A stretch of 64,000 bases of DNA from Thioalkalivibrio sp. XN279 (GTDB taxonomy: Bacteria; Pseudomonadota; Gammaproteobacteria; Steroidobacterales; XN24). The stretch's first letter is position 1. Every line of letters starts with the position of its first letter. Under the pieces are notes generated by a model that saw nothing but the letters and a program-made list of their open reading frames with translations, did no database searches and was not told where the DNA came from. The stretch covers positions 618,389-682,388 of the forward strand of contig NZ_JAANBD010000028.1 of the NCBI RefSeq assembly GCF_011089885.1, written 5' to 3'. A program made the position numbers and the translations under genes. This document shows, piece after piece, positions 1 through 64,000 of the stretch.

Positions 1-798
1 CTTGTTGTAGGCGAGCTGTAGCCCGTCGATCAGTTTGCCGGCATTGTCGGTGGCGCTCTTCATGGCCACCATGCGCGCCGCCATTTCGCAGGCGACGTTC
101 TCCACCGCGCCGCGATAGACCTGCGACTCGATGTAGCGGGTCAGCACCTGCTCGACCAGCTCCGTGGAGCTGGGCTCGTAGATGTAGTCCCAGTGGGTCT
201 GCAATTCCTCGGCGTCCTGCGTCTGGGCCGGGAGCAGCGTCAGGGTGACGGGCTTCTGGCTCATGGTGTTGACGAACTCGTTGTGCACCAGGAACAGCCG
301 GTCCAGCGAGCCCTCGCTGTACTCGTTCAGCATCACCTGGATGGCGCCGATGAGGTCCTGCACGCGCGGCACGTCGCCGAGGTCCTGCAGGCTGGCGACG
401 ATGTTCACGTCCAGCCGGCGGAAGAACTGCGCCGCCTTGCGTCCGACCAGGCACAGCTCCACCTCGACGCCCTTGTCGCGCCACTCGCGCAGCTCGCGCA
501 GCGTGCGGCGGAACAGGTTGGCGTTGAGGCCGCCGCACAGGCCGCGGTCCGACGACACGATGATGTAGCCGACCCGCTTGGCCTCACGCTCCACCATGAA
601 GGGGTGGCGGTAATCCGGGCGCGCCTGCATCAGGTGCCCGATCACCGTGCGGATGCGCTCGGCATAGGGGCGGGATGCTTCCATCCGCTCCTGCGCCTTG
701 CGCATCTTCGCCGCAGCGACCATCTCCATGGCCTTGGTGATCTTGGCCGTGTTGCGGATGCTCTTGATCTGCGTGCGGATTTCTTTGGCGTTGGCCAT
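1..798 (-). CDS. atpG: ATP synthase F1 subunit gamma (3' end outside window)
   Basis: Central rotor stalk of the F1 sector, turning inside the alpha3-beta3 ring and coupling it to the c-ring. The protein starts [32 protein letters not shown], the usual gamma N-terminal coiled coil, and contains the family block [17 protein letters not shown]. The 266 codons visible reach the window edge; the family is about 287 residues, so some 20 C-terminal residues are missing. It is the last visible gene of the atp operon, 15 bases after atpA; atpD and atpC would be expected beyond the edge. The ATG at 798 is the first in-frame start after atpA. Confidence 0.97.
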
Positions 799-813
799 GC
801 GGCTCTCCGCTTT

Positions 814-2355
<1,542 letters not shown>

Positions 2356-2368
2356 TTCCTGTAATCCT

Positions 2369-2905
2369 TTAGTGCGTGACGGCGCCGGCGAGCCTTTCCA
2401 GGCGGCCGGACAATGAGCCATCGATGACCAGGTCGCCAGCGCGGATGATCGCGCCGCCGAGCAATTTCGCGTCAGTGTCGCAGTGCAGCCGGACGTCGCG
2501 GCCGAGGCGCTTCTTCAAGGCCGTCGCGAAGCTCTCGCGCTGGGACGCGTCGAGCTCCACCGCGGACGTCAGCTGCACGTCCACGACGTTCTCGGCCTCC
2601 GCGCGCAGCACCTCGAACTCGGTCGCGATCTCCGGCAGCCAGGCCACGCGGTCGTTCTCGGCCAGCAGCTTGATGAAGCTGGCGCCGTGGGCGCCCGCGC
2701 CGTCACCGCAGAGCTCGATGAACAGCCCGGCGAGCGCCTCGCGCGTCACCGCCGGGTTGCCGATCAGTGCCTGCACGCGCTCGTCGGCCGCCGCGATGGC
2801 GCCGCGCCCGAGAAAATCGGACCAGCCCGCGAAGGCGTCGGCCTCTTTCGCGATCTCGAACACGGCCTTGGCGTAGGGCCGCGCGACGGTCATCTTCTCT
2901 GCCAT
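2369..2905 (-). CDS. atpH: ATP synthase F1 subunit delta
   Basis: Peripheral-stalk subunit joining the top of F1 to the b subunits. It has 178 residues, the normal size, and begins [19 protein letters not shown], which carries the family's [10 protein letters not shown] signature. The C-terminal part has the typical [24 protein letters not shown] block. It lies between atpF and atpA in the standard atp order with short gaps and is surely co-transcribed. Confidence 0.97.
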
Positions 2906-2929
2906 GGCTGCGACTCTCCCCGGACCGCG

Positions 2930-3400
2930 CTACAGCTGACCGGCGAGGCGGTCGAGCAGGTCGCGATGGGCCGTGGCGTCGATCTCTTTCTCGAGCAGCT
3001 GCTTCGCCCCGCTCAGGGCGATCGCAGCGACTTCCCCGCGCAGCGTTTCGCGCGCGCGGTTGGTCTCCTGCTCGATCTCGGCACGGGCCTGGGCCAGCAT
3101 GCGCTCGCCGGTGGCCTGGGCGGTCTCCTTGGCCTCCTCGACCAGCTCGGCGCCGCGGCGCTCGGCCTGCTCGATGATCAGCGTCGCCTGCTGGCGAGCT
3201 TCGCGCAGCCGCTCCGCCACCTGGGCGTCGGCCGCCTCGAGCGCCTTCTGGCCGCGGTCCGCCGCCGCCAGGCCCTCGGCGATACGCGCCCGCCGTTCCT
3301 CCAGCGCCTGCATGACCGGCGGCCAGACGAACTTCTTGGTGAACCAGACGAAGACCAGGAAGGTCAGCATCTGGCCGAAGAGTGTCAGGTTAATGCCCAC
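2930..3400 (-). CDS. atpF: ATP synthase F0 subunit b
   Basis: Membrane-anchored stator stalk. The 156 residues match the E. coli length. One N-terminal membrane segment (about residues 5-27, [24 protein letters not shown]) is followed by a long charged, Ala/Glu/Arg-rich helix that forms the dimeric coiled coil. It sits between atpE and atpH as in other Proteobacteria. Confidence 0.97.
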
Positions 3401-3453
3401 GATTCCGACTCCCGATCAGCGTGCGTTTGCTGGCAGAGACGCCATCCGGCGCT

Positions 3454-4919
<1,466 letters not shown>

Positions 4920-4942
4920 GCCGAGAAACCCGGCCCTCAAAG

Positions 4943-4978
4943 CCCGAGGATTATAGCCAGATTCCGCAGGCGCAGCAA
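4943..4978 (-). promoter_or_regulatory. sigma-70 promoter of the atp operon
   Basis: On the minus strand TTGCTG (4973-4978) and a perfect TATAAT (4950-4955) are separated by exactly 17 bases, placing the start of transcription about 25 bases before atpI. The -10 is consensus and the -35 keeps the TTG. It lies in the parB-atpI gap, where the atp promoter is found in E. coli. Confidence 0.7.
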
Positions 4979-5028
4979 AGCCCGGAAAGCCTTGCGGCGG
5001 CATTTTTTGCCGCGCCGCGCGCCCGCCT

Positions 5029-5907
5029 TTACTTAATGTGGCCGAGGATGCCCTCGAGCTCATCGAGGCTGTTGTAGCTGACCACCAGCTTGCCGCGCCC
5101 GCTGGCGGTGTGTTGCAAGGCCACCCGGGCGCCGAGCTTGTCGGCCAGCTCGCCCTCGAGGCGACGGATGTCCGGGTCGCGGGAGGTCGTCGGGCCGGCC
5201 TGCTTTGGCGGCGGCGCCTGCAGGCGCTTCACCAGCCGTTCGGTCTCGCGCACCGACAGGCCCTTCTTCACCACTTCGCGCGCGGCGGCGGCCTGGGCCT
5301 TCGGGTCGGCCAGGCCCAGCAGCGCACGGGCATGGCCCATTTCCAGCTGCCGGCGCTCCACCAGCGCCTTCACTTCCTCGCCCAGCTCGAGCAGGCGCAG
5401 CAGGTTGCTCACCGCGGCGCGCGAGCGGCCCACGGCCTCGGCGGCCTGCTGGTGGGTCAATTCGAATTCGCGGGTCAGGCGGTCCAGGGCGCGGGACTCC
5501 TCCAGCGGGTTGAGGTCCTCGCGCTGGATGTTCTCGATCAGCGCCATCGCCACCGCGGCCTCGTCCGGCACGTCGCGCACGATCACCGGGACCTTCTGCA
5601 AGCCGGCCAGCTGGGCGGCGCGCCAGCGGCGCTCGCCGGCGATGATCTCGAAGCGCACGCCCGCGGCCGTTTCGCGGATCGGGCGCACCACGATGGGCTG
5701 GACCACGCCCTGGGCCTTGATGGAGTCGGCCAGGTCCTCGAGCGACTCCTGGCGGATGTCGAGGCGCGGCTGGTAGCGGCCGCGCTGCATCAGCTCGACG
5801 GCCAGCTCGCGGTACTGGCCCGTGTCGCGGCTCTCCGTGCTCTCCGCCCGCGCCGTCGTCGACAGCAGGGCGTCCAGGCCGCGACCGAGGCGTTTCTTGA
5901 CGGCCAT
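5029..5907 (-). CDS. parB: Chromosome-partitioning protein ParB
   Basis: parS-binding CTPase that loads as a sliding clamp near the origin. It has 292 residues. The N-terminus KKRLGRGLDALLS is the ParA-contacting segment, GERRWRAA (91-98) is the CTP-binding box, ENIQREDLNPLEE (125 on) follows, and a helix-turn-helix lies near 151-178. The C-terminal dimerisation segment ends GILGHIK. An in-frame TTG at 5934 exists, but the ATG at 5907 gives the conserved N-terminus. It is 61 bases from parA. Two matching parS sites lie in recF in this window. Confidence 0.97.
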   Translation of the reverse strand: MAVKKRLGRGLDALLSTTARAESTESRDTGQYRELAVELMQRGRYQPRLDIRQESLEDLADSIKAQGVVQPIVVRPIRETAAGVRFEIIAGERRWRAAQLAGLQKVPVIVRDVPDEAAVAMALIENIQREDLNPLEESRALDRLTREFELTHQQAAEAVGRSRAAVSNLLRLLELGEEVKALVERRQLEMGHARALLGLADPKAQAAAAREVVKKGLSVRETERLVKRLQAPPPKQAGPTTSRDPDIRRLEGELADKLGARVALQHTASGRGKLVVSYNSLDELEGILGHIK

Positions 5908-5968
5908 GGGGCTCGAATCTCCGTTTAAGTCCAATCTTCCGCTACGCGCCGGCAGTGTACCGCAAGGC

Positions 5969-6751
5969 TCAGCCGTTACGCTGCGCCGCCTCGCCGCGAC
6001 GGATCATCTCGCCGGCAAGCGCCAGGTAGGCCAGCGCGCCGCGGCTGGTCTTGTCGTGAAACAGCGCCGGCATGCCGAAGCTCGGCGCTTCCGCCAGGCG
6101 CACGTTGCGCGGGATCACGGTGCGGAACACGCGCTCGCCGAAGTGCAGGATGAGCTGCGACGAGACCTCATTGGCGAGGTTGTTGCGCGGGTCGAACATG
6201 GTGCGCAGGATGCCCTCGATGCGCAGCCCCGGGTTCACGGCGTCGCGGATCTGCTCCACGGTGCCGACCAGCGCCGACAGGCCCTCCAGCGCGTAGTACT
6301 CGCACTGCATCGGGATCAGCACGCCCGTGGCGGCGGTGAGCGCATTCACGGTCAGCATGTTGATCGACGGCGGGCAGTCGATCAGCACGTAGTCGTAGTC
6401 TCCGGCGATGTCCTTGAGCGCCGTGCGCAGGCGGGTCTCGCGGCCGAACTCGTTGATCAGCCGCACCTCGGCCGTGGTCAGGTCGTCGTTGCCGGGGATC
6501 AGGTCGAAGCCGCCGGGGTCGGTGCGGACCACGGCCTCGCGCGCCGGCGCCTCGCCCAGCAGCACGTCGCAGGAGGAGACCTCGAGCGCGCGCTTGTCGA
6601 TGCCCGAACCCATGGTGGCGTTGCCCTGGGGATCGAGGTCCACCAGCAGCACGCGGCGCCTGGTCGCCGTGAGCGACGCGGCGAGGTTCACTGCAGTCGT
6701 GGTCTTGCCCACGCCCCCTTTCTGGTTGGCGACCGCCAGTATCCGGGTCAC
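5969..6751 (-). CDS. parA: Chromosome-partitioning ATPase ParA (Soj)
   Basis: Deviant Walker ATPase that forms the nucleoid gradient pulled on by ParB-parS. It has 260 residues, with KGGVGKTT at 11-18 and the DLDPQGNAT switch region. The start is GTG at 6751, overlapping the rsmG stop as GTGA, so translation is coupled to rsmG. The order rsmG-parA-parB-atpI is a conserved gammaproteobacterial block. Confidence 0.97.
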   Translation of the reverse strand: MTRILAVANQKGGVGKTTTAVNLAASLTATRRRVLLVDLDPQGNATMGSGIDKRALEVSSCDVLLGEAPAREAVVRTDPGGFDLIPGNDDLTTAEVRLINEFGRETRLRTALKDIAGDYDYVLIDCPPSINMLTVNALTAATGVLIPMQCEYYALEGLSALVGTVEQIRDAVNPGLRIEGILRTMFDPRNNLANEVSSQLILHFGERVFRTVIPRNVRLAEAPSFGMPALFHDKTSRGALAYLALAGEMIRRGEAAQRNG

Positions 6752-7392
6752 TTGGGCGCTTCCTCGCGACAGAATTCGAGCAGGTGGCGCTCGGCGCGCA
6801 GGCCCGGCACGACGAGCCGATGCACGCTGTCCAGGCGCCAGCCCGCGGGCAACGCCGCCAGCTCGTTCTCGGGCAGCGTGCCCTTCATGGCGAGCAGGCG
6901 GCCGCCCGGCTTGATCTGGTCGCCGGCGGCGCGGATGAAATCACCCACCGAGGCGAATGCGCGGCTCACCACGCGACAGAAGCCGTCGGCTTCCTCGTAG
7001 TCCTCGACGCGGGCGCGCACCACCCGCACGTTCTTCAGCCCGAGGCGGTCGACCGCGTGCTCGATGAAGCGGGTTTTCTTGCCGGAGGCATCCAGCAGCA
7101 CGAACTGCTGCTGCGGTCGCGCCAGCGCCAGCACCAGCCCCGGCAGCCCGGCCCCGGTACCGACGTCGAGCACGGGTCCGTCGTCAAGGAACGGCAACAC
7201 CACCAGGCTGTCCAGCACGTGGCGCGTCACCATCTCTTCCGGGGCGCGCACGGCGGTGAGGTTGTAGGCGCCGTTCCACTTCTCCAGCAGCGCCACGTAC
7301 TGCGCCAGCGCGGCGGCAAGCCCGGGCGGCTCCGCCAGGCGCAGGGCGGCCAGGCCGTGCTCGATCAGTTGCTGGATGCGGGATGTGTCCAC
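6748..7392 (-). CDS. rsmG: 16S rRNA (guanine-527-N7)-methyltransferase RsmG
   Basis: Methylates G527 in the 530 loop of 16S rRNA using S-adenosylmethionine. It has 214 residues. The SAM-binding motif DVGTGAGLPGLVLAL begins at residue 76, and KWNGAYNLTAVR (about 38-49) is a family signature. The start is GTG at 7392, shortly after a GAGGGG Shine-Dalgarno sequence. In most relatives rsmG directly follows mnmG; here they are 12.4 kb apart. Confidence 0.97.
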   Translation of the reverse strand: MDTSRIQQLIEHGLAALRLAEPPGLAAALAQYVALLEKWNGAYNLTAVRAPEEMVTRHVLDSLVVLPFLDDGPVLDVGTGAGLPGLVLALARPQQQFVLLDASGKKTRFIEHAVDRLGLKNVRVVRARVEDYEEADGFCRVVSRAFASVGDFIRAAGDQIKPGGRLLAMKGTLPENELAALPAGWRLDSVHRLVVPGLRAERHLLEFCREEAPK

Positions 7393-7430
7393 AGGGACCC
7401 CTCGACGTGGGCCCGCAAGTATACCGAATC

Positions 7431-7467
7431 AAAAGGCTCCGCCGCGCCGGCCGGCGCGGTCGGAGCC
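7431..7467 (-). terminator. Intrinsic terminator after the small exported-protein gene
   Basis: On the minus strand GGCTCC...GGAGCC encloses the inner palindrome CCGCGCCGGCCGGCGCGG and is followed directly by TTTTGATT. It lies 24 bases beyond the stop at 7491 and about 40 bases before rsmG, so it would isolate the rsmG-parAB operon from the accessory block upstream. Confidence 0.7.
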
Positions 7468-7490
7468 GGACCGCGGCGCCGCGGCCGGGG

Positions 7491-7835
7491 CTAGATCTCG
7501 AGCGGCTGGGGTCGATCGGCCCGCAGCGGGGCGGCCGGCAGCACGCCAGGGGACCGGTCGCGGCTCATGCCGTGCGCGCCGCGGCCGGAGTAGGGGCAGT
7601 AATTCATGTTGCGATGCGCCTCGCGCTGAGCCGGGGTCATGGACTCCCACATGCGGCGCATCTCGGCCACGTGCGCCTCCTTTTCGGCCGCGCTCATGCC
7701 GTGCGCGGCGTGCACGCCCGCGAGCCGCTGCATCGAGCCGGCACGCACTTCGGCGCTGTAGTTATCCCACGCGGTGGAACCCAGCCAGGCCAGTGACACC
7801 ACGGCGGCCCCGGCGATGAAACCCTTCAGCTGCAT
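7491..7835 (-). CDS. Small hypothetical protein with N-terminal membrane segment
   Basis: No family recognised. The 114 residues begin with a hydrophobic segment (about residues 4-22) that could be a signal anchor or uncleaved signal. The rest is hydrophilic, His/Met/Arg-rich, with a repeated helical pattern (MSAAEKEAH and MTPAQREAH about 21 residues apart) followed by NYCPYSGRG. GGAG lies at a good distance before the ATG, and a strong terminator follows, so it looks like a real single-gene unit. A metal- or stress-related periplasmic role is possible given the His/Met content, but this is speculation. Confidence 0.7.
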   Translation of the reverse strand: MQLKGFIAGAAVVSLAWLGSTAWDNYSAEVRAGSMQRLAGVHAAHGMSAAEKEAHVAEMRRMWESMTPAQREAHRNMNYCPYSGRGAHGMSRDRSPGVLPAAPLRADRPQPLEI

Positions 7836-7942
7836 GGCACTCTCCTCGTTATAAGAATGTCTCGCAGGGATGTCTTCGCCGCCCGCCCGCGATCGGGTTC
7901 ACGCGCGCCCGCGTCCGCAGGCCGTGCGCGGCAGCGAGGTGT

Positions 7943-9394
7943 TCAGCCGTCGACCAGCAGCGCCATGAACGCGTCGACCGGCGTCGCCTCGAGCCGCTGC
8001 TGGTCCGCGCACACCGACTTCAGCGCCTTGAACTGGCGCTCGGACAGCCGGGCCTTGAGGCTGTGCTCGAACTTGCGCACCAGCGCCGGGATCCCCTCGG
8101 CGCGGCGCTTGCGGTGGCCGATGGGGTACTCGACCTCGACGCGGTCGGTGGAACTGCCGTCCTTGAAGATCACCTGTATCGCATTGCCGATGTAGCGCTT
8201 CGCCGGGTCGTAGTAGTCGCGGGTGAAGCGCTCGTTCTCGCGCACCGTCATCCTGGCGCGCAGCGCGTCGATGCGCGGGTCGCGCGCCACCTCGTCCTCG
8301 TAGTCGGCCGCGACCAGGCGACCGAAGATCAGCGGGATGGCGGTCATGTACTGGATGCAGTGGTCGCGATCGGCCGGGTTGTCCAGCGGCCCGGTCTTGT
8401 CGATGATGCGGGCGCCCGGCTCCTGGGTCTCGATGACCACTTCCTTGATGTCGTCCAGGCGATCGCGCACCTCGGGGTGCAGCGCCAGCGCCACCTCGAC
8501 CGCCGTCTGGGCGTGGAACTCGGCCGGGAAGGAAATCTTGAACAGCACGTTCTCCATCACATAGGTGCCGTAGTCCTGCCCCAGGACCAGGTCCTTGCCG
8601 CCGAACAGCACGTCCTGGAAGCCCCACTGCGGCGCCGTGAGCGCCGAGGGATAGCCCATCTCCCCGGTGAGCGCCATGAGCGCATGCCGTACGCCGCGGC
8701 TGGAGGCGTCGCCCGCGGCCCAGCTCTTGCGCGAGCCGGTGTTGGGCGCGTGGCGGTAGGTGCGCAGGGCGCCGCCGTCGATCCAGGCGTTCGACACGGC
8801 ATTGATGACCTGCTCGCGCGTGCCGCCCAGCATGTGAGTCGCGACCGCGGTGGAAGCGATGCGCACCAGCAGCACGTGGTCGAGGCCGACGCGGTTGAAG
8901 CTGTTCTCCAGCGCCAGCACGCCCTGGATCTCGTGCGCCTTGATCATGGCCTCGAGCACGGCGCGCATGGTGAGCGGCTCATCGCCCTCGGCGCTGCGCT
9001 GGCGCGACAGGTAATCGGCCACGGCGAGGATGGCGCCGAGGTTGTCGGAGGGATGCCCCCACTCGGCCGCCAGCCAGGTGTCGTTGAAGTCCAGCCAGCG
9101 CACCAGGGCGCCGATGTTGAACGCGGCCTGCACCGGGTCGAGCTCCCAGTGCGTACCGGGCACGCGCGCGCCGCCGGGGAGCGTAGCGCCCGGCACGAGG
9201 GGCCCGAGCAGGCGGGTGCAGGCCGGGTAGTCCAGGGCCTGGAAGCAGCAGGCCAGCGAGTCCTTCAGGCAATAGCGCGCCGTCTCCAGGGCCGCGGCGC
9301 TCTTTATCTCGTAGCCGACGACGTAGTCAGCGATGTCGACCAGCACCCGGTCCGGATCGGGGCGCCGGGCCGACCGCCTGTCTGCGCTGGGCAT
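7943..9394 (-). CDS. prpD: 2-methylcitrate dehydratase (MmgE/PrpD family)
   Basis: Dehydrates 2-methylcitrate to 2-methyl-cis-aconitate in propionate catabolism. The 483 residues equal the E. coli PrpD length. Family blocks include [25 protein letters not shown] and [18 protein letters not shown]. The ATG at 9394 follows GGGAGAA; the frame is open far upstream only because it reads through prpC in another phase. It is 29 bases after prpC. Neither acnD nor prpF is present, consistent with the PrpD-type rather than AcnD-type pathway. Confidence 0.95.
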
Positions 9395-9423
9395 GCAGAC
9401 TTCTCCCGCTGCCGGCGGCGCGC

Positions 9424-10548
9424 TCAGCCGCGCTCGGCGATGGGCGTCCAGGCCTGCAGGCCGGGGCCGGTGTAGTCTGCGCCGGGACGGATGAGGCGAT
9501 TGTTGGCGCGCTGCTCCATGACGTGCGCCGACCAGCCGGTGGTGCGCGAGCACACGAAGATGGGCGTGAACAGCGGCGTCGGGATGCCCATGAAGTGGTA
9601 GGCGCTGGCCGAGTAGAAATCGGCGTTGGGGAACAGCTTCTTCTCGTCCCACATCACCTTCTCGATGGCCTCCGAGACCGGGAAGATCACGGTGTCGCCG
9701 CGCTCGTCGGCCAGCTTCTTGGCGAAGGTCTTGATGACCTTGTTGCGCGGGTCGGAGGTGGTGTAGACGCGGTGGCCGAAGCCCATGATCTTGTCCTTCG
9801 CCGCCAGCATGGCGTGCACGCCCTTGTCCGCCGCTGCCGCACTGTCGAAGCGCTGGATCAGCTCCATCGCGGCCTCGTTGGCGCCGCCGTGCAGCGGGCC
9901 GCGCAAGGCGCCGATGGCGCCGGTGATGGCGGAGTGGAAGTCGGACAGCGTGGCGGCGATGACGCGCGCGGTGAAGGTCGAGGCGTTGAACTCGTGCTCC
10001 GCGTACAGGATCAGCGACACGTCCAGCACGCGGCGGTGGAAGTCCGACGGCGCCTTGCCGTGCAGCAGGTGCAGGAAATGGCCGGCGACGCTGTCGTCGT
10101 CGGTCACGGTGTCGATGCGCACGCCGTCCTGGTGGAAGCGCCACCAGTACAGGAGCATGGAGGGGAAAGCCGCGAGCAGGCGGTCGGCCACCAGCACCTG
10201 CGGCTGGTCGTCGTTCTCCGGCTCGAAGTTGCCGAGCAACGAGCAGCCGCTGCGCAAGACGTCCATGGGATGAGCGTCGCCGGGGATGGCCTCCAGCGCC
10301 TGCTTGAGCGCATTCGGCAGGTCCCGCAGGCCCTGGAGCCGGGTGACGTAGGCGTCCAGCTCGGCCTGCGTCGGCAGCTTGCCATAGTGCAGCAGGTAAG
10401 CGACCTCCTCGAAGCGCGCGTTCTCGGCCAGGTCATAGATGTCGTAACCGCGGTAGGTCAGGCCGGCGCCCTCCTTGCCCACGGTGCAGATCGCGGTTTC
10501 GCCCGCGGTGACGCCCGCCAGGCCGCCTGCTTTCTTGTCCTTGCTCAT
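9424..10548 (-). CDS. prpC: 2-methylcitrate synthase
   Basis: Condenses propionyl-CoA with oxaloacetate. It has 374 residues and the compact citrate synthase fold, with the catalytic-His region [12 protein letters not shown] and the family signature [13 protein letters not shown]. The short length and the place between prpB and prpD favour methylcitrate synthase over the longer GltA. The ATG at 10548 follows GGGAGA, two bases after the prpB stop. Confidence 0.95.
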
Positions 10549-10550
10549 CG

Positions 10551-11459
10551 TTATTCTCCCTGGGTCGGTTGCTTGGCGCCGTCCGCCGCAAACAGCGCAT
10601 CGAGCTTCTGCTCGTAGTCGTGGTAGCCGAGCACGTCGTACAGCTCGGCGCGGGTCTGCATGGCGTCCAGTGACGCCCGCTGCGTCCCCTCGCGGCGCAG
10701 GTCCTCGTACACCGCCAGCGCCGCCTTGCTCATGGCGCGGAAGGCAGACAGCGGGTAGAGCACCAGCCGCACGCCGGTTTCGCCCAGCTCTGCGGTGGTG
10801 AACAACGGCGTCTTTCCGAACTCGGTGATGTTGGCCAGCACCGGCACGCTCACCGCCGCAGTGAACTGGCGGTATTCGTCCAGCGTCGTCAGCGCCTCGG
10901 CAAAGATCATGTCGGCGCCGGCCTCGACATAAGCCTGGGCGCGCTCGATGGCCTGGGCCTGGCCTTCCACGGCATGGGCGTCGGTGCGCGCCATGATGCC
11001 GAAGGCGGCATCCGTGCGGCCGTCCACCGCGGCGCGAATGCGGTCGCACATCTCGGCGGCCGGCACCAGCGCCTTGCCGGGGCGGTGGCCGCAGCGCTTG
11101 GCCGAGACCTGGTCCTCGAGGTGCAACGCGGCTGCGCCGGCGCGGATCATTTCCTTCACCGTGCGCGCGATGTTGAAGGCGGCGCCCCAGCCGGTGTCGG
11201 CGTCCACCAGCAGCGGCAGGTCCGTGGCCCCGGTGATACGCCGGATGTCCTCGCAGACGTCGTTGAGGCTGGTCATGCCGAGATCCGGGAGGCCGAAGGA
11301 GGCGTTCGCCACCCCGGCCCCCGACAGGTATAGAGCGCGGAAGCCGGCGCGTTCGGCCAGCAGCGCGGAGTAGGCATTCACGGTCCCGACCACCTGCAGG
11401 GGGCGTTCGGCCTCGAGGGCGGCGCGAAAGCGTGCGCCGGCGGACTGGATCTCAGGCAT
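10551..11459 (-). CDS. prpB: 2-methylisocitrate lyase
   Basis: Splits 2-methylisocitrate into pyruvate and succinate. It has 302 residues as an isocitrate-lyase-superfamily barrel. The active-site loop KRCGH is at 121-125 and the magnesium-binding VDADTGWG at 85-92. The start ATG has GGGAG upstream. A TAGAAT box at 11486-11491 on the minus strand may be a -10 element for prpBCD, but no convincing -35 was seen. First of the tightly packed prpB-prpC-prpD unit. Confidence 0.96.
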
Positions 11460-11533
11460 GTCTCACTCCCATGGGGCAGCGCACCATTCTAGCGCATGCG
11501 GGGCCCGCTGCCGCGGCCCGGCCGCACTGGGCC

Positions 11534-12526
11534 TCAGGCGCGCAGGTCGACGAGGGTACGGCCGCGCACTGCGCCGTCGATATAAGCGTCGAACGCGGTG
11601 GCAATTTCGCTCAAAGAGACGACATTGTCCGCGATCTGGTGCAAATGTCGCGGTTTCAGGTCGCTTGCCAGCCGCGCCCAGACCTGCAGCCGCAGGTCGC
11701 GGGGCGTGGCCACCGAGTTGACGCCGAGGATATTGGCGCCACGCAGGATGAACGGCATCACCGTGGTGTGCAGCTCGTGGCTCTGCGCCAGGCCGATGCT
11801 GGCGATCGAGCCCCACCAGTCCATGGTGCGCGTCAGCCAGGCCAGCGTCTCGCCGCCGAGGTTGTCCACGGCGCCGGCCCAGGTCGCTTTCTCCAGCGGC
11901 CGCGTGCCCATCTCGAACTCGCCCCGCACCAGCACCTCGGCGGCGCCGAGCTCGCGCAGGTAGTCGGCCGACGCGGCCTTGCCGGTCAGGGCCGTGACCG
12001 CATAGCCCCGCCCCGCCAGCATGTCCAGCGCCAGGCTGCCCACCCCGCCGGTAGCGCCGGTGACGATCACCGGGCCCTTGTCCGGCGCCAGGCCGTTGTG
12101 CTCGAGGCGATGGATCGCCAGGCCGGCGGTGAAGCCCGCGGTGCCGAGCTGCATGGCGGCGCGGGTGTCGAGGCCGTCCGGCACCGGGATCACCCAGTCG
12201 CCGCGCACCCGGGAATACTCAGCGTAGCCGCCGTCATGCTCTTCGCTCAGCCCGCAACCCGTGACCAGCACGGCGTCACCCGGCCGATAGCGCGGGTCTT
12301 CCGAGCTGACCACCTCGCCCGCCACGTCGATGCCGCCGACCAGGGGGAAGCGGCGCAGGATCCGGCCCTTGCCGGTGGCGGCCAGGGCGTCCTTGTAGTT
12401 GATGCTCGACCAGTGGCCGCGTATGACCACGTCGCCGGGCCCGAGATCGTCCAGCGACAGGTCTTCGAGGCGCGCCTCGACACCCTTGCCGGCCTGGTGG
12501 ATGCGGAAAGCCTTGAAGGTGCTCAT
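11534..12526 (-). CDS. acuI: Acrylyl-CoA reductase AcuI / YhdH-type quinone oxidoreductase
   Basis: Zinc-free medium-chain reductase, 330 residues. It has the family's SSINYKDALA (40-49), the NADPH-binding TGATGGVGSLALDML (156-170) and a late WWGSIASIGLA block. AcuI reduces acrylyl-CoA to propionyl-CoA, which would feed directly into the prpBCD genes 74 bases downstream; that link is inferred from position. Broad-specificity enone reductase activity is the alternative. The ATG overlaps the stop of the upstream metallo-hydrolase (ATGA). Confidence 0.85.
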   Translation of the reverse strand: MSTFKAFRIHQAGKGVEARLEDLSLDDLGPGDVVIRGHWSSINYKDALAATGKGRILRRFPLVGGIDVAGEVVSSEDPRYRPGDAVLVTGCGLSEEHDGGYAEYSRVRGDWVIPVPDGLDTRAAMQLGTAGFTAGLAIHRLEHNGLAPDKGPVIVTGATGGVGSLALDMLAGRGYAVTALTGKAASADYLRELGAAEVLVRGEFEMGTRPLEKATWAGAVDNLGGETLAWLTRTMDWWGSIASIGLAQSHELHTTVMPFILRGANILGVNSVATPRDLRLQVWARLASDLKPRHLHQIADNVVSLSEIATAFDAYIDGAVRGRTLVDLRA

Positions 12527-13476
12527 GCCTGGTCTCCGTGTTGCAGCCAGTGAGCGAGGCCCTGGGCGTTCAGCGCCAGGTCCATGCGCAGCACTTCCTC
12601 GCGGAACTCGGGGTCGGAATCGACGCCGTGCTCGTCCAGGCGCCGGAAGGTCCAGTCGCGCAGGGCGTCGCGGATGGACGCCTCGGGATCGTCGTCGTCG
12701 CGCCGGGCCCGCGCGATCTCGACATAGGCCTCGAGGTCGCGGTGCAGCTGCGGCGCCAGCGCGGCGGGGGCCTGCACGCAGCTGAAGTGCGTCAGGAACA
12801 CCCGCTCCGGCTTGTAGGAGAGGATGCGATGAATGGTGGCGTGAGCCGCCTCCGGGTCGAACTGCACCGGGGTGGTGGTGGGGAAAATGAAGGGCCCGGC
12901 GTCGCTGTCGAGCTCGCGATAGGAAATGCCGAAGCAGTCGCCCGTGAACACGCCGCTGGAAGCCGGGTCGACGATGCAGTAATGGTGTCGCGCATGGCCC
13001 TCGGTGTGAATGAACTCGACTTCCCGGTCGCCCAGCCTGAGCCGCTCGCCGTCCTCGACGGTACGAATCCGCTCGGGCGGTATGGGCCGAATTTCGCCAT
13101 ACAGCTGCCGGAAAGCGTCCTCGCCATAGACCGCGATCGAGCCCGCAACCAGCTTCGCCGGGTCGGCAAGGTGGCGCGCGCCGCGCGGATGCAATACCGC
13201 GGTGGCGTTCGGCAGCGCCGCCATCAGTTCGCCCGCCCCGCCGGCATGATCGAGGTGCACGTGCGTCACCCACACCCAGTCGACCTGCTCGGGCGCAAGG
13301 CCTTTCTCCTCCAGCGCGGCGAGCAACAGCGGCACCGAATGCGTGGTGCCCGTATCCACGAATGCGGCGCGATCGCCCTGCACGACGAGATGGCTGGCAT
13401 CCAGGCCCGGGCGCACGTATTCCGTGTCGATGGCCGTGATCCCGGCGTCGAAATCAATCAGGATGGGTTTCTGCAC
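12523..13476 (-). CDS. Metallo-beta-lactamase-fold hydrolase
   Basis: Zinc hydrolase of the glyoxalase II/lactonase superfamily, 317 residues. The metal motif HVHLDH is at 72-77, with VDTGTTHS before it, HTEGHARHH for the third ligand and FTGDCFG for the bridging aspartate. The substrate cannot be told from sequence; a thioester or other acyl compound would fit the CoA-linked neighbours. The frame continues upstream into the divergent photolyase region, so the GTG at 13476 was chosen, 7 bases after GGGGAG. Its stop overlaps the acuI start. Confidence 0.8.
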   Translation of the reverse strand: MQKPILIDFDAGITAIDTEYVRPGLDASHLVVQGDRAAFVDTGTTHSVPLLLAALEEKGLAPEQVDWVWVTHVHLDHAGGAGELMAALPNATAVLHPRGARHLADPAKLVAGSIAVYGEDAFRQLYGEIRPIPPERIRTVEDGERLRLGDREVEFIHTEGHARHHYCIVDPASSGVFTGDCFGISYRELDSDAGPFIFPTTTPVQFDPEAAHATIHRILSYKPERVFLTHFSCVQAPAALAPQLHRDLEAYVEIARARRDDDDPEASIRDALRDWTFRRLDEHGVDSDPEFREEVLRMDLALNAQGLAHWLQHGDQA

Positions 13477-13564
13477 TTCCTCACTCCCCTGCGGCTGGGC
13501 TGCCGGCTGGACCGCCGTTTGACCCCCGATTGTGTCGCTTCCGGCCGCCGCGAGCAAAAAGCGC

Positions 13565-15097
13565 ATGGCGGCTGAGCTCGTCCTGGTGCTCGGCGACCAG
13601 CTGGATCCGCGCAGCGCGGCGCTCGTCGCCGCAGCGCGCGACGACGCCGTGGTGGTGATGATCGAGTCCTCGGGCGAGGCCACCCACGCGTGGAGCCACA
13701 AGCAGCGCATCGCCCTGTTTCTCGCCGCCATGCGCCATCACGCAGCAGAGCTGCGCAGGGCGGGCTGGACGGTCGATTACCAGGCGCTCGAGGCCGGGCA
13801 CGACTCGCTTGGCGCCGGCCTTGCCGAAGCGATCCGGCGCCATCGCCCCGCGCGGGTGCGCATGGTCGAGGCTGGCGAGTGGCGTGTGCAGGCCATGGTT
13901 GAATCCGCCTGCGCCGACGCCGGCGTCGCCCTGCAGGTGCATGACGACACGCATTTCTATTGCGGCCGAGAAGATTTCGCGCGCTGGGCCCGGGGCAGGA
14001 AGCAGCTCGTGATGGAGTTTTTCTATCGCGACATGCGTAAGCGATTTGATGTGCTGATGGAGGAAGGCAAGCCCGCCGGCGGCGAGTGGAACTTCGACCG
14101 CGCCAATCGCGGCAGCTTCGGCCGCCAGGGGCCGGGGACGATCCCGGCGCCGCGCCGCTTCGCCCCCGACGCTATCACCCGCGAGGTACTGGCCGAGGTC
14201 GCGGCGCGCTTTCCCGCTCACCCGGGCAGCCTGGAGGGCTTCGGCTGGCCGGTCACCCCGGCGGAGGCTGAAGCCGCGCTGGAGGACTTCGTGGCACGGC
14301 GGCTGCCACTGTTCGGCCGCTATCAGGACGCCATGTGGCAGGGCGAGCCATGGCTGTACCACGCCCACCTCGCGGCCGCCCTGAACCTCAAGCTGCTCGA
14401 CCCGCGCCGCGCCGTGGACGCAGCGGTCGCGGCCTGGCGCTCAGGGCAGGCCCCGCTGGAGGCCGCGGAAGGATTCGTGCGCCAGGTGCTGGGCTGGCGC
14501 GAGTTCATCCGCGGCGTGTACTGGCGGGAGATGCCCGGCTACGCCGGGCGCAACCACTTCGGCCACGACCGGCCGCTGCCGGGATTCTTCTGGGACGCCG
14601 GCACGGAGCTGAACTGCCTCAAGCAATGCTTCGACGACACGCTGGCGAACGGTTACGCCCACCACATCCAGCGCCTCATGGTGATCGGCAACTTCGCCTT
14701 GCTCGCCGGCCTCGACCCGCGCGCCGTGTGCGACTGGTTCCTCGGCATCTACGTCGACGCGGTGGAGTGGGTCGAGCTGCCCAACACGCTCGGCATGGCG
14801 CTGCATGCCGACGGCGGCATCGTCGGCACCAAGCCCTATGTCGCCAGCGGCGCTTACATCAAGCGCATGAGCAACTACTGCGCCGGCTGCCGCTACGACC
14901 CGGGCCAGCGCAGCGGCGCGGACGCCTGCCCCTTCACGCTGCTGTACTGGGATTTCCTCGCGCGCCACCGCGAGCAACTGGCCGCCAACCCGCGCATGGG
15001 GCTGGCGGTGAAGAACCTGGAGCGGATCGGGGAGGACGAGCTGGCCCGGGTCAGGGCCGCAGCGACGGCTTTCCTGGCGACGCTCGAAGCGTGTTGA
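13565..15097 (+). CDS. Iron-sulfur bacterial cryptochrome/photolyase (PhrB-type, probable (6-4) photolyase)
   Basis: Flavoprotein of the FeS-BCP class, 510 residues. Four cysteines at 351, 439, 442 and 455 match, shifted by one, the 4Fe-4S ligands 350, 438, 441 and 454 of Agrobacterium PhrB. The His-His pair in GYAHHIQRLM (366-367) is also conserved. Substrate by homology is the (6-4) photoproduct in UV-damaged DNA, repaired with blue light. The ATG at 13565 starts MAAELVLVLGDQLDP; a GTG at 13532 is possible, and neither has a clear ribosome binding site. Divergent from the metallo-hydrolase. Confidence 0.93.
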   Translation: MAAELVLVLGDQLDPRSAALVAAARDDAVVVMIESSGEATHAWSHKQRIALFLAAMRHHAAELRRAGWTVDYQALEAGHDSLGAGLAEAIRRHRPARVRMVEAGEWRVQAMVESACADAGVALQVHDDTHFYCGREDFARWARGRKQLVMEFFYRDMRKRFDVLMEEGKPAGGEWNFDRANRGSFGRQGPGTIPAPRRFAPDAITREVLAEVAARFPAHPGSLEGFGWPVTPAEAEAALEDFVARRLPLFGRYQDAMWQGEPWLYHAHLAAALNLKLLDPRRAVDAAVAAWRSGQAPLEAAEGFVRQVLGWREFIRGVYWREMPGYAGRNHFGHDRPLPGFFWDAGTELNCLKQCFDDTLANGYAHHIQRLMVIGNFALLAGLDPRAVCDWFLGIYVDAVEWVELPNTLGMALHADGGIVGTKPYVASGAYIKRMSNYCAGCRYDPGQRSGADACPFTLLYWDFLARHREQLAANPRMGLAVKNLERIGEDELARVRAAATAFLATLEAC

Positions 15098-15098
15098 C

Positions 15099-15129
15099 CT
15101 GCCGGGACCCGCCGGCACGGGTCCGGCAG
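15099..15129. terminator. Hairpin between convergent photolyase and cytochrome genes
   Basis: CTGCCGGGACCCG pairs with CGGGTCCGGCAG around a six-base loop, with one bulged G. It fills the 38-base gap between the two convergent stop codons. There is no long T run on either side, so it may act as a weak bidirectional terminator or RNA 3' end stabiliser. Confidence 0.5.
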
Positions 15130-15135
15130 TCCCGG

Positions 15136-15471
15136 TTACTTCTTCGGCGTCGTCAGCCCGCGCATCGCCGCGTAATAGGCGGCGAGGTCGGCAATGTCGT
15201 CGTCCGACAGGCCGGCCGCCATCGGCGCCATGAGCGCGTTGTTGCGCTCGCCGCTGCGGTACTGCCTCAGCGCGTGCTCCAGGTAGTCCGCGTACTGTCC
15301 CGCCAGCACCGGGAAGTTCGGTGCCGTGCCACGACCGTCATCGCCGTGGCAGGCCACGCAGGTGGCCGACTTGGCCTTGCCCAGCTCGGGGTTGCCGGCC
15401 TCTGCACTGCTGGCAACCAGCGCACCCGCCGCCAGCAGGGCGACCGGGAAAACCTTGTGCCACATGCTCAT
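15136..15471 (-). CDS. Periplasmic class I cytochrome c (c553/c4-like)
   Basis: Small monohaem electron carrier, 111 residues. A signal peptide of about 25 residues ends SSAEA, and the haem site is CVACH at 38-42. The ALMAPMAAGLSDDDIADLAAYYA segment supplies the probable axial methionine and the C-terminal helix. The ATG at 15471 overlaps the stop of the preceding cytochrome gene (ATGA), so the pair is coupled. The redox partner is not in this window. Confidence 0.88.
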   Translation of the reverse strand: MSMWHKVFPVALLAAGALVASSAEAGNPELGKAKSATCVACHGDDGRGTAPNFPVLAGQYADYLEHALRQYRSGERNNALMAPMAAGLSDDDIADLAAYYAAMRGLTTPKK

Positions 15472-15779
15472 TCCCCCTGCTCCTCGAACCACTTGGCGAT
15501 GGCCTGCATCTCTTCCTCGCTCAGCGTCACCGCGTTGGCGTGCATGGTGGAATGGGGCCGCTCGCCGTTGGCGTAGGCGCGCAGCGCGTCCACGATGTAC
15601 TGCGCGTGCTGCCCGCCCAGCTTCGGCACGTGGTAGGTCGGGTAGGCGTTCTTGTAGCCCTTGATGGCATGACAGCCGAGGCAGGTCTCGACCGCTGCCG
15701 GTCGCTCCCCGGCAAGCGTCGTGCCCGAGGCCAGCAGGCCGGCCAGGGCCAGTCCGATCGTTACGGCGCGCGGTCGCAT
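15468..15779 (-). CDS. Periplasmic class I cytochrome c
   Basis: Second monohaem cytochrome, 103 residues, upstream of and coupled to the first. The signal peptide MRPRAVTIGLALAGLLASGTTLA precedes CLGCH (33-37), and the C-terminal half is typical of the c553/c4 group (HSTMHANAVTLSEEEMQAIAKWFEEQ). A TTG two codons earlier is in frame, but the ATG at 15779 lies 10 bases after GGAGG and is preferred. The two proteins resemble the two halves of a dihaem c4 split over two genes; this is an inference from size and pairing. Confidence 0.87.
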   Translation of the reverse strand: MRPRAVTIGLALAGLLASGTTLAGERPAAVETCLGCHAIKGYKNAYPTYHVPKLGGQHAQYIVDALRAYANGERPHSTMHANAVTLSEEEMQAIAKWFEEQGE

Positions 15780-15881
15780 CGGCAAGCATCCTCCAGGTGA
15801 ACGCGGTGGCGTCGAATCGCGGCGGTATGGTAATCAGGGAAAACCGAAAAAGCCAATCAACCGACGGCCAAGGAGAACGCC

Positions 15882-16601
15882 ATGCTGCGCCTCAAACCCG
15901 CCTTCCTCATCGCCGCACTCGCCGGGCTGCTCGTCGTCGCTCCCGCCACCACCGCCGCCACACCCGACAGTCCGACGGTCAGCGCGACCGGCACCGGATA
16001 CGCTGAAGTAGCCCCCGACATCGCCGTGCTGCGTTTTGGCGTGACGTCGCGGCAGCCGAACGTGGCCGCCGCACGCGACGAGGTGGCCGCCGGCGTCGGC
16101 CGGCTGCTCGAGCTCGCACGCAGCTTCGGCATCGCGGACGAGCACATCTCCACCGCGGCCCTCAACGTGCGGCCGGACACGTCCTGGAACCCGGAGACGC
16201 GCACCCAGGAACACCGCGGCTTCATCGTCAGCCGCCAGCTCAGCTTCAAGCTGACGGACATCTCCCGGCTGGGCGAGCTGACGGAGCGCGCGCTCGGCCT
16301 CGGGGTGACGGAAGCCTCGCCTGCGGCGTTCGATACTTCGCGGCGCGAGGCGCTGGAGGCCGAAGCGCTGGCAGCCGCCGCGCGGGACGCGCGCGCCCGC
16401 GCCACCACGATCGCGACCGCGCTCGATGCCAAGGTCGGCAAGCCGCTGAGCCTCAGCGCGGTGGGCGGTTTTGCACCGCCCCAGCCCATGCTGCGCGCCA
16501 CGATGGCGGAAGCCGACGGCATGGGCGGTGCGGAGACCTACGAGCCCGGGCTGATCCGCGTCGAAGCCGGGGTCAACGCCACCTTCGAGCTGGAGGACTA
16601 G
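15882..16601 (+). CDS. SIMPL-domain (DUF541) exported protein
   Basis: YggE-like periplasmic protein, 239 residues. A signal peptide ends near residue 25 (APATTAA). The body has the SIMPL pattern: VSATGTGYAEVAPDIAVLRFGV at the start, a central LNVRPDTSWNPETRTQEHRGFIVSRQL block, and the ending EAGVNATFELED. The molecular function of the family is poorly known; E. coli YggE has been linked to oxidative stress. AAGGAG precedes the ATG. Single gene, convergent with the OppA-like pair. Confidence 0.85.
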   Translation: MLRLKPAFLIAALAGLLVVAPATTAATPDSPTVSATGTGYAEVAPDIAVLRFGVTSRQPNVAAARDEVAAGVGRLLELARSFGIADEHISTAALNVRPDTSWNPETRTQEHRGFIVSRQLSFKLTDISRLGELTERALGLGVTEASPAAFDTSRREALEAEALAAAARDARARATTIATALDAKVGKPLSLSAVGGFAPPQPMLRATMAEADGMGGAETYEPGLIRVEAGVNATFELED

Positions 16602-16613
16602 GGCAGCGGGCTG

Positions 16614-18194
16614 TCAGGGGCGCTGGAGGGTGACGAAGCGGCTCGGGTGCACGTTGAGGGGGTTGTCCTCGATGCCCTGCACCCAGGGCTTGACCAGTTT
16701 CTTGCTGACGTAGAAGTACAGCGGCATCAGCGGCGCCGCCTCGATGAGGCGCGCCTCCGCCGCAGCCAGCAGGCGCATGCGCGTCGCGGCATCGCCCGCG
16801 GCAGCGGCCTCGCGCAGCAGGCGGTCGTATTCCGGGTCCGACCAGCCGGTGCCGTTGACCTGGCTGTCCGCGGCAAGGATGCCGAGGAAACTGTCGGGCT
16901 GGGCGAAATCGGCGATCCAGCTGCCGCGATAGACCTGGGTCACGTCGCCGGCACGGACGTTGCCCAGCAGGACGCGAAACTCCTCGCGCACCAGGTCGGT
17001 CTCGATCCCGAGTCCCTCGCGCCAGAAGGCGCCCACCGCAACCGCCACGCGGTCGTGCAACTCGCCGCTGTTGTAACGGATCTCGAGGCGCAGCGGGGTT
17101 TCCGCGTCATAACCCGCTTCTGCCAGCAACGCCCGGGCGCGCTCCAGGCGCACGCTGCGCCGCTGCTCGCACAGCGCATCACGCGGCGGCGCGTAGCCCG
17201 GCAGGCCCGGCGGCACGAGGTTGCACGCCGGCAGCTCGCCGGCGCCGACCACGCGCCCGGCGATGAGCTCGCGATCCACCGCCAGCGACAGGGCCCGGCG
17301 CACGCGGGCGTCGTCCAGCGGCGGCCGTCGCGTGTTGAAGCCGTAGAAATAGACCGCGAGGTACGGGCTGATGCGCAGCTCCTCCGGGACATGCTCCTGC
17401 AGCCATGGCACGCGGGATACCGGCACGGTGTAGGTCATGTCGAGCTCGTCGGCGCGGTAGCGCGACAGCTCGCTGGCCTGGTCCGGCAGCGACAGGTAGC
17501 GCACCTGGTCCAGCGACACGTTGTCCGCGTCGCGGTAGGCGGGATTTCGCAACAGCACCAGGTGTGAGCCGGGCACGCGCTCGCCGAGGCGGAAGGCGCC
17601 GCTGGAGACCTTGCCGCCAGGCGCCAGGTCGTCGCGCCGCGGACTGGCTGCAGGATGGGCGAGCAGTTCGTCCAGCCACGGCGTGGGCCGTTCCAGGACG
17701 ATGCGCAGGGTGTGCTCGTCCTCCGCCCGCACCGCCGGCCCGTCCGCGCCGCCGCTCATGCCGGCGATGGCGCTGAACAGCTCTCGATGCGGCGAGGCGA
17801 CGGCGGCCGTCGCCATCTGCCGAAAGGCGAGCACGAAATCCCCGGCCCGCACCGGGCGGCCGTCCGACCAGCGCGCCGCCGGGTCGAGCTCGAACACCCA
17901 TTCCAGTCCGTCTGCGGAAACTTGCCAGCTGCGCGCGGCACCTGGGATGACCCGGCCGGCGGCGTCCAGCGCCGTCAGGCCTTCGTGCAGGTCGCGCAGT
18001 ACGTTGAGCGCCGGCTCGCTGCGTGCCTGCAAGGGATCGAGTGACTCCGGATCGGCGCTGTTGCCCCGCACGAACTCGACCACGTCGACGGCATCTCCCC
18101 CGGTCTCGGGCTCGGGCGCGCACGCCGCCACCAGGGCCAGGGCGAGAAGCAGTACCGGGATGCCGCGACGACGCCCGGATCGGGCCGGCTTCAT
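16614..18194 (-). CDS. OppA-like peptide-binding lipoprotein (copy 2)
   Basis: Extracytoplasmic solute-binding protein of the SBP_bac_5 family, 526 residues. The signal ends in lipobox VAAC, so it should be a lipoprotein. Family landmarks: NSADPESLDPLQA, WSDGRPVRAGDFVLAFRQM and RVRRALSLAVDRELI. The usual ligand is an oligopeptide, but no permease or ATPase genes are adjacent. The start is the ATG at 18194, one base after the stop of the preceding paralogue, with GAGG upstream. Third gene of a probable mnmG-sbp-sbp unit. Confidence 0.85.
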   Translation of the reverse strand: MKPARSGRRRGIPVLLLALALVAACAPEPETGGDAVDVVEFVRGNSADPESLDPLQARSEPALNVLRDLHEGLTALDAAGRVIPGAARSWQVSADGLEWVFELDPAARWSDGRPVRAGDFVLAFRQMATAAVASPHRELFSAIAGMSGGADGPAVRAEDEHTLRIVLERPTPWLDELLAHPAASPRRDDLAPGGKVSSGAFRLGERVPGSHLVLLRNPAYRDADNVSLDQVRYLSLPDQASELSRYRADELDMTYTVPVSRVPWLQEHVPEELRISPYLAVYFYGFNTRRPPLDDARVRRALSLAVDRELIAGRVVGAGELPACNLVPPGLPGYAPPRDALCEQRRSVRLERARALLAEAGYDAETPLRLEIRYNSGELHDRVAVAVGAFWREGLGIETDLVREEFRVLLGNVRAGDVTQVYRGSWIADFAQPDSFLGILAADSQVNGTGWSDPEYDRLLREAAAAGDAATRMRLLAAAEARLIEAAPLMPLYFYVSKKLVKPWVQGIEDNPLNVHPSRFVTLQRP

Positions 18195-18195
18195 T

Positions 18196-19845
18196 TCAGT
18201 ATCCTCGCTGCGCCACATCGATGGAGATGTTGCGCGTATAGGTGCGATTCAGCACGTTGGACTCGTAGCCGCGCACCCAGGGCTTCACCAGGTGCCGGCT
18301 GACCGGGTGGTACAGCGGCAGGATGGGAACGAACTCGAGCATGCGCCGCTCTGCCGCCTCGAGCATGACGCGCCGCGCGGCGGGGTCCTGTTCCAGTGCG
18401 GCCTGCTGCAGCAGGCGCTCGTACTCGGGATCGTCGTAGCCGGTGTCACTCACGGCGCCAGTGGTCTTCAGGATCTCGAGGAAGTTGGAGGCGTCGTTGT
18501 AGTCGCCGCGCCAGGACAGGCGCAGCACCTGCCACTGGTCCGGGTCCTTGCGGCGCGACAACATGACGCGGAACTCCTCGTTGTGCAGCGTGCTTTCGAC
18601 GCCGAGATGCTCGCGCCACATCGAAGTCACGGCGACGGCGATGCGGCGCAGGTTCTCGTCGGTGTTGTAGTGCACCGTGAGGCGCAGCGGGTTGTCGGGG
18701 CCGTAACCGGCCTCCTGCAGCAAGGCGCGCGCGGCGGCGATGCGCTCATCCATCGGCAGCGCGCGCCAGGCGAAAGACTGGGCGTTGTAATCCAGCACGC
18801 CCGGCGGCACCAGGCCATAAGCCGGCCGGTCGCCGTAGCCCACCACGGACGCGGCGACGCGCTCGCGGTCGACGGCCATGGCGAGCGCGCGGCGCACGCG
18901 CAGGTCGTCGGTGGGCGGCCGCAGGGTATTGAACAGCCAGTACTGCGTGCTCAGCGCCGGCGCCACCTTGAGCTCGTCGCCGAGGTTCTCGCGCAGCCAC
19001 GCGTAGCGCGCGATGGGAATCTGCACCGTGTAGTCGAGCGCGTCGGTGCGATAGTGATTCAGCTCCGCCTCGGGCAGGTCGAAGGCATAGAACCGCACCA
19101 CGTCCACCTGCGGCCGCTCGCGGAAGAACTCGTTGCGTACCAGTTGCACATAGCTCTGCGGCTCCCACAGGTCGAGCCGGTAGGCGCCGTTCGAGACCAT
19201 GCGGCCGGGCCGCGCGAAGCCATTGCCGTGCGCCGCGAGACTCGGGCGATGCACCGGGAAGGTGACGGGATGCGTCAGCAGGCCGAGCAGGTAGGGCGTG
19301 GGTCGGGTGAGGCGCAAGGCCAGGCGGTAATCGTCCAGCGCGGTGATGCCGAGAGCATCCGGTTGCGCCTCGCCCGCCGTGATCTCGCTGGCGTTCTCGA
19401 TCATCCGCAACAGCCCGGCCTCGGTGCTCGCCGTGGCCGGGTCCACGGCGCGCCGGAAGCCGGCGACGAAGTCCGCCGCGGTGACCGGGTCGCCGTTGGA
19501 CCAGCGTCCGTCGGGCCGGAGCGTGAAGCGCCATTCCAGCCCGTCGCTGCTCACCTCCCAGGAAGACGCCGCGCCGGGGACCAGTTCGCCCGCACTGGTC
19601 TCCGCCACCAGGCCTTCGTAAAGATCGCGGATGACGTCCCTGCTGTTCTCGTCCTGGGCGCGTTGCGGGTCCAGCGTCGCCGGCTCCGGGCCATTGCCGC
19701 GACGGAACACCACGGGCGCCACCGCGTCGGCGTCCCGGGCTGCGGGCGCGGGCGCCCGGTCGCAGCCCGCCAGCGACAGCCCCAGCAGCCCGGCCAGCCC
19801 CAACACCTTTAGCACTGCCAGCCCCAGTGCCGGCGCGCGTCTCAC
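18196..19845 (-). CDS. OppA-like peptide-binding lipoprotein (copy 1)
   Basis: SBP_bac_5 family protein, 549 residues, paralogous to its downstream neighbour (shared landmarks [52 protein letters not shown]). The signal ends in lipobox LAGC. The start is GTG at 19845, overlapping the mnmG stop as GTGA and preceded by GGGGAGG; an ATG/GTG further upstream would lie inside mnmG. Two paralogues without a transporter may act with a distant Opp/Dpp permease or as chaperone or sensor proteins. Confidence 0.85.
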
Positions 19846-21734
19846 GCGACCTCCCCGTCGGGCGCCTGGCACCTTTTCAAGTGGACCATGAGCAGCGATA
19901 CGGCCGCCGGCGTCACCCCGGCAAGGCGCGCCGCCTGGCCCAACGTCGCCGGGCGGGCCTCGGCCAGCTTCTGCCGCACCTCGTGAGACAGCCCGCGCAC
20001 CGCGCCGTAATCGAGATCCTCGGGCAGCGGCGCCGTCTCGTGCCGGCGCTGGCGCTCGATTTCCTGCTGCTGGCGCCGGATGTAGCCATCGTAGTGGGTG
20101 CGGACCTCGATCTGCTGCGCCACCTCAGGCGCCACGCCCGGGCCGGCGATACAGCCCAGCGCGAGCAGGTCGCGATACGCGACCTCCGGCCGGCGCAGCA
20201 GCTCCAGCGCGGTGCTCTCCCGCGTCGGCGCGCCGCCGGGGAAGGCCGCGGCGCGCTCCGGGTCGAGCGCTTCCGGCCTCACCCGGGTCCGGGTGAGGCG
20301 TTCGGTCTCCGCCGCCACCGCGGCCTGCTTCTGCTCGAACGCGGTCCAGCGCGTGTCGTCCACCAGTCCCAGCTCGCGCCCCTGCGGCGTCAGGCGCTCG
20401 TCGGCATTGTCCTCCCGCAGCAGGAGGCGGTACTCGGCGCGGCTGGTGAACATGCGGTAGGGCTCGGTGGTGCCGCGCGTCACCAGGTCGTCGACGAGTA
20501 CGCCGATGTAGGCCTCGTGGCGGCCCGGCACCCATGGCCCCTGGTCGCGCAGGGCACGCACCGCATTGATGCCGGCGAGCAAGCCCTGGGCCGCGGCTTC
20601 CTCGTAACCGGTCGTGCCGTTGATCTGCCCGGCGAAGAACAGGCCGCGGAAATGCCGTGTCTCGAGGCTGGGGCGCAGGTCGCGCGGGTCGAAGTAGTCG
20701 TACTCGATGGCGTAACCGGGCCGCGTCATGTGCGCGCGCTCGAAGCCGGGGATGCTGCGCACGAGGTCGTACTGCACGTCGAAAGGCAGGCTGGTGGAAA
20801 TCCCGTTCGGATAGACCTCGCGACTGTCCAGGCCTTCCGGCTCGACGAACACCTGGTGCGATGGCTTGTCGGCAAAGCGCGTGATCTTGTCCTCGACGGA
20901 GGGGCAGTAACGCGGGCCGATCCCCTCGATGGTGCCGCTGTACATGGGCGAGCGATGCAGCGCCGCGCGGATGATGTCGTGCGTGCGCTCGGTCGTGTGG
21001 GTGATCCAGCACGGCAGCTGGCGCGGATGGTCCTCGCGCCGGCCGAGGAAGCTGAACACGGGCCGCGGCTCGTCGCCCGGTTGCGCGCGCATGGCGTCGT
21101 AGTCCAGGCTGCGGGCGTCCAGCCGCGGCGGCGTGCCGGTCTTCAGCCGACCCACCCGCAGGGGCAGCTCCCGCAGGCGCGCAGCGAGCCGGTTGGACGG
21201 CGCATCCCCGGCACGCCCGCCGGCATGCTGCGCCTCGCCGACGTGGATGCGGCCGCCGAGAAAGGTGCCCACGGTCAGCACCACGGCGCGCGCGCGGAAC
21301 GCCAGTCCCATCTCGGTCACCACGCCGGCCACGCGCTCGCCCTCGATCACCAGGTCCGCCGCGCCCTGCTGGAACAGCAGCAGGTTCGGCTGCGCCTCCA
21401 CCATGCGGCGGATCGCGGCGCGGTACAGCGCGCGGTCGGCTTGCGCCCGCGTAGCACGCACCGCCGGACCCTTGCGCGCATTGAGGGTGCGGAAATGAAT
21501 GCCGGCCAAATCCGCGCCGCGCGCCATCGCCCCGCCGAGCGCGTCGATCTCGCGCGCCAGGTGTCCCTTGCCGATCCCGCCGATGGCCGGGTTGCAGCTC
21601 ATCTGGCCGATGGTCTCGATGTTGTGCGTCAACAGCAGGGTGCGCGCGCCCATGCGGGCGGACGCGAGCGCCGCCTCGGTGCCGGCATGGCCGCCGCCGA
21701 TGACGATGACGTCGAAATCCTCCGGGTGCTGCAA
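19842..21734 (-). CDS. mnmG: tRNA uridine-5-carboxymethylaminomethyl modification enzyme MnmG (GidA)
   Basis: FAD enzyme that, with MnmE, modifies wobble uridine 34 of several tRNAs. The 630 residues match the family (629 in E. coli). The dinucleotide-binding motif GGGHAG is at 13-18, followed by [15 protein letters not shown] and the GidA signatures [12 protein letters not shown] and [17 protein letters not shown]. There is no ATG near the N-terminus; the start is TTG at 21734, 7 bases after AGGAA. The frame upstream of it is unrelated to MnmG. Its stop overlaps the next gene (GTGA). Confidence 0.96.
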
Positions 21735-21926
21735 TGCGGTGTTCCTGGCGTGGCCTGCGCGGTTTCCGGGCGCCAATGATACCCGCGTGCCGCACGCACA
21801 GCAGCGCCGCCAGAAAAGTATGGCCGCGTATCTGAGAATGCGGTCACAGACGGCGCGGGCGCCGGAAGTCATTCTGCAGGACCCCGGGCCGCCTGACTGG
21901 CCCGGCAGAACCCAGGGAGACGACGC

Positions 21927-23111
21927 TTGGGCCGAACGGCTGGAGTGGAGCACGCCGCGCAGGGCCGCGCGCACATGGACGCGCGCATGGCCGTGCGGCT
22001 GCGTCGCTTCTACATGGCGCTGGCCTCTTACGCCTTGTGGACGGTCATCGCGCTGATCGGCTGGGCCGGCGGCCTGATCGCCATGCCCGTCTGGCTGATG
22101 CTCGCCATGCTCTCCGGCGTGATGCTTTCCAACGCCTGGTTCTGGTACATGCTGCGCTCGGGCCGCAGCCTGAGCTATGCCGATCCCTCCATGACCAAGG
22201 CCCAGGTGACGCTGGGACTGTTCTGGATCCTGGTGGTCATCGGGGCCTCGCACGTCGACCGCAGCCTGATGATGGTCGTCTACATCGTCATCATGCTGTT
22301 CGGGATATTCCGCCTGGACCGGGACGACTTCCTCAAGCTGACTGCACTGGCCCTCGCGGGTTACGTCGTGGTGGTGGCCGCCGACGTGGTGATCCGCGAC
22401 GTGCCCATCGACCTTTTCACCGAGGGCGTGCGCTTCCTGGTGCTGGCGTCCTGCCTGCTGTGGTGCACTTTCTTCGGCTCGCACGTCGCGCAGCTGCGCG
22501 CCGCCCTGCGCCGGCAGAACGAAGCGCTGCAGGAGCACGTCAAGGACGCCCAGCGCATCGCCGACCGCGACCACCTCACCTCGGCCTACAACCGCCGCTA
22601 TATCATGAAGGCGCTGGAGGCGGAGCGCGCGCGCTCGGAACGCCGCCACGCGCCCTTCTCGATCATCATCTTCGACCTCGATCACTTCAAGAGCATCAAC
22701 GACCAGCACGGTCACGTCACCGGCGATCGCGTGCTCACACGCTTCGCGCAGGTGGCGCGGCGCGAGTTGCGCGCGGTCGACGTCATCTCGCCCGGGCGAC
22801 GGCGCCATGCCTTCGGTCGCTTCGGCGGCGAGGAATTCATCGCCCTGCTGCCGGAAACCGGGCTGGAGGGGGCACGCCACTGTGCCGAGCGCATGCAGGA
22901 AGTGATGGCGCAGGAACGCTTCGAGAACGGCATCACGGTGACCTTCTCGGCCGGCATCGCCGTGTACCGCTATGGCGAGACCATCGAGCAGACGCTCAGT
23001 CGCGCCGACGACGCCTTGTACCGGGCCAAGCATGCCGGGCGCAACCGCGTCTTCGAGGAGAAGCCCACCTCCAAGCCGGGCAAGGTCGTCCGCCTCGTCC
23101 AGCGCGATTGA
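21927..23111 (+). CDS. Membrane diguanylate cyclase (GGDEF)
   Basis: Probable c-di-GMP synthase, 394 residues from TTG 21927. Five or six membrane helices occupy about residues 28-200, then a short coiled segment, then a GGDEF domain with [27 protein letters not shown] and the active-site GGEEF. An RAVD sequence that could be the inhibitory site lies 14 residues before GGEEF instead of the usual five, because of a basic insertion (PGRRRHA). The TTG start has GGGAGA six bases upstream; an ATG at 21975 lacks one but would also keep all helices. It lies opposite in strand between mnmE and mnmG. Confidence 0.88.
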
Positions 23112-23141
23112 GACTCGCCAGCCGGGCGAAGCGCGAACGGC

Positions 23142-24491
23142 TCACTTGCCGATACAGAACTCGCTGAAGATCCGCCCCAGCAGGTCTTCGGTCGTTACGC
23201 GGCCGGTGATCTCTCCGAGCGCATCCTGCGCCTGGCGCAGCTCCTCCGCTGCCAGCTCCGGTGCGTGTGCCGCGCGCGACAATGCGACTGCCCGCGTTGT
23301 CGCCGCTGTCGCCCGGTCCAGCGCTGCGAGATGCCGCCGTCGCGCCGCGAAACTGCCGCCCTCGCCGGCGCCGTGACCGGCGAACACCCGGAGACGTTCC
23401 CGCAGCAGGTCGATGCCCTCCCCGGTCAGTGCCGAGAGCCGCAGGCATTCCGCGCCGTCGGCCGCTGTCTCGGGCCCGGCCGGCAGGCCCAGCAGGTCGG
23501 TCTTGTTGCGCACCCTGAGCACCGGGATGCCTGCAGGCAATCCGCCAGGGCTGCTATCGGCTGCAGCCGCGCCGCCGTCTTCCACCAGTAGCACCAGGTC
23601 GGCCCGCGCCATGGCTTCGCGCGCCCGGCGGATGCCTTCCTGCTCGACACGGTCTGCCGCTTCGCGCAGGCCCGCCGTGTCGACGACCCGCACCGGCATG
23701 CCGTCGATGAGAATGTCCTCCCGCACCAGGTCGCGTGTCGTGCCCGGCAGCTCGGTCACGATCGCGGCCTCGTAGCCCGCCAGGCGATTCAGCAGGCTCG
23801 ACTTGCCGGCATTGGGCGGGCCGGCGATCACCAGCGTCAGGCCGTCACGCAGCACGCGTCCGCGGTCGGCCGCCTGGCGGACTGCGGCCAGGTCGCGCAG
23901 CAGGCTGTCCAGCAGCCCGGCCAGTTCGGGGTCGTCCACGTCGTCCACGCCTTCTTCCGGGAAATCCAGCCCGGCCTCGAGTCGGACGCGCAGCTGCGTC
24001 AACTGCTCGACCAGCGCTGTCACGCGGCCGGAGAATTCTCCTTCCAGCGAGCGCAACGCTGCGCGCGCGGCCTCGGCCGAGGCGCTGGCGATGAGATCCG
24101 CGATCGCCTCGGCCTGCGCCAGGTCGAGCCGGCCGTTGAGGAAGGCGCGTCGCGTGAACTCGCCCGGGCCGGCTTCGCGGGCGCCCAGCGCCACGAGGCC
24201 GCGCACCAGCAAGGTGGCAACGACCGGGCTGCCGTGCAGCTGAAACTCCACCGTGTCTTCACCGGTGAAGGAGCGCGGACCGGGAAACACCAGCACCAGG
24301 GCGCGGTCGAGCGGCTCGCCCTCGATCCTCAACTCGCGCAGCGCGGCGCGGCGCGCCGGCGGCAGGTCAGCGGTGACCTGTGCTGCGAGTGCCAGCGCCC
24401 GGTCCCCGGAGAGCCGCACGATGCACACGCCGCCGCGCCCGGGCGGCGTGACAGCCGCCACGATGGTGTCGCCTGCGGCCAGGACGCTCAC
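23142..24491 (-). CDS. mnmE: tRNA modification GTPase MnmE (TrmE)
   Basis: GTPase partner of MnmG, 449 residues (454 in E. coli). The N-terminal tetrahydrofolate-binding domain has TPPGRGGVCIVRLSG. The inserted G domain has GPPNAGKS (224-231), TTRD (251-254), DTAG (271-274) and NKTD, and the C-terminus is the diagnostic CIGK. The start is GTG at 24491 (VSVLAAGDTIVA), 8 bases after AAGG. It follows yidC closely. Confidence 0.96.
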   Translation of the reverse strand: MSVLAAGDTIVAAVTPPGRGGVCIVRLSGDRALALAAQVTADLPPARRAALRELRIEGEPLDRALVLVFPGPRSFTGEDTVEFQLHGSPVVATLLVRGLVALGAREAGPGEFTRRAFLNGRLDLAQAEAIADLIASASAEAARAALRSLEGEFSGRVTALVEQLTQLRVRLEAGLDFPEEGVDDVDDPELAGLLDSLLRDLAAVRQAADRGRVLRDGLTLVIAGPPNAGKSSLLNRLAGYEAAIVTELPGTTRDLVREDILIDGMPVRVVDTAGLREAADRVEQEGIRRAREAMARADLVLLVEDGGAAAADSSPGGLPAGIPVLRVRNKTDLLGLPAGPETAADGAECLRLSALTGEGIDLLRERLRVFAGHGAGEGGSFAARRRHLAALDRATAATTRAVALSRAAHAPELAAEELRQAQDALGEITGRVTTEDLLGRIFSEFCIGK

Positions 24492-24522
24492 GCCACCGGC
24501 CTTCGGGCCGGGGGCGACGACG

Positions 24523-26217
24523 CTATGCGCCGCCCGCCTCGACGACCTTGTTGATGCGCCACTGCTGCAGGATGGCAAGCAGGTTGTTGACGAACCAGTA
24601 CAGCACCAGTCCCGCCGGGAAGAAGGCGAAGAACACCGTGAAGATCACCGGCAGCAGCTGCATGATCTTCGCCTGCACCGGATCCGGCGGCGCCGGGTTC
24701 AGCTTCTGCTGGAACCACATGGTGACGCCCATCAACAACGGCAGGATGAAGTAGGGATCGCGCGAGGACAGGTCCTGGATCCACAGCGCGAACGGCGCCT
24801 GGCGCATCTCCACGCTCTCCAGCAGCACCCAGTACAGCGCCAGGAACACCGGCATCTGCACCAGGATCGGCAGGCAGCCTGCAGCCGGGTTGACCTTCTC
24901 CTTCTTGTACAGCTCCATCATTGCCTGCGACAGCTTCTGGCGGTCGTCGGCGTAGCGTTCCTGCAGGGCTTTCATGCGCGGCTGCAACTTGCGCATCTTG
25001 GCCATCGAGCGGCCGCTGGTCTCCGACAGCTTGTAGAACACCGCCTTGATCAGCACCGTCATGATGATGATGGCCCAGCCCCAGTTGCCGACCAGGGCGT
25101 AAATCTTCGACAGCAGCCAGAACAGCGGCTGCGAAATGACGGTCAGCCAGCCGTAATCCACGGTCAGGCGCAGCTTCGGCGCCGTCGCCTCGAGCTGGTC
25201 CTGCAGCTTGGGGCCGACGAAATACTGGTCGGTGAACACCGTCGCCTGCCCGGGAGCCACGGCCTGCGGCATCCCCACCGCCGTGACGGTGTAGAGGCCC
25301 TCCGGGGTCGAATTGGCGCTGAATTGCGCGCGCCCGCCCGGCACGGCCGCGGTAAGGAAGTGATGCTGGATGGAGGCCACCCAGCCGCCCTCGGTGGTGT
25401 ACTCGATGCCGCTCTTGGCGAGATCGCCGACGTCCAGCTTTTCGTACTTCTCGCCGTTGAAAGTGACGGGCCCGCGAAAGGAATAGCTCTCGACATCGGT
25501 CAGGCTGCGCCCCGGCGGATCATGCAGGCGCCGGATCTGCAGGTAGCTGGCCCCGTTCCAGTCGGTCTCGCCCTCGTTCTGCAGGCGCTGCTCCAGGCCG
25601 ACAGCGTAGCTGCCACGCTCAAAGCGCCAGGTCTTGGTGACTACGACACCGTCTTCGAGGGTCGCGGTGAGCGGGACTTCGAGCACGTCCTGGCCCGGCT
25701 CCAGGCGGAACTCCATGCGCGGTGCGCTGAACAGGGTGTCGGACCGAGTCGACGCGCCGGGGGGGCGTGCGGTCAAGCCGGAGCGGAACACGTAGAGACC
25801 GTCGGCGGTCGGGTCGAGCAACTGCACGGGCACGTCGGGCGCGTTCTTGTGCACCGGGTACTCGGGCAGCACGGCCTTCACGAGGTCGCCGCCGCGCGGA
25901 CTGATCTCCAGGTCCAGCACGTCAGTGATGACGCGGATGCGTTGCTCCGATGCCGGGGCGGTCTGGGTCGCGCCGGGCACTTCACGCGCCTCGGCGCCGC
26001 CCGGGGCAGCGGGCGGCGGCGGCACATCGCCGGCGCCGGCACCTTCGGGCAGGGCCGGGGCGGCGGCGCCCTCATCGAAACCCGGCGCCTGCAGGGCCTC
26101 GGCGCTATTCGTGGCGGCCGGCGGCGGTGGCGGACGCTGGTCCTGCAGGAAGGCGGTGTAGTTCAACCACACCATCATCGCCAGGGCGATCCAGAGAAAT
26201 ACTCGCTGGTTATCCAT
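24523..26217 (-). CDS. yidC: Membrane protein insertase YidC
   Basis: Inserts and folds inner-membrane proteins, alone or with SecYEG. It has 564 residues: N-terminal membrane anchor (MDNQRVFLWIALAMMVWLNY), a proline-rich linker, the large periplasmic beta-sandwich domain, and the conserved five-helix core (GWAIIIMTVLIKAVFYKLSETSGRSMAKMRKL, NPAAGCLPILVQMPVFLALYWVL). The ATG at 26217 gives the classic MDNQR start; the frame extends further upstream only as non-homologous sequence. Confidence 0.96.
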   Translation of the reverse strand: MDNQRVFLWIALAMMVWLNYTAFLQDQRPPPPPAATNSAEALQAPGFDEGAAAPALPEGAGAGDVPPPPAAPGGAEAREVPGATQTAPASEQRIRVITDVLDLEISPRGGDLVKAVLPEYPVHKNAPDVPVQLLDPTADGLYVFRSGLTARPPGASTRSDTLFSAPRMEFRLEPGQDVLEVPLTATLEDGVVVTKTWRFERGSYAVGLEQRLQNEGETDWNGASYLQIRRLHDPPGRSLTDVESYSFRGPVTFNGEKYEKLDVGDLAKSGIEYTTEGGWVASIQHHFLTAAVPGGRAQFSANSTPEGLYTVTAVGMPQAVAPGQATVFTDQYFVGPKLQDQLEATAPKLRLTVDYGWLTVISQPLFWLLSKIYALVGNWGWAIIIMTVLIKAVFYKLSETSGRSMAKMRKLQPRMKALQERYADDRQKLSQAMMELYKKEKVNPAAGCLPILVQMPVFLALYWVLLESVEMRQAPFALWIQDLSSRDPYFILPLLMGVTMWFQQKLNPAPPDPVQAKIMQLLPVIFTVFFAFFPAGLVLYWFVNNLLAILQQWRINKVVEAGGA

Positions 26218-26233
26218 GAGCTTGCGGGGTTCC

Positions 26234-26461
26234 TCAGGCGGTGGGCTGACGCGGCGGCACGGGATCGTGGCCGGCGTCGCCCCAGGGATGGCAGCGGCCG
26301 ATGCGGCGCAGCGCCAGCCAAGATCCACGCGCGAGCCCGTGGGTGCGTAGCGCCTCGATGGCGTACTCGGAGCAGGTGGGATGGAAACGGCAGTTGTTAC
26401 CCAGCAAGGGGCTCAACAACCACTGGTAACCGCGGATCAGGAAGATCGCGATGCTGCGCAT
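26234..26461 (-). CDS. yidD: Membrane protein insertion efficiency factor YidD
   Basis: Small membrane-associated protein assisting YidC. It has 75 residues, with [30 protein letters not shown] and [10 protein letters not shown], both family signatures. The start ATG at 26461 lies inside the 3' end of rnpA (25-base overlap), and yidC follows after 16 bases, so rpmH-rnpA-yidD-yidC-mnmE appears to be one transcription unit. Confidence 0.95.
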
Positions 26462-26928
26462 GTACGTGCCGTCCGTTCCAACAAGGCTTCGATGCTCGCC
26501 GTGAGCTCTCGATTGTCGCATGCCGCGGCGCCCGGCCGTGCCATCACGACGATGTCCACCACCGGCAGGTCCGGCCGACGGCGGAAGCATTCTCTCACGA
26601 CACGCTTGATACGGTTGCGCTGCACGGCGCGACGCGAGACCTTGCGCGAAATTGCCAGGCCGAGCCGGGCCGCAGGGCCGGGGCCGGGCGCGAAAACGAG
26701 AGAAAAATAGCGGTCCCCATGGCGGCGTCCGGTCCTGAACACCCTGCCGAATTCGGGCGGGGACAGCAGGCGCTGCGAGCGCGCGAACCGGTGCGGGTGT
26801 TGCCCGGCCGCGTGTTCGCCGCCTGCAGACGGGCCGTCGGCCCGCAGCTCAGACAGCGAGTCGGGCGCGGCCCTTGGCGCGCCGGCGCGAGAGTACCTGC
26901 CGACCGTTCTTGGTGGCCATGCGGGCAC
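26437..26928 (-). CDS. rnpA: Ribonuclease P protein component, with extended N-terminus overlapping rpmH
   Basis: Protein cofactor of RNase P, which matures tRNA 5' ends. The core is clear: [12 protein letters not shown], then the RNR motif in [24 protein letters not shown]. The only ATG/GTG/TTG in frame upstream of the core is the GTG at 26928, which lies inside rpmH and gives a 163-residue protein with about 48 extra residues, 80 bases of overlap in a different phase. A non-standard start (for example CTG just before the rpmH stop) would give a shorter protein. Downstream it overlaps yidD. Confidence 0.88.
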
Positions 26929-26983
26929 GGAACCCGTGCGTGCGCTTCCGGCGCAGGTTGCTCGGTTGATAAGTGCGTTTCAT
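26849..26983 (-). CDS. rpmH: 50S ribosomal protein L34
   Basis: Ribosomal protein of 44 residues, [44 protein letters not shown], almost identical to the family consensus. The ATG at 26983 is unambiguous. First gene of the leftward unit; its 3' two-thirds are overlapped by the rnpA frame. Confidence 0.98.
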
Positions 26984-27048
26984 CGTACTGATTCCGTCCG
27001 AGAAGTAGCGGTGACCGGCCCGGTTGGGACCTGCCAAAAAGACGCGGA

Positions 27049-27077
27049 AGCGTACTTGCAGGGCGTTGCGCTGTCAA
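27049..27077 (-). promoter_or_regulatory. sigma-70 promoter of rpmH
   Basis: On the minus strand a perfect TTGACA (27072-27077) lies 17 bases from TACGCT (27049-27054). Transcription would begin about 60 bases before rpmH. The -10 is weak but the -35 and the spacing are ideal. Confidence 0.65.
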
Positions 27078-27111
27078 CTGAGCGCCACCGCGCCGCCGCC
27101 CGTTCGCAGCC

Positions 27112-27142
27112 TGTGGATAACCCGGGCGCGGCAAGATAGACT
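27112..27142 (+). promoter_or_regulatory. dnaA promoter with overlapping DnaA box
   Basis: A perfect DnaA box (TGTGGATAA, 27112-27120; TTATCCACA on the minus strand) overlaps a possible -35, TGGATA (27114-27119). This is followed after 17 bases by TAGACT (27137-27142). Transcription would begin about 40 bases before dnaA. The arrangement fits autorepression of dnaA by DnaA, as in E. coli; the promoter call itself is a moderate match. Confidence 0.6.
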
Positions 27143-27188
27143 GCGGCTCTCTCCGGCAACCCCGTTAACGCGAAGCACAGGACGCAAA

Positions 27189-28535
27189 GTGGCGGCCGCC
27201 TGGCACCAATGTCTCAACAGGCTCAGGAACGAACTGTCCCCGGACCAGTTCAACACCTATGTCGCACCTTTGCAGGCGATCAGCGAGGGGAATTCCCTGC
27301 GCCTCCTGGCGCCCAACCCTTACGTGGTGACCTGGCTGCGGCAGCACTGCCTGCAACGCATCCGGGAACTCGCGCACGAACCCGGTGACGATGGCCGGTC
27401 GCTGGACGTGACCATCGACGTGGGCACGCGCATGGCGGCCGCGAACGTCGAGATCGTGTCCGGAGGCGCCACTGCGCCCGTGCCGGCCGCCCCACCGCGC
27501 AGCGAGTTTCTCAGCGGCGCGCGCCTGAATCCCGACTTCACTTTCGACAGCTTCGTCGAGGGCAAAAGCAACCAACTGGCGCGGGCGGGCGCCTTCCAGG
27601 TGGCCGAGAACCCCGGCGGCTCGTACAACCCCTTGTTCCTGTACGGCGGGGTCGGTCTCGGCAAGACGCATCTCATGCACGCCATCGGCAACCGCATCCT
27701 GGACCGCAACCCGCACGCACGGGTGGCCTATGTCCATTCGGAGCGCTTCGTCAGCGACATGGTGCGCGCGCTGCAGAACAATCGCATCGACGAGTTCAAG
27801 CGCAGCTACCGCTCGCTGAATGCCCTGCTCATCGACGACATCCAGTTTTTCGCCGGGAAGGATCGATCGCAGGAAGAATTCTTCCACACTTTCAATGCCT
27901 TGTTCGAGGAACGCCAGCAGATCGTGCTGTCCTGCGACCGTTATCCGAAAGAAGTGGACGGTCTCGAGGACCGCCTCAAGACGCGCTTCGGCTGGGGGCT
28001 GACGGTGGCCATAGAGGCGCCGGAACTCGAGACCAGCGTGGCCATCCTGATGAAGAAAGCCAGCCAGGAAGGCGTGACACTGCCCTCGGAAGTGGCCTTC
28101 CTCATCGCCAAGCGCATCCGTTCCAATGTCCGGGAGCTCGAGGGCGCACTGCGCCGGGTGATTGCAACCTCCCGTTTTCTCGATCGCGAAATCACCATGG
28201 ATTTCGCCAAGAAAGCGCTCGGCGACCTGCTGTCGCTGCAGGACCGCCTGGTCACGATCGAGAACATACAGAAGACCGTGGCGCAGTATTACAAGATCCG
28301 CGTCGCGGACCTGATGTCGAAACGGCGCAACCGTGCCGTGGCCAGGCCGCGGCAGATCGCGATGTCACTGGCGAAAGAGCTGACGGAAAGAAGTTACCCG
28401 GAAATCGGCGATGCTTTCGGTGGCAAGGACCACACCACGGTGCTGCACGCCTGCAAGCGGATCAAGGAACTGCGGGAGAGCGACACGCGGGTGCGGGAAG
28501 ATTACGCAAACCTGTTGAGAACCCTCACGGCTTGA
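27189..28535 (+). CDS. dnaA: Chromosomal replication initiator DnaA
   Basis: AAA+ initiator that opens oriC, 448 residues. Domain I is [26 protein letters not shown]. Domain II is short (about 85-112). Domain III has Walker A GGVGLGKT (153-160) and Walker [10 protein letters not shown]. Domain IV ends with the box-binding signature [15 protein letters not shown]. The start is GTG at 27189, six bases after AGGA; the frame is open further upstream across the promoter but shows no homology there. Confidence 0.97.
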
Positions 28536-28740
28536 TGTGCACAAGCTGTGGATAACTTGAAGGGGAAAAAGCATCCACAGGCCGTCCACAGGCTGTCATC
28601 CCGACCACAGCCGTTTGCCCACAAGGTTTGAAGTGTTTTAAGTAATTGTTTTTATTATATTTTTTGGCGTACTCCCGGAATCCGTCCGGACTAATAACAG
28701 TAATAACAGTCTTTATCTAAATACCTTAATACTATTAGTG
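28536..28740. other. oriC: Origin of replication oriC (dnaA-dnaN intergenic region)
   Basis: Next to the dnaA stop is a cluster of DnaA boxes: one perfect (28547-28555, minus) and five looser ones ending in CCACA or its variants (28536-28544 minus; 28571-28579, 28582-28590, 28601-28609 and 28615-28623 plus). Two AT-rich stretches follow, 28626-28666 and 28690-28739, striking in so GC-rich a chromosome and suitable as the unwinding element. The second contains a tandem 9-mer TAATAACAG (28692-28709). The small inverted repeat TCCGTCCGGA lies between them. The region must also hold the dnaN promoter. Confidence 0.85.
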
Positions 28741-28753
28741 AACAGGTGAACCG

Positions 28754-29854
28754 ATGAAGTTCAGCGCACCCAGAGAGACCCTGCTCGAACCCCTCCAGGC
28801 CGTCATTGGTGTTGTCGAGCGCCGCCAGACGATGCCGGTGCTGGCGAACGTCCTCTTGACCGCCAGTGAAGGGGAAGGGTTGTCGGTCACAGCGACTGAC
28901 CTCGAGGTAGAGCTGGTCGCCCGGGTGGACGTCGCAGTGGACAAGGGTGGCGAGATCACGGTGCCCGGACGCAAGTTGCTGGATATCTGTCGCGCGCTGC
29001 CGGAAGGCGCCGCGGTCAGTTTCAGCCTGTCAGGGGAAAAAGTGACGGTCCGATCCGGCCGCAGTCGCTTCACGCTGTCGACCCTGCCCGCCGGGGATTT
29101 TCCCGTGGTGGAGGACATCAAGGCCCAGCAGAAGCTGGCCCTGCCGCAGGAACTGTTGCACCGGCTGATCGAGAAGACCCAGTTTTCCATGGCCAACCAG
29201 GACGTCCGTTACTACCTGAACGGCATGCTGCTGGAAGTCGCCGGTGCGATCGTGCGCAGTGTGGCGACGGACGGGCACCGCCTGGCATTGTGTGAGCTGA
29301 CGGTGGAGGGACTGGACTCGACGCCGCAGCAGGTGATCTTGCCGCGCAAGGGCGTGCTGGAGTTGCAAAGACTCATGGGTGGCGAGGGGGCCTGTAGCCT
29401 GGAGATCGGGAGCAATCACCTGCGTGTCGCGCTGCCCGGCATCCAGCTCACGTCGAAACTCATCGACGGCCGTTTCCCGGACTACGAGCGTGTCATTCCG
29501 AAAGAGAGCGATGCACCCATGCTCGCGGACCGGGTGCAGCTGGCTGAGTGCCTGGGCCGGATCCGGATCCTGGCGAACGAAAAATACAAGGGCGTCAGGG
29601 TGGAATTGAAGCCGGGCAGCGTGACCGTGCAGGCACACAACCCGGAGCAGGAAGAAGCCGAGGAAGAGATCGAGGTGCAATACGACGGCGCCGAGATGGA
29701 AATCGGTTTCAACGTGGAATACCTGATCGCGGCCTTGCGTGCACTGGACGACGACCAGGTGCGGCTGGAGTTCCGCGATTCTGCGAGCAGTTGCCTGATC
29801 CAGGATCCGGAGCGCCGCGACTGCAAGTACGTCGTGATGCCGATGCGGCTATAG
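28754..29854 (+). CDS. dnaN: DNA polymerase III beta subunit (sliding clamp)
   Basis: Processivity clamp, 366 residues (the usual length), made of three similar domains. It begins MKFSAPRETLLEPLQAVIGVVERRQTMPVLANVLL and ends with the family tail YVVMPMRL. The ATG at 28754 is the start; recF begins 7 bases after the stop. Confidence 0.98.
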   Translation: MKFSAPRETLLEPLQAVIGVVERRQTMPVLANVLLTASEGEGLSVTATDLEVELVARVDVAVDKGGEITVPGRKLLDICRALPEGAAVSFSLSGEKVTVRSGRSRFTLSTLPAGDFPVVEDIKAQQKLALPQELLHRLIEKTQFSMANQDVRYYLNGMLLEVAGAIVRSVATDGHRLALCELTVEGLDSTPQQVILPRKGVLELQRLMGGEGACSLEIGSNHLRVALPGIQLTSKLIDGRFPDYERVIPKESDAPMLADRVQLAECLGRIRILANEKYKGVRVELKPGSVTVQAHNPEQEEAEEEIEVQYDGAEMEIGFNVEYLIAALRALDDDQVRLEFRDSASSCLIQDPERRDCKYVVMPMRL

Positions 29855-29861
29855 GCTTCGC

Positions 29862-30915
29862 ATGGGGCTGAAAAGCCTGAAGATCGGCCAATTCCGGTGT
29901 TTTGAAGACGCAGAACTGGAGCCGGTTCCCGGCATCAACCTGGTGACGGGCATGAACGCCTCGGGCAAGACCAGCTTGCTCGAGGCGATTTTCTTGCTGG
30001 GGCGAGGCCGGTCGTTTCGCAGCGCCCGGCGCGAGGCGCTGATCAGGGAAGGCGCGAATGCCCTGCAGGCGGTAGGCAGGCTGGCGGACGGCCGGGTGCT
30101 GGGCATGGAGGTCAGCCGCGATAATTGGCAGGCACGGGCGGGCGGGGAGCCGGTTTTGCAGCTTTCCCAGCTTTCCGACTGGCTTGCGGTCCAGGTGATG
30201 GATCCGGAAGTGCACCGGCTGGTCCAGGAGGGCCCCGGGGAGCGGCGCAGATACCTGGACTGGGCGACGTTTCACGTGAAACCAGGGTTCCTCGAGGCCT
30301 GGCGCAATTACCAGCGCGCGCTACGGCAACGCAACTCGGCGCTGAAAGCGGGCCAGCCGGACGCCTCGGTAGAGCTCTGGGAGCGCACCCTGGTCGCTGA
30401 AGGTGAGCGGCTCGATCAGTACCGGAGAGAGACCGTTCAGGCGCTCGAGGAACCGGTGCGGCGCGTGGCGGAGACGCTCTTGGGTGTGGAGGTCGGGGTC
30501 GAGTATCGGCCGGGTCATCCGCAAGGGCAGGGCCTGGCGGAAGCCCTGGCCTCGCACCGGGCCCGTGACCGCAAGGCTGGCATGACACAGGTCGGACCGC
30601 ATCGGGCCGACCTTTACCTCAAGCTGGACGACCACAAGGCGCGGGGCTGGGTATCACGCGGGCAACAGAAACTGCTGGCGGCCTCCCTGGTCCTCGGGCA
30701 GGCGAGCCTGCTGGCGCCGTTGTGGGGGGATCGCGGGGTGCTGCTTATCGATGATCCGGCGGCAGAACTCGACCGCTCGCGGTGTGAGGCCCTGCTGGGA
30801 TTGATCGCGCAGAGCCCTTTCCAGGTGTTCGTGACGGCACTGGACGATGCAGCGTTGCCTGGCCTGCGAGCCGACGCAAGGTTTCACGTGGAACAAGGTC
30901 GGGTGCGGCGGGTGG

Positions 30916-30920
<5 letters not shown>
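29862..30920 (+). CDS. recF: DNA replication and repair protein RecF
   Basis: SMC-like ATPase that helps RecOR load RecA at gaps, 352 residues. Walker A is GMNASGKT (30-37), the signature region is VSRGQQKLLAASL, and Walker B is VLLIDDPAAELD. Two parS sites for ParB lie within its coding sequence. A TATAAT near its end may belong to a gyrB promoter. It stops 30 bases before gyrB. Confidence 0.96.
30268..30283. promoter_or_regulatory. parS: parS centromere site 1 (inside recF)
   Basis: GTTTCACGTGAAAC is a perfect 14-base palindrome equal to the core of the ParB-binding consensus TGTTTCACGTGAAACA; only the two outermost bases differ. It lies about 1.7 kb from oriC, in the usual place for parS. 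Confidence 0.9.
30880..30895. promoter_or_regulatory. parS: parS centromere site 2 (inside recF 3' end)
   Basis: GGTTTCACGTGGAACA matches the degenerate parS consensus TGTTNCACGTGNAACA at all but the first base. It is 612 bases from site 1 and just upstream of gyrB. Confidence 0.82.
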
Positions 30921-33365
<2,445 letters not shown>

Positions 33366-33531
33366 CGAGAGTTAGCCGTTTTTTGCCATTTTTAGAGGCG
33401 GTTCGCTGCCCTTGGCGCCTGTCGCTACTCCCGCCCGACGGTCTGTATATACATAATTTTGTATACATACACTCTTGGGCGGCGAGATTGACGGGTCCTG
33501 CGACTATCTCGTCACCTGGTCCCGGACGCCC
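33366..33531. promoter_or_regulatory. gyrB-plsC convergent gap with AT-rich palindromes
   Basis: This 166-base gap holds an AT-rich island at 33444-33471. It contains the palindrome TGTATATACA (33444-33453) and the related TGTATACA (33460-33467), centres 15 bases apart. No standard terminator with a T tail was seen after gyrB, although a T run lies at 33382-33387. The palindromes could be a regulator site or a structured 3' end; no regulator was identified. Confidence 0.4.
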
Positions 33532-34284
33532 TCAGGCCCGTGCCACGCGCCGGGCGAATGGCTGCGGTGCCGGGCGGCCCGGGCTGATCCGCACCGTGGT
33601 GGCGTGGATCCATTCCCGGCCCCGGGTGGTGATTTCTTCCGGCGTCAGGCCGTCCGGGTCGATGGCCGGCCCGACGACGACGCGGATGGTGCCGGCCCGT
33701 TTGAGCAGGCTGCGCCGCGGCCAGAAGTCCCCGGCGTTGTGCGCCACCGGCAGGATGGGACACCCGGCGGCCTTGGCTAACGCGGCACCGCTGACGCCGA
33801 AGCGTCGCTCCTGGCCAGGCAGCACGCGCGTGCCTTCCGGGTAGATCACCACGCAGAGCCCTTGTGCCAGGCGCTCCTGGCCCTGGGAGATGACCTGCTT
33901 GACCGCCGTGCGCCCGGCGGCACGGTTGATGGCGATCGGCTTGAGCAGCGCCAGGCCCCAGCCGAAGAACGGCAACCACATGAGCTCTCGCTTCACCACC
34001 CAGGTCTGGGGCGGCAGCACCAGCGCACCGGCCATCGTTTCCCACACCGACTCGTGCTTCCAGTACAGCACGCAGGGTCGCGCCGGCACGTTCTCGAGGC
34101 CTTCGACGACGAAATCCAGGCCACAGAGCTTGCGCAACATCCACAAGTTGACCTGGGCCCAGTTCACCGCAACCCGGTAGTACACGCGGTGGCCGAACGG
34201 GCTGAGCAGCAGGACGCCTGTCGCGTGCACCGGCACGGACAGGAACAGGAAGGCCGTATACAGGAAGGAACGCAGCCAGGTCAT
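33532..34284 (-). CDS. 1-acyl-sn-glycerol-3-phosphate acyltransferase (PlsC family)
   Basis: Transfers an acyl chain to lysophosphatidic acid in phospholipid synthesis, 250 residues. One N-terminal membrane segment (about 5-30) is followed by the acyltransferase motif H77-x4-E82 (WKHESVWET), a variant of HX4D seen in one branch of the family, and YPEGTR at 148-153. It follows glyS by 14 bases on the same strand. Acting on another lysolipid is possible. Confidence 0.87.
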   Translation of the reverse strand: MTWLRSFLYTAFLFLSVPVHATGVLLLSPFGHRVYYRVAVNWAQVNLWMLRKLCGLDFVVEGLENVPARPCVLYWKHESVWETMAGALVLPPQTWVVKRELMWLPFFGWGLALLKPIAINRAAGRTAVKQVISQGQERLAQGLCVVIYPEGTRVLPGQERRFGVSGAALAKAAGCPILPVAHNAGDFWPRRSLLKRAGTIRVVVGPAIDPDGLTPEEITTRGREWIHATTVRISPGRPAPQPFARRVARA

Positions 34285-34298
34285 CGGCCGCTTCCCCG

Positions 34299-36381
34299 TC
34301 AGCCGGCCGGCGCGCCGAGCCGTGAGACGTCGGCGATGTCGGCGAACAGGGCTCTCAGCCGGGCAAGCAGGGCCAGCCGGTTGTCGCGCACCGCAGGATC
34401 CGGGTCCATGACGAGCACCTCGTCGAAGAACCGGTCCACGACTTCGCGCAAGCCGGCCAGTTTCTCCAGCGCTTCGCGGTAGCGTCGCGCCGCCACCAGC
34501 GGGGCAACCTCCCCGGCCAGCGCTTCCACCCGTTCGTGCAGCGCCTTCTCTGCGCCTGCCTGCAAGAGGGCGTCGTCAACCGCTCCCGCAACGGCGCCGT
34601 CCGCCTGGCGCAGGATGTTGGCGATGCGCTTGTTGGCCGCCGCGAGGGCGCCCGCAGCTTCCAGCCGCTGGAATTCGAGGACGGCTGCGAGGCGCTCATG
34701 GAAGTCCACCAGCGACGGTGGCCGCCGCGCCAGCACCGCGGCAAAGGCGTCGTGCGACGCCACCAGGCTGCCGCCGCCCTCGAGGTAATAGCCGCGCAGC
34801 CGTTCGAGCAGGAAGTCCCAGATGTCCCCGGCCAGCGTGTCGTCCGTAGCCACCGGCTGTCCCGCCACCGCGCTCTCGATCAGCGCCGGCAGGTCGAGGT
34901 CCAGCCGGCATTCGACACAGATCCGCAGCACGCCGAGCGCGGCGCGCCGGATCCCGAAAGGATCCTTGTTGCCCGTGGGGCGCTGGCCGATGGCGAAGAT
35001 CCCGGCCATGGTGTCCAGCTTGTCCGCCAGCGCCAGCGCTTGACCGGTGCGGGACTCCGGCAGGCGGTCGCCGGCGAAGCGCGGCAGGTACTGCTCCTCG
35101 AGCGCCGCGGCGAGCTCGGGCTCGAGCCCGTCGGCGAGGGCGTAATAACGCCCCATCACGCCCTGCAGCTCCGGGAACTCACCGACCATGGACGTGACCA
35201 GGTCGCACTTGGCCAGCCGCGCCGCCTCCTCGGCCAGCGCCGTGTCGGCGTTCAGCAGGTCCGCGATACGGCCCGCCAGCGCCGCCGTGCGGCCGCTCTT
35301 GGCGCCGATGCTGCCGAGCCTGGCCTGGAACACCACGCTGTCGAGCATAGCCGTGCGGGCCGCCAGCGGCGCCCGCCGGTCCTGCGCCCAGAAAAAGGCG
35401 GCATCGGCCAGGCGCGGGCGCACCACCCGCTCGTTGCCGGCGCGCACCGCCGCGGGCTGCGGGCTGTCGAGGTTGCTGATGGTGATGAACCGCGGCGCCA
35501 GGCGGCCGTCCGGGTCGCGTACCGGGAAGTAACGCTGGTGGTCCTGCAGCGTCGCGATGAGGACTTCCTCGGGCAGCTCGAGGAAGCGCTCCTCGAACAT
35601 CCCGGTCACTGCCACCGGCCATTCCACCAGCGCGGTGACTTCGTCCAGCAGGGCCGGGTCGAGCACCAGGTGGCCGCCCGTGGCCTGCGCCGCGGTTTCG
35701 GCCTCGACGCGAATGCGCTCGCGTCGCCGGCCGAAACTCGCCACTACGAAGCCTTCTTCCTCCAGGCGTGCGGGGTATTCGCCGGGGTCGGCCAACGCCA
35801 GGGCGTCCTGCGACATGAAACGATGGCCGCGCGTCTCGCGCCCGGCGGTGACGCCGTACATGGCGCAGGGCACGACCTCTGCACCCAGCAGCATCACCAG
35901 CCAGTGCACCGGCCGTACGAACTCGGCCTCGGCCGCGCCCCAACGCATGCGCCGCGGCACGGGCAGCGCGCCCAGCGCGCTTTCAACGAGGCGCGGCAAC
36001 AGCGCCGCCGCGGCCTCGCCCCGCTCCTGCTTGCGGGCATAAACGTAGGCGCCCTTCTCTTCCTCGCGCTCGACCAGCGCCTCGAGTTCGACGCCGGCGC
36101 CGGCGGCAAATTTCTCCGCCGCCTTGGTCCAGGCGCCGTCCACCCGCGCCACGCGCAGCGGCGGCCCGCGCAGCACGACTTCCTGGTCGGCCTGGCGCGT
36201 CTCCAGCCGCTGCACCTTGACCGCGAGCCGGCGCGGCGAGGCGAAGGACTCGACCTGGCCGTGGGCCAGCCGCGCCTCGGCCAGCCGCGCCACCAGGCCG
36301 TCCCGGAAGGCCTGTTCCAGGGCCGGCAGCGCCTTGGGCGGCAGCTCCTCGGTGCCCAGTTCGACGAGAAAATCAGCGTGT

Positions 36382-36389
<8 letters not shown>
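34299..36389 (-). CDS. glyS: Glycyl-tRNA synthetase beta subunit
   Basis: tRNA-binding subunit of the tetrameric glycyl-tRNA synthetase, 696 residues (689 in E. coli). The N-terminus [17 protein letters not shown] and the internal [14 protein letters not shown] and [21 protein letters not shown] blocks are diagnostic. The ATG at 36389 overlaps the glyQ end by 8 bases (ATGACTGA), so the subunits are co-translated. Confidence 0.97.
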
Positions 36390-37314
<925 letters not shown>

Positions 37315-37382
37315 GCCTGTCCCCATGCCGGAAGGGCGCGAAAGTATAACCCACGGGCGAAAGCCGCCGTCGCGGTCTATTC

Positions 37383-37419
37383 TGGTGCAAGGCCGAGGCC
37401 ATTTGCACCGCCGTGGTGC
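37383..37419 (+). promoter_or_regulatory. NtrC enhancer sites upstream of glnA
   Basis: GCAC-N6-GGTGC at 37405-37419 fits the NtrC consensus fully and is centred about 109 bases before the predicted glnA transcription start. A half-site TGGTGCA at 37383-37389 would centre near -140. These positions equal the two NtrC sites of E. coli glnAp2 (-108 and -140). The rest of the 294-base glyQ-glnA gap holds the sigma-54 promoter and the leader. Confidence 0.75.
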
Positions 37420-37494
37420 GGCCTGGCGGCCTTTGCAGTGCCGGCCGGCCCCGCGGGTGCTTGTTTGACAAGGCCCGTGGCGGGCAGGGCGCGC

Positions 37495-37510
37495 TGGCAC
37501 GGTTCCTGCA
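37495..37510 (+). promoter_or_regulatory. sigma-54 promoter of glnA
   Basis: TGGCACGGTTCCTGCA matches the consensus TGGCACG-N4-TTGCA at every fixed position except the first T of the -12 element, with the correct GG-to-GC spacing. Transcription would start near 37521, leaving an 88-base leader before glnA. Confidence 0.85.
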
Positions 37511-37608
37511 TTGCAACATTACGATATTTTTTTCCATCGCCTGTCGAACCCCGGCATCCAGTCCGGGGAGGCGGGCTCCTTAGCATCCAGACTCGGAGGA
37601 ATGACCCG

Positions 37609-39018
37609 ATGAAAGCCAAAGACGTGCTCGAGCTCATGCGTGAAAAGGAGGCCGCCTTCGTCGATCTCCGCTTCACCGACACCAAGGGCAAGGAGCAGCA
37701 TGTGACCCTGCCGGCGAGCAAGGTCGACGAAGACCTGTTCGAGGAAGGCAAGATGTTCGACGGCTCGTCCATCTCCGGATGGAAGAGCATCAACGAGTCG
37801 GACATGATCCTCATGCCTGACCCGGCCACCGCCGTGATCGATCCCTTCTCGGAAGACACCACCATCAACATCACCTGCGACGTGGTCGAGCCTTCGACCA
37901 TGCAGGGCTACGAGCGCGATCCCCGCTCCCTGGCGCACCGCGCCGAGGCCTATCTCAAGTCCACCGGCGTCGCTGACGTGGCCTACTTCGGGCCGGAGAA
38001 CGAGTTCTTCGTATTCGACGACGTGCGCTGGAGCTCGGAGATGAAGGGCGTCTCCTACCAGATCGACTCCTCGGAAGCCGGCTGGAACTCGGAGAAGATC
38101 TACCCCGACGGCAACTTCGGCCATCGCCCCACGGTCAAGGGCGGCTATTTCCCCGTGCCGCCGGTCGACTCGCTGCATGACATCCGCTCGGCCATGTGCA
38201 TGGTGCTGGGCGACATGGGGCTCGACCCCGAAGTGCACCACCACGAGGTCGCGACCGCCGGCCAGTGCGAGATCGGCGTGGCTTTCGGCTCGCTGGTGAA
38301 GAAGGCCGACGAGGTGCAGAAGCTGAAGTACGTGGTGTGGAACGTGGCCCAGGGCTACGGCAAGACCGCCACCTTCATGCCCAAGCCGCTGGTCGGCGAC
38401 AACGGCAGCGGCATGCACGTGCACCAGTCGCTGGCGAAGGACGGCAAGAACCTGTTCACGGGCGAGGAGTACGGCGGCCTGTCCGAGACCGCGCTGTACT
38501 ACATCGGCGGCATCATCAAGCACGCCCGCGCGCTGAACGCGTTCACCAACCCGTCCACCAACAGCTACAAGCGCCTGGTGCCGGGTTTCGAGGCGCCGGT
38601 GAAGCTGGCTTACTCGGCCCGCAACCGCTCGGCTTCCATCCGCATCCCCTACATTCCGAACCCGAAGGGGCGCCGCATCGAGGTGCGTTTCCCGGACTCG
38701 ACCGCGAACCCCTACTTCGCTTTCGCCGCCATGATGATGGCGGGCCTGGACGGCATCATGAACCGGATCCACCCGGGCGACCCGATGGACAAGGATCTCT
38801 ACGACCTGCCGGCCGAGGAGTCGAAGAGCATCCCCGAGGTGTGCTACTCCCTGGAGTCGGCCCTCGAGGCGCTGGACGCCGACCGCGCCTTCCTCACGGC
38901 CGGCGGCGTGTTCACGGACGACCTGATCGACGCCTACATCGGCCTGAAGATGGCAGATGTGCAGCGCCTGCGCATGACCACGCACCCGGTCGAGTTCGAC
39001 ATGTATTACAGCGTCTGA
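37609..39018 (+). CDS. glnA: Glutamine synthetase type I
   Basis: Makes glutamine from glutamate, ammonia and ATP as a dodecamer; 469 residues, as in E. coli. Active-site blocks include [38 protein letters not shown] and the [12 protein letters not shown] loop. The tyrosine of [11 protein letters not shown] is the adenylylation site, so control by GlnE is expected. The start ATG is 8 bases after GGAGGA. Regulated by NtrC/sigma-54, judging from the upstream sites; ntrB and ntrC lie downstream. Confidence 0.98.
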
Positions 39019-39039
39019 CGAGTCTGGAGGACGCGTTTC

Positions 39040-39073
39040 GGGCGGCGAAGGCAACTTCGCCGCCCGCTTTTTT
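39040..39073 (+). terminator. Intrinsic terminator of glnA
   Basis: A perfect 11-base stem (GGGCGGCGAAG / CTTCGCCGCCC) with a four-base loop is followed two bases later by six T residues. It lies 21 bases after the glnA stop and separates glnA from the DUF4124-ntrBC genes. Confidence 0.93.
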
Positions 39074-39132
39074 GCCAGCCCGGCAGTCGCCCGACTATGC
39101 TAGGCCAACGACACGGTGCGGGAGATGCCTTG

Positions 39133-39669
39133 ATGCGCTGGATCCTGGTGGCCTTGCTGATGAGCTGCGCGCTTGTTGCCCAAGCGGAAGAGGTATGGCG
39201 CTGGGTGGACGAGAACGGGGTGGTGCACTTCTCCGACCGGCCGCGTCCCGGCGCGGAACGGGTGGAGCTCAATCGCCCGCAGACCTACACCCCGCCCCCC
39301 TTGCCGGCACGGCAGGAGACCGCATCGCCTGCGCCCTCCGAGCCCGACGCGGCGCCGGCATACACCGGGGTGCGCGTGGTTTCGCCCGCGGCGGGCGAGA
39401 CATTGTGGAACATCGCCGGTGAGCTCACGGTCCAGGTCGAGGTGCAGCCGGGCCTGGCGCCCGGGCACCAGTTGCGCGTGTCGCTCGATGGCCAGCGCGT
39501 GGAAACACCGCCGGGCGCCACCCAGTTCACGGTGAGCCCGGTGTTCCGGGGCGAGCACCGCCTCAGCGTTGCGGTCGTGGACGAGAACGGTCGCGAGCTC
39601 GTGTCCAGCGAGCCCGTGACCTTCTATGTCCATCAGGCGTCGCTGCAGAATCCCAACCGGCCGCGCTGA
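39133..39669 (+). CDS. DUF4124 exported protein
   Basis: Periplasmic protein of unknown function, 178 residues. A signal peptide (about residues 1-19, ending VAQA) is followed at once by the DUF4124 core VWRWVDENGVVHFSDRP, a proline-rich linker, and a beta-rich C-terminal domain (VRVVSPAAGETLWNIAGELTVQVEV) resembling an immunoglobulin-like fold. The ATG at 39133 is 7 bases after GGGAGA. It lies between glnA and ntrB, a position also seen for such genes in other Gammaproteobacteria. Confidence 0.85.
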   Translation: MRWILVALLMSCALVAQAEEVWRWVDENGVVHFSDRPRPGAERVELNRPQTYTPPPLPARQETASPAPSEPDAAPAYTGVRVVSPAAGETLWNIAGELTVQVEVQPGLAPGHQLRVSLDGQRVETPPGATQFTVSPVFRGEHRLSVAVVDENGRELVSSEPVTFYVHQASLQNPNRPR

Positions 39670-39679
39670 AGTCCCGGCG

Positions 39680-40780
39680 GTGGCGGCTGAAATTCCTCCG
39701 GGCCGCCCGCCGGCGGAGCACCTAGAGAACCTGAGCACGGGCATCATCGTTCTCGACGAGGACCTGGGCGTCCGTTATGCGAATCCCGCCGCGGAGCAGC
39801 TGCTCGGCGTCAGCCGCCAGCAGCTCAGTGGGCGGCCCCTGCCGCAGGCGGCCCCGGGGCTCGGCGTCCTGCTGCCGTTGCTCGAGCGCGTGCGCGACAC
39901 GGGCCGCGCGGTGTCGCGCCGCGAGCTGGTGTTCGCCATGGCGCCCGGCCAGGAGGAGGGAGGCCTGGCGCTGGATTGCGCGCTGAGCGCGGCCGAGGAC
40001 GGCGCCGGGCGGCGCGTGCTGCTGCTGGAGCTCGCCGATGCCCGCTGGCGCTTGCGCGTCGATCGTGAGAAGGCGCTGCTGGCGCAGCTCGAGGCGAGTC
40101 GCAGCATGGTGCGCCAGCTGGCCCACGAGCTGCGGAATCCCCTCGGCGGCATCCGCGGCGCGGCGCAGCTGCTGGAGCGCCAGCTCGACTCGCCGGCGCA
40201 GAAAGACTACACGGCGCTGATCATGCGCGAGGCGGACCGGCTTGCCGACTTGACCGCGGCGCTGCTCGGGCCGGCGCGCGCCCCACGCATGGTCGCCTGT
40301 AACATCCACGAGCTGCTGGAACACGTGCGCGCACTGGTCGTGGCGGAAGGCGTGGCCGGGGTGGAGATCGAGCGGGATTACGATCCCAGCCTGCCGATGC
40401 TGCGCCTGGATGCCGACATGGTGGTGCAGGCGATGCTCAACCTGGCGCGCAACGCGCTCAACGCCGTGGGCGACCACGGCCGTATCGTGTTCCGCACTCG
40501 CGTGCTGTCCGCGGACGCCCTGCCCCGCGCCAACGGGCGCCTGGTGGCCTGCATCGAGATCGAGGACGACGGCCCGGGCGTGCCCGAGGCCCTGCGCGAG
40601 ACGCTGTTCTACCCGCTGGTCACGGGGCGGCCCGGCGGCAGCGGGCTCGGCCTCGCCGTCGCCCAGGAACTGGTGAGTCGCCACGACGGCCTGATCGAGT
40701 ATTCCAGCCGCGCCGGGCGCACGGTGTTCAGGATGCTGTTCCCGATCGGGGATGAAGAAAAGGAGGAGGACGCCAGGTGA
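39680..40780 (+). CDS. glnL: Nitrogen-regulation sensor histidine kinase NtrB (GlnL)
   Basis: Cytosolic kinase/phosphatase that phosphorylates NtrC under nitrogen limitation, controlled by PII. It has 366 residues: PAS domain (STGIIVLDEDLGVRYANPAAEQLLG), phospho-acceptor His149 in HELRNPLGGI, and an ATPase domain with NLARNALNAV, DDGPGVP and GGSGLGLAVA. No ATG was found at the 5' end; the GTG at 39680, 10 bases past the previous stop, is the best start. Its stop overlaps ntrC (GTGA). Confidence 0.94.
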   Translation: MAAEIPPGRPPAEHLENLSTGIIVLDEDLGVRYANPAAEQLLGVSRQQLSGRPLPQAAPGLGVLLPLLERVRDTGRAVSRRELVFAMAPGQEEGGLALDCALSAAEDGAGRRVLLLELADARWRLRVDREKALLAQLEASRSMVRQLAHELRNPLGGIRGAAQLLERQLDSPAQKDYTALIMREADRLADLTAALLGPARAPRMVACNIHELLEHVRALVVAEGVAGVEIERDYDPSLPMLRLDADMVVQAMLNLARNALNAVGDHGRIVFRTRVLSADALPRANGRLVACIEIEDDGPGVPEALRETLFYPLVTGRPGGSGLGLAVAQELVSRHDGLIEYSSRAGRTVFRMLFPIGDEEKEEDAR

Positions 40781-42174
40781 ACCAGGAGCCGGTCGAGGTA
40801 TGGATCGTCGATGACGACGCGGGCATCCGCTGGGTCCTGGAACGCGCCATGGAACAGGCCGGGATGGCCTGCCGCGGCTTCGACAGCGCGCCCCCCGCGC
40901 TGGAGGCGCTCGAAAACGGCCGCCCGCGGGTGCTGGTGACCGACATCCGCATGCCCGGACCGGACGGACTGGACCTGCTGGCGCGACTGCAGGCGGAATG
41001 GCCGGAGCTGCCGGTGATCGTCATCACCGCGCATTCCGACCTCGACAGCGCGGTGGCGGCCTACCAGGGCGGCGCCTTCGAGTACTTGCCCAAGCCTTTC
41101 GACATCGACCAGGCGGTGGAACTGGTGCGGCGCGCCGCGGCCGACCGCGGCGGCGCCGGGGAGACGGGCCCGGCGCCGACGTTGCCCAGCCTGATCGGCC
41201 AGGCGCCCGCGATGCAGGACGTGTTCCGCGCCATCGGCCGCCTGTCGGGTTCGAGCATGACGGTGTTGATCACCGGTGAGTCCGGCACCGGCAAGGAACT
41301 GGTGGCGCGGGCGCTGCACCAGCACAGTCCGCGCGCCGCACGCTCGTTCGTCGCCCTGAACACGGCGGCGATCCCGGCCGAGCTGCTGGAATCGGAGCTG
41401 TTCGGCCACGAGAAAGGCGCCTTCACCGGCGCCGAGAGCCGGCGCACGGGACGCTTCGAGCAGGCCGACGGCGGCACCCTGTTCCTGGACGAGATCGGGG
41501 ACATGTCCGCGGCGCTGCAGACCCGCCTGTTGCGGGTGCTGGCGGAGGGCGAGTTCTACCGCGTCGGCGGCCAGGTGCCGGTGCGCGTGGATGTGCGCGT
41601 CATCGCCGCCACCAACCAGGACCTGGCGCGCGGCGTGAAAGAGGGCCGTTTCCGCGAGGACCTGTACCACCGCCTCAACGTGATGCGCATCCGCATCCCG
41701 CCGCTGCGGGAGCGCCAGGAGGACGTGCCGCTGTTGCTGGAGCACTACCTGCGCAAGGCGGCTGACGAGCTGGCGGTGACGCCGAAGACGCTGGCGCCCG
41801 AGGTGCTGGAACGGCTCGCGGCGTTCGACTGGCCGGGCAACGTGCGCCAGCTGGTCAACATCTGCCGCCGCCTCACCGTGGTTGCGCCGGGCCGGGAGAT
41901 CCGGCTGTCGGACCTGCCGCCCGAGCTGGGTGCCGCCAGCGCGGGCGAGTCTGCCCTGAGCTGGCAGGAAGCGCTGGCCAGCTGGGCGGCGCAACGGCTG
42001 GACGCGGATGGCGGCCCGCTGCTGGCGGCCGCGTTGCCGGAGTTCGAGCGCGCGCTGATCCGCGTGGCCATGGCGCGCTCCGGCGGTCATCGGCAGGAGG
42101 CTGCGCGCCTCCTCGGATGGGGACGCAACACGCTGGCGCGCAAGATCCGCGAGCTCGGCCTCGACGACCTCTAG
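40777..42174 (+). CDS. glnG: Nitrogen-regulation response regulator NtrC (GlnG)
   Basis: Sigma-54-dependent activator, 465 residues. The receiver domain has phospho-acceptor Asp56 (VTDIRMPGPDG). The AAA+ domain has GESGTGKE (167-174) and the sigma-54-contacting GAFTGA loop (214-219). The C-terminal Fis-type helix-turn-helix is RQEAARLLGWGRNTLARKIREL. Translation from GTG 40777 is coupled to ntrB and preceded by AGGAGGA. Its likely target in this window is glnA. Confidence 0.96.
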   Translation: MNQEPVEVWIVDDDAGIRWVLERAMEQAGMACRGFDSAPPALEALENGRPRVLVTDIRMPGPDGLDLLARLQAEWPELPVIVITAHSDLDSAVAAYQGGAFEYLPKPFDIDQAVELVRRAAADRGGAGETGPAPTLPSLIGQAPAMQDVFRAIGRLSGSSMTVLITGESGTGKELVARALHQHSPRAARSFVALNTAAIPAELLESELFGHEKGAFTGAESRRTGRFEQADGGTLFLDEIGDMSAALQTRLLRVLAEGEFYRVGGQVPVRVDVRVIAATNQDLARGVKEGRFREDLYHRLNVMRIRIPPLRERQEDVPLLLEHYLRKAADELAVTPKTLAPEVLERLAAFDWPGNVRQLVNICRRLTVVAPGREIRLSDLPPELGAASAGESALSWQEALASWAAQRLDADGGPLLAAALPEFERALIRVAMARSGGHRQEAARLLGWGRNTLARKIRELGLDDL

Positions 42175-42180
42175 CGCCGC

Positions 42181-43155
42181 TCAGGCCCGCGCGGCCGCGG
42201 GAGCGCGCGCGTCGGGCAGTTCCAGGGTGCCGACCAGGTTGGCGACCGAGGCGAAACCATGCCGCTGCAGGTAGTCGCGGATGCCGTCGTTGATCTTGCG
42301 GCACACCAGTGGGTCGTAGAACAGCGCGGTGCCGATGCCCACGGCGGTGGCGCCGGCGATGATGAACTCGAGCGCGTCGCGCGCCGTGACGATGCCGCCC
42401 TGGCCGATGATCGGGACGCCGTGACGCCGCGCGACCTGGTGCACCTGGTGCACCTTGAGCAGCGCGATGGGCTTGATGGCCGGGCCGGACAGGCCGCCCT
42501 GCACGTTGCCGATCACCGGTGCGCGCTTCTCCGCATCGATGGCCATGCCCATGACCGTGTTGATCACTGCGAAAGCGTCGGTCCCGGCCTCGATGCAGCG
42601 ACGGGCGTTTTCCTGGATGTCGGTCTGGTTGGGCGAAAGCTTGGTGATGAGGGGCTTCGAGGTGGCGCGCCGGCAAGCCTCGACCACCTTGGCGGACATG
42701 TCCGGGTAATTGCCGAAGGCAACGCCGCCCTCCTTCACGTTGGGACAGGAAATGTTGATCTCGATGGCGTCGATGGGCGAGTCGTCGAACAGCCGCGTGA
42801 CCTCGATGTACTCCTCGACGGTTGAGCCGCTGACGTTGGCGATGAAGCGGGTCTCGGAAAAATCCAGCGTGGGCAGGATGTCGCGCACCACCCGCTGGGC
42901 GCCCGGATTCTGCAGGCCGATGGCGTTGAGCATGCCCTGCGGCGTCTCGTAGACGCGGTGCGGCGGGTTGCCCAGCCGCGCCGAACCCGTCGTGCCCTTG
43001 AGCACGATGGCCCCGGCGTCGGCGTTGGAGAAGCCCGCGACCCGCGTGTACTCTTCGCCGAACCCGACGCAGCCTGAGAGCAGCACGATGGGCGAAGCGA
43101 AATCCAGCCCGCAAAAATCCAGCGCCAGCGAATCCGTCTGCGTCGTTGCCGTCAT
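42181..43155 (-). CDS. Dihydroorotate dehydrogenase, class 1-like
   Basis: FMN barrel enzyme of the PyrD class 1 family, 324 residues. The catalytic base is Cys137 in INISCPNVKEGG, as in class 1 enzymes (class 2 uses Ser), and the FMN-phosphate site is IGQGGIVTARDALEFIIAGATAVGIGTAL. It is most like class 1B catalytic subunits, which need a PyrK partner, but no pyrK is nearby. GGGAG precedes the ATG. Divergent from trmL; it overlaps nothing but nearly abuts ntrC. Confidence 0.82.
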   Translation of the reverse strand: MTATTQTDSLALDFCGLDFASPIVLLSGCVGFGEEYTRVAGFSNADAGAIVLKGTTGSARLGNPPHRVYETPQGMLNAIGLQNPGAQRVVRDILPTLDFSETRFIANVSGSTVEEYIEVTRLFDDSPIDAIEINISCPNVKEGGVAFGNYPDMSAKVVEACRRATSKPLITKLSPNQTDIQENARRCIEAGTDAFAVINTVMGMAIDAEKRAPVIGNVQGGLSGPAIKPIALLKVHQVHQVARRHGVPIIGQGGIVTARDALEFIIAGATAVGIGTALFYDPLVCRKINDGIRDYLQRHGFASVANLVGTLELPDARAPAAARA

Positions 43156-43175
43156 GCCTGCTCCCGTCAGCTGAT

Positions 43176-43643
43176 ATGTTCCACGTGATCCTGTGGCAGC
43201 CCGAGATCCCGCCGAACACGGGCAATATCATACGCCTGTGCGCCAACACCGGCGCCACGCTGTCGCTGGTCCGGCCGCTGGGCTTCGAGCTGGACGAGCC
43301 GCGGCTGCGCCGCGCCGGGCTGGATTACCACGAGTTTGCCGCGCTGCAGGACTACCCCGACCTCGAGACCTGCCTGGAGGCGCTGGGCCAGCCCCGCACC
43401 TGGGCGTTTTCGGCGCGTGCCAGCCGCCGCATCGACGGCGCCGCGTTCCTCCCGGGTGATGCACTGCTGTTCGGGCCTGAGACGCGGGGGCTGTCCGCGG
43501 ACGTGCTGGAGCGGTTCCCCGCCGAACAGCGGGTAAGACTGCCGATGCAGCCCGGCAACCGCAGCCTGAACCTGTCGAACGCGGTGGCGGTGGCGGTCTA
43601 CGAGGCGTGGCGGCAGCACGGCTTTGCCGGGGCCGTCCCCTGA
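43176..43643 (+). CDS. trmL: tRNA (cytidine/uridine-34 2'-O)-methyltransferase TrmL
   Basis: SPOUT methyltransferase acting on the wobble base of leucine tRNAs, 155 residues (157 in E. coli). Signatures: PEIPPNTGNIIRLCANTGATL, LLFGPETRGL, and the SAM knot MQPGNRSLNLSNAVAVAVYEAWRQ. The ATG at 43176 begins MFHVILWQPEIPPNTG; upstream in-frame codons overlap the divergent pyrD start and are rejected. Confidence 0.95.
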   Translation: MFHVILWQPEIPPNTGNIIRLCANTGATLSLVRPLGFELDEPRLRRAGLDYHEFAALQDYPDLETCLEALGQPRTWAFSARASRRIDGAAFLPGDALLFGPETRGLSADVLERFPAEQRVRLPMQPGNRSLNLSNAVAVAVYEAWRQHGFAGAVP

Positions 43644-43655
43644 CCTGCGGCCGGA

Positions 43656-43679
43656 ACCGGGCACGGGACCGGGCACGGG
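43656..43679. repeat. Tandem 12-bp repeat between trmL and gpsA
   Basis: Two perfect head-to-tail copies of ACCGGGCACGGG, plus the start of a third (ACCCGG), lie in the 43-base gap between convergent genes. No coding or regulatory meaning is evident; it may help form a GC-rich terminator structure. Confidence 0.6.
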
Positions 43680-43686
43680 ACCCGGC

Positions 43687-44712
43687 TCAGGCGTCCGGAG
43701 CGAATTCCGACTTCAGCTCGCGCTTCATCAGCGCCGCCACGGCGGCCTGGGGTTCCGCCCCCTCGTAAAGAATGCGGTAGATCTGCTCGCAGATCGGCAT
43801 CTCGACCTCGGCGCGGCGCGACACACGGTGCACTGCCTCGGCAGCCAGCACGCCCTCCACCACCTGCTGGATCTCCGCCTCCGCGTCCTTGATGGACTTG
43901 CCGGCCGCGAGGGCGAGGCCCATGCGACGGTTGCGGGACTGGTCGTCGGTGCAGGTGAGTACCAGGTCGCCCATGCCGGCCAGGCCCATGAAGGTCGAGG
44001 AATCCGCCCCCAGCGCCACGCCGAGGCGCGTCATCTCCACCAGGCCGCGGGTGATCAGGGCGATGCGAGTGTTGGCGCCGAAGCCCAGGCCGTCGCAGAT
44101 GCCGGCGCCGATCGCCAGCACGTTCTTCACCGCGCCGCCGACTTCCACGCCGACGATGTCGCTGGAGGTGTAAGCGCGGAAGTTGTCGCCGGACAGGCTT
44201 TCCGCCAGTTGCCGGGCGTAATCGGGATCGGTGGCAGCGACCGTCATGGCGGTGGGCAGGCCCATGCCTACCTCGCGCGCGAATGTCGGCCCGGACAGCA
44301 CCGCCAGCGCCCGCCCGCTGCCGAGCACTTCACGCGCCACCTGGTGCGGCAGCTTGCCGGTCTCCAGCTCGAAGCCCTTGGTCGCCCAGGCGACGCGGGC
44401 GTCGGGACGCAACAACGGCTTCATGTCCGAGAGCACCTGGCGCAGGGCATGGCTCGGGACCGCCACCACCACGATCCGCGCCGCCGCCAGCACCTTGGCC
44501 AGGTCCCCTGCGGCGTGCAGCGGGTCGGGAAACCGGGCGCCCGGCAGGTAGCGGGCGTTCTCGCGGGCGCTGTCCAGGCCGGCCGGATCGTCCTCCGCGC
44601 GGCCCCACAGCAGCGTGGTGCGACCGGTGCGCGCAAACTGGATCGCCAGCGCCGTGCCCCAGGAGCCGGCGCCGATGACGGCGATGGCCTCTGCCGCCGC
44701 AGGATCGCTCAT
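43687..44712 (-). CDS. gpsA: Glycerol-3-phosphate dehydrogenase [NAD(P)+]
   Basis: Reduces dihydroxyacetone phosphate to glycerol-3-phosphate for phospholipid synthesis, 341 residues. NAD(P)-binding GAGSWG is at 14-19; ATKGFELETGKLPHQV, LSGPTFAREVGMGLPTA and GLAGMGDLVLTCTDDQSRNRRMG are family blocks. It follows secB by 8 bases on the same strand, as in many Gammaproteobacteria. Confidence 0.97.
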   Translation of the reverse strand: MSDPAAAEAIAVIGAGSWGTALAIQFARTGRTTLLWGRAEDDPAGLDSARENARYLPGARFPDPLHAAGDLAKVLAAARIVVVAVPSHALRQVLSDMKPLLRPDARVAWATKGFELETGKLPHQVAREVLGSGRALAVLSGPTFAREVGMGLPTAMTVAATDPDYARQLAESLSGDNFRAYTSSDIVGVEVGGAVKNVLAIGAGICDGLGFGANTRIALITRGLVEMTRLGVALGADSSTFMGLAGMGDLVLTCTDDQSRNRRMGLALAAGKSIKDAEAEIQQVVEGVLAAEAVHRVSRRAEVEMPICEQIYRILYEGAEPQAAVAALMKRELKSEFAPDA

Positions 44713-44720
44713 GACCGGGG

Positions 44721-45227
44721 CTAGTGGCTGGCTTCGCGCGACGCGCCGGCGTCGTTACCCGCCGCGGCCTGCTCGGCCTGCTGGCGGCGGAAGGCTTCTG
44801 CAGCGATCGCCTCGAAGTTCATGGGCTGCAGCTGCAGGGCCGGGAAACCACCTTTGCTGGTGAAGTCCGAGACAGCCTCGCGCGCAAAGGGGTAGAGCTG
44901 CTGCGGGCAGAAAGTCACCAGGGCGCGCTGCAGGTCCGCAGGCTCGAGCCCGCGCAGCAGGAACACGCCGGCCTGCTGGATCTCGACCAGGAACGCGATC
45001 TTGTCTTCCTGCTTGGCTTCGACGGCCAGGTTCAGCACGCACTCGTACTGGTCGTCGCCGAGCTCGGTGGTCTTGCTGCCGAGATTGAGCGACACGTTCG
45101 GACGCCACTCGCCGGTGAAGATCTGCGGGCTGTTGGGCGCTTCGAAGGAGGTGTCCTTCAGGTAGACGCGCTGCAGCGCGACCATGATGCGATTGGTGTC
45201 CAGACCGTCGGGTTTCTGCTCGGCCAT
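44721..45227 (-). CDS. secB: Protein-export chaperone SecB
   Basis: Tetrameric cytosolic chaperone delivering preproteins to SecA, 168 residues. VALQRVYLKDTSFEAPNSPQIF and GVFLLRGLEPADLQRALVTFCPQQLYPFAREAVSDFTSKGGFPALQLQPMNF are strongly conserved. The ATG at 45227 lies after AAGGAG; an in-frame TTG six codons upstream is rejected. The order grxC-secB-gpsA is a common gammaproteobacterial operon. Confidence 0.97.
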   Translation of the reverse strand: MAEQKPDGLDTNRIMVALQRVYLKDTSFEAPNSPQIFTGEWRPNVSLNLGSKTTELGDDQYECVLNLAVEAKQEDKIAFLVEIQQAGVFLLRGLEPADLQRALVTFCPQQLYPFAREAVSDFTSKGGFPALQLQPMNFEAIAAEAFRRQQAEQAAAGNDAGASREASH

Positions 45228-45263
45228 GATGGCTCCTTCGTTCAAATGCCGTTAGCTGGGGTG

Positions 45264-45554
45264 CTACGAGCTGTGGTGTTTTGCCGCCGCCGGCTCCGCG
45301 AGGAGCAGCGGGTCCAGTTGCCCGGCGGTATCGAGGGCCCGCAGGTCATCGTAGCCCCCGATATGCCGGTCGCCAATGAATATCTGCGGCACGGTGCGCC
45401 GTCCGCTGCGGTCTTCCATCTCGCTGCGCGCGGCGCGATCCAGGTCGATGTTGATGATCTCGGGGCGCACGCCCTTGTTCTCCAGCAGCACCAGCGCGCG
45501 CGTGCACCAGCCGCAGTAGCGCGAAGCGTAGACCACCACGCGGGGCGTCGTCAT
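45264..45554 (-). CDS. grxC: Glutaredoxin 3 (GrxC-type, CGWC active site)
   Basis: Small glutathione-dependent disulfide reductase, 96 residues. The fold markers VVVYASRYCGWCTRA, TVPQIFIGDRHIGGYDDLRAL fit GrxC. The active site at 14-17 is C-G-W-C rather than the usual C-P-Y-C, which should alter redox potential. The start overlaps the rhodanese stop (ATGA), and secB follows after 36 bases. Confidence 0.93.
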   Translation of the reverse strand: MTTPRVVVYASRYCGWCTRALVLLENKGVRPEIINIDLDRAARSEMEDRSGRRTVPQIFIGDRHIGGYDDLRALDTAGQLDPLLLAEPAAAKHHSS

Positions 45555-46000
45555 GCGTTGTCCTTCTTGCGCGTCTTGCGCCCGGAGAACACCGGCAGGT
45601 TGTCGGCGCGCCAGGCGGTGAGGCCGCCGCGCAGCGTGCGCACGCCGGTGAGTCCCTTGGCCTTGAGCGTGTCCGCGGCCTTGAGCGATGTGCCGCCCGT
45701 GTCGCAGTACAGCAGCATGCCGCGCTCCTGCAGTTTCTGCAGCGCCGGGAGATGCTGGTCGAGGTCGCCGAGCGGGATGTTGCGGGCGTCGAGGATGTGC
45801 GCCTTCTCGAACTGCGCGGCCGCGCGCAGGTCGATCGGCTGGGCCCCGGCATTGATCAGCGCCACCGCCTCGGGCGGCGACACGTCCGTGCCCTTGCGAC
45901 GCGCGACGCGCATCTCGTAGCCGAAGACGATGGCGAACATCAGCAGCAGGCCGCCGAACAGCAGCGGGTGGTTGGCGGCGTACGCGAAAATGGCTTCCAT
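45551..46000 (-). CDS. Membrane-anchored rhodanese-like protein (YibN-type)
   Basis: 149 residues: one N-terminal membrane helix (about 11-30) and a cytoplasmic rhodanese domain with catalytic-position Cys99 in YCDTGGTS. The loop lacks the arginine of the classic CxxGxR, so sulfurtransferase activity is uncertain. It is first in the rhodanese-grxC-secB-gpsA run, the position of yibN in E. coli. Divergent from envC. Confidence 0.88.
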   Translation of the reverse strand: MEAIFAYAANHPLLFGGLLLMFAIVFGYEMRVARRKGTDVSPPEAVALINAGAQPIDLRAAAQFEKAHILDARNIPLGDLDQHLPALQKLQERGMLLYCDTGGTSLKAADTLKAKGLTGVRTLRGGLTAWRADNLPVFSGRKTRKKDNA

Positions 46001-46093
46001 GAAGGCGGTATCCCCTGGCGCGAGCCCGCCATTATACCCGCTTGCAGGCGCGGGGCTTGCCGCCCCGGCCGCATCCCCTACACTCGGCGCACC

Positions 46094-47245
46094 GTGAACA
46101 GGATTCCCGCACGCTGCCTGCTGTTCCTGCTCGGCCTGCTGGCCGCCGCCGGTGCCATGCCCGGCCGCGCCGACGATGACGCCGCAGCCGAGCAGCGCCT
46201 CGAGGCCCTCAAGGCGCGCATCGCCGTCATTGAGCGTGAGCAGCGCCAGGTAGCCGAACGGCGCGACCGGGAAACGCGGGCCCTGCGCGAGGCCGAGGAG
46301 GCGGTCGCGGCACGGGCGCGCGAGCTGGAGCAGACCCGGCGCGAACGCCACGCCGCCGCCGCCCGGCGCGACGAGCTGGCGGCACGCCGCGCCGAACTGG
46401 CCGGGGCGCTGGCCGCGGACACCGAGGCGCTGTCCGCAGAGCTGCGCGCTGCCTGGCTGGCCGGTCGGGAGCCCCGCCTCAAGCTGGCGCTCAACCAGCA
46501 GGATCCCGCGCGGCTGGGCCGCATGCTGGCCTGGTACCGCTACCTGGCCGAGGACCGGGCGGAGCGCATCGCCGGCTTGCGCACGCGCCTCGCCGAGCTG
46601 GCCGAGGTCACGGCGGCGCTGGAAGCCGAGCGGACGCGCCTCGCTGCAGTCGAGGCGCGCCAGGCGGAGGCCCTGGCGGCGCTGGAGGAGGCCAGGGCAA
46701 CCCGCTCGAGCACCGTGGCCGACCTCGATGCCGACCTGGCGCGGCGGGCGGCGGAAACCGAGCGCTTGCGCGAGGAAGCCGCGGCCCTGGAACGGTTGCT
46801 GGAGGAGCTGCGCGCCGCGGTGGCCGATCTCCCCGTCCCGGACGCGACGCCCTTCCAGGCGCAACGTGGCCGGCTGGCGTGGCCCGTGGAGGGCGCGCTG
46901 TTGCGAACCTTCGGCAGTCGCCGCGGCGAAGGGCCGCGCTCCAACGGCGTGCTGATCGGCGCGGGGCGCGGCAGCGAAGTGCGCGCCGTCTGGTACGGGC
47001 GCGTGGCCTACGCCGACTGGCTTCCCGGGCTCGGCCTGCTGCTGGTGCTGGAGCATGGCGACGGCTTCATGAGCCTGTACGGCCACAACGAGGTGCTGTT
47101 CAGCAACGTGGGCGACTGGGTCTCTGCCGGGCAGGTCGTCGGGCGCGTCGGCGACAGCGGCGGCCGCGACCAGGCCGGCCTCTACTTCGAGATCCGCAGC
47201 GGCACCGAGCCCGAGAACCCGCAGGCCTGGCTTTCCCGCGACTAG
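46094..47245 (+). CDS. envC: EnvC-type murein hydrolase activator
   Basis: Periplasmic activator of amidases at the division septum, 383 residues. A signal peptide (about 1-24) is followed by long coiled coils (about 30-250) and a LytM (M23) domain. Zinc ligands are lost: the first histidine position reads SNGVLI and the HxH site reads YFEIR, as in non-catalytic EnvC proteins. The start is GTG at 46094; the frame is open upstream only across the rhodanese gene. ctpA follows. Confidence 0.9.
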   Translation: MNRIPARCLLFLLGLLAAAGAMPGRADDDAAAEQRLEALKARIAVIEREQRQVAERRDRETRALREAEEAVAARARELEQTRRERHAAAARRDELAARRAELAGALAADTEALSAELRAAWLAGREPRLKLALNQQDPARLGRMLAWYRYLAEDRAERIAGLRTRLAELAEVTAALEAERTRLAAVEARQAEALAALEEARATRSSTVADLDADLARRAAETERLREEAAALERLLEELRAAVADLPVPDATPFQAQRGRLAWPVEGALLRTFGSRRGEGPRSNGVLIGAGRGSEVRAVWYGRVAYADWLPGLGLLLVLEHGDGFMSLYGHNEVLFSNVGDWVSAGQVVGRVGDSGGRDQAGLYFEIRSGTEPENPQAWLSRD

Positions 47246-47324
47246 CCGCCCGCGGCCGCGGCACGGGTCACCGCGAGCAGGATTTCTGCTATGTTCTGCC
47301 GCTGGAAAACGCTCGGACTGGCCG

Positions 47325-48551
47325 ATGAAGCCTTTGATCCTGAGGGCCCTGCTTGCTGTCTGGCTTGGCGTGGTGCTGGGCCTCGCCCTGTTGCTGCCGC
47401 CCGGCCTGGGCGGTCGGGATCATGCGGCTGAGCGTCCGGCACCAGGGATCGAGGGGGAACTGCTGGCCGAAGTGATGGACCGGGTACGGCGCGAGTACGT
47501 CGACCCCGTCGACCAGCAGGTGCTGGTGGATGCGGCCATCCGCGGCATCATGGCCGAGCTCGATCCGCACTCCGCGTTCCTCGGCCCCAGCGAATACCGC
47601 GACATCCGCACCAGCACCAGCGGGCGCTACACCGGCGTCGGCGTGGAGATCGGGGTCGACGACGACCAGGTGGTGGTCGTGACGCCGCTGGAGGGCGGTC
47701 CTGCCGCGGCGGCCGGGCTGCAGCCCGGCGACGTCATATTCTCCATCGACGGTCTCGGTGTCGGCAGCGAGGACCTCACGGACACCATTTTCCGCATGCG
47801 TGGTGAGCACGGCAGCCAGGTGGTGCTCGGCATCCGGCGCCCCGGCGACCAGGACCCGTTTTCCGTCGTGCTGACCCGCCGCGAGATCGAATTCAAGAGC
47901 GTGCACGGCCGGCTGCTCGAGAGCGGCGCGGCCTACGTGCGGCTGAGCCAGTTCAATGACGGGACGGGCGCCGACCTGGCCGAGGTCGTCGAGGCGCTGC
48001 GGCGCGAGGCCGGCGGACCCCTGCCGGGGCTCGTGCTCGACATGAGAAACAATCCCGGGGGCGTCCTCGATGCGGCCATGGAGGTGGCTGACGCCTTTCT
48101 CGACCGGGGCCTGATCCTCTCTGCGGAAGGGCAGTCCGCCGAGGCCCGGTTCCTGGCCGAAGCGCAGCCCGGCGACCTGTTGTCGGGCGCGCCCCTGAGC
48201 GTGCTCGTCAACAGCGGCTCGGCCTCCGCCGCGGAGATCGTGGCGGGCGCCCTGCAGGACCACGGGCGGGCCGTGATCGTCGGCGAGACCACCTTCGGCA
48301 AGGGCTCGGTCCAGAGCATCGTGCCGCTGTCCGACGGCCGCGCCATCAAGCTCACGACCTCGCGTTACTACACGCCTTCGGGCCGCTCGATCCACGGCAC
48401 CGGCATCCAGCCGGACGTGCGCGTGGTCGCGCCCGCCGGCGGCCGCGGCGACCCGCAGCTCGACGCGGCGCTGGAGACGCTGCGCCGCGACACCGCCCCC
48501 ACCGCCCCCGCCGATGCAAAGCGCCCCGTGGTCGCGGAGCTGAAGACCTAG
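47325..48551 (+). CDS. ctpA: Carboxy-terminal processing peptidase (S41 family)
   Basis: Periplasmic serine protease, 408 residues. An N-terminal membrane/signal segment (about 6-27) is followed by a PDZ domain (YTGVGVEIGVDDDQVVVVTPLEGGPAAAAGLQPGDVI) and the S41 core with nucleophile serine in VNSGSASAAEIVAGAL and lysine in TTFGKGSVQ. It follows envC, a widespread pairing in Gammaproteobacteria. Its stop shares one base with the next start (TAGTG). Confidence 0.93.
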   Translation: MKPLILRALLAVWLGVVLGLALLLPPGLGGRDHAAERPAPGIEGELLAEVMDRVRREYVDPVDQQVLVDAAIRGIMAELDPHSAFLGPSEYRDIRTSTSGRYTGVGVEIGVDDDQVVVVTPLEGGPAAAAGLQPGDVIFSIDGLGVGSEDLTDTIFRMRGEHGSQVVLGIRRPGDQDPFSVVLTRREIEFKSVHGRLLESGAAYVRLSQFNDGTGADLAEVVEALRREAGGPLPGLVLDMRNNPGGVLDAAMEVADAFLDRGLILSAEGQSAEARFLAEAQPGDLLSGAPLSVLVNSGSASAAEIVAGALQDHGRAVIVGETTFGKGSVQSIVPLSDGRAIKLTTSRYYTPSGRSIHGTGIQPDVRVVAPAGGRGDPQLDAALETLRRDTAPTAPADAKRPVVAELKT

Positions 48552-49636
48552 TGCGCCTGCTGAGCAGGGTCGCCCATGACCTGGGCGTCCAGGTCGAGCA
48601 GGCCGAGTTGCGCGGCCTGGCGCGCAATACTTCCGACGGTTCCTGGCTGCTGCTGGCCCTGGCGGGGCTGTACCTGTTCACGCCTGGCACGGAACTGCTC
48701 CGCCCCGACCTCGTGGTGGCGGCCTTTGCCGCCTTCGTGGTCTTCTCCCTGGTGTTGCGCTTCCTGCCGCGCTTCCGTCGTCCCACGCGGCGCAAGATCC
48801 TGGTCGAGCTGGCCGGCATGATCGTGTTCGTGACCGTGTTCCTGTTCTCGATCGAGACGCGGGCCGGCATGCTGCTCATGCTCTACCTGCCGCCGGTGAT
48901 CATTGCCGCGCTGACGCTCGGCCGCTGGCCCACGTTCGCGGTGACCACCCTGAGCGTGTGCGGTTTCCTGCTGGCCGCGTTGTTGCGCGTGCCGGGTGAG
49001 ATTCCGCCGGGGCGCGAACTGGTCGAACTGGCGATCGCGCTCGCCCCCTTCCTGCTGGTCTGCTACGTGACTGCAGTGCTGGCGCACGAGATCGAGACCG
49101 CGAAAGAACGCATCCGCATCCTGTCGGAGACGGACGAGCTGACCGGCTTGTGCAACCTGCGATCCTTTTCGCGCCTGCACCGCCAGGAGCACGAGCGCGC
49201 GCTGCGGCATCATCGCCAGTACACCATCGTGATGATGGATCTCAACGGCCTGAAACAGATCAACGACACCTGGGGCCACGAGGTCGGCGACCGGGCGATC
49301 ATCCTGTTCGCCAACATCATCGCCCGGCTGATCCGCAGCACGGACGCCGCGGCCCGCCTCGGCGGGGACGAGTTCGTGGCCTTGCTGGCGGAGACCGACG
49401 CAGAGCAGGCCTTGCGGGTGATGCATCGCATCCGCGCCGCCACCGAGCGCAGCTCCATCGAGGTCGGCGGCCACATGGTCCGGCTCTCCGTCAGCGTCGG
49501 CGCGGCCAGTTTCCCGGATGACTCGGACATTCTGCGTGAACTCATCGCCGCGGCAGATGCCGCGATGTACCGCGACAAGGAGCAGCGCAAGCAGAAACAG
49601 CGCGAAGAACTGACGGCCGAGGCGGAAGTGGTTTAG
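48551..49636 (+). CDS. Membrane diguanylate cyclase (GGDEF)
   Basis: 361 residues: about five membrane helices (about 30-195) and a complete GGDEF domain with TDELTGLCNLRSF, MDLNGLKQINDTWGHEVGD and the catalytic GGDEF. An RSTD sequence exactly five residues before GGDEF is the canonical inhibitory site, so product feedback is expected. The start is GTG at 48551, overlapping the ctpA stop. c-di-GMP effectors are not visible in the window. Confidence 0.9.
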   Translation: MRLLSRVAHDLGVQVEQAELRGLARNTSDGSWLLLALAGLYLFTPGTELLRPDLVVAAFAAFVVFSLVLRFLPRFRRPTRRKILVELAGMIVFVTVFLFSIETRAGMLLMLYLPPVIIAALTLGRWPTFAVTTLSVCGFLLAALLRVPGEIPPGRELVELAIALAPFLLVCYVTAVLAHEIETAKERIRILSETDELTGLCNLRSFSRLHRQEHERALRHHRQYTIVMMDLNGLKQINDTWGHEVGDRAIILFANIIARLIRSTDAAARLGGDEFVALLAETDAEQALRVMHRIRAATERSSIEVGGHMVRLSVSVGAASFPDDSDILRELIAAADAAMYRDKEQRKQKQREELTAEAEVV

Positions 49637-49674
49637 GGTATCGCTCCCCGCAACGCCTACTCAGGAGACACACT

Positions 49675-50127
49675 ATGGCTGGCGTGCTGACTCTCGCCTG
49701 GTTCCATTACCTTGGCATCATGTTCCTGGCGGCGGCGCTGGTGGCGGAGCACCTGCTGTTCACGCCGCGGCCGGACCGCGCCATCGCACGCAAGCTGGTC
49801 ACGGTGGACCTCATCTACGGCGTCTCCCTGCTGGTGGTGCTCGTGACCGGGCTGGCACGGCTGTTCCACGGCGGCAAGGGCGTGCTGTTCTACATGCAGA
49901 ACGGCGCCTACCATGCCAAGTTCTCGCTGTTCGTGCTCATGGCCGTGCTCTGGCTCTACCCCGCTTTCAAGTTCTTCAGCTGGCGCCGCCAGCTCAAGGC
50001 GGGCCAGGCGCCGGTGATGGGGGACGCCGAGGCGAAGCGCGTCCTGATGGCCATTCGCATCCAGCTGCTCATCCTGGTCCTGCTGCCGCTGCTGGCGGCG
50101 ATGATGGCGCGAGGCGTCTGGTCCTGA
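49675..50127 (+). CDS. DUF2214-family membrane protein
   Basis: Inner-membrane protein of unknown function, 150 residues, with four predicted helices (about 7-25, 42-60, 82-98 and 126-145). The EHLLFTPRPDRAIARKLVTVDLIYG block resembles DUF2214 proteins. CAGGAG precedes the ATG. Not clearly linked in function to its neighbours. Confidence 0.75.
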   Translation: MAGVLTLAWFHYLGIMFLAAALVAEHLLFTPRPDRAIARKLVTVDLIYGVSLLVVLVTGLARLFHGGKGVLFYMQNGAYHAKFSLFVLMAVLWLYPAFKFFSWRRQLKAGQAPVMGDAEAKRVLMAIRIQLLILVLLPLLAAMMARGVWS

Positions 50128-50156
50128 CCCCCGCGGGCCGGCCGCCCGCAGGCCGC

Positions 50157-50873
50157 TTGCCGGAGATCCGCACGCTCCACCTGCTGGAGGGCGCGCGCGC
50201 TGCGGCCGGGCTGGTGGTGGTCATCGACGTGTTCCGCGCCTTCACGCTGGCGCCCTGCGCTTTCGCCCGGGGCGCGCGCCGCATCCGCCTCGTCGCCACC
50301 GCGGAGGAAGCGCTTGCGCTGAAGGCGGCGGACCCCGGGCTGCTGCTCGCCGGGGAGCAGGACGGTCGCCCCTTGCCGGGCTTCGACTTTTCCAACTCGC
50401 CCGCCGCGATCCTGCGGGCGGATCTCGCCGGCCGCACGCTGGTGCTGCGGACCAGCGCCGGGGTCCAGGGCCTGCTGGCGGTCGACCCCCGCTGCGAGGT
50501 GCTTAGCGGCAGTTTCATCAACGCGGCTGCCACCGTGGCCTGGATCCGCGCCCGGCAACCGGAGGTGGTGTCGCTGGTGTGCATGGGCTGGAGCGCAGCC
50601 GAGCGCACCCCGGAGGACGAGGCCTGTGCGGCCTACCTTGCCGCCACCCTGGCCGGCGCATCGCCGGACTTCAGCCCGATCCCTGCGGCGCTGCGGCGCG
50701 AACCCTGCGGGGCCAAGTTCTTCGACCCGGCGCAGCCCTGGTTTCCGCCGGAGGACTTCGCGGTTTGCCTGCGCCTGTCGGAGCTGGATTTCGCGCTGCG
50801 CCGGGTGATCGATCCCGAGGGCCGGCCCTGGCTGGAGCGAGCGGCTGCCGCAGAGCCCCGCGTGGCGCTATAG
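50157..50873 (+). CDS. ComB-like 2-phosphosulfolactate phosphatase family protein
   Basis: 238 residues with ComB-family landmarks: VVVIDVFRAFTLAP near residues 20-33, GEQDGRPLPGFDFSNSP, and LRTSAGVQGL. ComB removes phosphate from 2-phosphosulfolactate in coenzyme M synthesis, but bacterial members are widespread without that pathway, and no other coenzyme M gene is here, so the substrate is unknown. The start is TTG at 50157 (LPEIRTLHLLEG); no ATG or GTG lies nearby. Confidence 0.78.
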   Translation: MPEIRTLHLLEGARAAAGLVVVIDVFRAFTLAPCAFARGARRIRLVATAEEALALKAADPGLLLAGEQDGRPLPGFDFSNSPAAILRADLAGRTLVLRTSAGVQGLLAVDPRCEVLSGSFINAAATVAWIRARQPEVVSLVCMGWSAAERTPEDEACAAYLAATLAGASPDFSPIPAALRREPCGAKFFDPAQPWFPPEDFAVCLRLSELDFALRRVIDPEGRPWLERAAAAEPRVAL

Positions 50874-50917
50874 TGTGGCCCTGCGCCGTGCCCCTGACGG
50901 CGCCGAAGGACGCAAGC

Positions 50918-51826
50918 ATGAGCAAGTCAGACAAGAAGAAGAAAAAGGCCCGCCCGGCACCCGCGGCCATTGCGGTCTGCCCGGTCCTCTCCCTAGCCAA
51001 CCTCTACGATCGCCCCCTGGGGCGGCCGGAGGCCTGGTACACGGCGAAGGGGCAGCTGAAGAACGGTCCCTACGAGCGCGAACTCGCCCAGCTGCAGGTC
51101 GAGCTGGTGAAGCTGCAGGAATGGGTGCGGCAAGAGAAGCGCAAGGTCGTCGTCATCTTCGAGGGGCGCGATGCGGCCGGCAAGGGCGGGGCCATCAAGC
51201 GGGTGGTCGAGAAGCTGAACCCGCGCGTGTGCCGGATCGCGGCCTTGCCGGTGCCGACGGAGCGGGAGCAGACGCAATGGTATTTCCAGCGCTACGTGAC
51301 GCACCTGCCCAGTGGCGGCGAGATCGTGCTGTTCGACCGCAGCTGGTACAACCGTGCGCTCGTCGAGCGCGTGATGGGCTTTTGCAGCGACAAGGAGTAC
51401 CAGGAGTTCGCCCGCGCGGTGCCTGAGTTCGAGCGCATGCTGGTCCGCTCCGGGACCATCCTGATCAAGTACTGGTTCTCGATCAGCGACGACGAGCAGG
51501 AGCGGCGCTTCCAGGCGCGGATCCATAATCCGCTCAAGCGCTGGAAGCTCTCCCCCATGGACCTTGAGTCACGGCGACTGTATCGCGAGTACTCGATCGC
51601 CAAGGACGAGATGATGGAGTTCTCCGATATCCCGGAGGCGCCTTGGTGGACGGTCCCGGCAGACGACAAGCGACGGGCGCGCCTGAACTGCATCGCCCAC
51701 CTCCTCTCCTGCGTCCCCTACGAGGACGTGATGCCGGACCCGCCGTCCCTGCCGCCGCGCGAGAAGGCGCCCGAGCATCGCCGGCCGCACGTGCAGCGGC
51801 AGAATTTCACTCCCATCATTTATTGA
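50918..51826 (+). CDS. ppk2: Polyphosphate kinase 2 family protein
   Basis: Transfers phosphate between polyphosphate and nucleotides, 302 residues. Walker A FEGRDAAGKGGAIKRV, the lid region with DRSWYNRALVERVMGF and the family block KYWFSISDDEQERRF are all present. A lysine-rich N-terminal tail precedes the domain. Nucleotide specificity (ADP or GDP) cannot be told from sequence. The ATG at 50918 is 7 bases after AAGGA. It precedes the ferritin-like gene by 25 bases. Confidence 0.93.
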   Translation: MSKSDKKKKKARPAPAAIAVCPVLSLANLYDRPLGRPEAWYTAKGQLKNGPYERELAQLQVELVKLQEWVRQEKRKVVVIFEGRDAAGKGGAIKRVVEKLNPRVCRIAALPVPTEREQTQWYFQRYVTHLPSGGEIVLFDRSWYNRALVERVMGFCSDKEYQEFARAVPEFERMLVRSGTILIKYWFSISDDEQERRFQARIHNPLKRWKLSPMDLESRRLYREYSIAKDEMMEFSDIPEAPWWTVPADDKRRARLNCIAHLLSCVPYEDVMPDPPSLPPREKAPEHRRPHVQRQNFTPIIY

Positions 51827-51851
51827 TAGAGAGCACCAACAAGGAGGCGAC

Positions 51852-52154
51852 ATGTCTAACGAGGGTTACCACGAGCCGGTCGAGGAGCTGTCCGACGAGA
51901 CGCGGGACATGCACCGGGCCATCATCTCCCTGATGGAGGAGCTCGAAGCCGTCGACTGGTACAACCAGCGGGTAGATGCCTGCAAGGACGAGGAGCTCAA
52001 GGAGATCCTCGCGCACAACCGCGACGAGGAAAAGGAACACGCGGCCATGGTGCTGGAATGGATCCGGCGCCGCGACCCGTTCTTCTCCAAGGAGCTGAAG
52101 GAGCGCCTCTTCACTTCCGGGCCCATCGGGCACCACGAAGACGAGGACCACTGA
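51852..52154 (+). CDS. Encapsulated-ferritin (EncFtn) family protein without targeting peptide
   Basis: Two-helix ferroxidase subunit of 100 residues that in relatives assembles as a decameric ring inside an encapsulin. The ferroxidase residues known from Rhodospirillum EncFtn are present with a constant offset of two: Glu30, Glu60 and His63 at the di-iron site, Glu29 and Glu32 at the entry site, Trp36 and Tyr37. The protein ends in GPIGHHEDEDH, an acidic/His tail, with no encapsulin-targeting sequence, and no encapsulin gene is in the window. It lies between ppk2 and a membrane-protein gene four bases on. Confidence 0.88.
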   Translation: MSNEGYHEPVEELSDETRDMHRAIISLMEELEAVDWYNQRVDACKDEELKEILAHNRDEEKEHAAMVLEWIRRRDPFFSKELKERLFTSGPIGHHEDEDH

Positions 52155-52158
52155 GCAC

Positions 52159-52851
52159 TTGAGCGCGACGGCCGAGCCTCGCGAGAGCGCGCTGCTCTCG
52201 CTGGGCGTCAACATCGCCATCCCGGCGGTCATCCTGATGAAGCTGTCGGGAGAGGAAACGCTGGGCCCGGTCGGCGGCCTGCTGCTCGCGCTCGCCTTCC
52301 CGCTTGGCTACGGCGTGTGGGACTTCCACCGCCGCCGCGAGTGGAACTTCATTTCCGTGCTCGGCTTCGTCAGCATCCTGCTCACCGGCGGCATCGGCCT
52401 GCTGCAGCTGGATCCGAAATGGATTGCGGTCAAGGAGGCGGCGGTGCCGGGCGTGATCGGGCTGGCAGTGCTGTTTTCGCTCTACACGCGCTACCCGATC
52501 GTGCGCACCTTCCTCTACAACGACAAGATCATCCGCGTGGCGGAAGTCGACGCGGCGCTGGCGGAGCGCGGCAACCATCCCGCCTTCGAGCGCACGCTGG
52601 TGCACGCGTCATGGATGCTCGCGGCTTCTTTCTTCCTGTCATCGCTGCTGAATTTCGTGCTCGCCAAGCTCATCGTGCGGAGCCCGGCGGGCACGACGGC
52701 ATTCAACGAGGAGCTGGGCCGCATGACGGCGCTCTCCTACCCGGTGATCGTGATCCCGTCCATGGCGATCATGATCATCACCATGTGGTACCTCTTCAGC
52801 CGCATCCGCGGCTTGACGGGCATGGACCTGGAGCAGATCCTCAAGACCTGA
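52159..52851 (+). CDS. Multi-pass membrane protein, VC0807-like
   Basis: 230 residues with about five or six membrane helices. It resembles the VC0807 family (NIAIPAVILMKLSGEETLGPVGGLLLALAFPLGYGVWDF, then a late FLSSLLNFVLAKLIV block); function unknown. The start is TTG at 52159, four bases after the ferritin-like gene, so both are probably read from one transcript. Confidence 0.7.
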   Translation: MSATAEPRESALLSLGVNIAIPAVILMKLSGEETLGPVGGLLLALAFPLGYGVWDFHRRREWNFISVLGFVSILLTGGIGLLQLDPKWIAVKEAAVPGVIGLAVLFSLYTRYPIVRTFLYNDKIIRVAEVDAALAERGNHPAFERTLVHASWMLAASFFLSSLLNFVLAKLIVRSPAGTTAFNEELGRMTALSYPVIVIPSMAIMIITMWYLFSRIRGLTGMDLEQILKT

Positions 52852-52861
52852 GGAGGCAAAC

Positions 52862-53239
52862 ATGAACGGATTCCTGGTACGCATGCTGATCACCGCCATC
52901 TCATTGTGGCTCGCGGCCCTGGTGGTGCCGGGCATGCATCTTGCGGGCTTCGGCACCGTGCTCGGCGCGGCGCTGGTGCTCGGCATCGTCAATGCATTCG
53001 TGCGGCCGATCGTGATCCTGCTGACCCTGCCGCTGACCATCCTGACGCTCGGGCTGTTCCTGCTCGTGGTCAACGCCATGATGCTGGGCCTGGTCTCGGC
53101 GATGTTCAGCGGTTTCAGCATCAGCGGTTTCTGGAGCGCCATTTTCGGCGCCATCTTCGTCAGCTTCTTCAGCTGGCTGGCGTCGGCCTTCATCGGCCCG
53201 AGCGGACGCTACGAGGTGATGGTGGTGCGCCGCGACTAG
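52862..53239 (+). CDS. Phage-holin-4_2 (YvlD-like) family membrane protein
   Basis: 125 residues with four membrane helices. The sequence has the family's GIVNAFVRPIVILLTLPLTILTLGLFLLVVNAMML core. Despite the name, such genes are chromosomal and not phage lysis genes; no phage genes are nearby. GAGGAGG lies before the ATG, 10 bases after the preceding gene. Last gene of the probable ppk2-to-holin unit. Confidence 0.85.
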   Translation: MNGFLVRMLITAISLWLAALVVPGMHLAGFGTVLGAALVLGIVNAFVRPIVILLTLPLTILTLGLFLLVVNAMMLGLVSAMFSGFSISGFWSAIFGAIFVSFFSWLASAFIGPSGRYEVMVVRRD

Positions 53240-53270
53240 CGGCCGGCGCCGCGAGGCAACCGCCTGACGC

Positions 53271-54182
53271 TCAGCGCCGGCCGATGACCCGCGCGCTGAC
53301 GCTGACCCATGCCACGCTGGCGATGATCACCGCCATGCCGGCGAGCTGCATGCGCGTCAGCTGCTCGTCGAGCAGCCACCAGCCCAGCACCGTGGCAATG
53401 GCCGGATTGACGTAGGCGATGGTGCCGAGACGCGCCGGGGTGGTCTGGTTGATCAGCCACATGTAGGTGGCGTAGGCGATGCAGGAGCCGAACACCGTCA
53501 GGTAGAGCAGGCCGCCGATGCCCGCGAGGGTCCAGGTCCAGCGCGCCAGCTCGCCGTTGAGCAGGCCGATCATGGTGAGCACGGCGCCGCCGATGAGCAT
53601 CTGGCAGGCGACGTACATCAACGGCTTCATGGTCACCGCGGTATTGCGGCTGTACATCGTGGCCCAGGACCAGGCCACCGTCGACAGGACGATCCCGATC
53701 TTGGGCCAGAACAGGTCGCCGCCGGGTGCGTCGCCCACCGGCCCCTGCGGCCAGACCATGAGCGCGGTGCCGCACAGGCCCACCAGCAGGCCCAGGCGCG
53801 TGGCCGTGCTCAACGGCACGCCGCGCCTCCCGAAGGTGCCGAACCACGCCGTGAACAGCGCCCCGCTGGCGATGATCAGGGCCGCCTGGTTGGACGGCAC
53901 CCATTGCTCGGCCCAGGTGACGACGCCGTTGCCGAGCACGATGAAGGCGACCCCGACGATCGCGGCGGTGCGCCAGTCGGACGGTGCGCGCGGCAACGGC
54001 TGGCCGCGCGCCAGGGCCAGCGCGCCCAGCACCAGCCCCGCGATGATGAAGCGCACGCCGGCCAGCAGCCCGGGCGGCAGGTCCTGCACGGCGACGCGGA
54101 TTGCGAGGTAGGTCGAGCCCCAGACGATGTAGACCACGGCGAAGGCCGTGACCAGGGCCAGGCGGGAAGCGATTGGGTCCAT
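53271..54182 (-). CDS. EamA/DMT-family permease (YedA-like)
   Basis: Ten-helix transporter of the drug/metabolite superfamily, 303 residues, with two EamA repeats (VVYIVWGSTYLAIRVAV in the first; YVNPAIATVLGWWLLDEQLTRMQLAGMAVIIASV in the second). Probable export of a small metabolite or amino acid; substrate unknown. The ATG at 54182 follows GAGGA; upstream in-frame residues belong to the gap. Divergent from the POT transporter. Confidence 0.87.
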   Translation of the reverse strand: MDPIASRLALVTAFAVVYIVWGSTYLAIRVAVQDLPPGLLAGVRFIIAGLVLGALALARGQPLPRAPSDWRTAAIVGVAFIVLGNGVVTWAEQWVPSNQAALIIASGALFTAWFGTFGRRGVPLSTATRLGLLVGLCGTALMVWPQGPVGDAPGGDLFWPKIGIVLSTVAWSWATMYSRNTAVTMKPLMYVACQMLIGGAVLTMIGLLNGELARWTWTLAGIGGLLYLTVFGSCIAYATYMWLINQTTPARLGTIAYVNPAIATVLGWWLLDEQLTRMQLAGMAVIIASVAWVSVSARVIGRR

Positions 54183-54253
54183 GATGTCCTCGGGCGGGCA
54201 GTGCGCATTGTAATGCTGCAGGACGGTCACGACAGCAGCCCCGCCACTGTCGC

Positions 54254-54259
54254 TATAAT
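54254..54259 (+). promoter_or_regulatory. Possible -10 element of the POT transporter gene
   Basis: A perfect TATAAT lies 65 bases before the ATG in the 142-base gap between divergent eamA-like and POT genes. A partial -35 (ACGACA) stands at a long 19-base spacing, so the promoter is only tentative. Nothing else was recognised in the gap. Confidence 0.4.
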
Positions 54260-54324
54260 GCCGGGCTTCGCCGCCTCGCCCCTGGCCCGTGCGACGTCCC
54301 GAAACACCAGAGGATCCGGCAAAC

Positions 54325-55794
54325 ATGAATACACCTCCGCGCGTGGGCGACTTTCTCGGCCACCCCAAAGGCCTGTTCCTGCTCTTCGGCACCGAGCTGT
54401 GGGAGCGCTTCAGTTACTACGCCATGCGCGCGATCCTGGTGCTGTACCTGGTCGACCAGGTGCAGGCGGAGGGCGGCCACGGCCTGGGCTGGACCAACGC
54501 GGAGGCGCTCAGGCTGTACGCCTGGTTCACCGGCCTGGTCTACATCACCCCGCTGATCGGCGGCTGGCTGGCCGATAACTATCTCGGCCAGCGCAAGGCG
54601 ATCCTGCTGGGCGGCGCGCTCATGGCGGCCGGACAGTTCCTGCTCGGCACGCCCCACGCGTGGGTTCCGGGCATGGAAATCACGGTCTTCTACCTCGGCA
54701 TCGCCACCCTGGTCGCCGGCAACGGCCTGTTCAAGCCGAACATTTCCACCATGGTGGGCGACCTGTATGCGCAGGGCGACCACCGCCGCGACGGCGCTTT
54801 CACCATTTTCTACATGGGCATCAATGTCGGCGCCGCGCTCTCGGGCATCGTGGTCGGCATCGTGGTGGCGATGTGGGACGGCAACTGGCAGGCCGGCTTC
54901 GTCTGCGCCGGCATCGGCATGCTGCTGTCCCTGGTCATCCAGGCGGTGTGGGCGCGCAAGCTGCTCGGCGACATCGGCATCGAGCCCGCCGCCCAGCGCG
55001 ACCGGCGGGAGAACGCGCGTGCCCTGGGTGAGCGCGTGGCACTGACCCCGGTAGAACGCGACCGGCTCAAGGTGATCCTGGTGCTCGGCCTGTTCACTAT
55101 CGTCTTCTGGGCGGGCTTCGAGCAGGCCGGCGGCCTGATGAACATCTACACCCACGAGTTCACCGACCGCGTGCTGCTGGGCTTCGAGATTCCGACCACC
55201 TGGTTCCAGAGCCTGAACCCGGTGTTCATCGTCGTGTTCGCGCCGGTGATCGCGGCGATCTGGGTGAAGCTCGGCTCCCGCGAGCCGACCTCGCCGGTGA
55301 AGTTCGCCATGGGCCTGGCGCTGCTCGGCGTCGGCTTCCTGTTCATGGTCGGCGCGGTGCTGGAACAGGGCGGCGACGCCTCGGTGAAGACCAGCATGAT
55401 GTGGCTGGTCGGCGCCTACTTCTTCCACACCATGGGCGAGCTGTGCCTGTCGCCCATCGGCCTGTCCATGGTCACCAAGCTGGCGCCGCTGCGCCTGGCC
55501 TCGCTGATGATGGGCGCCTGGTTCGGCTTCATCGCGCTGGCCAACTACGCGGCGGGTTTCATCGGCTCGCTCATCGGCCACGGCGATACGCAGTCGCAGG
55601 TCGAGAACGCCATGAGCATTTTCGGCGGCCTGGCCGCGGCGGCGATCATCGCCGGCGTGGTGCTGTGGTTCCTCGCCGACAAGCTGGTGGACTGGATGCA
55701 CGGCGCCGAGAGCAAGGTGAACGTCGACCAGCTCGAGGACGAGGTCGCGGTGACCGCCGCCCACGAGGCGCTGCCGGAGAGCCGCACGCCGTGA
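54325..55794 (+). CDS. Proton-dependent oligopeptide transporter (POT/PTR2 family)
   Basis: Inner-membrane di/tripeptide-proton symporter, 489 residues with about 12-14 helices. The proton-coupling motif ELWERFSYYAMRAILVLYL and the PTR2 signature region GNGLFKPNISTMVGDLY are intact. The ATG at 54325 (MNTPPRVGDFLGHPKGLF) is the likely start. The gene lies 28 bases before the M16 peptidase gene, suggesting joint peptide handling: digestion outside, uptake of small peptides. Confidence 0.93.
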   Translation: MNTPPRVGDFLGHPKGLFLLFGTELWERFSYYAMRAILVLYLVDQVQAEGGHGLGWTNAEALRLYAWFTGLVYITPLIGGWLADNYLGQRKAILLGGALMAAGQFLLGTPHAWVPGMEITVFYLGIATLVAGNGLFKPNISTMVGDLYAQGDHRRDGAFTIFYMGINVGAALSGIVVGIVVAMWDGNWQAGFVCAGIGMLLSLVIQAVWARKLLGDIGIEPAAQRDRRENARALGERVALTPVERDRLKVILVLGLFTIVFWAGFEQAGGLMNIYTHEFTDRVLLGFEIPTTWFQSLNPVFIVVFAPVIAAIWVKLGSREPTSPVKFAMGLALLGVGFLFMVGAVLEQGGDASVKTSMMWLVGAYFFHTMGELCLSPIGLSMVTKLAPLRLASLMMGAWFGFIALANYAAGFIGSLIGHGDTQSQVENAMSIFGGLAAAAIIAGVVLWFLADKLVDWMHGAESKVNVDQLEDEVAVTAAHEALPESRTP

Positions 55795-55822
55795 TGCACA
55801 TCCCCGCACAAGGGAGAGAGCA

Positions 55823-58750
<2,928 letters not shown>

Positions 58751-58769
58751 ACGCAAGGAGGTCGACCTG

Positions 58770-59084
58770 ATGAGCCACGAGATGGATCCGGCCACCCGCA
58801 CCGAGATCGAGGCGGCGGCCTTTCGCAAGCTGTTGCAGCACCTGCAGAAGTATCCCGAGGTGCAGAACCTCGACCTGATGAACCTCGCCTACTTCTGCCG
58901 CAACTGCATTTCCAAGTGGTACGCGGGGGCCGCAGCCGAGCACGGTGTCGAGCTCGACTACGACCAGGCGCGGGAAATCGTCTACGGCATGCCTTACGGC
59001 GAGTACAAGCGGCAGCATCAGCAGGAAGCGACGCCCGAGAAGCTGGAGAAGTTCGCCGCGGCGGAACGCAAGGCGACGCCCTAG
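58770..59084 (+). CDS. DUF1244-family protein
   Basis: Small cytosolic protein of unknown function, 104 residues. Typical core: [41 protein letters not shown] and [11 protein letters not shown], with the Cys-x2-Cys and following Trp conserved. AAGGAGG lies ahead of the ATG. It overlaps the convergent tatC by four bases at the stop codons. Confidence 0.87.
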
Positions 59085-59851
59085 CTTTCGCGCTGCTGTG
59101 CCTCGACTTCGCGGTGCCCCGGCACCATGACCCGCGCCATGATGATGCCGGCTTCGAACAGGATGTAGACGGGGACGGCCAGCAGCGTCTGGGAGATGAC
59201 GTCCGGCGGCGTCAGCAGCATGCCGAGCACGAAGGCGCCGAGCAGCACGTAGGGCCGCTTCTGCCCGAGCTTGGCGGGCGTGGTGAAGCCGGCCCACACC
59301 GCCAGCACCGTCGCCACGGGCACCTCGAAGGCAAAGCCGAAAGCGAAAAACAGCGCGAGGACGAAGTCGAGGTAGGCGGAGATGTCTGTCATCACGGCCA
59401 CGCCGGTGGGCGCCACCGCGGTGAAGAAGGCGAACATCAGCGGGAACACCACGAAATAGGCGAAGGCGACGCCGGCATAGAACAGGAAGATGCTGGAGAC
59501 CATGAGCGGCATCACCAGCCGCCGTTCGTGCTTGTAAAGGCCCGGTGCGACGAAAGCCCAGCCCTGGTACAGCAGCATCGGCATCGCCAGGAACACGGCG
59601 ATGGCCAGCGACAGCTTGAACGGGGTCAGGAACGGCGAGGCCACCTGCGTGGCGATCATGCTGGTGCCTTCCGGCAGGCGCGCCATCAGCGGTTCGGCCA
59701 CCAGCGTGAACAGCGTGTCGGCGAAGGGCACGAGGCAGATGAACAGCACCAGCACCGTGATCACCATCTTCAGGAGCCGGTTGCGCAGCTCCATCAGGTG
59801 GGACAACAGCGTGCCTTCGCCGAGGCCGCTATTTTTGTCCGCGCTGCTCAT
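59081..59851 (-). CDS. tatC: Sec-independent translocase subunit TatC
   Basis: Six-helix core of the Tat receptor that binds twin-arginine signals, 256 residues. [30 protein letters not shown]-like region ([15 protein letters not shown]), [11 protein letters not shown] and [21 protein letters not shown] are conserved. Its start overlaps the tatB end by 23 bases. Confidence 0.97.
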
Positions 59852-60185
59852 CGTCCTCGTTCACCGCCTGGGCGGCGACCTCGCGTTGCTTGTCGCGCGC
59901 TGCGGCGAGCGCCTCGTCCTCGGCCTTCAGCGCGGCCTCGGCGGCTTCCTGCACCGGGGTCTTGGGCGGCGCGTCTTTCTGCGGCTCCGCCGGCTTGCCC
60001 TGCTTGGCCTCGACCTCGCGCGCCAGCTCGCGTTCCACCTGCATGCGCAGGCTGCGGGCCATGAACTTGGCGCGGCCGGCCCAGTTGCCGATGGTGCTGA
60101 CCATGCCGGGCAGCCGCTCGGGCCCCAGGATGAGCAGGGCCAGCAGCAGGATCAGCGACAGTTCCCAGAAACCGATGTCGAACAT
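59829..60185 (-). CDS. tatB: Sec-independent translocase subunit TatB
   Basis: Single-helix partner of TatC, 118 residues. The N-terminus [27 protein letters not shown] is diagnostic (Glu8 and LGPERLP). A long amphipathic and charged tail follows. It lies 5 bases after tatA and overlaps tatC. Confidence 0.96.
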
Positions 60186-60190
60186 CGGCG

Positions 60191-60433
60191 TCAGGCCTTG
60201 TGCTCGTCCTTATCCTTCGCCTTGTTCTCGGGGAAGTCCGCGTCTTCCTTGCTCTGGTCGGCGAGCTGCTCCTTGCGCGCCTCGGATTCCCCGTCCTGCA
60301 TCGAGCTGCGGAAACCCTTGACGGCACCGCCGAGGTCGGAGCCGATGCTCTTCAGCCGCTTGGTGCCGAAGATCAGGACGACGATCAAGAGAATGATCAG
60401 TAATTGCCAGAGGCTGATGCCACCAAGACCCAT
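60191..60433 (-). CDS. tatA: Sec-independent translocase subunit TatA
   Basis: Pore-forming subunit, 80 residues: one membrane helix ([15 protein letters not shown]), the [20 protein letters not shown] hinge and amphipathic helix, and a charged tail. The ATG at 60433 follows GGAGG; a GTG six codons earlier is rejected. First gene of tatABC. Confidence 0.96.
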
Positions 60434-60492
60434 GTGATCCTCCGATTGCACGGTGTGGGGCCGGTGCGGCCCGCAAGGCAGGCAATCATACG

Positions 60493-60960
60493 CTAACTCA
60501 TATGACTGTTGCTGCCATCCGGAAGTGCCCGGAGCCAGAAGGTCACCGGCCCGTCATTGACCAGCGCAACCTCCATGTGGTCCCCGAAGCGCCCGGTCTG
60601 CACGGCCGCGTGGCGCCGGCGGGCCGCCGCCACGAGCAGGTCGAACAGCCGCCGCCCCTCGGCCGGCTCGGCCGCAGGCGTGAAGCTCGGGCGCGTGCCC
60701 TTGCGGGTGTCCGCCGCCAGCGTGAACTGCGACACCAGGAGCAGCCCGCCGCCGGTGTCGGCCAGCGACAGGTTCATGCGGCCGGTCTCGTCCGCGAACA
60801 CGCGGTAGCCCACGATACGTTCGGCGAGCCGCTCCGCCTGCGCCGCGTCATCGCCCCGCTCCACGGCAGCCAGGGCCAGCAGGCCGGGGCCGATGGCGGC
60901 CACCGTGGCACCGTCCACGCGTACCGAGGCCGACGTCACGCGCTGGATGAGGGCGATCAC
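60493..60960 (-). CDS. dtd: D-aminoacyl-tRNA deacylase
   Basis: Removes D-amino acids wrongly attached to tRNA, 155 residues. It has the catalytic [18 protein letters not shown] block and the Gly-cisPro motif in VNDGPVTF. The start is GTG at 60960 ([17 protein letters not shown]). It lies upstream of tatA by 59 bases on the same strand. Confidence 0.95.
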
Positions 60961-61236
60961 CCCGACCGCTCGTGGGAATCGAACGACTGGGCAGGAAGGA
61001 AAAAGTCAGGCTTCAACTGGCTATCGCTCCCACGACAGTGGATTTATATCGCCTTATGTCGGAGTTAAACCCCATCACAATACGAATTACGCCAAGGTGG
61101 CGATATAGTCCCATTTATCAATTAATATCGTCGACACAGTGGGAAATGACATCGGCAACCGGATTGTCACGTGCCGGAGACCAAACCGTAACGGTACGGG
61201 GCGATGGTGCCCGCGGGCAAGTGCCGGAGGCCATGT
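60961..61236. repeat. AT-rich divergent gap with inverted repeat (dtd / LpxH-like)
   Basis: This 276-base gap separates two divergent genes. It contains the perfect 9-base inverted repeat TATATCGCC (61045-61053) and GGCGATATA (61099-61107), arms 45 bases apart, and is notably AT-rich from about 61040 to 61150. Promoters for both genes must lie here, but no convincing sigma-70 pair was found. Confidence 0.5.
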
Positions 61237-62034
61237 ATGTCCGTCCAGACCCTGCGTCCACTGTCGTACCGCACGCTTTTCATTTCCGACGTCCACCTCG
61301 GCTCCCGCGGCTGCCAGGCCGCCATGCTGCTCGATTTCCTCCATTCGGTACGTTGCGAAACGCTGTACCTGGTCGGGGACATCATCGATTTCTGGAGCCT
61401 GAAGCGCAGCTTCTACTGGCCCCAGGAGCACAACGACGTCCTGCGCACCGTGCTCGGCATGGCGCGGCACGGCACCCGGGTGGTCTACGTGCCCGGCAAC
61501 CACGACGAGCTGTTTCGCGATCATCTCGACACTGTATTCGGCAACGTCGAGATCCGCGCCCGCAGCGTGCACCAGACGGCGGACGGGCGCCGCCTGCTGG
61601 TGCTGCACGGCGACGAGTTCGACGGCGTGGTGCGCTGCAGTCCCTGGCTGGCGCGCCTTGGCAGCCATGCCTATGACGCACTGATCTCGCTGAACCGCTA
61701 CCTGAACGCCTGGCGCCGCTTTTTCGGCTACGGCTACTGGTCGCTGGCCGCTTTCCTCAAGCATCGCGTCAAAAACGCCGTGCAGTACATCGGCGACTTC
61801 GAGCAGGCCGTGGCGCGCGCCGCGCGGCAGGAAGGCGTCGACGGACTGGTGTGCGGTCACATCCATCGTCCCGAGGTGCGCATGGTCGGCGATGTGCTGT
61901 ATTGCAACGACGGTGACTGGGTGGAGAGCTGCTCCGCCCTCGCCGAACACCGGGACGGGCGCCTCGAGCTGCTGCACTGGGCGGAGATGCGCGCCCGGGA
62001 GACGGCGCCGGCGCCGCTGGAGACCGCGGCATGA
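61237..62034 (+). CDS. UDP-2,3-diacylglucosamine diphosphatase-like metallophosphoesterase
   Basis: Calcineurin-type phosphoesterase, 265 residues, with the five metal motifs in order: FISDVHLG, GDIIDFW, GNHDE, HGDEFD and GHIHRP. It belongs to the LpxH-like group. LpxH cleaves UDP-2,3-diacylglucosamine in lipid A synthesis, but this longer form paired with a glycosyltransferase may act on another lipid or nucleotide sugar. The ATG at 61237 lies after GGAGG. Its end overlaps the next gene (ATGA). Confidence 0.87.
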   Translation: MSVQTLRPLSYRTLFISDVHLGSRGCQAAMLLDFLHSVRCETLYLVGDIIDFWSLKRSFYWPQEHNDVLRTVLGMARHGTRVVYVPGNHDELFRDHLDTVFGNVEIRARSVHQTADGRRLLVLHGDEFDGVVRCSPWLARLGSHAYDALISLNRYLNAWRRFFGYGYWSLAAFLKHRVKNAVQYIGDFEQAVARAARQEGVDGLVCGHIHRPEVRMVGDVLYCNDGDWVESCSALAEHRDGRLELLHWAEMRARETAPAPLETAA

Positions 62035-63026
62035 AAATCGCCCTGGTGTCCGACGCCTGGCTGCCGCAGACCAACGGCGTGGTGCGCACATTGCGCGAGA
62101 CCACGCGCTGCCTCGAGGCTGCGGGCCACACGGTCAGGGCCGTGACGCCGATCCCCTTCCGCACTTTCCCCTGCCCGACCTACCCGGAGATCCGGCTCGC
62201 GGCGCTGCCGTGGCGCCGGGTGCAGCGGATGCTGGACGACTTCCGGCCCGACGCGGTGCATGTCGCCACGGAAGGTCCCATCGGCCTCGCGGGACGGCGC
62301 TGGTGCCGCGAGCGCGGCCAGGTGTTCACCAGCTCGTTCCATACCCGCTTCCCGGAATACGTGCGCCTGCGCGCGCCGATCCCGGTGGACTGGACCTGGC
62401 GCATGCTGCGCTGGTTCCACGACGCCGCGGAGCGGACGCTGGTGCCGACCCGTACGCAGCAGGAAGAGCTGGCCGCGCGCGGTTTCCACAGCCCCGTGGT
62501 GTGGGGCCGTGGGGTCGATACGGAATTGTTCCGCCCCGAGCTGCGGGGTGAACTGCCCGGCCCCGGCCCGCACCTGATGTACATGGGGCGCGTCTCGGTG
62601 GAAAAGAACATCGAGGCCTTCCTGCATCTCGAGACGCCCGGCACAAAGTGGGTCGTCGGCGGCGGGCCGGCGCTGGACTCGTTCCGCCAGGCCTGGCCGA
62701 CGGTCAACTTCGTCGGTCCGAAATACGGCGAGGACCTGGCCACGTGGCTCGCGTCCGCCGACGTGTTCGTCTTTCCGAGCCGCACCGACACCTTCGGCAT
62801 CGTGCTGCTGGAAGCCATGGCCTGCGGGTTGCCGGTGGCAGCCTACCCGGTGCCGGGCCCGCGCGACGTGGTCTGCGCCGGCGAGAGCGGCGTGCTGGAC
62901 GACGACCTGCAGCGGGCGGTCGACGGTGCACTGCAACTCGACCGCGCTGCGTGCCGGCGTCATGCCCTGGAACATACCTGGGAACGGGCCACGGCACAGT
63001 TCTGTTCTTACCTCGAGCGCGCTTGA
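62031..63026 (+). CDS. GT4-family glycosyltransferase
   Basis: Retaining glycosyltransferase of the GT-B fold, 331 residues. The acceptor half begins VSDAWLPQTNGVVRTL, and the donor half has MGRVSVEKNIEAFL and the nucleotide-sugar site DTFGIVLLEAMACGLPVAAYPVPGP. It resembles alpha-mannosyl- or glucosyltransferases acting on glycolipids; the substrate is not determined. Coupled by ATGA to the phosphoesterase, so the two probably act on the same lipid pathway. Confidence 0.88.
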   Translation: MKIALVSDAWLPQTNGVVRTLRETTRCLEAAGHTVRAVTPIPFRTFPCPTYPEIRLAALPWRRVQRMLDDFRPDAVHVATEGPIGLAGRRWCRERGQVFTSSFHTRFPEYVRLRAPIPVDWTWRMLRWFHDAAERTLVPTRTQQEELAARGFHSPVVWGRGVDTELFRPELRGELPGPGPHLMYMGRVSVEKNIEAFLHLETPGTKWVVGGGPALDSFRQAWPTVNFVGPKYGEDLATWLASADVFVFPSRTDTFGIVLLEAMACGLPVAAYPVPGPRDVVCAGESGVLDDDLQRAVDGALQLDRAACRRHALEHTWERATAQFCSYLERA

Positions 63027-63051
63027 GGCCGCCGGACGGCGCCGGGCAGGG

Positions 63052-64000
63052 TCAGCCCGGGAACAGGATCGCCGTCGCCACGCCGAAGTAGATGAACACG
63101 CCGGAGGCGTCCGCCAGCGTCGTCACCAGCGGCGCGCTGGCGGTCGCCGGGTCGAGCTTGAAGCGGCTGAGGATGAAGGGCAGCGACATGCCGATCAGGC
63201 TGCCGACCATCACCACCAGCACCATGGTCAGGGCGACAGCCAGCGCCACGCCGGGCCCGCCGCGATACCAGCCGATGCCCGACACCGCCAGCGCCATGGT
63301 CAGTCCGAGCAGCACGGCGATCAGCACCTCCCGCCCCAGCATGCGGCCCCAGTCCTTCAGCATGACGTCGCCCGTCGCCAGCGCGCGCACCATCAGTGTC
63401 GCTGCCTGCGAGCCGGCGTTGCCGCTGGAGCCGATCAACAGCGGCAGGAAGAACACCAGCGCCACGACCGACGCGATGGTGTCCTCGTAGTAATGGATGC
63501 CGGCGCCGGAGACCAGGTTGCCGAACACCAGCAGCACCAGCCAGGCGATGCGCTTGCGATACAGCAGCCCGATGGAGGCGTCGCGCACGCTGGAGTCCAG
63601 GTCGCCGACCGAGCCCACCTTGTGGAAGTCCTCCGTGGCCTCCTCCTGGATGACGTCCATGGCGTCGTCGTGCGTGACGATGCCGACCAGCCGTCCCTCC
63701 GCATCCACGACCGGCAGGGCCAGCACGTCGTAGCGGGAAATCTTGCGCGCCACCTCTTCCTGGTCCTCGTCCACATGCACGGACAGCGGGCCCTCCTCCA
63801 TCAGGTCCCGAACCAGCATTTTCGGGCTGGCGAGGATCAGGTCCCGCAGCCGTACCGCGCCCAGCAAGCGCCGGTCGGGCGCCGTGACGTAGGCGCGGTA
63901 GATGGTCTCCTTGTTCGGCGCCTCGTGGCGCAGCTTCTCGATGGCCTGGGCGGCGGAGAGCGACGCCGTGAGCACGGCATAGTCCGAGCTCATGATGGCG
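63052..64000 (-). CDS. mgtE: Magnesium transporter MgtE (5' end outside window)
   Basis: Visible are the CBS pair (IMSSDYAVLTASLSAAQAIEKLR onward; DLMEEGPLSVHVDEDQEEVARKISRYDVLALPVVD) and the five-helix membrane domain with GSSGNAGSQAATLMVRALATGDV and LADASGVFIYFGVA. An ATG at 63993 is in frame, but MgtE proteins have an N-terminal domain before the CBS pair, and the frame is open to the edge, so the true start is beyond 64000. About 316 of an expected 450 residues are seen. Confidence 0.93.
   Translation of the reverse strand, partial: AIMSSDYAVLTASLSAAQAIEKLRHEAPNKETIYRAYVTAPDRRLLGAVRLRDLILASPKMLVRDLMEEGPLSVHVDEDQEEVARKISRYDVLALPVVDAEGRLVGIVTHDDAMDVIQEEATEDFHKVGSVGDLDSSVRDASIGLLYRKRIAWLVLLVFGNLVSGAGIHYYEDTIASVVALVFFLPLLIGSSGNAGSQAATLMVRALATGDVMLKDWGRMLGREVLIAVLLGLTMALAVSGIGWYRGGPGVALAVALTMVLVVMVGSLIGMSLPFILSRFKLDPATASAPLVTTLADASGVFIYFGVATAILFPG

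What the first reader, a model, noticed from the sequence alone, without database searches (positions are those of the whole stretch)
51852..52154. EncFtn-type ferritin without encapsulin or targeting peptide, next to a PPK2 kinase
Seen: a 100-residue protein carrying every ferroxidase residue known for encapsulated ferritin (Glu29, Glu30, Glu32, Trp36, Tyr37, Glu60, His63), but the C-terminus is GHHEDEDH and stops there. Known: EncFtn relatives form an open ring with ferroxidase activity that cannot hold iron by itself and rely on an encapsulin shell reached through a C-terminal peptide. No shell gene is in this window. Inference: this may be a free-standing member with another way to hold or pass on iron, possibly with polyphosphate, since ppk2 is 25 bases upstream, or with the membrane protein four bases downstream.
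Basis: partly seen in the sequence, partly recalled or inferred. Interest (0 to 1): 0.72.

Follow-up and report, generated by a model that had tools for sequence, protein, structure and literature searches.

The report
Ferritin-like iron oxidiser without shell
The gene encodes a small ring-type iron-oxidising protein from a known but uncharacterised family; a survey of about 175 genomes shows that this family normally occurs where no encapsulin shell gene exists, so the usual statement that such proteins need a shell cannot hold for it, while its position beside a polyphosphate kinase gene is only a local quirk.

Summary
Observation confirmed: 51852-52154 encodes a 100-aa EncFtn-like protein (PF22277, E 2e-43) with all seven named metal-site residues and no targeting peptide. 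Its own 99.9%-complete genome holds no Family 1 encapsulin. The protein is not a new type: its nearest solved relative is NE0167/3k6c, and it belongs to the class called 'Non-EncFtn' (He 2016) or 's-FLP' (Eren 2024). The 2024 review leaves open whether s-FLPs are encapsulated. I tested that. Of 160 genomes tallied as having only short-tailed EncFtn-like genes, 3 have an encapsulin, and one of these proved to carry its own tailed cargo gene. All 16 genomes with long-tailed cargo forms have one (p about 5e-20). In all four genomes where an s-FLP meets an encapsulin, a separate EncFtn-like cargo gene lies beside the shell. s-FLPs carry their own signature (Cys44 183/183, Asn38 182/183, His94 181/183). 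The ppk2 neighbour is conserved in the window's family (6/6) and absent from about 89 independently sampled loci, so polyphosphate is not supported as a family-wide mechanism. Most likely function: a soluble open-ring ferroxidase working without a shell, passing ferric iron to another cytosolic sink (bacterioferritin is present here). Biochemistry untested.

The parts
51852..52154 (+). short EncFtn-like ferroxidase (s-FLP / Non-EncFtn class), 100 aa
   Evidence: PF22277 and TIGR04535; nearest solved chain 3k6c; ferroxidase residues 29, 30, 32, 36, 37, 60, 63 conserved in nearly all 183 class members; AF2 helices 15-43, 47-74, 80-87
52122..52151 (+). C-terminal tail, residues 91-100 (PIGHHEDEDH): no encapsulin targeting peptide; holds class-conserved His94 and a His/Asp/Glu-rich extension typical of the window's family
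   Evidence: tails compared in 220 loci; His94 in 181/183 s-FLPs; disordered in the model, pLDDT about 40
51981..51983 (+). codon for Cys44, at the turn between helix 1 and helix 2; invariant in s-FLPs
   Evidence: 183/183 s-FLPs, 5/15 long-tailed cargo forms; sequence; helix end at residue 43
50918..51826 (+). ppk2, polyphosphate kinase 2; probably same transcript, 25 bp upstream
   Evidence: PF03976 E 4e-107, TIGR03707 above cut-off; adjacency conserved only in the window's family plus two scattered genomes
52159..52851 (+). VC0807-family membrane protein, 4 bp downstream
   Evidence: NF041646 204 bits, above cut-off; in three other genera of the family a FieF-like transporter sits between it and the ferritin-like gene
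52862..53239 (+). PF04020 small membrane protein (Phage_holin_4_2 family), end of the collinear run

Best explanation
The protein is an s-FLP: a two-helix EncFtn-like subunit that most likely assembles through its symmetric di-iron sites into an open (probably decameric) ring in the cytosol and oxidises Fe2+ without ever entering an encapsulin. Being an open ring it cannot hold a mineral core, so the ferric iron must pass to another sink. In this genome the likeliest sink is bacterioferritin; in lineages without cage ferritins it would be phosphate, other ligands or export. Shown here: family membership, intact ferroxidase residues, absence of shell and targeting peptide, class-wide independence from encapsulins by gene content, strong purifying selection, bacterioferritin in the genome. 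Inferred: ring assembly (from 3k6c), ferroxidase activity (from Rru EncFtn), a function in iron detoxification, and the fate of the iron.
For: Families and fold. No PF04454 in own genome. Short-tailed-only genomes 160, encapsulin in 3; long-tailed genomes 16, encapsulin in 16; Fisher p 4.8e-20. One of the three exceptions, G512, has its own tailed EncFtn beside the shell, so it belongs with the 'both' genomes G007, G022 and G557; that leaves 144 s-FLP genomes without a cargo form, none with an encapsulin. Conservation: 83% median amino-acid identity while fourfold-degenerate sites are 35% identical. Bacterioferritin in own genome. FieF-like cation exporter adjacent in three genera of the family, which fits an iron-detoxification setting.
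Against: No biochemistry on any s-FLP was found in the library searched. The published view is that EncFtn proteins require a shell to store iron (PMC7762939). Seven of 75 s-FLP genomes lack any PF00210 ferritin, bacterioferritin or Dps, so handing iron to bacterioferritin cannot be general. No Fur or OxyR motif was clearly enriched upstream, so iron regulation is not shown. FieF-like CDF exporters are not all iron-specific, and the two scanned hits score below the FieF equivalog cut-off.
Confidence: 0.62

Rival explanations
1. The protein is encapsulated after all: its short C-terminus is an unrecognised targeting peptide, or the shell is of an undetected type. This is the possibility left open in Eren 2024, which lists LFTD(E/N)KPIAHE as a putative, uncharacterised peptide.
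For: 3k6c forms a decamer like the encapsulated forms (PMC11202242); the C-terminal LF..PIAH segment is conserved in s-FLPs.
Against: No PF04454 in the own genome or in any of 144 s-FLP genomes that lack a tailed EncFtn; detection worked in all 16 genomes with tailed forms. Where both occur, the shell has its own cargo gene. PF19307 (Family 2 shell) is also absent from the own genome, but that search had no positive control.
Confidence: 0.04
2. The protein works with polyphosphate: Fe3+ made by the ring is bound by polyphosphate produced or remodelled by the neighbouring PPK2.
For: ppk2 is directly upstream in all six genomes of the family and in G020 (52% identity), which lacks any PF00210 ferritin; a more distant PPK2 gene follows in L107. 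In four Chromatiaceae loci pst-phoU genes precede it. Polyphosphate chelates iron in vivo in E. coli (title of PMC7387796).
Against: No ppk2, ppk1, ppx, pst or phoU gene near any of about 89 independently sampled loci, and one YjbB-like gene at 5.5 kb. PPK2 neighbours 8 of about 105 loci in the first set, six of them in one family. The window's genome has bacterioferritin.
Confidence: 0.1
3. The main role is removal of peroxide or oxygen (rubrerythrin-like) or redox sensing, with the invariant Cys44 taking part, rather than iron detoxification.
For: Cys44 is invariant in 183/183 s-FLPs but in only 5/15 cargo forms; it lies at the helix 1-2 turn. It is not known whether O2 or H2O2 is the preferred oxidant of EncFtn (PMC7762939).
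Against: No rubredoxin-like domain in the protein, no conserved redox partner among neighbours, no OxyR-like site enrichment. Cys44 also occurs in some encapsulated forms.
Confidence: 0.15

Closest known systems
NE0167 of Nitrosomonas europaea (PDB 3k6c), type of the s-FLP class (Eren 2024, PMC11202242)
   Same: about 80% identical, same length class, same fold, Cys44 and His94 present, no targeting peptide
   Different: NE0167 has Leu at position 36 where the window protein and nearly all other s-FLPs have Trp; the window tail is five residues longer and rich in His/Asp/Glu
Non-EncFtn group of He et al. 2016 (PMC5012862)
   Same: EncFtn-related proteins that lack the encapsulin targeting sequence
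   Different: defined there as a branch of a tree; its members were not tested against encapsulin presence in the passages read
Encapsulated ferritin EncFtn of Rhodospirillum rubrum (5da5) and Haliangium ochraceum (5n5f)
   Same: same two-helix fold and same di-iron, gateway and exit residues
   Different: those have a long disordered tail with a targeting peptide and a shell gene; the window protein and its genome have neither
Bacterioferritin/ferritin (PF00210)
   Same: ferritin-like superfamily di-iron chemistry
   Different: cage formers that hold iron themselves; encoded separately in this genome

Membership tests
EncFtn-like family (PF22277) | profile match above curated cut-off | tested here: met
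   146.3 bits against cut-off 27
EncFtn-like family (PF22277) | di-iron residues E30, E60, H63, W36, Y37 with gateway E29/E32 | tested here: met
   sequence, alignment to Rru EncFtn, conservation in 183 relatives
EncFtn-like family (PF22277) | two long antiparallel helices plus a short third | tested here: met
   AF2 model mean pLDDT 79; best Foldseek match 3k6c E 6e-8
EncFtn-like family (PF22277) | annular decamer assembled by iron, ferroxidase activity | not testable with these tools
   known for Rru EncFtn (PMC5012862); decamer in 3k6c (PMC11202242)
encapsulated ferritin (cargo EncFtn / FLP-TP) | C-terminal targeting peptide of the type SLGIGSL / LTVGSL | tested here: not met
   protein ends PIGHHEDEDH
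encapsulated ferritin (cargo EncFtn / FLP-TP) | Family 1 encapsulin gene in the genome, usually adjacent | tested here: not met
   no PF04454 in the 99.9%-complete genome
s-FLP / Non-EncFtn class | EncFtn domain of about 95-105 aa ending shortly after helix 3, no targeting peptide | tested here: met
   100 aa; 183 relatives of 94-110 aa
s-FLP / Non-EncFtn class | signature Asn38, Cys44, His94 (defined in this work) | tested here: met
   present in the window protein; 182, 183 and 181 of 183
s-FLP / Non-EncFtn class | not cargo of an encapsulin | tested here: met
   by gene content only; no pull-down possible

The most novel reading that the evidence does not exclude
s-FLPs are a widespread second mode of using the EncFtn fold: a shell-free ring ferroxidase with its own conserved Cys44/His94 chemistry. 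In the window's family it forms a compact iron-detoxification operon (ppk2 - s-FLP - fieF-like exporter - VC0807) in which ferric iron is bound by polyphosphate or exported instead of being stored in a protein cage.
Probability: 0.1. Interest if true: 0.75.

Novelty: new member of a known kind. Interest (0 to 1): 0.45.

Why it matters
Reviews describe EncFtn proteins as needing an encapsulin to hold iron, and the 2024 structural review leaves open whether the short forms are encapsulated. The genome survey answers that by gene content: the short forms occur almost only where there is no shell, and in the Pseudomonadota sample they outnumber tailed forms (19 genomes against 2, own genome included). 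Where the iron goes in a cell with an open-ring ferroxidase and no shell, in some genomes with no cage ferritin either, is then a direct experimental question, with a crystal structure (3k6c) already at hand.

Tried and rejected
Polyphosphate partnership as a general explanation: tested with PPK2 plus E. coli PPK1, PPX, PstSCAB, PhoU and YjbB over 214 loci; lineage-limited only. Conserved neighbours: clustering and Pfam tallies of adjacent same-strand genes gave no family present in more than 5 of 54 upstream or 2 of 43 downstream neighbours; the two largest ORF clusters are antisense shadows of the gene itself. Regulatory motifs (Fur, OxyR, IscR, FNR/CRP, NsrR, PhoB) upstream of 176 loci: only slight excess for Fur and FNR-like patterns, no consistent position, not used. 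Recent transfer as the reason for the high identity: rejected, synonymous sites are near saturation. A gene tree of 94 rows was poorly resolved (95 columns, long branches) and is not used for claims about how often the targeting tail was gained or lost. PF19307 in the own genome: no hit, but no positive control. No model coordinates were available, so the distance of Cys44/His94 from the di-iron site was not measured.

Full report
OBSERVATION. The ORF at 51852-52154 (+) encodes 100 residues, MSNEGYHEPVEEL...GPIGHHEDEDH, behind a clear ribosome-binding site. It matches Pfam EncFtn-like (PF22277, 146 bits, cut-off 27) and NCBIfam TIGR04535 'encapsulin-associated ferritin-like protein' (134.8 bits, cut-off 125). 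Glu29, Glu30, Glu32, Trp36, Tyr37, Glu60 and His63 are all present and align with Rru EncFtn Glu31, Glu32, Glu34, Trp38, Tyr39, Glu62, His65; the proposed exit-side residues of Rru EncFtn (His57, Glu61, Glu64; PMC5012862) correspond to His55, Glu59, Glu62 here and are also present. An AlphaFold2 model from 18 s-FLP sequences has helices 15-43, 47-74 and 80-87 and a disordered tail (mean pLDDT 79); its best structural match is 3k6c, followed by the encapsulated ferritins 5da5 and 5n5f. The 25-base gap to ppk2 and the 4-base gap to the next gene are as reported.

WHAT IT IS. The nearest solved protein is NE0167 of Nitrosomonas europaea (3k6c, about 80% identity, E 2e-46). He et al. 2016 already separated a 'Non-EncFtn' group 'lacking the encapsulin sequence' (PMC5012862). 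Eren et al. 2024 call these 's-FLP', note that 3k6c is a decamer, list LFTD(E/N)KPIAHE as a putative, uncharacterised targeting peptide, and leave open whether they are encapsulated (PMC11202242). The window protein is therefore a new member of a known but uncharacterised class.

TEST OF SHELL INDEPENDENCE. The window's genome (3.13 Mb, 99.9% complete) holds no PF04454 encapsulin; the same search rang in control genomes. I collected EncFtn-like genes from the window's relatives, a phylum-wide sample of 398 genomes, 80 loci with organism titles from genome contigs and two further orders, read their C-termini, and searched the carrier genomes for PF04454. In one search, 160 genomes were counted as holding only short-tailed forms (at most about 112 aa, no targeting peptide): PF04454 in 3. 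Sixteen genomes hold a long-tailed form: PF04454 in 16 (Fisher p 4.8e-20). For close relatives of the window protein (65% identity or more) the count is 1 of 145, against a background of 6 of 398 in the phylum. That single case (G512, Thiohalocapsa) turned out to have a separate tailed EncFtn, ending PGLTLGSLKPERR, directly beside its encapsulin. So it belongs with G007, G022 and G557, which also have an s-FLP and, elsewhere, an encapsulin with its own EncFtn-like cargo gene (in G007 only a fragment of it was seen). This leaves 144 s-FLP genomes without a cargo form, none with an encapsulin. The other two exceptions (G147, G167) carry a more distant short form (about 45% identity) on a different contig, or far away on the same contig, from the encapsulin. 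Limits: many genomes are metagenome bins; duplicates were removed only where identical genes were noticed; PF04454 covers Family 1 shells only, and the Family 2 search in the own genome had no positive control.

SIGNATURE AND SELECTION. Across 183 unique s-FLPs the metal-site residues are almost invariant, and three positions set the class apart: Cys44 (183/183; 5/15 in long-tailed forms), Asn38 (182/183; mostly Asp, Arg, His or Ala in long-tailed forms) and His94 (181/183; 3/15). Of these proteins, 125 are exactly 95 residues long. The window's longer tail HEDEDH is an acidic, His-containing elaboration resembling those of its family (HHDDDDH, HGDEEH, HHHD, HGHGHD). Median pairwise amino-acid identity is 83% while fourfold-degenerate sites are 35% identical, so purifying selection, not recent spread, explains the similarity across Alpha-, Beta-, Gamma- and Zetaproteobacteria.

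NEIGHBOURS. In the six genomes of the window's family that hold the gene the order begins ppk2 - s-FLP. In the window's genus VC0807 follows directly; in G003, G004 and G005 a FieF-like CDF cation exporter (two scanned: 376.8 and 359.8 bits, below the 420-bit equivalog cut-off) lies between. The window's genome has only 27%- and 35%-identical CDF matches elsewhere. Outside the family, PPK2 adjoins in L013 (G020, 52% identity) and L107 (Arsukibacterium, 31%), and pst-phoU genes lie upstream in four Chromatiaceae. In about 89 loci sampled independently from two other orders there is no ppk2, ppk1, ppx, pst or phoU gene near the gene, and one YjbB-like gene at 5.5 kb. No neighbour is conserved across the class. 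The ppk2 link is therefore a family-level arrangement; this does not refute a role for polyphosphate in that family, but gives it no class-wide support.

OTHER IRON STORES. The window's genome has a bacterioferritin (TIGR00754, 221.9 bits). Of 75 s-FLP genomes, 68 have a PF00210 protein; 7 have none, among them four genomes of family f55 (which includes a Zetaproteobacterium) and G020, which also has the ppk2 - s-FLP pair. Hand-over to bacterioferritin is thus possible here but cannot be the general rule.

MECHANISM. Shown: fold, intact di-iron site, no shell, no targeting peptide, class-wide shell independence by gene content, strong selection, bacterioferritin in the same genome. Inferred: iron-driven assembly into an open ring, Fe2+ oxidation in the cytosol, and delivery of Fe3+ to another sink. 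Published work on Rru EncFtn shows ferroxidase activity without mineral storage in the absence of the shell (PMC5012862), and a 2020 review states that all EncFtn proteins need encapsulin cages to hold mineral cores (PMC7762939). For s-FLPs that requirement cannot be met by the genome, so they must either not store iron or store it elsewhere.

VERDICT. The class is known; what is added here is the quantitative evidence that it is not encapsulin cargo, and the Cys44/Asn38/His94 signature.

Noticed in passing
L003:1813-2715, L004:1796-2719, L015:1829-2731: A FieF-like CDF cation exporter sits directly downstream of the s-FLP gene in three other genera of the window's family, between it and VC0807; the window's genus lacks it there and has no close copy elsewhere.
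   Followed up: partly
genomes G109, G160, G192, G196, G020, G749, G1033: Seven of 75 s-FLP genomes have no PF00210 ferritin, bacterioferritin or Dps at all, four of them from one family (f55) that includes a Zetaproteobacterium, so the s-FLP may be their only ferritin-like iron oxidiser of these kinds.
   Followed up: no
L131-L139, L225, L226, L228, L234, L235: More distant short EncFtn-like subfamilies without a targeting peptide exist (e.g. MASDNLHAPRERLS..., and MGFDQYHEPPEEL... at about 45% identity; genes of 42-48% identity lie on Bradyrhizobium-type plasmids); they keep the di-iron residues but vary at Cys44 and His94.
   Followed up: partly
L230 (G1051) and G998:C9:207586-207747: Two s-FLP-like genes appear broken by in-frame stops, suggesting occasional loss of the gene.
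   Followed up: no
L034, L043, L054, L077: In four Chromatiaceae the s-FLP gene follows a pst-phoU phosphate-uptake gene run, roughly 165-335 bp downstream of phoU.
   Followed up: partly
window 50157-50873: The gene before ppk2 encodes a 2-phosphosulpholactate phosphatase (PF04029) homologue well below all NCBIfam equivalog cut-offs.
   Followed up: no
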